Positions 1 to 34,732 of a stretch of 34,732 bases of DNA are shown piece by piece. Location: NCBI GenBank assembly GCA_015272465.1, contig JACYLR010000015.1, positions 1 to 34,732 of the forward strand. Reading direction: 5' to 3'. Positions within the stretch are counted from its first letter, which is position 1; the number at the start of each line of letters is the position of its first letter. Under the pieces are notes generated by a model. The model saw only the letters and a list, made by a program, of their open reading frames with translations, was not told where the DNA came from and did no database searches. The stretch comes from Gloeomargaritaceae cyanobacterium C42_A2020_066. Lineage in GTDB: Bacteria; Cyanobacteriota; Cyanobacteriia; Gloeomargaritales; Gloeomargaritaceae. The position numbers and the translations under genes are program-made.

Positions 1-2
1 AC

Positions 3-1115
3 CAACACAAGTGGCAAGACCAGCCCCCGGAAGCCATTCCAGCGGAAAATCAGGCCAACCTGGAGGCCATTCTGGCGCGCGCCCTCAGCTTGGGCATTAA
101 CCACATCGAAACCGCCCGCGGCTACGGCACTTCAGAAATGCAGTTGGGCTATGCCCTAGGCCACTTCCCCCGCCCAAGTTGGATCCTGCAAACTAAGGTG
201 GCACCTAAGGCTGACCCCCAAGCATTTGCCGCGGATTTTGAAAAATCCCTGCACTACTTGCAGGTGGATCAGGTGGATCTATTGGCATTCCACGGACTGA
301 ACCTGCCAGAACATTGGGCATGGACGCGCCGGCCAGGGGGCTGTTTAGAGATGGCCCGCCAGTGGCAGTGCCAAGGTCGCGTCCGGTTTATTGGCTTTTC
401 CACCCACGGCCCCACGGATCTGATCACGGCCATCATTAACAGCGGTGAGTTTGATTATGTGAACCTGCACTGGTACTACATCAACCAGCGCAATTGGCCC
501 GCCGTTGAGGCGGCAGCAGTCCAGGACATGGGAGTGTTCATCATCAGCCCCAGCGACAAGGGGGGCCGCCTCTACGATCCCCCCGAGAAACTGGTGAACC
601 TCTGCCAGCCCCTTAGTCCGATGGTGTTTAATGACCTGTTCTGTCTGAGTCATCCCCAGGTGCATACCCTGAGTTTGGGGGCGGCCCGGCCGGCCGATTT
701 TGAGGAACATCTGCGTACTCTGCCCTTGCTCGACCAGGCAGCTAACCACCTCGCCCCCATCCTCCGCCGCCTCGATCACGCCGGTGAACAAGCCCTAGGC
801 CGCCCCTGGCTGGAGACGTGGGATGAGGGCCTGCCCGACTACACCCAAGTGCCTGGGGAAGTGAACATTCGCACCATCCTCTGGCTCTATAACCTGGTGT
901 GCAGCTTAGACCTGTGGACCTTCGCCCGCGACCGCTACAACCTGCTCGGACAGGGCAGTCATTGGTTTCCCGGCCAGAGAGCCGACGCCCTTGATACACT
1001 GAACCTGAACACCTGTTTGGCCGCCAGTCCCCACCGGGAGCAGATCCCCCCACGTCTTGCCCAAACCCACCAATGGCTCACCGGGCCGGCCGGCCGCCGC
1101 CTCTCCCACAGTTGA
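3..1115 (+). CDS. Aldo/keto reductase, 5'-truncated by window edge
   Basis: The reading frame is open from base 3 with no start, so the gene begins before the window; about 370 residues are visible. The first visible residues run into NHIETARGYGTSE, which carries the conserved Asp/Tyr-region pattern of the aldo/keto reductase TIM barrel (NAD(P)H-dependent carbonyl reduction). Further family-like segments are QVDQVDLLAFHG and VRFIGFSTHG. It matches the cyanobacterial 'predicted oxidoreductase of the aldo/keto reductase family' type. The C-terminal part lacks the CxxCxxC iron-sulfur motif that some relatives carry. The internal TTG at base 90 is not a likely start, because homology-like sequence (ENQANLEAIL) continues upstream of it. 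The substrate cannot be told from sequence. Confidence 0.85.
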   Translation, partial: QHKWQDQPPEAIPAENQANLEAILARALSLGINHIETARGYGTSEMQLGYALGHFPRPSWILQTKVAPKADPQAFAADFEKSLHYLQVDQVDLLAFHGLNLPEHWAWTRRPGGCLEMARQWQCQGRVRFIGFSTHGPTDLITAIINSGEFDYVNLHWYYINQRNWPAVEAAAVQDMGVFIISPSDKGGRLYDPPEKLVNLCQPLSPMVFNDLFCLSHPQVHTLSLGAARPADFEEHLRTLPLLDQAANHLAPILRRLDHAGEQALGRPWLETWDEGLPDYTQVPGEVNIRTILWLYNLVCSLDLWTFARDRYNLLGQGSHWFPGQRADALDTLNLNTCLAASPHREQIPPRLAQTHQWLTGPAGRRLSHS

Positions 1116-1152
1116 TCCCTCCCACCCCAATCCACACCGCCAGAGGGGGCCT

Positions 1153-1374
1153 ATGGTATCATCACGGTCACTGCCTGTCGCCACCCAGGCCCTTCTGGGA
1201 TTGGTTACCGCACCGGCCCTAAGTGCAAGTGTTGCTTGGGATTGCGGCTTACGGGCACTCGTCGAAATCGGGCGTTGGAGCGAGGAAATCCTGCGAGGGG
1301 AGCGGCTACCGGTGCTGCGTAGCCCAGAGGTGGGTCAAAGCGAAGCCGGGAGTCCTTTTGACGATCCCCTATAG
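1153..1374 (+). CDS. Small conserved-type cyanobacterial protein, 73 aa
   Basis: This is a 73-residue open frame starting at ATG 1153, with a purine-rich GAGGGGG ribosome-binding site at about 1143-1149. The centre holds a hydrophobic stretch (residues 9-28) followed by RALVEIGRWSEEILRGERLPVL, an acidic/aromatic pattern I recognise from short uncharacterised cyanobacterial proteins. It lies 37 bases after the aldo/keto reductase and 48 bases before ppc on the same strand, so it may be co-transcribed with either. A longer frame starting at 1057 overlaps the reductase and has no ribosome-binding site, so I chose the internal ATG. No function can be assigned. Confidence 0.55.
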   Translation: MVSSRSLPVATQALLGLVTAPALSASVAWDCGLRALVEIGRWSEEILRGERLPVLRSPEVGQSEAGSPFDDPL

Positions 1375-1422
1375 CCGTTCCCGTTGGACGGTCTTTGGTT
1401 CCGCACATCCAGGGCAGAGGCT

Positions 1423-4392
1423 ATGAATCTTGCATCTTCCGTCCGTCCCGACCAACCTACCCTGCCGACTATGGCATCCCTGCCCTCAATCCGTCACTTG
1501 GACTTGATGGAGTCACTCCTAGAGTCGGTGTTAGCCCAGGAATGCGGGCAGCAGTTGGTGGACTGGCTCCGGGCCTTGCGTACCGCATGCTCTCCGGAGG
1601 GCATTACCGAGCGCACCCCCACCCTGGATATCACCCGTTTGGTGGAAGAGGATCTGAACATTGCAGTTCGGGCAACCCGCGCCTTTGCCCTCTACTTCCA
1701 ACTGATCAACATCGTTGAACACTACAACGAGCAGCGTCAGAAGAAACAGCGCCAACTTCAAGCCCTCCTAGAAGGCACCCGTAGCGGTTTGCCAACGGCG
1801 ACTTGGACTCACCTGGAAAGCAGTTTGGCGGCCAGCAGTCCCCTGGAGGACGGCGGTAATCTGCGCTGGCTCTTCCCCTACCTGAAAGCGGTGAATATGC
1901 CGCCCCGTTGGATTCAGGCGGTTGTTGATCAGCTCAACATCCACTTGGTGTTCACTGCCCACCCCACAGAAATTGTCCGCCACACCATTCGCGACAAGCA
2001 GCGCCGGGTGGCCCGCATTCTGGAAAAACTGGACTGGGTGGAGGCGGGCCTCGAACTGGGCGCCACCTCCCGCTGGGAACTGGACAGCCTGCGCAACGAA
2101 CTGCGGGAAGAGATTCGTCTGTGGTGGCGCACCGATGAACTGCACCAGTTCAAACCCACGGTGCTCGATGAGGTGGACTATGCCCTCCACTACTTTCAGG
2201 AGGTTTTGTTTGAGGCGATCCCAGCCCTCTATGAGCGGTTTACCCAGTGTCTGAAAGCCACCTTCCCGGATCTGCGTCCGCCGCAGTATGGATTCTGTCA
2301 CTTCGGGTCTTGGGTGGGTGCTGATCGGGATGGCAACCCTTCAGTGACACCGGAAGTAACCTGGCAAACTGCTACCTTCCAGCGCGGCATTGTCCTCAAA
2401 AAGTACCTGGATGCGCTTAAAAATCTGCTTAGCCTGCTCAGCTTGTCGGTGCACTGGAGCAATGTCCTGCCGGAGTTGGTGGAGTCTCTGGAGAAGGACA
2501 AGCTAGCCTTACCCGACATTTACGAGCAATTTGGGTTGCGCTACCGCTACGAACCCTACCGGCAAAAGCTGGCCTACATGGTGCAGCGCCTCGAAAATAC
2601 GCTGAAACGCAACGCTCAATTGGCCACCATCAACCCCCTAGGCATCCTTGAAGAGCGACCTGACTATGGGGAATTGGCCATTTACCCGACTGGAGCGGAG
2701 TTCCTTGCCGAGTTGGGCCTGATCCAGCGCAGCTTGCAGGCCAGTGGACTGACCTGTCGGGAACTGGACAAGTTGATCATTCAAGTTGAGGTCTTTGGCT
2801 TTGTCTTGGCCAGCTTGGACATCCGCCAGGAAAGCTCTCGTCATTCTGAGGCCCTGGAGGAAATCACCGCGTATCTGCGTTTGCTGCCGGTGCCCTACCA
2901 AGAGATGTCGGAGGCAGAGCGCTGTAGCTGGCTATTGCAGGAACTGCAAACCCGTCGGCCCTTGGTGCCCCGTGGGGTGACCTTCTCGGAAAATACGCAA
3001 CAGGTGCTCGACACGCTGCACATGCTACGGCGGCTCCACCTAGAATTCAGTCCCCGCATTTGTAACACCTACATCGTCAGCATGAGCCACCACCTCAGCG
3101 ACTTGCTGGAGGTGTGGCTATTGGCGAAGGAGTGTGGTCTGTTTGATCCCATTACCGGGAACAGTCCACTCCATGTGGTGCCGCTGTTTGAGACCGTGGA
3201 GGACTTGCAGCGCGCCCCGACGGTAATGGGTGAGCTGTTCCGGTTGCCCTGGTACCAGACTTACCTGAGTAACCCCAGTCGGCCGGCCGGGGTGCCTCTC
3301 CAAGAAGTGATGCTGGGTTACTCCGACAGCAACAAAGACTCCGGCTTCCTGAGCAGTAACTGGGAGATTTGCAAGGCTCAGCGCGCCCTCCAGACCGTGG
3401 CGGCCGGCTTCGGCGTGGCCCTGCGTATCTTCCATGGCCGAGGTGGATCGGTCGGTCGGGGAGGCGGGCCGGCCTACGAGGCAATCCTGGCCCAACCCAG
3501 CGATACGATTGGTGGGCGGATCAAGATCACGGAGCAGGGGGAAGTGCTCGCCTCCAAATATTCCCTGCCCGAGTTGGCGATCTATAACCTGGAAAATGTC
3601 ACCACAGCTGTCCTCCAAGCCAGTCTGTTGCGGGCGGGTTTTGATGACATTGCTCCCTGGCACGAAATCATGGAGGAACTAGCGGCCCGTTCCCGACAAC
3701 ACTACCGAGCACTCATCTACGAGCAGCCCGATTTCCTGGACTTTTTCCACCAGGTGACGCCGATCGACGAGATCAGTCAACTCCAGATTTCCTCCCGGCC
3801 GGCCCGGCGACGGGGCAAGCGTGACCTGACCAGTCTGCGGGCTATTCCCTGGGTATTTAGCTGGACCCAGAGCCGATTCTTGTTACCGGCCTGGTATGGG
3901 GTTGGCACCGCCCTCCAGGAATTCCTGGATCAAAATCCCACGGAGCACCTGCGGCTACTCTGCTATTTCCATGCCAAGTGGCCCTTTTTCCGAATGGTGG
4001 TCTCAAAGGTGGAGATGACCCTCTCCAAGGTGGACTTAACCATGGCCGCCCACTACGTGCGGGAGTTGGCCATGCCGGAGGATCAAGCCCGCTTTCAGCC
4101 CTTGTTTGACCTCATTGCCCACGAGTATCAACTCACCCGCGAGATTATTCTGCGGATTACGGGACAGGAGCGGCTCTTAGATGGCGATGCGGATTTGCAG
4201 CGTTCTGTCTATCTCCGCAACAGCACCATCGTTCCCCTAGGGTTTCTGCAAGTAGCGCTGGTGAAGCGGTTGCGCCAGGTGCAGCAGGCTCCGGGGCAAC
4301 TCGTGGTATCTCGCTACAGCCGCTCCGAGTTACTGCGGGGAGCCCTGCTGACGATTAATGGGATTGCCGCCGGGATGCGGAATACAGGCTAG
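1423..4392 (+). CDS. ppc: Phosphoenolpyruvate carboxylase
   Basis: This enzyme carboxylates phosphoenolpyruvate with bicarbonate to oxaloacetate, the main anaplerotic reaction feeding C4 acids and amino acid synthesis in cyanobacteria; it is cytosolic and normally tetrameric. At 989 residues it has the usual cyanobacterial length. Visible signatures are VFTAHPTE with the catalytic histidine near residue 180, [12 protein letters not shown] near 309, [10 protein letters not shown] near 633, the [13 protein letters not shown] loop with its catalytic His/Arg near 670-682, and the invariant C-terminal RNTG. I chose ATG 1423, preceded by GCAGAGG, over a TTG at 1384; the extra 13 residues upstream do not look like family sequence. 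No N-terminal plant-type phosphorylation motif is seen. Confidence 0.97.
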
Positions 4393-4399
4393 GCAGCCC

Positions 4400-4415
4400 C
4401 CTGCGTGGATGCAGG
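4400..4415 (+). terminator. Weak hairpin after ppc
   Basis: CCTGC-GTGGAT-GCAGG forms a 5-bp stem starting 8 bases after the ppc stop. No T-tract follows, so it is only a possible terminator or 3'-end stabilising hairpin. Confidence 0.25.
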
Positions 4416-4553
4416 ATAGGGTAGTTCCTGCTTGTGTCGGCAGCTGCCCGGCCGGCCGTGTTCCAGGTGTAAAGTTCGGTAATTTCCCCAGTGCTGCGAT
4501 CCCCAGTCTGCTTTAGGCTAAGGGGTATTCATGCAGGGGATAGGAGGACAGCC

Positions 4554-4703
4554 ATGGTTGACAAGCTACGGTCGCTGGGCCTCTCCGACGACGCCATACA
4601 TTTTGCCCAACGCCAGCCGGGGCCACTGTTGATGGTGCTGTGGCGATACGGGCTGATCAACGCTGACCAGTTGGATGAGATGCTGGCCTGCGATTGGCTC
4701 TAG
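4554..4703 (+). CDS. DUF2949-family small protein, 49 aa
   Basis: This 49-residue protein starts at ATG 4554, six bases after a perfect AGGAGG ribosome-binding site (4542-4547), which decides the start. The sequence shows the DUF2949 pattern: an N-terminal LGLSDDAIHFAQRQ helix, then PGPLLMVLWRYGLI and the terminal QLDEMLACDWL. This small family is known from cyanobacteria and has no assigned biochemical role. An upstream extension to 4491 is open but has no ribosome-binding site. It is 161 bases downstream of ppc and probably transcribed separately. Confidence 0.8.
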   Translation: MVDKLRSLGLSDDAIHFAQRQPGPLLMVLWRYGLINADQLDEMLACDWL

Positions 4704-4861
4704 GGAGGGTTCCTGGCCCTTACGCGATAACGACGGCCAAGTTAAAAGGGCTTGCTCCTAGGGTATTGGGTAGGTGAAGGGTTTACAGCCGGATTACTTT
4801 GTCTTGACACACGTCCAGTAGGTAAGCCTCTAAACTGACAAAAGTGCTGTTGAGCCTACAG

Positions 4862-4901
4862 CTTTGAACCTGATGTGTCAACTTTGAACCTGATGTGTCA
4901 A
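4862..4901. repeat. Perfect 20-bp direct tandem repeat (2 copies)
   Basis: CTTTGAACCTGATGTGTCAA occurs at 4862-4881 and again, with no gap and no mismatch, at 4882-4901. The 3' part TGTGTCAA of each copy is the reverse complement of TTGACACA at 4804-4811, so a one-against-two inverted arrangement flanks about 60 bases. Terminal repeats of some IS families look like this, but no element is recognisable. Confidence 0.85.
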
Positions 4902-4932
4902 CCTAAGCATGAATAGCTATAGCCTACCTATG

Positions 4933-4948
4933 CAGGGGGGCACCCCTG
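4933..4948 (-). terminator. GC-rich hairpin downstream of recG
   Basis: CAGGGG-GGCA-CCCCTG forms a perfect 6-bp GC-rich stem with a 4-base loop, about 56 bases past the recG stop. No U-rich tail follows on the recG strand, so termination is possible but unproven. Confidence 0.35.
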
Positions 4949-5003
4949 GGCAAGTACCGCCTTGTAGAGTAACATCCCCTGCTTAAGTTCAGGACACCTT
5001 GGA

Positions 5004-7448
5004 CTAGCTCAAGACCGTATCTCCCAGTAACTGAGACACGCGCTGGTCTAGTTCCTGCTTCAGATAAGGCCAGGTTACCAAGCTAGGGTCTTGGGACATC
5101 AGTTGAGTTGCAGCCTGGCGTGCAGACTCCAGTACCTCCTGATCCTCCATCAAGCTGGCTAGGGCCAAATCCGGTAGACCGGCTTGGCGCGTCCCCAAAA
5201 CCTCCCCCGGCCCTCGCAACCGTAAATCCATCTCCGCAATCCAAAAACCGTCCTGGGATTGCTCCAACACCTTGAGACGCTGGAGGGACAGTTCATTCTG
5301 GTTGCTGCTGATCAACAGACAGTAGGACTTGTGGCTACCGCGGCCCACCCGCCCCCGCAACTGGTGCAATTGAGCCAGACCAAAGCGCTCGGCGTGTTCA
5401 ATCATCATGACAGTGGCGTTGGGCACATCCACCCCGACCTCTACAACTGTTGTGGAGACTAGAATCTGGGTCTTGTGGTCGCGAAAGGCTCGAATAGCCT
5501 CTTCCTTTTCCGCTGAAGACATCCGCCCATGCAGCAAACCTAATTGGAATGTGGGAAAGACCACTTCCCGCAGCCGCTCGTATTCCTGAATGGCGGAGCG
5601 CAACTCAATTTTTTCCGATTCATCGACCAGGGGCAGGATGATATAGGCCTGACGCCCCTGCACCACCTCCCGCCGGATCAGATCCTGGGCAAAACGGCGG
5701 TCACTGGCTCGCATCACCGTGGTTTGGATCGGTTGCCGACCCGGGGGCAGTTCGTCGATCTGGCTGACATCCAGGTCACCGTGTAGGGTCAGGGCCAGGG
5801 TACGGGGAATCGGCGTGGCGGTCATAGTCAGCACATGCGGGTCAAGGCCCTTCTGTTGCAGCCGTGCCCGCTGCGCTACCCCAAACCGGTGTTGCTCGTC
5901 GATCACCACCAGGCCCAACCGCTGAAAATTGACATCCTCTTGGATCAGGGCATGGGTGCCCACAACCAGGGACAGTTCTCCCGTTTCCAACTGAGCCAGG
6001 GTCTGGCGGCGGCCGGCCGGCCGGGTGGAACCCGTCAGCAGGTCTACGGAGAGATGCAGCGGTGTCAACCAGGCCACCAGTTTGGCGTAGTGTTGCTCGG
6101 CCAGGACTTCGGTGGGGGCCATCAGTGCGCCCTGATACCCGGCTTCCAGGGCGGCCAGCAGGGCCATGACCGCCACCACGGTTTTGCCGGAACCCACATC
6201 CCCTTGTACCAGGCGCTGCATCGGCGTGTTTTTTTGCAAATCCCGCAGAATCTCCTGGATCACCCGTTCCTGGGCAGTGGTGAATCGGAAGGGGAGTTGC
6301 TGACGGAACTGCTCTAGCAGACGCCCCTCCAGGGTGATGGCGGGGGTAGCAGCGGCGGCGGCCCGTTGCTGATGACGGCGTTGCAGAAAGGCCAATTGCA
6401 GGTAGAGAAATTCATCAAAAACCAGGCGACGTTTGGCGGCCTTTTCCTGGTCGGGACTATCCGGGTTGTGGATCTGGGTCAGGGCAGCGCCTAGGGGCAG
6501 AAGTTCCCACGCCCGACAGAGGCCGGCCGGGAGCGGGTCGGGGAGTTGCTGAGTCAGGGGCAGGACGGTGTTGAGGGTCTGGCGCAATCCCAGGGCTTTG
6601 ACCCCAGCCTTGAGGGGATAGATTGGGATAATCCGGCCGGCCGTGGTCTCGTCCCCATCGATTACCTCGATCACCGGTTCCTGGAGGGTTTTGTCGTACT
6701 TACCTTCCTTGACTAGGCCCGACACGGCGACCGTGGCCCCCCGGGGATAGGCGCGTAGTTGCTGCTCCTGCCAGGCCCGGTTGGTGTAGCGCTTACCGGC
6801 AAAAAAGCGGCTGAGCTTGAGACGCCCACTGGGGTCGGCCACCACCACTTCCAGGATCGACAGTTTGGGATTTTTGGGGCTGGTGAAACACTGGCAACTG
6901 CGGATTGTCCCCACAACGGTGACCGTCTCCCCCGGTTGCAAGTCCCGAATCAGCCGCCGATGGCTATAGTCCACGTAGCCCCGTGGGTAATAGCGCAACA
7001 CCTGACTGAGGGTACTGAGGCCCAAGGCGTTCAGTTGCTGTCGTTGGTAGGGTTTGAGTACCTTGACCTGATCCAGGGGCATCTCCCAGGTAACGGTGTG
7101 GCTGGGGGGCGGCGCGGGGGCAGGTTCCTTTACCTGGGGCCGAGCTGGAGGAACTGCGGCCGGCCGGCCGGTCTGGGGCAGGGCTTCCACCAACCAGCGC
7201 ACACGGGTGAGGAGATCCTGCCGGGCTTCCGGGGGCAAGCAGGGGTAGTTGGCCAGTTCAGTCGTTAAAATCTGCCATCGGCCGAACTGCCCCCTGGGGA
7301 GGCGATCCGGGGGAATCTGTTGCAGTTGCAAGCGGAGAAAATCGTGGAAGGTGTACTCGCGGCCCTGGAGATTGGTAAACCCAGTCTTGGCCTCCAGGGC
7401 TAGGGCTTGTTGAACTCGATCGCCGTTCCACTCCACGCGTTTGCTCAT
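5004..7448 (-). CDS. recG: ATP-dependent DNA helicase RecG
   Basis: RecG is a superfamily 2 helicase that remodels stalled forks and branched recombination intermediates. The 814-residue product has an N-terminal extension of about 120 residues with a Pro/Ala-rich linker (95-117), as is usual in cyanobacterial RecG. The wedge/OB domain follows (about 125-265), then the motor: Walker A GDVGSGKT at 416-423, DEQH at 517-520 with HRFGV, TATPIPRTL at 543-551, then STTVVEVGVD and the QLRGRVGRG motif of the second motor domain. It starts at ATG 7448, 12 bases after the stop of the channel-like gene upstream, so it is probably the last gene of a run starting with the bestrophin gene. Confidence 0.96.
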   Translation of the reverse strand: MSKRVEWNGDRVQQALALEAKTGFTNLQGREYTFHDFLRLQLQQIPPDRLPRGQFGRWQILTTELANYPCLPPEARQDLLTRVRWLVEALPQTGRPAAVPPARPQVKEPAPAPPPSHTVTWEMPLDQVKVLKPYQRQQLNALGLSTLSQVLRYYPRGYVDYSHRRLIRDLQPGETVTVVGTIRSCQCFTSPKNPKLSILEVVVADPSGRLKLSRFFAGKRYTNRAWQEQQLRAYPRGATVAVSGLVKEGKYDKTLQEPVIEVIDGDETTAGRIIPIYPLKAGVKALGLRQTLNTVLPLTQQLPDPLPAGLCRAWELLPLGAALTQIHNPDSPDQEKAAKRRLVFDEFLYLQLAFLQRRHQQRAAAAATPAITLEGRLLEQFRQQLPFRFTTAQERVIQEILRDLQKNTPMQRLVQGDVGSGKTVVAVMALLAALEAGYQGALMAPTEVLAEQHYAKLVAWLTPLHLSVDLLTGSTRPAGRRQTLAQLETGELSLVVGTHALIQEDVNFQRLGLVVIDEQHRFGVAQRARLQQKGLDPHVLTMTATPIPRTLALTLHGDLDVSQIDELPPGRQPIQTTVMRASDRRFAQDLIRREVVQGRQAYIILPLVDESEKIELRSAIQEYERLREVVFPTFQLGLLHGRMSSAEKEEAIRAFRDHKTQILVSTTVVEVGVDVPNATVMMIEHAERFGLAQLHQLRGRVGRGSHKSYCLLISSNQNELSLQRLKVLEQSQDGFWIAEMDLRLRGPGEVLGTRQAGLPDLALASLMEDQEVLESARQAATQLMSQDPSLVTWPYLKQELDQRVSQLLGDTVLS

Positions 7449-7460
7449 GACCTCCTGCGC

Positions 7461-8687
7461 TCACCTTATTGTAGACTCCCGCACCGTCTGGTTTGTGAGC
7501 GGTTTGGTCTGGAGGTTTTCCAACGCACTAAACTCCATCAGAGATTGGATACTGCGCTGGTTGATTTCAAGGGCGCGCAGGGGAATGGCCATGTTAGCGC
7601 AGGTGTAGCCCAGGAAGAAAACACCAAATGCCACCTTGTCAAAGCGGCGTGCCAACTGTTCTCGCCCACGCCGATCGTAGAGATAAAGGGAAATTGTGGA
7701 CTGGGTGAGGGTGAGAAAAATTGTTGCCATCCCCAAGCCATTGATCATGTCCATGAGAGACACAACCCCCACATCCGGCAGCAAACTCGCCCCCAGGTAG
7801 GTGTTGGCCACGGCGGCAAAGAAGGCCCCCACCCCTAGGCCAAAGCGCGGGTCCACATCCGTTGGTTTAATCCACAGGGCCAGAATGGCAATGGCCACCG
7901 ACCCAAATAGAGCCTGAAATAGCCGTAGGTAAAAGCCTAGGTCTGCCCGATCAATGAGGATGCCAAAGACAAACTGGGAATAGGTGAGCCGGTCAGCCGA
8001 CACGGAAGGGTCTCCAAAGTTCGACCGGTAAGTATGCAGCTTGGCGAGGGCAGTGGTTTCGCGCACCACATAGCCCGGCAGTTCCACCCGCGAGCTAACC
8101 CCTGAAGCTTGGGTATCCGGAACCCAGAGCAGAGCATCGGCCGGCCGGACGAGATCCTCCAGGTTGAGGGTCAGGAGGTGACTATCCAGGGGGAATCGCC
8201 CCACTTCAAACAATTTGCTGACCTCGATCTCCATCCGGTACAACTCGTAGCGCTGCCGCTGGGCACCAGCCGGGGTCGTGATCGAACGCAGCAGCACCTG
8301 GCTGAGGATGGTGCCACTGGGAATTTGCAGGCTCTGTCCGGGCGTCAAGGGCTGTCCCGGCGGCTCCACCCAGTTCAACCACAGATACAGATCGGCGCGC
8401 CAGTGACTATCCCGAATGGATAACTCGGGGACGCGGTCAATGTAGAGGCCAATCCGCACCTCGGCCGGCCGGGCATCCGTTGAGGGGCGTTCCGGTTGTG
8501 TGCGGCCTGGTTCAGCCCGGTTAGTGGCCAGTCGCGCTTCCTGGCGTTGCAGTTGAGCTTGGGCACTGATGGTTGTCAGGTGACGAATCAGGTAGGCCCC
8601 GCCGGAGAAGAAGCCCAAGTGAAATACCGCCCAGAGGCCAATCAGGAAGTTTTCAACGCGACTGATGCGTTCGGGCTGCTCGTCCAC
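7461..8687 (-). CDS. Divergent pentameric ligand-gated channel-like membrane protein
   Basis: The 408-residue protein has an N-terminal membrane anchor (about 12-36), a polar linker rich in Q/R/P (about 45-75), a beta-type region and four C-terminal membrane helices (about 251-273, 282-303, 309-335, 351-371). Several parts line up by eye with prokaryotic Cys-loop-type channels such as GLIC: the first strand VRIGLYIDRV followed by DLYLWLNW, then GRFPLDSHLLTLNLE (164-178) matching the canonical FPFD Cys-loop segment, a pore-helix-like stretch ending in a Leu-Pro turn, and a following helix starting near TxxD/LMDMI. The region that normally carries loop A with a WxPE/D motif before the Cys-loop is shortened. 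The start is GTG 8687, two bases from the bestrophin stop, with no clear ribosome-binding site, suggesting translational coupling. The ligand and ion are unknown, and it might be a non-conducting sensor. Confidence 0.6.
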   Translation of the reverse strand: MDEQPERISRVENFLIGLWAVFHLGFFSGGAYLIRHLTTISAQAQLQRQEARLATNRAEPGRTQPERPSTDARPAEVRIGLYIDRVPELSIRDSHWRADLYLWLNWVEPPGQPLTPGQSLQIPSGTILSQVLLRSITTPAGAQRQRYELYRMEIEVSKLFEVGRFPLDSHLLTLNLEDLVRPADALLWVPDTQASGVSSRVELPGYVVRETTALAKLHTYRSNFGDPSVSADRLTYSQFVFGILIDRADLGFYLRLFQALFGSVAIAILALWIKPTDVDPRFGLGVGAFFAAVANTYLGASLLPDVGVVSLMDMINGLGMATIFLTLTQSTISLYLYDRRGREQLARRFDKVAFGVFFLGYTCANMAIPLRALEINQRSIQSLMEFSALENLQTKPLTNQTVRESTIR

Positions 8688-8689
8688 GG

Positions 8690-9730
8690 TTAGGGGCTAG
8701 GGGTTGAAGTGTATTCAGTCTGCAACACAACCGCCCCGCCCGGCGATTCCTGCCCTCTCTGATCATCGAGACCCTGGGGGAGATTATCCCGGTTGTGTCC
8801 GTCCAGGTCTTCCGGATTGAGGGTTACACCTGGCTCGAAGAGCCGAAAGTTGCTCGTCAGTTCCAGGTCACTCCTCAGGTTGCGGCACAGGTCATCCAGG
8901 GGTAGGTCATTGGGATCCAGGCCGAAGGGATCTTCAATCTGATTCCCCATTTCCTCCAGGGCAAACAAGATAAAGCTGACAATAAAGACCACCAGAAACT
9001 GCCAGCGGAGCACATGAGCATCCAATTGAAACGGCAGACAAAGGATGTATATCAGAATCAGGCGCTTGAGATAGATGGCGTAGGCCAGGGGAATGGGCGT
9101 CGTGGCAATGCGCTCACAACTGGTCAGGCCCTCGACCACCGTGCTGATCAACGTATTGAGTTCATAGAGTCGAGTGGTATCCAGCCGGCCGGCCGCATGT
9201 TGGCGCTGGAGATAGTCCTGCACCCAGAGGGTTAGGTAAAGGGGCCTGTGGGTGGCCGTTTCCAGTTGGGCAATCACCTCGGCCGGCAGGAGGGCCTGAA
9301 GTTCATTGAGGCTGGTGTCTTTGCGGAGGTGGAGCTTGATGGCTTGGGCTAGGGCCGCCAGTCCCTGGAGGATCGTCCCCTTAGCGTCCGCATCCTCTGG
9401 ACTGGGTTCGGCAATACACATCCGAATGCCCCGCCCCAGATTTCGCAGGCTGATCACCAAGGTGCCCCAGGCCCGCCGCCCTTCCCAGTAGCGGTCGTAG
9501 CCCGTGTTCGTGCGGAAGACCAGCAGCAAGCCCAGCACCAGGTTAAAGGCGACGTTGGAGGTGATCGATCCCATCACACTCAGATCGGGCGTCCAGACCT
9601 GGTGATGCAAGTAGACAACCAGGCAACTGAGGGTACCTGCACCTATAACCCGCAGAAAAACCGCAGACAGGGCCGAACCCTTGAGGCGCAAGGCTAAGGC
9701 CCACCACCTCAGTTCCCGCTGGATGTTCAT
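8690..9730 (-). CDS. Bestrophin-family anion channel protein
   Basis: The 346-residue membrane protein matches the bestrophin/UPF0187 family of pentameric, mostly chloride- or bicarbonate-conducting channels. The N-terminal half carries FRTNTGYDRYWEGRRAWG (residues 72-89), the hallmark 'RTNxxYxRWWEGR'-type segment. The central part carries CERIATTPIP (205-214), and the C-terminal half EEMGNQIEDPFG (259-270) followed by the D-rich cytosolic tail. Hydrophobic helices lie near 22-45, 55-73 and 223-257. The last 45 residues are polar and look disordered. Cyanobacterial and plastid bestrophins have been linked to ion balance around photosynthesis. It is followed after two bases by the channel-like gene and then recG. 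Confidence 0.9.
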   Translation of the reverse strand: MNIQRELRWWALALRLKGSALSAVFLRVIGAGTLSCLVVYLHHQVWTPDLSVMGSITSNVAFNLVLGLLLVFRTNTGYDRYWEGRRAWGTLVISLRNLGRGIRMCIAEPSPEDADAKGTILQGLAALAQAIKLHLRKDTSLNELQALLPAEVIAQLETATHRPLYLTLWVQDYLQRQHAAGRLDTTRLYELNTLISTVVEGLTSCERIATTPIPLAYAIYLKRLILIYILCLPFQLDAHVLRWQFLVVFIVSFILFALEEMGNQIEDPFGLDPNDLPLDDLCRNLRSDLELTSNFRLFEPGVTLNPEDLDGHNRDNLPQGLDDQRGQESPGGAVVLQTEYTSTPSP

Positions 9731-9767
9731 ACTGTTGGTGGATCAGTCAACTGAGTGATGCTCGTTG

Positions 9768-9793
9768 GCCCGATCCTACCGTGGCGATCGGGC
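9768..9793 (-). promoter_or_regulatory. Inverted repeat upstream of bestrophin gene
   Basis: GCCCGATC (9768-9775) and GATCGGGC (9786-9793) are perfect inverted arms of 8 bases around a 10-base spacer, 38 bases upstream of the bestrophin start. It could be an operator or a leader hairpin. No regulator can be named. Confidence 0.45.
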
Positions 9794-9895
9794 AGATTCA
9801 GCCACCAAGGGTCAAGGTTATAGGGAACTCAAGCCTTGAGGCCGCCAGTTGCCAGAGACAGCCGCACATCCCAGCGTGGAAAGCACTGCTCACAG

Positions 9896-9913
9896 CCATT
9901 CCACCTGGAATGG
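9896..9913 (-). terminator. Hairpin downstream of hslO
   Basis: CCATTCCA (9896-9903), two C bases, then TGGAATGG (9906-9913) form a perfect inverted repeat, realistically a 7-bp stem with a 4-base loop, about 20 bases past the hslO stop. There is no T-tract on the hslO strand. It is the best candidate for ending hslO transcription before the bestrophin gene. Confidence 0.4.
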
Positions 9914-9933
9914 GCGCAACCTCTCAAGAGCGT

Positions 9934-10839
9934 TTATGACTGACCCGCACTTGTCTGAAAATCCAGAAGCAGTTGCTCCAGGTGATCTGGCCCTGCTTGG
10001 TAGACCTGACCGCAGAAATGACAGGTGACTTCCGCTCCGTTATCCTCCACCAACATGCTGCGGATCTCCGTCTCACCCAAAATCTTGATGGCGCCCAACA
10101 CCCGATCCATCGTGCAGCCGCAGTGGAACCGCACCAACTGGGTCTCCGCTAACCATTCCAGGCCCAAATCCCCCAAAACCCCCTGGATAATGTCCCCCAA
10201 CTGTCGGCCGGCCCTGAGCTGTGGTGTAAAGCCCTGGAGACTCGCCACCCGCTCTTCCAGGAGGGCCACCAACGCCTCGTCCCGCGCCGCCTTAGGTAAG
10301 ACCTGCACCAGCAACCCCCCGGCGGCGTGGACTTCCCCAGCTTGCAAGTACACCCCCAATACCAAAGCGGAGGGGGTTTGCTCCGAGGCCACCAAGTAGG
10401 CGGTCAAGTCATCGCCAATTTCCCCAGATACCAGCCCCACCGTACTGCAATAGGGATAGCCATAACCGTTGTCCCGCACCACGTAGAGGTAACCCTCCGC
10501 CCCCACAGCGCCGCCCACATCCAGCTTGCCTTTTTCATTGGGCGGCAACTCCACCCCAGGGTTCTCCACGTAGCCGCGCACGGTGCCATCCCGGCCAGCG
10601 TCCACCAACAAGCTACCCAGGGGACCATTGCCTCGCACCCGGATATTGACCCGTGCCTCAGTGCGTTTCATGCTAGAGGCCAACAACAGGCCGGCCGTCA
10701 TGGTTCGTCCCAAGGCGGCGGTGGCCACGTAGGACAACCCATGCCGCTGGCGGGCCTCCTGCACCAGATGGGTGGTGACCACACCGACCGCCCGAATCCC
10801 CCCCTCGGCTGCTGTGGCCCGCAACAGTTGGTCTGCCAT
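9934..10839 (-). CDS. hslO: Redox-regulated chaperone Hsp33
   Basis: Hsp33 is a cytosolic holdase activated by oxidation of a zinc centre at its C-terminus. The 301-residue length is typical. The C-terminal zinc ligands are present as CGC (in FHCGCTMDR) and CHFC (in VTCHFCGQVY), spaced as in the family. The N-terminal domain shows TAALGRTMTAGLLLASSMK and GNGPLGSLLVDA, both characteristic. ATG 10839 is the only sensible start. The gene is divergent from the pot operon with 141 bases between them, and it is followed by the hairpin at 9896-9913. Confidence 0.96.
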   Translation of the reverse strand: MADQLLRATAAEGGIRAVGVVTTHLVQEARQRHGLSYVATAALGRTMTAGLLLASSMKRTEARVNIRVRGNGPLGSLLVDAGRDGTVRGYVENPGVELPPNEKGKLDVGGAVGAEGYLYVVRDNGYGYPYCSTVGLVSGEIGDDLTAYLVASEQTPSALVLGVYLQAGEVHAAGGLLVQVLPKAARDEALVALLEERVASLQGFTPQLRAGRQLGDIIQGVLGDLGLEWLAETQLVRFHCGCTMDRVLGAIKILGETEIRSMLVEDNGAEVTCHFCGQVYQAGPDHLEQLLLDFQTSAGQS

Positions 10840-10916
10840 GTGCTGGATGATTGCGATTTGTGAACCCCGTTGCTCATTCTAACGACGGCCGGCCGGGAGA
10901 GGCCCACGCGGTAACG

Positions 10917-10930
10917 GTAGTCTGGGGTAC
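10917..10930 (+). promoter_or_regulatory. NtcA-type site GTA-N8-TAC before potB
   Basis: GTA (10917-10919), eight bases, then TAC (10928-10930) is a perfect match to the consensus bound by the cyanobacterial nitrogen regulator NtcA. A -10-like TAATAC lies at 10955-10960, 24 bases further on, close to the 22-23 bases usual for class II NtcA-activated promoters. This puts transcription start near 10966 and the site near position -42. The downstream operon encodes uptake of nitrogen-rich polyamines, which fits nitrogen control. The match is short enough to arise by chance. Confidence 0.5.
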
Positions 10931-10954
10931 ATTCGGGGCAGCCAGTCCAGGCTT

Positions 10955-10960
10955 TAATAC
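10955..10960 (+). promoter_or_regulatory. Candidate -10 box of the pot operon
   Basis: TAATAC matches four of six consensus bases of TATAAT and lies 25 bases before the potB ATG. No -35 TTGACA is found at normal distance; the GTA-N8-TAC site occupies that place, as in NtcA-dependent promoters. Confidence 0.4.
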
Positions 10961-10980
10961 CGCGGGGGTTTCCCGGAGCC

Positions 10981-11859
10981 ATGACCACAGCTACTCTACC
11001 TGCCAGTTCAACCCGCTCTCAGGCTGCACTCCTCGTCTTTTTGCTGCCCGCCACCCTCTGGTTGAGCATCTTTTTCCTCCTTCCGCTGGGCATTGTCCTG
11101 CTCTATAGTCTTTTGGGCCAGGGCGGCAATGCTGGCGTCAACTGGCAGTTTACCCTGGGCAATTACCAGCAGCTTCTGACTCCGGTCTACCTGGGTATTT
11201 TCTGGCGTTCTCTGGGGCTGGCACTCCTGACCACGGTTATTTGTGTCCTTGTGGGCTACCCCTTGGCCTTTTTTATCGTGCGTCAGTCGGCGACTTGGCG
11301 CTCCCTGCTGCTGCTGCTGGTGATTATTCCCTTCTGGACCAACTTTCTGGTGCGTACCTACGCCTGGATTATTCTGTTGCGCCAACAAGGGGTGATTAAC
11401 ACCGTTTTGGAGAGTGTGCGCCTCGTCGATGCCCCCCTGCCGCTTTTGTTTACGCCCCTGGCAGTCACCATTGGCCTTGTCTATGGGTATCTGCCGTTTA
11501 TGGTGCTGCCACTCTATAGCACCCTAGAGCGGTTCGACTTTACCCTCGTGGAGGCAGCCCAAGATTTGGGGGCTAATGACCTGCGCACCTTCAGTCGGGT
11601 GGTGCTACCCCTCACCAGTCGGGGTATTGTGGCGGGTTGTCTCCTAGTATTTATTCCTTCCGTCGGGGCCTTTATCACGCCGGATATTCTTGGGGGAGCC
11701 AAAACCGTTATGGTGGGTAACTTGATTCAGAATCAGTTTCTTAAGGCGCTCAACTGGCCCTTGGGATCGGCCCTCTCCATGGCGTTGATGGCCCTGATCC
11801 TGATTCCTGTGCTGGCCTATTTCCGAGTTTCTGAGCAGCAAGCGGGAGGTCGCGTCTGA
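10981..11859 (+). CDS. potB: Polyamine-type ABC transporter permease PotB
   Basis: This is an inner-membrane permease of a spermidine/putrescine-type importer, 292 residues with about six hydrophobic helices. The cytoplasmic EAA loop that docks the ATPase is clear: EAAQDLGANDLRTFSRVVLP at residues 191-210. The stretch FWTNFLVRTYAWIILL is characteristic of PotB/PotH proteins. The ATG at 10981 follows CCCGGAG closely, and the gene ends in a TGATG overlap with potC. It forms the heterodimeric channel with PotC. Substrate identity is inferred from family resemblance; cyanobacterial members may also accept other amines or amino acids. Confidence 0.9.
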   Translation: MTTATLPASSTRSQAALLVFLLPATLWLSIFFLLPLGIVLLYSLLGQGGNAGVNWQFTLGNYQQLLTPVYLGIFWRSLGLALLTTVICVLVGYPLAFFIVRQSATWRSLLLLLVIIPFWTNFLVRTYAWIILLRQQGVINTVLESVRLVDAPLPLLFTPLAVTIGLVYGYLPFMVLPLYSTLERFDFTLVEAAQDLGANDLRTFSRVVLPLTSRGIVAGCLLVFIPSVGAFITPDILGGAKTVMVGNLIQNQFLKALNWPLGSALSMALMALILIPVLAYFRVSEQQAGGRV

Positions 11860-12767
11860 TGACTGCTGCTCCCCAGCTCTGGAGCCTCCGCCGGGATCGG
11901 TGGATTCGCCGGATCGGCCAAAACTGGCTGGTTGCCCACGCGGCCTTGGCCTTTGGCTTTCTCTACCTGCCGATCCTAGTACTGGTGGTTTATTCCTTTA
12001 ACCAGTCCCGATTTAATGCAGTGTGGAAGGGATTCACCTTGGATTGGTATATCAGTCTGCTCCAGGGTGGGGGTAGCCTCGGTCTGCTCCAGCGGGAAGG
12101 GGGTGGACTCAGCGGTGGTGGCATTATGCCAGCCCTCCAGAACAGCCTGGTGGTGGCGGTGGTCGCGACCCTGCTGGCAACGGTGCTAGGCACTCTACTG
12201 GGAATTGCCATGGAGCGCTTCCGCTTCCCCGGCCGGCCGGCCGTCGAGGCCCTGATCTACTTGCCGATCATCATCCCGGAAATCACCATGGGGGTCTCCC
12301 TGTTGGTGTTTTTTACCTTGGTGTTTCGGCTGGTGGAAAACCTCACGGGCTGGCGGCTCAACCTGGGTTTGCCAACGGTGATCATTGGCCATGTGGCCTT
12401 TAGTATTTCTTTTGTGGCAGTTGTGGTGCGGGCCAGGCTGGTGGACTTAGATCCAGTTTTGGAGGAGGCCGCCATGGATTTAGGGGCCAATGAGTGGAAA
12501 ACCCTGTGGCGAGTCACTCTACCGCTCCTCTGGCCTGCCATCTTTAGCGGTGCTCTCCTGGCTTTTACCCTCTCCTTGGATGATTTTGTAGTCACCTTTT
12601 TCACCTCTGGGGTAGGAGCAACCACCCTGCCCTTGTTCGTCTACGGCATGATTAAGTTTTCAGTGACCCCCGCCATCAACGCCATTTCAACGCTGATGTT
12701 GGCGGCATCCCTGGTACTGGTGCTCTCGTCCCTGGCGGTTGACCGGGATGCGGTGAGGTTTGGCTGA
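11859..12767 (+). CDS. potC: Polyamine-type ABC transporter permease PotC
   Basis: This is the second permease of the importer, 302 residues, with its start codon overlapping the potB stop by one base. The EAA loop is EEAAMDLGANEWKTLWRVTL at about 202-221, and the conserved IIIPEITMGVSLLVFF and SLDDFVVTFFTSG segments of PotC/PotI are present. Compared with typical PotC it carries a glycine-rich insertion (about residues 69-89, GGG runs) in the first periplasmic loop before the ALQNSL segment. Two overlapping GGCCGGCC copies encode GRPAV near residue 125. Confidence 0.9.
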   Translation: MTAAPQLWSLRRDRWIRRIGQNWLVAHAALAFGFLYLPILVLVVYSFNQSRFNAVWKGFTLDWYISLLQGGGSLGLLQREGGGLSGGGIMPALQNSLVVAVVATLLATVLGTLLGIAMERFRFPGRPAVEALIYLPIIIPEITMGVSLLVFFTLVFRLVENLTGWRLNLGLPTVIIGHVAFSISFVAVVVRARLVDLDPVLEEAAMDLGANEWKTLWRVTLPLLWPAIFSGALLAFTLSLDDFVVTFFTSGVGATTLPLFVYGMIKFSVTPAINAISTLMLAASLVLVLSSLAVDRDAVRFG

Positions 12768-12808
12768 CTTGGCCAAGCGTTGTGGAGTTCTTCATGGAGT
12801 TTGGTGTG

Positions 12809-13897
12809 ATGCGTCGATTGTCTCAAGTCCTCAGCTACGTGGTGTTGTTTGTCGTTGCGGCTCTCTTGCCCTTGGGATGTACCCCACCGGGTGGCGGGGG
12901 TGGGGGCGGTGCTCCCCAAGCCCTGAGCATCTACAACTGGTCTACCTATATTGATCCTCAGGTGCTCAAGGATTTTGAGCAAAAGTTCAACGCCAAAATC
13001 ACCTACGACACCTTTGATAGTCCCGACACCCTATACGCCAAGCTGAAGGCGGGCAACCCCGGCTACGACATTGTGGTGCCCCCAGACTACCTGGTGGAGC
13101 GGATGGGGAAAGAGGGCCTGCTGGAGCCGCTGGATCAAACGAAGTTGCCCAACATGGCCAACCTCGATCCCGTGTTCCTTGACCCACCCTACGACCCTGG
13201 CAACAAGTACAGCGTCCCCTACCAGTGGGGCACCCAGGGTATCGGCTACAACCAGGAGAAAACCGGGGGGCCGATTGACAGTATGGCGGCCATGTTTGAT
13301 CCCAAGTACAAGGGCAAGGTGGCTTGGCTAGATGAAATGCGTGCCACCATGGGTGCGGTGCTCCTTTACCTGGGCTACAGCCCCAATACGGAGGATGCGA
13401 AGGAGATCACGGCTGCCAAGGATTTCATGATCAAGCACAAGGACACCATTGGGGCCTTCGCGGGAGATGATGGTCAGAACCTGCTGATCCAGGGGGATAT
13501 GGATCTGGTCTATGAGTACAGTGGCGACATTTTTCAGGCCGGAACCGAGGATCCAAACCTGAAGTATGTCATTCCCAAGGAGGGGGCCATCCTCTGGACA
13601 GATAACCTGGTGATTCCCAAGGGAGCACCCCACAAGGCCACAGCAGAGGCATTTATCAACTACGTCTTGGAACCCAAAGTTGGTGCCCAGATTTCCAACT
13701 TCATCCACTATGGTTCACCCAACTTGGCGGCGCGGGAACAGGGCTTGATCACCAAGGAAGACCTGGAAAATCCGGGAATTTATCCGCCGCCTGAGACCTT
13801 TGCCAAGTTGCAGTTTATTCAGGAGGTGCCACCCGAGGTGCGGAAGCTCTACGATCAAGCCTGGACAGCGATCAAGGTGGCGGTCGGCAAGGGATAA
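12809..13897 (+). CDS. potD: Polyamine-type substrate-binding lipoprotein PotD
   Basis: This is the periplasmic binding protein of the importer. From ATG 12809 it begins MRRLSQ, a hydrophobic core and a lipobox LPLGC with the lipidated cysteine at residue 24, followed by a Gly-rich spacer. ATG 12794 and GTG 12782 are in frame, but 12809 gives the best signal peptide, and a GGAG lies nine bases upstream. The mature part has IYNWSTYIDPQVLKDFE, in which Trp and Tyr belong to the polyamine pocket of PotD/PotF, then YDIVVPPDYLVERM and QWGTQGIGYN. The gene lies between potC and potA, so the importer is complete. Confidence 0.92.
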   Translation: MRRLSQVLSYVVLFVVAALLPLGCTPPGGGGGGGAPQALSIYNWSTYIDPQVLKDFEQKFNAKITYDTFDSPDTLYAKLKAGNPGYDIVVPPDYLVERMGKEGLLEPLDQTKLPNMANLDPVFLDPPYDPGNKYSVPYQWGTQGIGYNQEKTGGPIDSMAAMFDPKYKGKVAWLDEMRATMGAVLLYLGYSPNTEDAKEITAAKDFMIKHKDTIGAFAGDDGQNLLIQGDMDLVYEYSGDIFQAGTEDPNLKYVIPKEGAILWTDNLVIPKGAPHKATAEAFINYVLEPKVGAQISNFIHYGSPNLAAREQGLITKEDLENPGIYPPPETFAKLQFIQEVPPEVRKLYDQAWTAIKVAVGKG

Positions 13898-13914
13898 CCT
13901 CAGGAGGCACGGGA

Positions 13915-15021
13915 ATGGATAAGTTGGCAGTGGAGTTGGTGGAGGTCTTCAAGCTCTTCAAGGGGCCAGGCGGTACCGACGCCACTGCGGTGAATGGCAT
14001 CCATCTCCAAATCCAGGACGGGGAGTTTTTCTCCCTCCTGGGTCCCTCGGGCTGTGGCAAAACGACAACCCTGCGAATGATTGCCGGGTTTGAGCAACCC
14101 AGTCGAGGGGAAATCTTCATTCACGGGCAGCCCATGGCCGGCCGGCCGCCCTTCCACCGCTCGGTGAACACGGTGTTCCAAAATTACGCCCTGTTCCCCC
14201 ATCTCACTGTGGCCCAAAACATTGCCTTTGGCCTGGAAATGGATAATCTGCCCAAGGCCCAAGTGCGGCGCCGGGTGGGGGACATGCTGGCTCTGGTGCG
14301 CCTAGAGGGCAAGGAAAATGCCTACCCCCGCCAGCTTTCCGGGGGGCAGCAGCAGCGGGTGGCGTTGGCCCGTGCCCTAGTGAAACAGCCCGAAGTGTTG
14401 CTCTTGGATGAACCCCTGGGAGCACTGGATTTGAAGCTGCGGAAGGAGATGCAGATTGAACTCAAGCATATGCAGCAGCAGGTGGGGATCACGTTTGTCT
14501 TTGTTACCCACGATCAGGAAGAAGCCCTCACCATGTCCGACCGCATTGCTGTAATGCATCAGGGGAATGTTCTACAGGTCGGATCTCCTGTGGATATCTA
14601 CGAACGGCCGGCCGATGCCTTTGTGGCGGGGTTCATTGGGGAGTCCAACTTCCTGGCGGGTCAAGTCGCAGAGCGAAACCACCAGGAGGCAGTGGTGCTG
14701 GTGGATAATCATTTGCCGATCCGAGTTTCTCTGGAGGATGCACTTGTGAACATTGGCCATGCCGTGACCCTGGTGCTACGGCCGGAAAAAGCCACCCTCC
14801 ATTCCCCGGGTTCTTGTACGGAGCATTGTTGGGCCGGCACCGTGGAAGAAACCCTCTACCTGGGGACGGACACGCGCTATGTTGTCCGCCTGACGGACAA
14901 GAGCCGGATTGTGGTGCGTAATCAGAATCTCCATGCCAGCGATGCCCAGAACTTTCCACCAGGGTCGCCGGTGCATGTGGGGGTGCATCCCTCAGCCCTG
15001 CGGATTTTGGCAGCTAGCTGA
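13915..15021 (+). CDS. potA: Polyamine-type ABC transporter ATPase PotA
   Basis: This is the ATP-hydrolysing subunit of the importer, 368 residues. Walker A GPSGCGKT is at 43-50, the Q-loop Gln at 89 (VFQNYALFPHLT), the signature LSGGQ at 141-145, Walker B LLLDE at 162-166 and the switch His at 199. The C-terminal 120 residues form a TOBE-type domain (IGESNFLAG onwards). AGGAGG (13900-13905) lies nine bases before the ATG. The stop overlaps the start of the following small membrane gene (TGATG), indicating coupled translation. Confidence 0.94.
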   Translation: MDKLAVELVEVFKLFKGPGGTDATAVNGIHLQIQDGEFFSLLGPSGCGKTTTLRMIAGFEQPSRGEIFIHGQPMAGRPPFHRSVNTVFQNYALFPHLTVAQNIAFGLEMDNLPKAQVRRRVGDMLALVRLEGKENAYPRQLSGGQQQRVALARALVKQPEVLLLDEPLGALDLKLRKEMQIELKHMQQQVGITFVFVTHDQEEALTMSDRIAVMHQGNVLQVGSPVDIYERPADAFVAGFIGESNFLAGQVAERNHQEAVVLVDNHLPIRVSLEDALVNIGHAVTLVLRPEKATLHSPGSCTEHCWAGTVEETLYLGTDTRYVVRLTDKSRIVVRNQNLHASDAQNFPPGSPVHVGVHPSALRILAAS

Positions 15022-15221
15022 TGGTTGATCGGGAACTACTGGGTGAGGTCGGCAAGCTGTTACTGTTGTCCCTGATCCTTTCGGTGGCGATCAAGTACGG
15101 TGGGCCATACCTACATCTGCCCCCTACCCCCCTCACGGCCGGCCTGCTGGTGGGTGGCCCGTTGTTGATTGCCCTCGCTATCCTGGCTTGGGCAGAGCGT
15201 CGAGCGGGTATGCCCAATTGA
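15021..15221 (+). CDS. Small two-helix membrane protein, 66 aa
   Basis: The 66-residue protein begins at an ATG overlapping the potA stop codon. It has two hydrophobic stretches (about 10-27 and 40-58) separated by a KYGGPYLHLPPTPL segment and ends with a basic ERRAG tail. Similar short proteins with an IKWGGPYL-like motif exist in cyanobacteria without assigned function. Its place at the end of the pot operon suggests co-expression with the transporter, but nothing shows it is a transporter subunit. Confidence 0.65.
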   Translation: MVDRELLGEVGKLLLLSLILSVAIKYGGPYLHLPPTPLTAGLLVGGPLLIALAILAWAERRAGMPN

Positions 15222-15275
15222 CCCTGAAGGCTGGTTCAGGCGGGTGTTTACTGAGTCATAACTGGGGATTGTTCG

Positions 15276-16097
15276 ATGCAGCGCTTGAAGAATACAGCCC
15301 GAACCCTGACTTGGCACTTCAGTCAGACCCTGCTCAGCCAGTTTCGTCCGGCCAACGTTGCCATGTTCCATATCGGCCGGTGTGGTAGTACTGTTGTGGG
15401 CCAACTCCTCCAGCAGCATTCCCAAATTTACTGGGGAAAGGAAATCTATGAACCCTTGTTTCAGAAGCTGCGCTCGGCCGGCCGGAATCCATCGGAACTG
15501 GGTGAGAATCCGAAATATGCCCTGAAACTCCTACGGGAGCAAATGCTCGCGGCCGGCCGCCGCATCTACGGAGTTGAAATAAAGCCCTTTCACCTCACCC
15601 TGCTTGGTTATTCCCCAGAATCTTTCATTCACCAGTTGCATATCCTGGGCTTCACGCACTACATCATTCTGGACAGACGCAACCGCTTACGTAAGATCCT
15701 ATCCAGCCTCAAAGCCCAAACCAGTGGCAAGTATCACGTACGCTCTGGTCATCAAGCTGGGGTGATGAAGATACGGGTTGGCGTGGAGAGTGTCACCATT
15801 GACTATGCCTCCAAGCCTTTGCTGGAACTTCTGGCTGGCTATGAAGAGCAGATGGCTACCCTGCGGAAGCTGCTAGACGGGGAGAAAAGGCTTGATCTCT
15901 CCTATGAAGACCACGTTGAACATGACCCTAAGATTGCCTACCAATACATCTGTGGGTTTTTAGGTGTCAAGCCCGAAGATCCCATCATCAAACTATCTAA
16001 GACCAATCCGTTTACTCCCTCCGAAAGTATAGAAAACCTTGATGAGGTCTCTGCTGCTTTGAAAGGGACACCCTACGAATGGATGTTGGTGGATTAG
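15276..16097 (+). CDS. Sulfotransferase family protein
   Basis: The 273-residue protein shows the 5'-phosphosulfate-binding loop near its N-terminus, HIGRCGSTVVGQLL (residues 32-45), typical of PAPS-dependent sulfotransferases of the NodH/Stf0-like group. A second conserved region, ILDRRNRLRKILSSLKAQ, corresponds to the 3'-phosphate-binding part where Arg and Ser contact PAPS. Such enzymes transfer sulfate to glycans or lipids; the acceptor here is unknown. The start is ATG 15276, 54 bases after the small membrane gene. The gene looks somewhat less GC-rich than its neighbours, especially in the 3' half, yet contains two GGCCGGCC octamers, so any transfer was not recent. Confidence 0.75.
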   Translation: MQRLKNTARTLTWHFSQTLLSQFRPANVAMFHIGRCGSTVVGQLLQQHSQIYWGKEIYEPLFQKLRSAGRNPSELGENPKYALKLLREQMLAAGRRIYGVEIKPFHLTLLGYSPESFIHQLHILGFTHYIILDRRNRLRKILSSLKAQTSGKYHVRSGHQAGVMKIRVGVESVTIDYASKPLLELLAGYEEQMATLRKLLDGEKRLDLSYEDHVEHDPKIAYQYICGFLGVKPEDPIIKLSKTNPFTPSESIENLDEVSAALKGTPYEWMLVD

Positions 16098-16259
16098 AAA
16101 CGTCTGTTCCTGGCAGTCAAGTTCCATCCACCTAACCAGCCTCCTGAGATTGTCTAAGCAAAGGACGACCAGTCCCAGCTAAACCTATTGCCCCCCAGGC
16201 TGAGCGGTGGCTACGGTACCTCTAGGGGCTATGATCAGGGGGTCGCGAACCGGAGTCCT

Positions 16260-17696
16260 ATGCGCATCCTTTTTGTGGCCGCTGAGGCTGCTCCCCTGGC
16301 CAAAGTTGGTGGCATGGCTGATGTGGTGGGAACCCTGCCCAAGTTTCTGCGCCGCCTCGGCCACGATGTTCGCATCCTGATGCCCTATTACGGATTTCTA
16401 GAGGCCAAATTGGAGCAGTCACCAACCCCTGTTTGGCAGGGGTTTGCCATGTTTCAGGACTTTACGATCTCTGAAACCCACCTGCCCAAGTCCGATGTAC
16501 CGCTCTACCTGTTTGGCCACCCCGTGTTCAGTGACGGTCAGATTTACTACGGTGACAACGAAGACTGGCGGTTTACCCTGTTCGCCAATGGGGCCGCCGA
16601 GTTTGCCTGGAACTATTGGAAGCCCAATATCATTCACTGCCACGATTGGCACACAGGTATGCTGCCGGTCTGGATGCACCAATCGCCAGACATCACCACC
16701 GTCTTCACGATCCATAACCTGGCCTATCAAGGGCCGTGGCGGTGGCGACTGGAGCAAATGACTTGGGTGCCTTGGTATATGCAGGGGCATAACACCATGG
16801 CGTCAGCTCTCAACTTCGCCGACCGCATCAATACCGTTTCTCCCAACTACGCCCGCCAGATCCAGACCAAGGAGTACGGCGAGGAGTTAGACGGGCTGTT
16901 ACGCTGGCGCAGTCGCGACCTATGGGGCATTCTCAACGGTATTGATACCGATATCTTCAACCCCGAAACCGACCCCCATATCCCGGTCAACTTCACGGCA
17001 GCCACCCTGGATAAACGGGCCAGAAACAAGATCGTGCTCCAGGAGGAAATTGGCCTAGAAATCAATCCCAAGCGCTTTTTAGTGGGTATGGTGAGCCGCT
17101 TGGTCGAGCAGAAGGGCCTTGATCTGCTAATCCAAGTGCTCGACCGCTTCCTGGCCTACTCGGATGCCCAGTTCATCATTCTGGGGACAGGCGAGCGCTA
17201 CTACGAAACCCAATTGTGGCAAATTGCCTCGCGCTATCCCGGTCGTGTCTCTGTCCAGTTGCTGTTTAATGAACCCCTGTCCCGGCGAGTGTATGCGGGC
17301 TGTGATGTCTTCCTGATGCCTTCCCGGTTTGAACCCTGTGGCATCAGCCAGATGATTGCACTGCGGTATGGCTGTGTGCCCATTGTGCGCCGCACTGGGG
17401 GCTTGGTGGATACGGTGTTCCACTCCGATCCAGAAACCCAGACCGGCAATGGTTATTGCTTCGATCGCTACGAACCCCTCGATCTCTACACCTGTATGGT
17501 GCGGGCCTGGGAAGCCTTCCGGTTCAAGTCGGAGTGGCAGGCGCTGCAACGGCGGGGCATGGCGGCTAATTACAGTTGGGATCAGTCGGCACTGGAATAC
17601 CACGCCATGTACAACAGCATCTACGGACTACCGCCCACGGCCGGCCTCCCTGCGGCATCTGATGCAGCTCCTCAGCCTGTGGGCACAGTGGGTTAG
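16260..17696 (+). CDS. glgA: Glycogen synthase (ADP-glucose)
   Basis: GlgA elongates alpha-1,4-glucan chains using ADP-glucose. The 478-residue protein starts [24 protein letters not shown], where the KVGG motif (Lys15) binds the ADP-glucose diphosphate. The C-terminal GT-B domain shows [19 protein letters not shown] and RTGGLVDTV, the GT5 signature. The opening resembles the GlgA1 type of cyanobacteria rather than GlgA2. I chose ATG 16260, preceded by CGGAG at 16251-16255, over an upstream in-frame ATG at 16188 that adds 24 unconserved-looking residues. The hydrolase gene follows after 12 bases. Confidence 0.95.
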
Positions 17697-17708
17697 GTCG
17701 CATTCCGT

Positions 17709-18674
17709 ATGACGTTTTATCAGACGCCCCCCACCCTGGCTGCTTGGGGAGAGTCCTTGGTGCAGGACACCCTGACCACCTTTGGGCCGGCCGGCCTAGA
17801 GCCTGACCAGTTAGCCCTGACTTGGGTGATCTACGGTGGGCCGGCTGTGGTCAATACGGGTGGGGCCATTGATGCCACCACCTTCTGGCAGACCCCACCC
17901 CTCGGCGTGAGTTATCGCGGGGAGGTGCCTATTTATCCAGCCAGCGTGGTCAAACTGTTTTACCTGGTGGCCCTCCAAGAATGGTTAGAACAAGGCATGA
18001 TCCCCCCCGACCCGGAATTGGAGCGGGCCATGGCGGACATGATTCGCTTCTCCAGCAATGACGCCACAGGATTTCTGATCGATGTCCTGACTGGCACCAC
18101 CAGCGGCCCTGATCTCTCGCCCGGCCCCTATGCCACCTGGCAGTACCAGCGCAACCTGATTAACCGCTACTTTCAGTCTTGGCGGTGGCCGGAGCTGGTG
18201 GGGTGCAATCTCTGCCAGAAAACCTGGGGGGATGGCCCCTACGGACGGGAACGCTCCTTTGTGGGGCCGAAGGGAGAAAACCGCAACAAGCTCACCACCC
18301 TAGGTGCGGCGCGCCTGCTCCACGGCATTGCCGGGGGGGTGGCAGTGAATGGCCAGCGCTCTCAACAGATGATGGATCTGCTGCGGCGTTCCCTGGAGCC
18401 AGAAGACCTAGCAGCAGAACCGGAAAACCAGGTGCAGGGTTTTTTGGGAGAGGGGTTTCCCCCTGGTACTCGCCTGTGGTCAAAAGCGGGGTGGATGAGC
18501 CAGGTACGCCACGATGCAGCTTATGTGGAGCTACCCAACGGGGCAGCCATGACCCTGGTGGTGTTTACAGAGGGCGCTGCCCAGAGTCGCAATGTGGAAC
18601 TATTACCCTGGATTGGGCGCTGGACGGCCGGCCGCTTGCTGGAGACAGACATTACCGCACCCTATGCTCCCTAA
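17709..18674 (+). CDS. Class A beta-lactamase-like serine hydrolase
   Basis: The 321-residue protein has the three motifs of the penicillin-recognising serine hydrolases in order: SVVK at 79-82 (nucleophile Ser79, Lys82), SSN at 115-117 in place of SDN, and KAG at 259-261 in place of KTG. This fits the beta-lactamase2/class A-like family. There is no signal peptide or membrane segment, so it is predicted to be cytoplasmic, which argues against a classical resistance or cell-wall enzyme. It follows glgA by 12 bases and may be co-transcribed. The substrate is unknown. Confidence 0.75.
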   Translation: MTFYQTPPTLAAWGESLVQDTLTTFGPAGLEPDQLALTWVIYGGPAVVNTGGAIDATTFWQTPPLGVSYRGEVPIYPASVVKLFYLVALQEWLEQGMIPPDPELERAMADMIRFSSNDATGFLIDVLTGTTSGPDLSPGPYATWQYQRNLINRYFQSWRWPELVGCNLCQKTWGDGPYGRERSFVGPKGENRNKLTTLGAARLLHGIAGGVAVNGQRSQQMMDLLRRSLEPEDLAAEPENQVQGFLGEGFPPGTRLWSKAGWMSQVRHDAAYVELPNGAAMTLVVFTEGAAQSRNVELLPWIGRWTAGRLLETDITAPYAP

Positions 18675-18746
18675 TCAGGTCGCGATGGAGCCAGAGATCA
18701 ATGGCAGAATGGGTGAGGCTTGGGTAAAGTGACGCGTGTGTAACCT

Positions 18747-19283
18747 ATGGTGCGCCTGTTCTTGGTGGTGGTTTGTTTCCTGTTCACCCTGACGGGTTGC
18801 ACAACCCCTGGGGCGGGCCTTAACCCCTACGTGAACACGGCGAAGGGCTATGAAGTACTGTTTCCCAACGGCTGGGTACAGGTCAAACCTGAAGTGCCCG
18901 GCCCGGATGTGGTCTTCCACGATCTGATTGATCCAGCAGAAACCCTCAGCGTGGTAATCAGTACTGTCAAATCAGGTCGCAACCTGACGGAGTTGGGGAG
19001 TCCGGCGGCAGTGGCCGACCGTTTGCTCAAGGATGTCCTGGCACCGGCAGATTCGGGACGACGGGGTGAGTTACTCGCTGCCGAAAGTCGGCCGGCCGAG
19101 GATCAGACCTATTACATCCTGGAATTCCTCATCCAATCGACCCAAGGCACTCGGCATAACCTTGCCGCAGTGACCACACGCCGCGGCCAACTCTACACGG
19201 TCAATGTTGCTGCCCCGGAAGAACGCTGGCCAAAAGTGGAAGGTACCCTGCGTCAAGCTGTGAATAGCTTCCGGGTTTATTAA
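18747..19283 (+). CDS. CyanoP, PsbP-family photosystem II lipoprotein
   Basis: The 178-residue protein starts with a short signal peptide and a lipobox LTGC (Cys18), so it is predicted to be lipid-anchored on the lumenal side of the thylakoid. The mature part GLNPYVNTAKGYEVLFPNGW is the PsbP-family opening, followed by GPDVVFHDLID and SVVISTVKSG, and it ends with VEGTLRQAVNSFRVY. CyanoP is an assembly-associated factor of photosystem II in cyanobacteria rather than a stoichiometric oxygen-evolving subunit. The start is ATG 18747, with no strong ribosome-binding site. The gene is convergent with the FkbM gene. Confidence 0.9.
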   Translation: MVRLFLVVVCFLFTLTGCTTPGAGLNPYVNTAKGYEVLFPNGWVQVKPEVPGPDVVFHDLIDPAETLSVVISTVKSGRNLTELGSPAAVADRLLKDVLAPADSGRRGELLAAESRPAEDQTYYILEFLIQSTQGTRHNLAAVTTRRGQLYTVNVAAPEERWPKVEGTLRQAVNSFRVY

Positions 19284-19317
19284 GGCTGACATTCCCAAGG
19301 CTGGGAAATCCAGGAGA

Positions 19318-19346
19318 AAGCTTAACACCAAGGGTTAGTCAAGCTT
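19318..19346. terminator. Imperfect hairpin between convergent genes
   Basis: AAGCTT followed by AAC, a short loop, then GTT and AAGCTT form an imperfect inverted repeat between the CyanoP and FkbM genes, overlapping the FkbM stop. It could serve as a bidirectional terminator, but the stem is interrupted. Confidence 0.3.
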
Positions 19347-20361
19347 TAAAGCGAGGGCTACTGGGTTCACTTGAATTCAGTCTCTGCATGATAGGTAAGT
19401 TATCTAAGTCCTGGGCCAATTTTGGAAATTGACAGAGGGCTTCCCGTATTGCGGGTGTCATGTTCCATCGAGGATTCTCACCATGCAGCAGTGTCAGGTG
19501 CTCTAGTAGCTCGGCGCAAAAATCGCAAGCTCCATGCACTTCAGCAATACAAGCCAGCTTCAGCAGTTTCTCAGGGCTTAAAAAGCGGGGATCATAGTCC
19601 GGTTGCAGCGGATCTCGTAAGTAGAGAGCATCCCCCCACAGAAACTGCTGTAGTCCCTTCGCGGGGGCTAGGGGAGAGCAACCGCGGCCTCGAGTTGCCA
19701 CTCCGAAAGTGAACAGACTAAAACCTATCGTTCGCATGTAGCTATCAACATCACTGAATAGGGGTTGTCCCAGGTAGAGTGGTTGATAGCAAACCTCAGC
19801 TACAACTCCCAGAGTTGCTGCGTCCAGAAGCCGCGCCGCCCCTTTCAGGACGTCCAGATCAGCCCCTTGGACATCAGTCTTGATAAAGTCGATCTCGCCT
19901 AGATTATTTTCCTGGGCAAAAGTATCGAGTGTTGTAGTTTCCACCTGAAGGGTAAAGTCAAGGCCCATCAAGCTCCACAACTCCACCCCTGAGTTGAGAT
20001 CCTTCAAGCGGCGGGCGAAATGCTCATTGGGTGGGTAGAGTGAACTGCACATGGGGGCTTTGGTGACATATAGTGTCTTCTCACCCACCTCCGCACTGAG
20101 GGCGAGCGGGAAATGCTCCTCCTGCCAGGGAAAGGACTGCGCCAGCATATTGGCTTCTTCACAGGCGTCGGCATCAGCATCAAAGCCGTACACCTTCAGA
20201 TTGGGGACAAAATAGCTCCAGTTTGACTTGCCCAGATCATCCTGTTCTGAAAGTTTACGAGACCCCACAAAGCAAATGGTCATGGTTATCCCGTCCAGGT
20301 AACCCATCTGCTTGAGGTAGGGGAGAAACGCGGCCTGGGGCATATTCCCGCAGCACTCCAT
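19339..20361 (-). CDS. FkbM-family methyltransferase domain protein
   Basis: This is a SAM-dependent methyltransferase of the FkbM type, often found in polysaccharide or natural-product clusters. Visible signatures are VYGFDADADACEEAN (about 57-71), which is the SAM-binding strand with its acidic residue, and DFIKTDVQGADLDVLKGA (158-175), the FkbM hallmark. The C-terminal part (about 265-340) is helical and carries AEVHGACDFCAELLEHL, without recognisable family. The start is uncertain: ATG 20361 is used here, with TTG 20367 and ATG 20343 as alternatives. No GGCCGGCC occurs in it, unlike most of its neighbours. The acceptor is unknown. Confidence 0.8.
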   Translation of the reverse strand: MECCGNMPQAAFLPYLKQMGYLDGITMTICFVGSRKLSEQDDLGKSNWSYFVPNLKVYGFDADADACEEANMLAQSFPWQEEHFPLALSAEVGEKTLYVTKAPMCSSLYPPNEHFARRLKDLNSGVELWSLMGLDFTLQVETTTLDTFAQENNLGEIDFIKTDVQGADLDVLKGAARLLDAATLGVVAEVCYQPLYLGQPLFSDVDSYMRTIGFSLFTFGVATRGRGCSPLAPAKGLQQFLWGDALYLRDPLQPDYDPRFLSPEKLLKLACIAEVHGACDFCAELLEHLTLLHGENPRWNMTPAIREALCQFPKLAQDLDNLPIMQRLNSSEPSSPRFKA

Positions 20362-20444
20362 GCACAAGACTGGCCTCAGCTTACCCCAGACTCACCTGAA
20401 TCCGGCTTCTGGTTAAAGTACCTGAAAGGATAATCCCCCTGAGC

Positions 20445-21381
20445 CTAGGGACGCTCATGCAGAAACCAACGGTGGGTGTGCAGCAGGGAACGGGCGTGAT
20501 CTCGGAGGCAAACGCCCGGCAAGAGTGTAGTACAGGGTGCAAGGGTCTCCTGTTCCCAGGCCAGTTGCAGCGCCTCTTCGGGAGTCTCTGGCAGTCGTGT
20601 CGTGATCAGTTCCAGCATCGTCCCGTAGTGGGCCACCAATTCGGCCCCATAGCGGAGATGCCAATGGTGCAGCATCGCAACCGTGAGCTGGCTGCTGTGG
20701 GATTCGGAGCCAAACCAGTGGATGTAGGCCGAACCTTCCCAGGAACGAGGGGAAGGCATCAAGAGTAACACCAGTCCGTCGGCATGGGCGTCGAACCAAT
20801 CTAGATAGGTCAGATCATCGGTTTTGAGTGCCAGAGCATCGGCAACGTTGTGGCGCTCCCACTCAAAAAAACACCGCTCTAGACCAAAGTGGGAATGGAT
20901 ATGCTGAGAAGTCAAAAAGTCTTCGGGATGCTCAATGGCGGGTGTGACCCCAAAGCGCCGCTGGGTATAAGGCGATTTCCAGTTCATCGACGAGGTTTGC
21001 CTCGGACTGGCTGGCCAAAGCGTTAAGTTCGGCTTCGCTATCCAGACTGGCGGCCGCCGCAATCACATCTGCCGGCGTGTCACCCGAACGGTCTCCTTTC
21101 ATCCGTTCCCATTGGAAGGCACTCCGGTCGAAAAAATCTGCTGCTGCTACGGTCGCTTCCCAGGAACTGGCCTTAGACCAGGAGGTGGTCAATAGGGGCC
21201 AGCGGTCGGTCTGGGGCATCAGTCCCCGCAGCAGGAACCACGTGCTGACAGGGTCTTCGGTGGGAATATCAATTGCAAAGGCAATCTCGGCGGTGCCAGA
21301 AACCTCTAGGGTGGCAACAGCCGCATCGACTAGGTGTGTCTGACTGAGCAGATCACGCAGGGTAGGTTCATCCTGGATCAC
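20445..21381 (-). pseudogene. DUF4253-type gene interrupted by a +1 frameshift
   Basis: Two overlapping frames together look like one protein of about 311 residues. Frame one runs from GTG 21381 (AGGGAG upstream) and encodes DIPTEDPVSTWFLLRGLMPQTDRWPLL, ending out of frame at 20932. Frame two continues to 20445 and encodes HWHLRYGAELVAHYGTMLEL followed by RLPETPEEALQLAWEQE, the C-terminal pattern of DUF4253. Dropping one C from the CCC run at 20963-20965 joins them as IALYQRRFGVTPAIEHPEDF. The length of 937 bases is one more than a multiple of three, which fits a single-base insertion. It may be a real pseudogene, a sequencing error or, less likely, programmed frameshifting. Confidence 0.7.
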
Positions 21382-21404
21382 GGTTGCCCACTCCCTTAAT
21401 TTGA

Positions 21405-21475
<71 letters not shown>

Positions 21476-21543
21476 GAATCCTTCGAGTCTATAACTCTAG
21501 CAGATGGCTTTGGATCTCCACAATCGACCTGCTCTCGGCGAAC

Positions 21544-22155
21544 TCACTGCTTAGGGGCCTGAAACCAGTGTCGTAACAACAGAAAACCCCCTAGACTGGC
21601 CAAAATCCCAAGCAGAACCAGTTTGGAGACCGGCCCCAGGTATTCGTCCACGAGTTCATAGCGACTGCCCAGAACATACCCCGCCCCGGTGAGGAAGGCT
21701 GTCCACAGGGCTGTACCCAGGGTTGAGTAGAGCACAAAGGGGAGGAGCGCCATCCGGTTGACACCCGCGGGGGCAGAAATGAGCGTCCGAATACCGGGCA
21801 CCAATCGGCCAAAGAAGACGGTAAGGCTACCGTAACGCCTGAACCAAATCAGCGTGCGCTCCACATCAGCACGGCTTACTGAGATCCACTTGCCGTACTG
21901 GTCTGCCCAGTGCTTAAGTCGGACTTCCCCCAACCAGACGCCGCCGTAGTACCAGGGGAAAGCCCCCAAAAGCGTGCCACTGATTCCTGCCACCAGAGCT
22001 GGCCCCCATTCCATCTTGCCTTGGAAGATGGTGAAGCCCGCTAGGGGCATAATCAGTTCGGAGGGAATCGGCGGGAAGAGATTCTCCAGGAACATCAGCA
22101 GGAAAATACCCCCGTAGCCGAGGGATGTCATCAGGCCGGTAATCCACTCCTGCAT
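21544..22155 (-). CDS. DedA-family membrane protein
   Basis: The 203-residue polytopic membrane protein matches the DedA/VTT (SNARE-associated) family, whose members include undecaprenyl-phosphate flippases. Family features are ENLFPPIPSELIMPLAGF near residues 24-41, FPWYYGGVWLGE near 77-88, and the re-entrant-loop segment FFGRLVPGIRTLISAPAG with its conserved Arg near 127-144. The start ATG 22155 lies five bases after the stop of the DUF3386 gene, so the two are probably coupled. The tRNA-Cys gene lies 68 bases downstream. Confidence 0.92.
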   Translation of the reverse strand: MQEWITGLMTSLGYGGIFLLMFLENLFPPIPSELIMPLAGFTIFQGKMEWGPALVAGISGTLLGAFPWYYGGVWLGEVRLKHWADQYGKWISVSRADVERTLIWFRRYGSLTVFFGRLVPGIRTLISAPAGVNRMALLPFVLYSTLGTALWTAFLTGAGYVLGSRYELVDEYLGPVSKLVLLGILASLGGFLLLRHWFQAPKQ

Positions 22156-22160
22156 TGGGT

Positions 22161-22805
22161 TCAGGGCAACAGGTGCAAGTTCTGAAATTCCAGGGTTGTG
22201 GTGGTCATTTGATCCCCACTGGCCACGGTCAGGACTTGGCGCTGGAGCAGGTAATAGCGGCCGGCCGAGGTATAGCTGTCTTGAAAGTCCACTTCCCGCA
22301 CCAGTTCACCCGTATCTGCCTGCCGAAACACGGCCTGGTAGTGGGTGGGTAGATACCCCTGCGGTGTTTGCTCCCAGGCGAGGGTATCGATGGTGAAGGT
22401 CATCCCCCCCATGGTACGACTCACCTGGGTGATCACTGGCCCAGTCACTCGGTAGTGGGATCCCATGGCATCACCCCGGACTTGGATGGCAACGGAGCCA
22501 TCAGCCCCTTGATCACCTAGAGAAAACTCGTTGCGACTGTGGGCTTGGGCAAAGGACTGGCGGCGACGATGGGTCATCACGTCCTGAACTTGACGCTCCA
22601 GCAACTGCCGGGTTTCATCATCATCGACCTTGGAAATCTCAAATTTCAGGTCTGCCCCAATGCACACATGCCCGCGATGGGCCACCTCTCCCTGGTGGAC
22701 AACCACATCCGCTTCGAACCCGGGGAAGGCTTCATCCCAGGTGTAGCGGTTTTCGTAGGCGGTTTGAAACAGGTCACGGGCGCTGAGGGTTACAGTCATA
22801 GTCAT
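22161..22805 (-). CDS. DUF3386-family protein
   Basis: The 214-residue protein resembles DUF3386, known from cyanobacteria and plants and without assigned activity. The opening SARDLFQTAYENRYTWDEAFPGFEADV is the recognisable part; the rest is predicted mostly beta (RTMGGMTFTID, REVDFQDSYTSAGRYYLLQRQ). It has no signal peptide or membrane segment. ATG 22805 or ATG 22799 is the likely start; an upstream open extension to 22943 runs into the divergent ferredoxin gene and is rejected. It is followed directly by the DedA gene. Confidence 0.75.
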   Translation of the reverse strand: MTMTVTLSARDLFQTAYENRYTWDEAFPGFEADVVVHQGEVAHRGHVCIGADLKFEISKVDDDETRQLLERQVQDVMTHRRRQSFAQAHSRNEFSLGDQGADGSVAIQVRGDAMGSHYRVTGPVITQVSRTMGGMTFTIDTLAWEQTPQGYLPTHYQAVFRQADTGELVREVDFQDSYTSAGRYYLLQRQVLTVASGDQMTTTTLEFQNLHLLP

Positions 22806-22887
22806 TGCCACTGACGGGCAAACTCTCTGAAGTGACGGGCTAAGATCCAGGTCGAAGCCAGTTCCAGTGTACTCCCCCGGCCGGCCG

Positions 22888-23292
22888 ATGAAAAAACGGG
22901 TAACCCTGACTTTCCCCCGCCAAGTGGTGCAAATGCCCGTCACCTACCGGCTGGCTAAGGATTTCAACGTGGCGGCGAATATCATCCGCGCCCAAGTGGC
23001 CCCTAACCAGGTGGGCAAGCTGGTGGTGGAACTGTCGGGCGATATTGATCAACTGGAGGCCGCTCTGGACTGGCTAGGGCAGCAGGGCATCGAAATTGGC
23101 CTGACGAGCCGGGAAATTACGATTGACGAGGAGAGTTGTGTCCACTGCGGCCTGTGTACCGGGGTCTGCCCAACCCAGGCCCTCACCCTGGATAAGCACA
23201 CCTGGCTGTTGAATTTTGCTCGCAGTCGCTGCATCGTTTGCGAGCAGTGCATCCCCACCTGCCCTGTCGTCGCCATTTCCACTCAGTTCTAA
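22888..23292 (+). CDS. NIL-domain 2x[4Fe-4S] ferredoxin
   Basis: The 134-residue protein has an N-terminal NIL domain (about 1-78, beginning RVTLTFP), a ligand- or metal-binding-like fold also seen in methionine importer ATPases. A bacterial-type ferredoxin domain follows with two CxxCxxCxxxCP clusters: Cys84, 87, 90, 94 and Cys115, 118, 121, 125. Such NIL-ferredoxins occur widely in cyanobacteria; the partner is not known. The start is uncertain. ATG 22888 has a GGCCGGCC octamer at 22879-22886 where a ribosome-binding site would be, and in-frame GTG 22867 has no ribosome-binding site either. Confidence 0.88.
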   Translation: MKKRVTLTFPRQVVQMPVTYRLAKDFNVAANIIRAQVAPNQVGKLVVELSGDIDQLEAALDWLGQQGIEIGLTSREITIDEESCVHCGLCTGVCPTQALTLDKHTWLLNFARSRCIVCEQCIPTCPVVAISTQF

Positions 23293-23337
23293 GCCCAGAA
23301 TCGCCCTAAAATTAAGTCCGGTGACTGGAGGATAGGG

Positions 23338-24030
23338 ATGACCAGCCCCCTCGCCCGTGGACTCATCGTCTCCTGCCAAGCTGAAGGCGATAGCCCCTTC
23401 AATAGCCCAGAGTTTATCGCCGCCTTTGCCCAGGCTGCGGAGCAAGGGGGGGCAGTGGGGGTGCGGATTTGCAGTCCCCCCAACCTGCGTGCTGTGCGCC
23501 AAGTAACTGCACTACCCATCATGGGCCTCAGCAAAGGCAACTACCCCAATGGCGATGTGCTGATTACGCCGACCCTCGCCGATGCTGAAGCCCTGATTGG
23601 AGCAGGTGCTGACTTCATTGCCCTAGACGCCACCCAGCGCCCCCGACCCCAGGGCCTCCTAGGTACCGAGATGGTGCGGCTGTGCAAGCAGGCATTCCCT
23701 GCCATACCTCTTCTGGCTGATATTGCCACTCTGGAAGAAGGACTTGCTGCCGCGGCCGCCGGGGCTGACTACGTAGCTACTACCCTGGCAGGCTATACGC
23801 CCGAGACCCGGGGACGCTATGGCCCCGGCCCAGCCCTGGATCTTGTGGCCCAACTGGCGGCCCAATTGAGCGTTCCCGTCATTGCCGAAGGCCGCATCCG
23901 TACACCCCAAGAAGCCTCCCAAGCTCTAACTGCGGGTGCTTGGGCTGTAGTGGTTGGCACCGCCATTACCCGCCCGATTGCCCTCGTAGAGAGTTTTGTG
24001 GCCGCCCTGCCCGCCAACTCAACCCCGTGA
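23338..24030 (+). CDS. nanE: Putative N-acetylmannosamine-6-phosphate 2-epimerase
   Basis: The 230-residue TIM-barrel protein matches NanE, which converts N-acetylmannosamine-6-phosphate to N-acetylglucosamine-6-phosphate. Typical segments are RGLIVSCQA at the start, GAVGVRICSPPNLRAVR, LPIMGLSKGNYPN, ALDATQRPRPQG, LLADIATLEEG, TTLAGYTP and VIAEGRIRTPQEA, ending with VVVGTAITRP. ATG 23338 is preceded by GGAGG at a good distance. No other sialic-acid catabolic genes (nanA, nanK) are nearby, so the source of substrate is unclear; amino-sugar or cell-wall recycling is possible. Confidence 0.92.
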   Translation: MTSPLARGLIVSCQAEGDSPFNSPEFIAAFAQAAEQGGAVGVRICSPPNLRAVRQVTALPIMGLSKGNYPNGDVLITPTLADAEALIGAGADFIALDATQRPRPQGLLGTEMVRLCKQAFPAIPLLADIATLEEGLAAAAAGADYVATTLAGYTPETRGRYGPGPALDLVAQLAAQLSVPVIAEGRIRTPQEASQALTAGAWAVVVGTAITRPIALVESFVAALPANSTP

Positions 24031-24077
24031 CCGGGCACCCTGGGTTACAATCCAGGCGTGGTGCTGGGGAGAACGAC

Positions 24078-24641
24078 ATGGGCATCCGCCTAGGGCTGGT
24101 CAGTGTGGGTCTGGTGCTGGTCGGTACCCTCGTACCCCAAGTTCAGGCCAGAGAAAGCCGAGTGGCTCTGAATAGCTGGCAGGCAGCCTCCTTTCCCGTC
24201 GAAAGTTTCCATAGTTACACCTCTGGCTATGGCCCCCGCGGAGATGGCTTCCACTACGGCCTGGATATTGCTGCCCCTGAAGGCAGTTACATCCGCAATT
24301 GGTGGGCCGGCCGGGTTGTTGAAGTGGCCAACGCTGGGAACTGCGGCACCATGGTGGTTGTAGAATCCGGGCCCTGGGAACACGTCTATTGCCATTTGCG
24401 CGGTCGGCCCGTGACCACCCGGCAGGGCACCGTTTTAGAAGATCCGGGGAGTGGTTTGCAGGTCTACGAAGGCCAGGTTGTAGCAGCGGGCACCCGTATT
24501 GGACGTGTTGGGATGACCGGGCGTACTACGGGGCCGCACCTGCACTGGGGACTGAAGTACGCGGGATCGTGGGTCGATCCGGCCGTTGTCCTCAGGGCGA
24601 TGTATAGCCAGCAGCAGGCCCAACTGCGGCGGCAATCCTAG
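24078..24641 (+). CDS. M23-family (LytM-type) peptidase, secreted
   Basis: The 187-residue protein begins with a signal peptide ([16 protein letters not shown], cleavage near VQA-RE). The mature domain has the M23 zinc-site motifs HYGLDIAAP and HLHWG, plus HVYCHLRG, so the metal ligands of a LytM-type endopeptidase are present and it is likely active on peptidoglycan cross-links. The ATG at 24078 follows GGGGAGA. The open frame extends upstream to 23940 inside nanE, but that part lacks a ribosome-binding site and signal-like sequence. Its last 50 bases overlap the 3' end of ftsH on the other strand. Confidence 0.9.
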
Positions 24642-26502
24642 CACTAACCTGGGTTTTGTACTGATCGACGACCGTTTGGAACTCTTCACCCGACAGAGTT
24701 TCCCGCTCCAGCAACAAATCCACCAATTGATCCATCAGGGGCCGGTACTGGCTGAGTAGCGTACAGGCTTCCGTAAAGGATTTTTCCAGGATTTGATGAA
24801 CTTGTCGGTCGATTTGGGTCACTACATCGGGCCGTCGTAGCCAGTCCGGCAGATGCTGAACCCGTCCGTGTTCATCCAAATCATCCAGTGCCGCAAGGCC
24901 CAACTCGGACATGCCGTAGCGCACGACCATCTCCCGTGCCAGTTCCGTCACCACCTCTAAGTCGTTGCTGGCTCCGATCGTCACCTCATCTTCCCCAAAC
25001 ACCACCACCTCCGCTGCCCGTCCCCCCAGGGCCATGGTAATCCGGGACTGAAGCCAGGCTTTGGTATAGAGGCCCCCATCCAGGCGCTCTTCATCAAACA
25101 CCTGCTGGCTGAATCCACCAATGCCGCCAGAGCGGGGGATGATCGTCACCTTATTCAGGGGATCGGTGTGGGGCAACAGGGCCACTAACAGGGCATGGCC
25201 CACCTCGTGATAGGCAATCAGGTACTTCTTCTTGCCATCCATGAGGGGGTTGAGGGTGAGGCCAATGGTCACCCGGTCAATGGCGTCTTCCACTTCCTGA
25301 GGGGTAATCGCCTCCAATCGGCGGCGAGCCGTCAGAATCGCGGCCTCATTGAGAAGGTTGGCTAGGGCGGCCCCCGAAAAGCCTGGAGTACGTCGGGCAA
25401 TGGCCTCTAAAGACACCTCTGGGGCTAATTTCTTGTCCCGGGCATGTACCCGCAAAACCCCCAATCGCCCCTGAAAGGTGGGCAAGTCCACGGTTACCTG
25501 ACGGTCGAACCGGCCGGGCCGCAGCAGGGCCGTATCCAGAACATCGGGGCGGTTAGTCGCGGCAATCACAATTACCCCAGTGTTGCCCTCAAACCCATCC
25601 ATCTCCGTCAGCATTTGGTTGAGGGTTTGCTCGCGCTCGTCGTTGCCCCCGCCAAATCCCACGCCTCGCTGGCGACCCACCGCATCGATCTCATCGATGA
25701 AGACAATGCAGGGGGCCTGCTCCTTGGCCTTTTTGAACAAGTCTCGGACTCGGGATGCCCCGACCCCTACAAAGAGTTCGACGAACTCGGAGCCAGAGAT
25801 GCTGAAAAAAGGCACCTCGGCCTCCCCGGCAATCGCCTTGGCTAGGAGGGTTTTGCCCGTTCCTGGGGGACCAATCAACAGCACGCCGCGAGGGATGCGT
25901 GCCCCAATGGCGGTGAAGCGATCGGGGTATTTGAGGAAGGTGACTACTTCTTGGAGTTCTTCCTTGGCCTCATCAATGCCGGCCACGTCATCAAAGCGGG
26001 TGCCGGTTTTGGTGGCGACCTGGAAGCGGGCACGGGACTGACCGAAGCTTAGGGCTTGTCCAGGACTGCCACCCATATTACCAAGTCGTCGGAGGAGGAG
26101 AAGGATCAGGCCCAGAAACATCAGGCCCAGGAGCAGATTGACCAAAAGGCCAACGGCGGCCTGATTACTGGGAGAACCAACCACCGTGGACTTGACATCG
26201 TGCTGGCGCAACAGCCGCAGGAGTTCGGGGTTTTGCTGGAAAAGGTTGACTTCTAGGGCTTGGGCCGTCGCCGGTTGGCCCTTCAGTTTAACTCGCGCCA
26301 CATCCTGTTGCAGGTACAGATCCACCTGGCTGACATTGCCCTGCCGCACCTGCTGGAGGAGTTCGCCGTAGGAGAGAGTTTGTTTCTGTTCCTGAGCTAC
26401 GGCGCGGCCGAGTCCCCCTCCAATGGGTGAGAGCCAGAGACTTGCTAACAGGAGTAGGCCGGCCGGCCGGCCGTTCTGAGCTAGGGTTTGGAGGACACCC
26501 AT
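24592..26502 (-). CDS. ftsH: Membrane-bound ATP-dependent zinc protease FtsH
   Basis: This FtsH homologue has 636 residues. An N-terminal hydrophobic segment (about 13-36) and a second helix (about 116-137) flank a lumenal/periplasmic domain. The AAA domain has Walker A GPPGTGKT at 211-218, Walker B IVFIDEID at 266-273 and the second region of homology around 317-331. The protease domain has HEVGH at 432-436 with the third zinc ligand Asp in [10 protein letters not shown]. Cyanobacteria carry four FtsH genes; this one most resembles FtsH1 by eye. The usual GADL in GFSGADLANL reads GAAL here (Ala379). The 3' end overlaps the M23 gene by 50 bases. Confidence 0.95.
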
Positions 26503-26590
26503 AGGGAGTGGGGATTGGGGATGAACGCAGGTCTTGATTACCCTATCCTAGCCGTTCACCAGGAACAGGGCCGGCCGCCGGCTTTGGCGG

Positions 26591-28343
<1,753 letters not shown>

Positions 28344-28378
28344 TGGTTTGAAGCTCACACGGCAGGTACAGTGGGGCT

Positions 28379-28666
28379 ATGGGGGACGCGCAATCCATCA
28401 CCCAGTACAGCCTCACTGAGGACGCGCTTACCCAGATGGCTCGCCGTCATATCGACCCCGACCTTGTAAAGCAAGTGCTTGCCGCTCCCGAGCAAACAGA
28501 ACTTGACCGCGAGGGTCGCGAGATTTATCAGTCTCGCTTTGAGAAGGATGAACCACCAAGAACCTATCTACTGCGCGTTTTCGTGGACGTTGATCGTACA
28601 CCCCCAGAGGTGGTGACAGTCTACCTGACGAGCAAGGTCAAAAAGTACTGGAGGGTCGATCCATGA
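28379..28666 (+). CDS. DUF4258-like small protein, possible toxin
   Basis: The 95-residue protein resembles DUF4258, small alpha/beta proteins with features like YSLTEDALTQMARRHI near the start (the 'H-A-xxRM..RgI' pattern), then QVLAAPEQTELDREGREIYQ, and a C-terminal VVTVYLTSKVKKYW strand. DUF4258 and related BrnT/RelE-like folds are often paired with small DUF2283 or antitoxin-like genes. Its stop overlaps the start of the following gene by four bases (ATGA), as in two-gene modules. It begins 35 bases after pyrG. Toxicity is an inference. Confidence 0.65.
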   Translation: MGDAQSITQYSLTEDALTQMARRHIDPDLVKQVLAAPEQTELDREGREIYQSRFEKDEPPRTYLLRVFVDVDRTPPEVVTVYLTSKVKKYWRVDP

Positions 28667-29085
28667 AGGGAACTCTCAAAAGAGATACTATCAGACGTGC
28701 ATTTGGTACCTACACCCTTGTCCTGGCCAAGACGGCTGTGGCTAAAAGTATCGCCAAGAAACCAGAAGTCATGCTGAATTATGACAAGGACGAGAACCTG
28801 GTTTCTGTGCAGGTGAGTAAGGCCACCCAGCGAAGTCTATTGCACAGTGGGCGTGTGACTTATGATCCCCAAACAGATACCCTCACGATTATCTTGGCAA
28901 GGAAGCCAGTGGCAGAAAGTGATGAAGAAATGCCAGGGGTTATTCTGGACTACGATACGGTTGGCAACCTGGTTTCCTTGGAAATCCTTGATGTAACTCC
29001 CTGGGTTGAGCAACCCGACCAAATTGCCCGTAATTTTGCCCTCCAGAGACAGCGCTTTAGATATAGCCATTTTAAAAGGAAATGA
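28663..29085 (+). CDS. DUF2283 protein with internal duplication
   Basis: The 140-residue protein contains a canonical DUF2283 repeat at 67-112 (TYDPQTDTLTIILARKPVAE, then GVILDYDTVGNLVSLEIL). A second, more diverged copy lies at 15-55 (GTYTLVLAKTAVAKS, then VMLNYDKDENLVSVQV). The first copy lacks the opening YDP strand. The tail (113-140) is basic, ending RYSHFKRK. The gene overlaps the DUF4258-like gene by four bases. Single-domain DUF2283 proteins of about 70 residues are common companions of DUF4258 proteins; the duplicated form is unusual. Confidence 0.75.
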   Translation: MKGTLKRDTIRRAFGTYTLVLAKTAVAKSIAKKPEVMLNYDKDENLVSVQVSKATQRSLLHSGRVTYDPQTDTLTIILARKPVAESDEEMPGVILDYDTVGNLVSLEILDVTPWVEQPDQIARNFALQRQRFRYSHFKRK

Positions 29086-29132
29086 GGCATTTTTGGCTTG
29101 ATCAGCACCTCTCATATACCTCGGAAGTTGAT

Positions 29133-29765
29133 TTAGGTAGGCAAATCTAAACTCCGCCAAAGATACCAGGCCGCTAGGGTGCGGTAGGGCTGCCACGGCC
29201 GGCCGAGGTCTTGGGCTTGGCAAGGGCTAGGACGTTCAGGGAGCGCCAGTAACCGTTGCAGGGCTGTGCGTAGGCCCAGGTCATCCACCGGCCAAACATC
29301 AGGTCGATGCAGCCGAAAAATCAGCAGCATCTCCACCGTCCACCGGCCGACGCCCCGGATCGCCGTCAGGGTCTGGATGATGCGCTCATCTTCCCAGGTG
29401 GCTAGGCTCTCGAGGCTGGGCAGGCCCTGCTCGACCCGCTGAGCCAGGTCTTTTAGATAGCCAACCTTGGGACGAGAGAGGCCCACGGCTCTCAGGACTT
29501 CATCGGGTGTGTGGAAGATTGCTTGGGCGGTGAGCGGCCGGCCGCCGTAGTGGGCCAGGAGCCGCGCATGGATTGTGGCTGCTGCCTTGCTGGAGAGTTG
29601 TTGAGAGAGGATGGCCTCCGTCAGACAGGCGAGCAGGTCACCGGTCTGTAAGTCCTCGGCCAGGGTACAGGGGCCGATCCGTTCGATCAGCGCGGCCCAG
29701 CAGGGGGCACTATGGCGGAGATGGGCCACGGCCGGCCGGTAGTCCCAGGAGGTGGGCAGGGTCAT
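29133..29765 (-). CDS. AlkA-type DNA-3-methyladenine glycosylase
   Basis: The 210-residue protein has the HhH-GPD fold of base-excision glycosylases. The helix-hairpin-helix is IRGVGRWTVEMLLIF, with the catalytic aspartate in VWPVDDLGLRTALQ. An upstream ILSQQLSSKAA helix and GLSRPKVGYLKDLA complete the family pattern. It would remove alkylated purines from DNA. There is no iron-sulfur cluster loop, as expected for AlkA. I chose ATG 29765; a GTG at 29801 would add 12 residues and lies within a GGCCGGCC-rich spacer. It is on the same strand as rpsD, 95 bases downstream. Confidence 0.88.
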   Translation of the reverse strand: MTLPTSWDYRPAVAHLRHSAPCWAALIERIGPCTLAEDLQTGDLLACLTEAILSQQLSSKAAATIHARLLAHYGGRPLTAQAIFHTPDEVLRAVGLSRPKVGYLKDLAQRVEQGLPSLESLATWEDERIIQTLTAIRGVGRWTVEMLLIFRLHRPDVWPVDDLGLRTALQRLLALPERPSPCQAQDLGRPWQPYRTLAAWYLWRSLDLPT

Positions 29766-29860
29766 GGTTCTAGCAAACCGATCCCGAAGCAAAACCCCCA
29801 CCGGCCGGCCGATGAGGGTTTAGGGGTGGCGTCAACGGGCTTTTGCATCCCAGATTAGGA

Positions 29861-30469
29861 CTAGCCCTTGCGAGAGTAGAACTCCACAATCAGCAGTTCA
29901 TTAATCTGAAGGGCGACCCATTCTCGCTCCACAAGGCCATTCACCTTGCCTTCCAGCTTGTTCTTGTCAAACTCTAAGTGACTGGGAAGATTGGCCAACC
30001 CTGGGAATTGGAGATTATTCTCCACCAGGGCCTTGGAATTAGCCCGATCCCGCACCGTCACCACATCTCCTGGTCGGCACTCGTAGCTAGGCGTATACAC
30101 CGTACGGCCATTGACTTGAATGTGGCCATGACCCACCAATTGCCGAGCCGACGGAATCGTTGGGGCCATACCCAGGCGGAATACGGTGTTATCCAACCGC
30201 ATCTCCAGCAGTTGGAGTAAAACCTGCCCGGTAGAGCCTTTTACTCGGCGCGCTCGCCGCACGTAGCGCAGCAGTTGCCGCTCCGACACCCCGTAGTTGA
30301 AACGCAGCTTTTGCTTCTCTTCCAGACGGATGGCATATTCAGAACGCTTACGGGGTTTTTCCCCATGCTGCCCAGGGGCGTAGGAACGCTTGGCAGATTT
30401 GCGGGTCAGCCCAGGCAATTCGCCCAAGCGCCGCACGACACGCAATCGGGGTCCACGGTAACGCGACAT
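29861..30469 (-). CDS. rpsD: 30S ribosomal protein S4
   Basis: Primary 16S rRNA-binding protein of the small subunit, 202 residues as in other cyanobacteria. It starts [22 protein letters not shown] and has [16 protein letters not shown]. An S4 RNA-binding domain covers about 92-155 ([37 protein letters not shown]). It ends in [12 protein letters not shown]. It is the cysteine-free form without an N-terminal zinc site. As usual in cyanobacteria it stands outside the large ribosomal protein operon. A good promoter lies upstream. Confidence 0.97.
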
Positions 30470-30510
30470 GAAGGTTCTCTCAGGGGCCGGTCAAGTAAAC
30501 ACAGAGTCTT

Positions 30511-30540
30511 ATTATACCCAGAGCGTCAAGCCTGGAGCAA
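30511..30540 (-). promoter_or_regulatory. rpsD promoter
   Basis: On the minus strand TTGCTC (30540-30535) and a perfect TATAAT (30516-30511) are spaced by 18 bases. Transcription would start near 30504, giving a leader of about 35 bases before the rpsD ATG at 30469. Confidence 0.65.
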
Positions 30541-30649
30541 ACTTTCTTGATCCAGGACAATTCCCCCTAGCCGCCAGGTTCTGTCTGAGTAGCCCCTTCG
30601 TTACAGGGGAGTGATGTCAACCTGGGTCTTGGCCTACGCCTGACTAGGG

Positions 30650-31501
30650 CTAGTCCAGTTGATGGCCCGTCAGATGGACAAAAATGTCCTCCAGGTTAGA
30701 GGGGCGTACCATCCACCCTGTGCGGTCGGTGAGGCCGTCCAGGAAAGCCGCAGCCGCCTCAAGGGTCGGGAAAAACTTAGATTCCCAGCGGTCGCCCTCC
30801 TGGTGAACTGCGAGACCCTCCCCGTGGCGCTGGCGCAGTTCTTCGGGGGTGCCCTCTTCAATTAACTTGCCCGTATCCATAATCCCCACCCGCTGGCAGA
30901 GGGACTGCACCTCCTCCATGTAGTGGCTGGTGAGCAGGATGGTCATCCCTTCCCGGTTAAGTTGACGAATAATTTCCCAGAGGCGGCGGCGGGTTTGGGG
31001 ATCCAGGCCCACGGTTGGCTCGTCCAAAAAGAGAATCTGCGGTTCGTGGAGCAGGGCACGGGCAATTTGCAGCCGCCGCTTCATGCCACCCGATAAGGTT
31101 CTGACAAACTCGTGGCGGCGACTGCCCAGTTCGACGTAGGCGAGCCATTGATCAATGCGCTGCTGCCGCTGGGGATCGGGTATGTGATGCAGGCGACCGT
31201 GGAGTTCCATGTTTTCCCACACGGTCAGGTCGTTGTCCACACTCACCGCCTGGAGAACGACGCCGATCCGGGCGCGCACCGCTTGGGGATGTTTCACCAC
31301 ATTCTGGCCGGCGACCCAGATTTGGCCATCGCTGGGCCGGGTGAGGGTGGTCAGCATCCGAATGGTGGTGGACTTGCCCGCGCCGTTGGGGCCAAGGAGA
31401 CCAAAAATCTCACCTTGTTGGATGGTTAACGAGAGGCGATTAACGACGGGAATCCGGTTGTAAACCTTGTAGACATCTTGGAGGCAAACGGCGGCACCCA
31501 T
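30650..31501 (-). CDS. ABC-2 type exporter ATP-binding protein
   Basis: The 283-residue ATPase is of the DrrA/CcmA type that drives ABC-2 exporters. Walker A GPNGAGKST is at 37-45, the signature is LSGGMKRRLQIARALL, Walker B is ILFLDEPTVGLDP, and the switch His is in LLTSHYMEEV. The C-terminal extension (about 225-283) ends in RPSNLEDIFVHLTGHQL, the family pattern. No permease gene is present in the window, so its membrane partner is either beyond this region or elsewhere. The start at ATG 31501 is divergent from the E2 gene with 99 bases between. Confidence 0.9.
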   Translation of the reverse strand: MGAAVCLQDVYKVYNRIPVVNRLSLTIQQGEIFGLLGPNGAGKSTTIRMLTTLTRPSDGQIWVAGQNVVKHPQAVRARIGVVLQAVSVDNDLTVWENMELHGRLHHIPDPQRQQRIDQWLAYVELGSRRHEFVRTLSGGMKRRLQIARALLHEPQILFLDEPTVGLDPQTRRRLWEIIRQLNREGMTILLTSHYMEEVQSLCQRVGIMDTGKLIEEGTPEELRQRHGEGLAVHQEGDRWESKFFPTLEAAAAFLDGLTDRTGWMVRPSNLEDIFVHLTGHQLD

Positions 31502-31600
31502 GGGCAGACCTCACCAGCCCTACTATCCTGCCATATGCCCTGCGGCCGGCCGGGCCTGGTAAAATCAAAGACGCTTCTGGCCCGTCCTCTCTCGCTCGCC

Positions 31601-32872
31601 ATGATCCACGAAGTTTTCATGCCCGCCCTCAGTTCAACGATGACCGAGGGCAAGATTGTCTCCTGGACGAAATCCCCCGGCGATTGGGTGAATAAGGGGG
31701 ATACGGTCTTGGTGGTGGAATCGGATAAGGCGGATATGGATGTGGAGTCCTTTTACGAGGGCTACCTGGCGGTGATTTTGGTGGATGCGGGTGGTGTGGC
31801 ACCGGTTGGGTCGGCCCTGGGCCTGATTGCCGAAACGGAAGCTGAAGTGGCTGATGCAAAGCAACGGGGCGGCCGGCCGGCTCCAGCCGCAGCCCCTGCC
31901 CCCGCTCAACCCGAACTCGCGCCTGTTGCTGCCACCGCCAGCGCCCGGGAGAACGGGCGGATTGTGGCCTCGCCCCGCGCCAAGAAACTGGCCCGCGAGT
32001 TGAGTGTTGATCTGAAAAGCCTGACGGGCAGTGGTCCCCACGGGCGGATTGTGGCCGAGGATGTGTTGCAGGCGGCCGGCCGGCCGGTGCCTGTCCCGGT
32101 AACACCAGCCCCAGCACCCACGCCGCTGTCCGCCGCTACGGTGGCTGCACCCGTGGTGACAACGGTGCCCACCACAGCGCCCCCCGTGACCCTGGCGGGG
32201 GATCGGATCGAACCCTTCAACACCCTGCAACAGGCCGTAGTCCGTAACATGGTGGCAGCCATGACGGCCCCGGTGTTCCGGGTGGGCTACACGATCACCA
32301 CCGACGCCCTAGACGCCCTCTACCGCCAACTGAAACCCAAGGGCGTCACCATGACAGCCCTGTTGGCCAAGGCCGTGGCCCTGACCCTGAAGAAGCACCC
32401 CATTGTCAACGCCAGCTATAGCGATCAGGGGGTGGTTTACCACGGGGCAATTAACGTGGCGGGGGCCGTAGCCATGGAGGACGGTGGCCTGATTACGCCC
32501 GTCCTAGCCCAAGCGGATCAGATGGATATCTACAGTTTGTCCCGCACCTGGCAGGACTTGGTGAAGCGGGCTAGGGCCAAACAGCTTCAGCCAGCGGAGT
32601 ACACCACCGGCACCTTCACCCTGTCCAACTTGGGTATGTTTGGGGTAGATCGGTTCGATGCCATTCTGCCACCGGGGCAAGGAGCGATTCTGGCGGTGGG
32701 GGCTGCCCGTCCCCAGGTGGTGGTCACCCCAGAAGGTTTCTTTGGGATGCGGCATCAGATGCAGGTGAACCTGACGGCTGATCACCGGATCATCTATGGC
32801 ACCCATGCAGCCGCCTTCCTCCAAGACTTGGCCAAGCTGATTGAAACCGACCCCCAATCCTTGACCCTCTAA
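31601..32872 (+). CDS. pdhC: Pyruvate dehydrogenase E2, dihydrolipoamide acetyltransferase
   Basis: E2 transfers the acetyl group from lipoate to CoA and forms the core of the pyruvate dehydrogenase complex. The 423-residue protein has one lipoyl domain (1-80) with lipoyl-lysine 43 in VESDKADMD, an Ala/Pro linker, a peripheral subunit-binding domain (about 119-157, VASPRAKKLARELSVDL) and a second Ala/Pro/Thr linker. The catalytic domain follows from about 205 and ends with ADHRIIYGTHAAAFLQDLA. The catalytic His is present; the usual HRxxDG reads HRIIYG, as I know from cyanobacterial and plastid E2. I chose ATG 31601; upstream in-frame residues from 31478 have no E2 character. Two GGCCGGCC sites fall in the linkers. 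Confidence 0.94.
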   Translation: MIHEVFMPALSSTMTEGKIVSWTKSPGDWVNKGDTVLVVESDKADMDVESFYEGYLAVILVDAGGVAPVGSALGLIAETEAEVADAKQRGGRPAPAAAPAPAQPELAPVAATASARENGRIVASPRAKKLARELSVDLKSLTGSGPHGRIVAEDVLQAAGRPVPVPVTPAPAPTPLSAATVAAPVVTTVPTTAPPVTLAGDRIEPFNTLQQAVVRNMVAAMTAPVFRVGYTITTDALDALYRQLKPKGVTMTALLAKAVALTLKKHPIVNASYSDQGVVYHGAINVAGAVAMEDGGLITPVLAQADQMDIYSLSRTWQDLVKRARAKQLQPAEYTTGTFTLSNLGMFGVDRFDAILPPGQGAILAVGAARPQVVVTPEGFFGMRHQMQVNLTADHRIIYGTHAAAFLQDLAKLIETDPQSLTL

Positions 32873-32875
32873 GCT

Positions 32876-32890
32876 CCTGCCATCAGCAGG
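32876..32890. terminator. Short hairpin between convergent genes
   Basis: CCTGC-CATCA-GCAGG lies four bases after the E2 stop and before the convergent Cys-rich gene. It is a 5-bp stem with no T-tract, so only weak support for a bidirectional terminator. Confidence 0.25.
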
Positions 32891-32895
32891 GTCAC

Positions 32896-33093
32896 CTAGG
32901 AAACCCGCACCACTCGAAAGCCCATGGCACACTCAAAGGTGGCGGGTAGGACTTCGGAAGCCTGGGGGGCCGGCCGGCCACACCGCAATTGCTCACCCTG
33001 CCACCGGGGTTCGCCCTGTTGATTGGCCAAGGGACAGCCCGTGCAGATGGAGGCGGGTTTGACCACCCGGTCTTCCAGCAGGATGACCAACAT
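32896..33093 (-). CDS. Small Cys-rich protein, possible zinc binder, 65 aa
   Basis: The 65-residue protein starts MLVILLEDRVVKPASICTGCPLANQQG and has four cysteines: CTGC (17 and 20), one in LRCGRP (38) and one in FECAMGF (54). The spacing would allow a zinc site. I recognise similar short proteins with the pattern 'ICTSC...W..G.L.CG...FEC.MGFR' from other cyanobacteria, without assigned function. It is convergent with the E2 gene (23 bases apart) and divergent from larE. One overlapping GGCCGGCC run encodes GRPA. Confidence 0.65.
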   Translation of the reverse strand: MLVILLEDRVVKPASICTGCPLANQQGEPRWQGEQLRCGRPAPQASEVLPATFECAMGFRVVRVS

Positions 33094-33183
33094 AGGTCAG
33101 GTGGGTTGAGGCGCTAAGTTTATTCTCCCTCTTGTACCGGAAGACCACCAGGAAAATCGTATCCGTGTAAACGGTCAACGCCC

Positions 33184-34035
33184 ATGGAAGCTGGACTAAT
33201 GGCAATGCATGAGTCGCTTGAGCAGAAACGGGCAGCACTCCATGCCTTTTTTCAGAGGCAGGCGCGGGTTCTGGTGGCCTATTCCGGGGGCGTAGACAGT
33301 GCCCTGGTTGCCTGGCTAGCTTACCAAGCCCTAGGGGAGCAAGCCCTGGCGGTGACGGCGGTTTCTCCTTCCCTGTTGCCGGAAGATCTGGATGTGGCTC
33401 AAGCCCAAGCCGAGTGGATCGGTATTCGCCATGAACTGGTCTACACCCACGAACTGGAGAATCCGGACTACGCCAGTAATCCCATCAACCGCTGCTATTT
33501 TTGCAAGCAGGAACTCCACGATACCCTGAAGCCCCTAGCCCAAGCCCGGGGTTTTGCCCATGTGGTGGATGGGGTGAATGCTGATGATTTACGAGATTAC
33601 CGGCCTGGGATTCAGGCGGGGCGGGAACGGGGCGCGCAATCCCCTCTAGCGGAACTGGGGCTAAGCAAGCTGGAGGTGCGCAAACTCTCCCGGTACTTGG
33701 GACTTCCCTGGTGGGATCGGCCGGCCCAGCCCTGCCTCAGTTCCCGGTTTCCCTATGGGGAGGCAATCACGGTGGACAAACTGCACCGGGTAGGGCGCGC
33801 TGAGGTTTATCTGCGCAACTTAGGCTGGCAGCCCCTGCGGGTACGCTCGATTGGGGATACGGCACGCATTGAATTGCCGGCCGGCCGGCTAGCGGAATTT
33901 GTGGCCCAGACTGACCTGCCGGCCCTGGTTGCTGTATTTCGAAGTTTTGGATTTACGACTGTAACTCTGGACTTGGAGGGGTTTCGCAGCGGCAAACTCA
34001 ACCAGGGTTTAGTCCAGTCCCACAGGTTCTATTGA
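33184..34035 (+). CDS. larE: ATP-dependent sacrificial sulfur transferase LarE
   Basis: LarE donates sulfur, in well-studied cases from its own cysteine, to build the nickel-pincer nucleotide cofactor of lactate racemase and related enzymes. The 283-residue protein has the PP-loop SGGVDS at 34-39, CYFCK near 104-108, and PCLSSRFPYG with Cys184 at the place of the sacrificial cysteine. In-frame starts exist at 33184, 33199 and 33205; GGAAG sits eight bases before 33199, so the protein may be five residues shorter. No larA, larB or larC is in the window. Confidence 0.92.
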   Translation: MEAGLMAMHESLEQKRAALHAFFQRQARVLVAYSGGVDSALVAWLAYQALGEQALAVTAVSPSLLPEDLDVAQAQAEWIGIRHELVYTHELENPDYASNPINRCYFCKQELHDTLKPLAQARGFAHVVDGVNADDLRDYRPGIQAGRERGAQSPLAELGLSKLEVRKLSRYLGLPWWDRPAQPCLSSRFPYGEAITVDKLHRVGRAEVYLRNLGWQPLRVRSIGDTARIELPAGRLAEFVAQTDLPALVAVFRSFGFTTVTLDLEGFRSGKLNQGLVQSHRFY

Positions 34036-34234
34036 CAGTCGAAACTGAAGCATGGGGGGCATCTCAAATGGCAGCAAAATGCCCTTGTCTTATGGCATAG
34101 AAAGGCATCCCTATGAATTAGCCGACCACCGTGGGTATTGATAAGTGGCGGCGGATGGAGGTATGGCGTAAGCGTTCATCTTTAACTATCGGGCCGTTTC
34201 CCCAAGCGGGTTATGTCGATGACTTTCTTCCAGC
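34036..34234. other. Intergenic region after larE
   Basis: About 200 bases between larE and the convergent membrane-protein fragment. I see no coding frame with a ribosome-binding site, no tRNA and no strong terminator. Confidence 0.5.
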
Positions 34235-34609
34235 CTAGCGCCGCCCGACAGGTTGGGAGAAAAGATGAGCCATCAGGAGGGCCATCAGGCTACCGAGAAA
34301 CACCTCCGAAGCCCGCCGGCCGGCCGCCTCTAGGCCCACCGCACTGGCAGAGTTCACCAAGGCTGGGGTCACCACCAGTGCCGTAGTCATTGGGGCAATT
34401 TTCCAGTTGCCATGAATTTGAAGACCGTGGGTACATACAAGGGCTGTGAGCGCGAGGACTACAGGAAGTAACCACTCCCGTGGCCCTAAGAAAATCAAAC
34501 AAAGGACTCCCGTACCGCACCCAATGGAGGTATAGATCAACCGGGATGTAAAGCTCCGCCGCGAGGCCTGGGTGTCCCAGAAATGTTGAATCCAGCAATA
34601 AAACTTCAC
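34235..34609 (-). pseudogene. FUSC/ArAE-like membrane protein, apparently 5'-truncated
   Basis: The 124-residue frame from GTG 34609 resembles the C-terminal half of FUSC/aromatic-acid-exporter-like membrane domains. An arginine-rich RRSFTSRLIYTSIG start of a helix is followed by WLLPVVLALTALVC, then IAPMTTALVVTPAL, and finally GRRASEVFLGSLMALLMAHLF. The N-terminal helices expected upstream are missing. The frame is closed by TAA at 34615-34613, and the remaining 120 bases to the window end show no continuation in another frame. It could instead be a short stand-alone protein. GGCCGGCC (34318-34325) lies within it. Confidence 0.45.
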
Positions 34610-34732
34610 ATTTTACGCAACAAGCGTCTCCGGCAGCAGATCGTAGCTCCAATGGACAATCGAGCAGCGGCGACTTAAGGTAGTAGTAAATAAGTAGTGA
34701 AAGCTTCTTTAGGCCGAGTCTAGAGATGCATT

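Follow-up and report, generated by a model that had tools for sequence, protein, structure and literature searches.

A bestrophin gene and a divergent Pro-loop receptor homologue in close succession upstream of recG in a Gloeomargaritaceae genome

A bestrophin gene and the gene of a divergent pLGIC (Pro-loop receptor) homologue, read in the same direction and separated by 2 bp, probably form an ordinary polycistron that is specific to this lineage and encodes two independent channels. Judged by genome comparison, their adjacency is not a conserved functional unit. The window, the whole stretch of 34,732 nucleotides that was analysed, is contig C94 of a 2.73-Mb genome of an uncultured cyanobacterium, which belongs to a second genus of the Gloeomargarita family.

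Layout of the locus and identity of the two genes

On the minus strand the order is hslO, 203 bp, bestrophin, 2 bp, pLGIC, 12 bp, recG, with the following features:

9934..10839, minus strand: hslO (Hsp33), matching Pfam HSP33 (1e-88) and the NCBIfam Hsp33 equivalog (2e-97); same direction as the bestrophin gene and 203 bp upstream of it
8690..9730, minus strand: bestrophin, 346 aa, ATG start, matching Pfam Bestrophin_2 (E=2e-85) and KpBest 6iv1 (E=3e-35)
8688..8689, minus strand: 2 bp that separate the stop codon of the bestrophin from the GTG of the pLGIC, without a Shine-Dalgarno site before the GTG
7461..8687, minus strand: divergent pLGIC (Pro-loop receptor) homologue, 408 aa, GTG start, recognized by phmmer and by profile
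5004..7448, minus strand: recG, 814 aa, above the cut-off of NCBIfam RecG equivalogs

An earlier note on this DNA had described two unrelated five-part channel families encoded back to back, with the second start, a GTG, two bases past the bestrophin stop and recG 12 bases further on; both families are confirmed and the spacing is as claimed. The GTG at 8687 is the earliest start permitted in the pLGIC frame, because an in-frame TAG lies four codons upstream.

The gene at 9730-8690 is, on its sequence, certainly a bestrophin: the match to Pfam Bestrophin_2 is full-length (residues 4-289) and scores 287 bits against a cut-off of 27. Aligned to KpBest, its neck residues are L64, L68 and F72; the middle position, L68, aligns with I66 of KpBest, and the Phe of the anion-selective I-F-F neck is absent. 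The L-L-F neck also occurs in the aligned relatives. In KpBest the neck is I-I-F and the channel is selective for Na+; its mutation I66F favours Cl-, and the Cl--selective animal bestrophins have an I-F-F neck (PMC8496536). By alignment, the neck of the window bestrophin is nearer to that of Na+-selective KpBest (IIF) than to that of Cl--selective animal bestrophins (IFF).

The tree places the window bestrophin as sister to the tandem bestrophins of Gloeomargarita (support 99/95) and the genome's second bestrophin, encoded on contig C170, as sister to the other copy of the family (support 94/95). Each copy is placed with its family counterparts, so the window bestrophin is old and vertically inherited. 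A foreign origin was also considered for it and is ruled out by the tree.

The product of the second gene matches no Pfam family, and its match to NCBIfam LIC (8.5e-5) lies under that model's cut-off. Similarity extends over the extracellular domain and M1-M3: phmmer finds the GLIC-GlyR chimera 4x5t at 5e-7, and a profile of 18 sequences, made of the window pLGIC and mostly its relatives, finds GLIC structures at ~1e-41. The Pro-loop receptor superfamily is defined by an absolutely conserved Pro-loop proline; the M1 proline is the most conserved residue of the TM helices but is not absolute (PMC4795631). The Pro-loop proline is present as P166 and is invariant in 18 relatives, and the Pro-loop aspartate D168 and the pre-M1 arginine R247, the residues of the superfamily's salt bridge, are invariant in the alignment of relatives. 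M1 reads GFYLRLFQALFGSVAIAIL and lacks the proline, as do the relatives L003 and L009. By three tests (phmmer, profile and the hallmark residues), the predicted protein is a Pro-loop receptor. Its branch in the tree is long (2.29), and a search of the genome contigs with this protein alone returned no relative. A single-sequence AlphaFold model was of low confidence (pLDDT 41.9).

Where the glycine receptor has P-A-R at the pore mouth, the aligned pLGIC has D(-2'), P(-1') and R(0') in the prime numbering of M2 positions. As aligned, this mouth is mixed and does not clearly carry the signature of an anion channel or of a cation channel. A chloride or bicarbonate role, which had been suggested for the pair, is unsupported because the bestrophin neck is L-L-F rather than I-F-F and the pLGIC pore mouth, with its Asp at -2', is mixed.

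Many cyanobacterial pLGIC matches (L259, L262, L258, L260, L025 and others) sit in open frames of 600-1300 residues and, given that span, are probably fused to further domains.

Distribution in the Gloeomargarita family and other cyanobacteria

In the seven relatives from the family, no pLGIC was found with either the single protein or a broad profile. Six of them carry two tandem bestrophins and a further copy elsewhere, the tandem lying between trpS and aroQ in those examined; one of the tandem copies is in fragments in G241. In the seventh relative, which is 83% complete, the further copy is the only one seen. The tandem is also present in Gloeomargarita sp. SKYG116. The open frames of the tandem bestrophins (L032, L033, L061-L064, L092, L095) overlap, and each of the two copies has a clade of its own. 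recG occupies another neighbourhood in the relatives examined, where it is divergent from yidC. Same-strand adjacency of bestrophin and pLGIC occurs in 0/7 family members and in none of the other flanks examined. Since pLGIC is missing from all seven relatives and recG lies elsewhere there, the bestrophin-pLGIC-recG order is lineage-specific. What the locus adds is a highly divergent pLGIC from a genus of the Gloeomargarita family; the gene is missing from the relatives of that genus.

In a phylum sample of 386 cyanobacterial genomes, a pLGIC is detectable with the window protein in 37 and a bestrophin in 118. Within 1.5 kb on either side of 30 pLGIC and 30 bestrophin loci, the two are neighbours only in G000, G348 and G205. 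Around 80 named cyanobacterial bestrophin loci, covered up to 8 kb per side, there is no adjacent pLGIC, and a partial pLGIC lies ~7.6 kb away at one of them; 45 further pLGIC loci, some from genomes already sampled, have no bestrophin within 1.5 kb. In the flanks examined, those from this sample and those of the 80 bestrophin and 45 pLGIC loci, no other genome has a co-directional pair. The survey for conserved adjacency that the earlier note had called for thus places the tandem in the window genome only, among the flanks examined. The literature searches made returned no report of a bestrophin-pLGIC neighbourhood and no paper naming Gloeomargarita together with bestrophin.

Within 201 Cyanobiaceae genomes, bestrophin is present in 38, pLGIC in 65 and both in 27; this co-occurrence is above expectation (odds ratio 8), with genome size and kinship as confounders. 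In three of the 27 genomes holding both, namely G348, G205 and G181, the two genes stand head to head. One clade of the tree contains the pLGICs of G348 and G205, and another contains that of G181, so these pairs probably have two independent origins. Random gene order predicts 0.046 adjacent pairs and gives P ~0.001 for two or more, under a null that ignores clustering of accessory genes and assumes gene density. At one of these pair loci, which lies beside the sdh genes in genus g61 (the g61 locus), G201 and G538 have bestrophin only, and G257 and G272 have only pLGIC and a 360-aa gene. Because either gene occurs there without the other, the association in Cyanobiaceae is above the simple null but loose.

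The g61 stretch beside the sdhA/sdhB-like genes (L213-L218) varies among bestrophin only, pLGIC only and both. In the four genomes compared there, a gene of ~360 aa (L213:11023-12108; L214, L215, L217) comes immediately after the pLGIC; the product of this gene has only a weak match to a solute-binding protein (SBP_bac_3, E=0.04).

Expression of the pair and competing explanations

Termination-reinitiation across the bestrophin-pLGIC junction is plausible from the 2-bp gap, and the layout makes it plausible that the genes share a transcript and that their translation is coupled. Coupled synthesis had been proposed in part on the missing ribosome-binding site. The spacing keeps coupling plausible; the other half of the argument fails, since 12 of the 17 window genes checked also have no Shine-Dalgarno site, which makes its absence before the GTG uninformative. 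The missing site was dropped as evidence for coupling after this baseline. recG is preceded by AGGAG. Promoter-like sites are as many as in shuffled sequence and terminator-like sites are about twice the shuffle mean; none is decisive.

In the polycistron favoured here, the vertically inherited family bestrophin has come, together with a divergent pLGIC gene, to sit just upstream of recG, as comparison with relatives shows. One transcript probably covers the genes, and the GTG cistron would be started by ribosomes that have just finished the bestrophin or by Shine-Dalgarno-independent initiation, the mode that most genes here seem to use. Each protein would form its own pentamer, as expected from the families; the pLGIC would carry an extracytoplasmic ligand-sensing domain, and the bestrophin would be a separate channel. 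Counted in favour are the absence of pLGIC from relatives that have their bestrophins and recG elsewhere, the Shine-Dalgarno baseline, the 80 named bestrophins without an adjacent pLGIC and the mutual independence of the two genes at g61. The head-to-head excess of two origins and the co-occurrence in Cyanobiaceae are counted against it.

The earlier note suggested a dedicated two-channel unit as an unproven reading. In one form of it the two channels would be made together; the pLGIC would sense protons or a metabolite as its extracytoplasmic ligand and conduct one ion, and the counter-ion would pass through the bestrophin. The 2-bp spacing speaks for it, as do the Cyanobiaceae head-to-head neighbours, which exceed the random number and come from two different pLGIC clades. 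Such a unit is nevertheless unlikely: the tandem occurs in one genome only, the seven relatives keep bestrophins elsewhere and have no detectable pLGIC, either gene stands alone at g61, no bestrophin stands in the 1.5-kb flanks of the 45 further pLGIC loci, and the pore residues give no sign of a cation/anion pair. Alternatively, the two genes might share a landing site for accessory genes, in which variable loci gather membrane-protein genes that meet more often than at random without working together. The sdh-side g61 locus, holding bestrophin only, pLGIC and the 360-aa gene only, or all three, looks much like this, but hslO and recG are ordinary housekeeping genes and at the window locus no gene for mobility was recognized, which leaves the explanation decidedly unlikely here. 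It is very unlikely that bestrophins and pLGICs recur as pairs in cyanobacteria because a bestrophin shunt works jointly with a ligand-gated channel, with unrelated pLGIC clades having been set beside bestrophins at least three times independently. Little is known about what prokaryotic pLGICs do natively, and a neighbour gene common to independent lineages would be one of few leads on it.

An assembly chimera or a foreign insert could also have joined unrelated genes. The split of the genome into 246 contigs and the lack of any close relative of the pLGIC would both fit, but GC and GC3 are uniform and the kinship of the bestrophin fits the family. The palindrome GGCCGGCC also bears on this point. 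The window (1-34732) has 53 copies of it, where base composition predicts 1.8, and 10.8 kb of contig C170 (L212) has 13; it often sits inside the 10-mer CGGCCGGCCG (35 copies). It lies in the pLGIC gene (8139-8146, 8463-8470) and in the bestrophin gene (9187-9194), and it is absent from the four Gloeomargarita loci tested. HIP1 (GCGATCGC) has 0 occurrences where GGCCGGCC was counted (the window and C170), and GGCCGGCC appears to be a highly iterated palindrome distinct from HIP1. GC3 and the resident copies within both genes speak against a chimeric contig and against a recent insertion of foreign DNA, and this explanation is extremely improbable.

Comparison with known systems

The window pLGIC shares with GLIC and other prokaryotic Pro-loop receptors (PMC4795631) the Pro-loop proline and aspartate, the pre-M1 arginine and, by alignment with the GlyR transmembrane domain, a four-helix transmembrane part. 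Its identity to aligned cyanobacterial relatives is ~25% or less. It differs from GLIC and those other receptors in that it has no M1 proline, carries Asp at -2' and Arg at 0' in M2, lacks His at 11' (the position of H235 in GLIC), and has an N-terminal hydrophobic stretch with a long linker.

The bestrophin resembles KpBest and the bacterial bestrophins (PF25539) in its full-length match and in a hydrophobic neck with Phe last; it differs in having L-L-F instead of I-I-F and a C-terminal tail of ~50 residues past the Pfam domain. The Gloeomargarita tandem between trpS and aroQ holds its closest kin and likewise places a second channel gene directly after a bestrophin, but that second gene is a bestrophin paralogue, the locus is another one and the genomes are without pLGIC. 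Although their orientation is divergent, their subfamilies are distant and either gene may be missing at the g61 locus, the Cyanobiaceae pairs of G348, G205 and G181 have the identical two families as direct neighbours.
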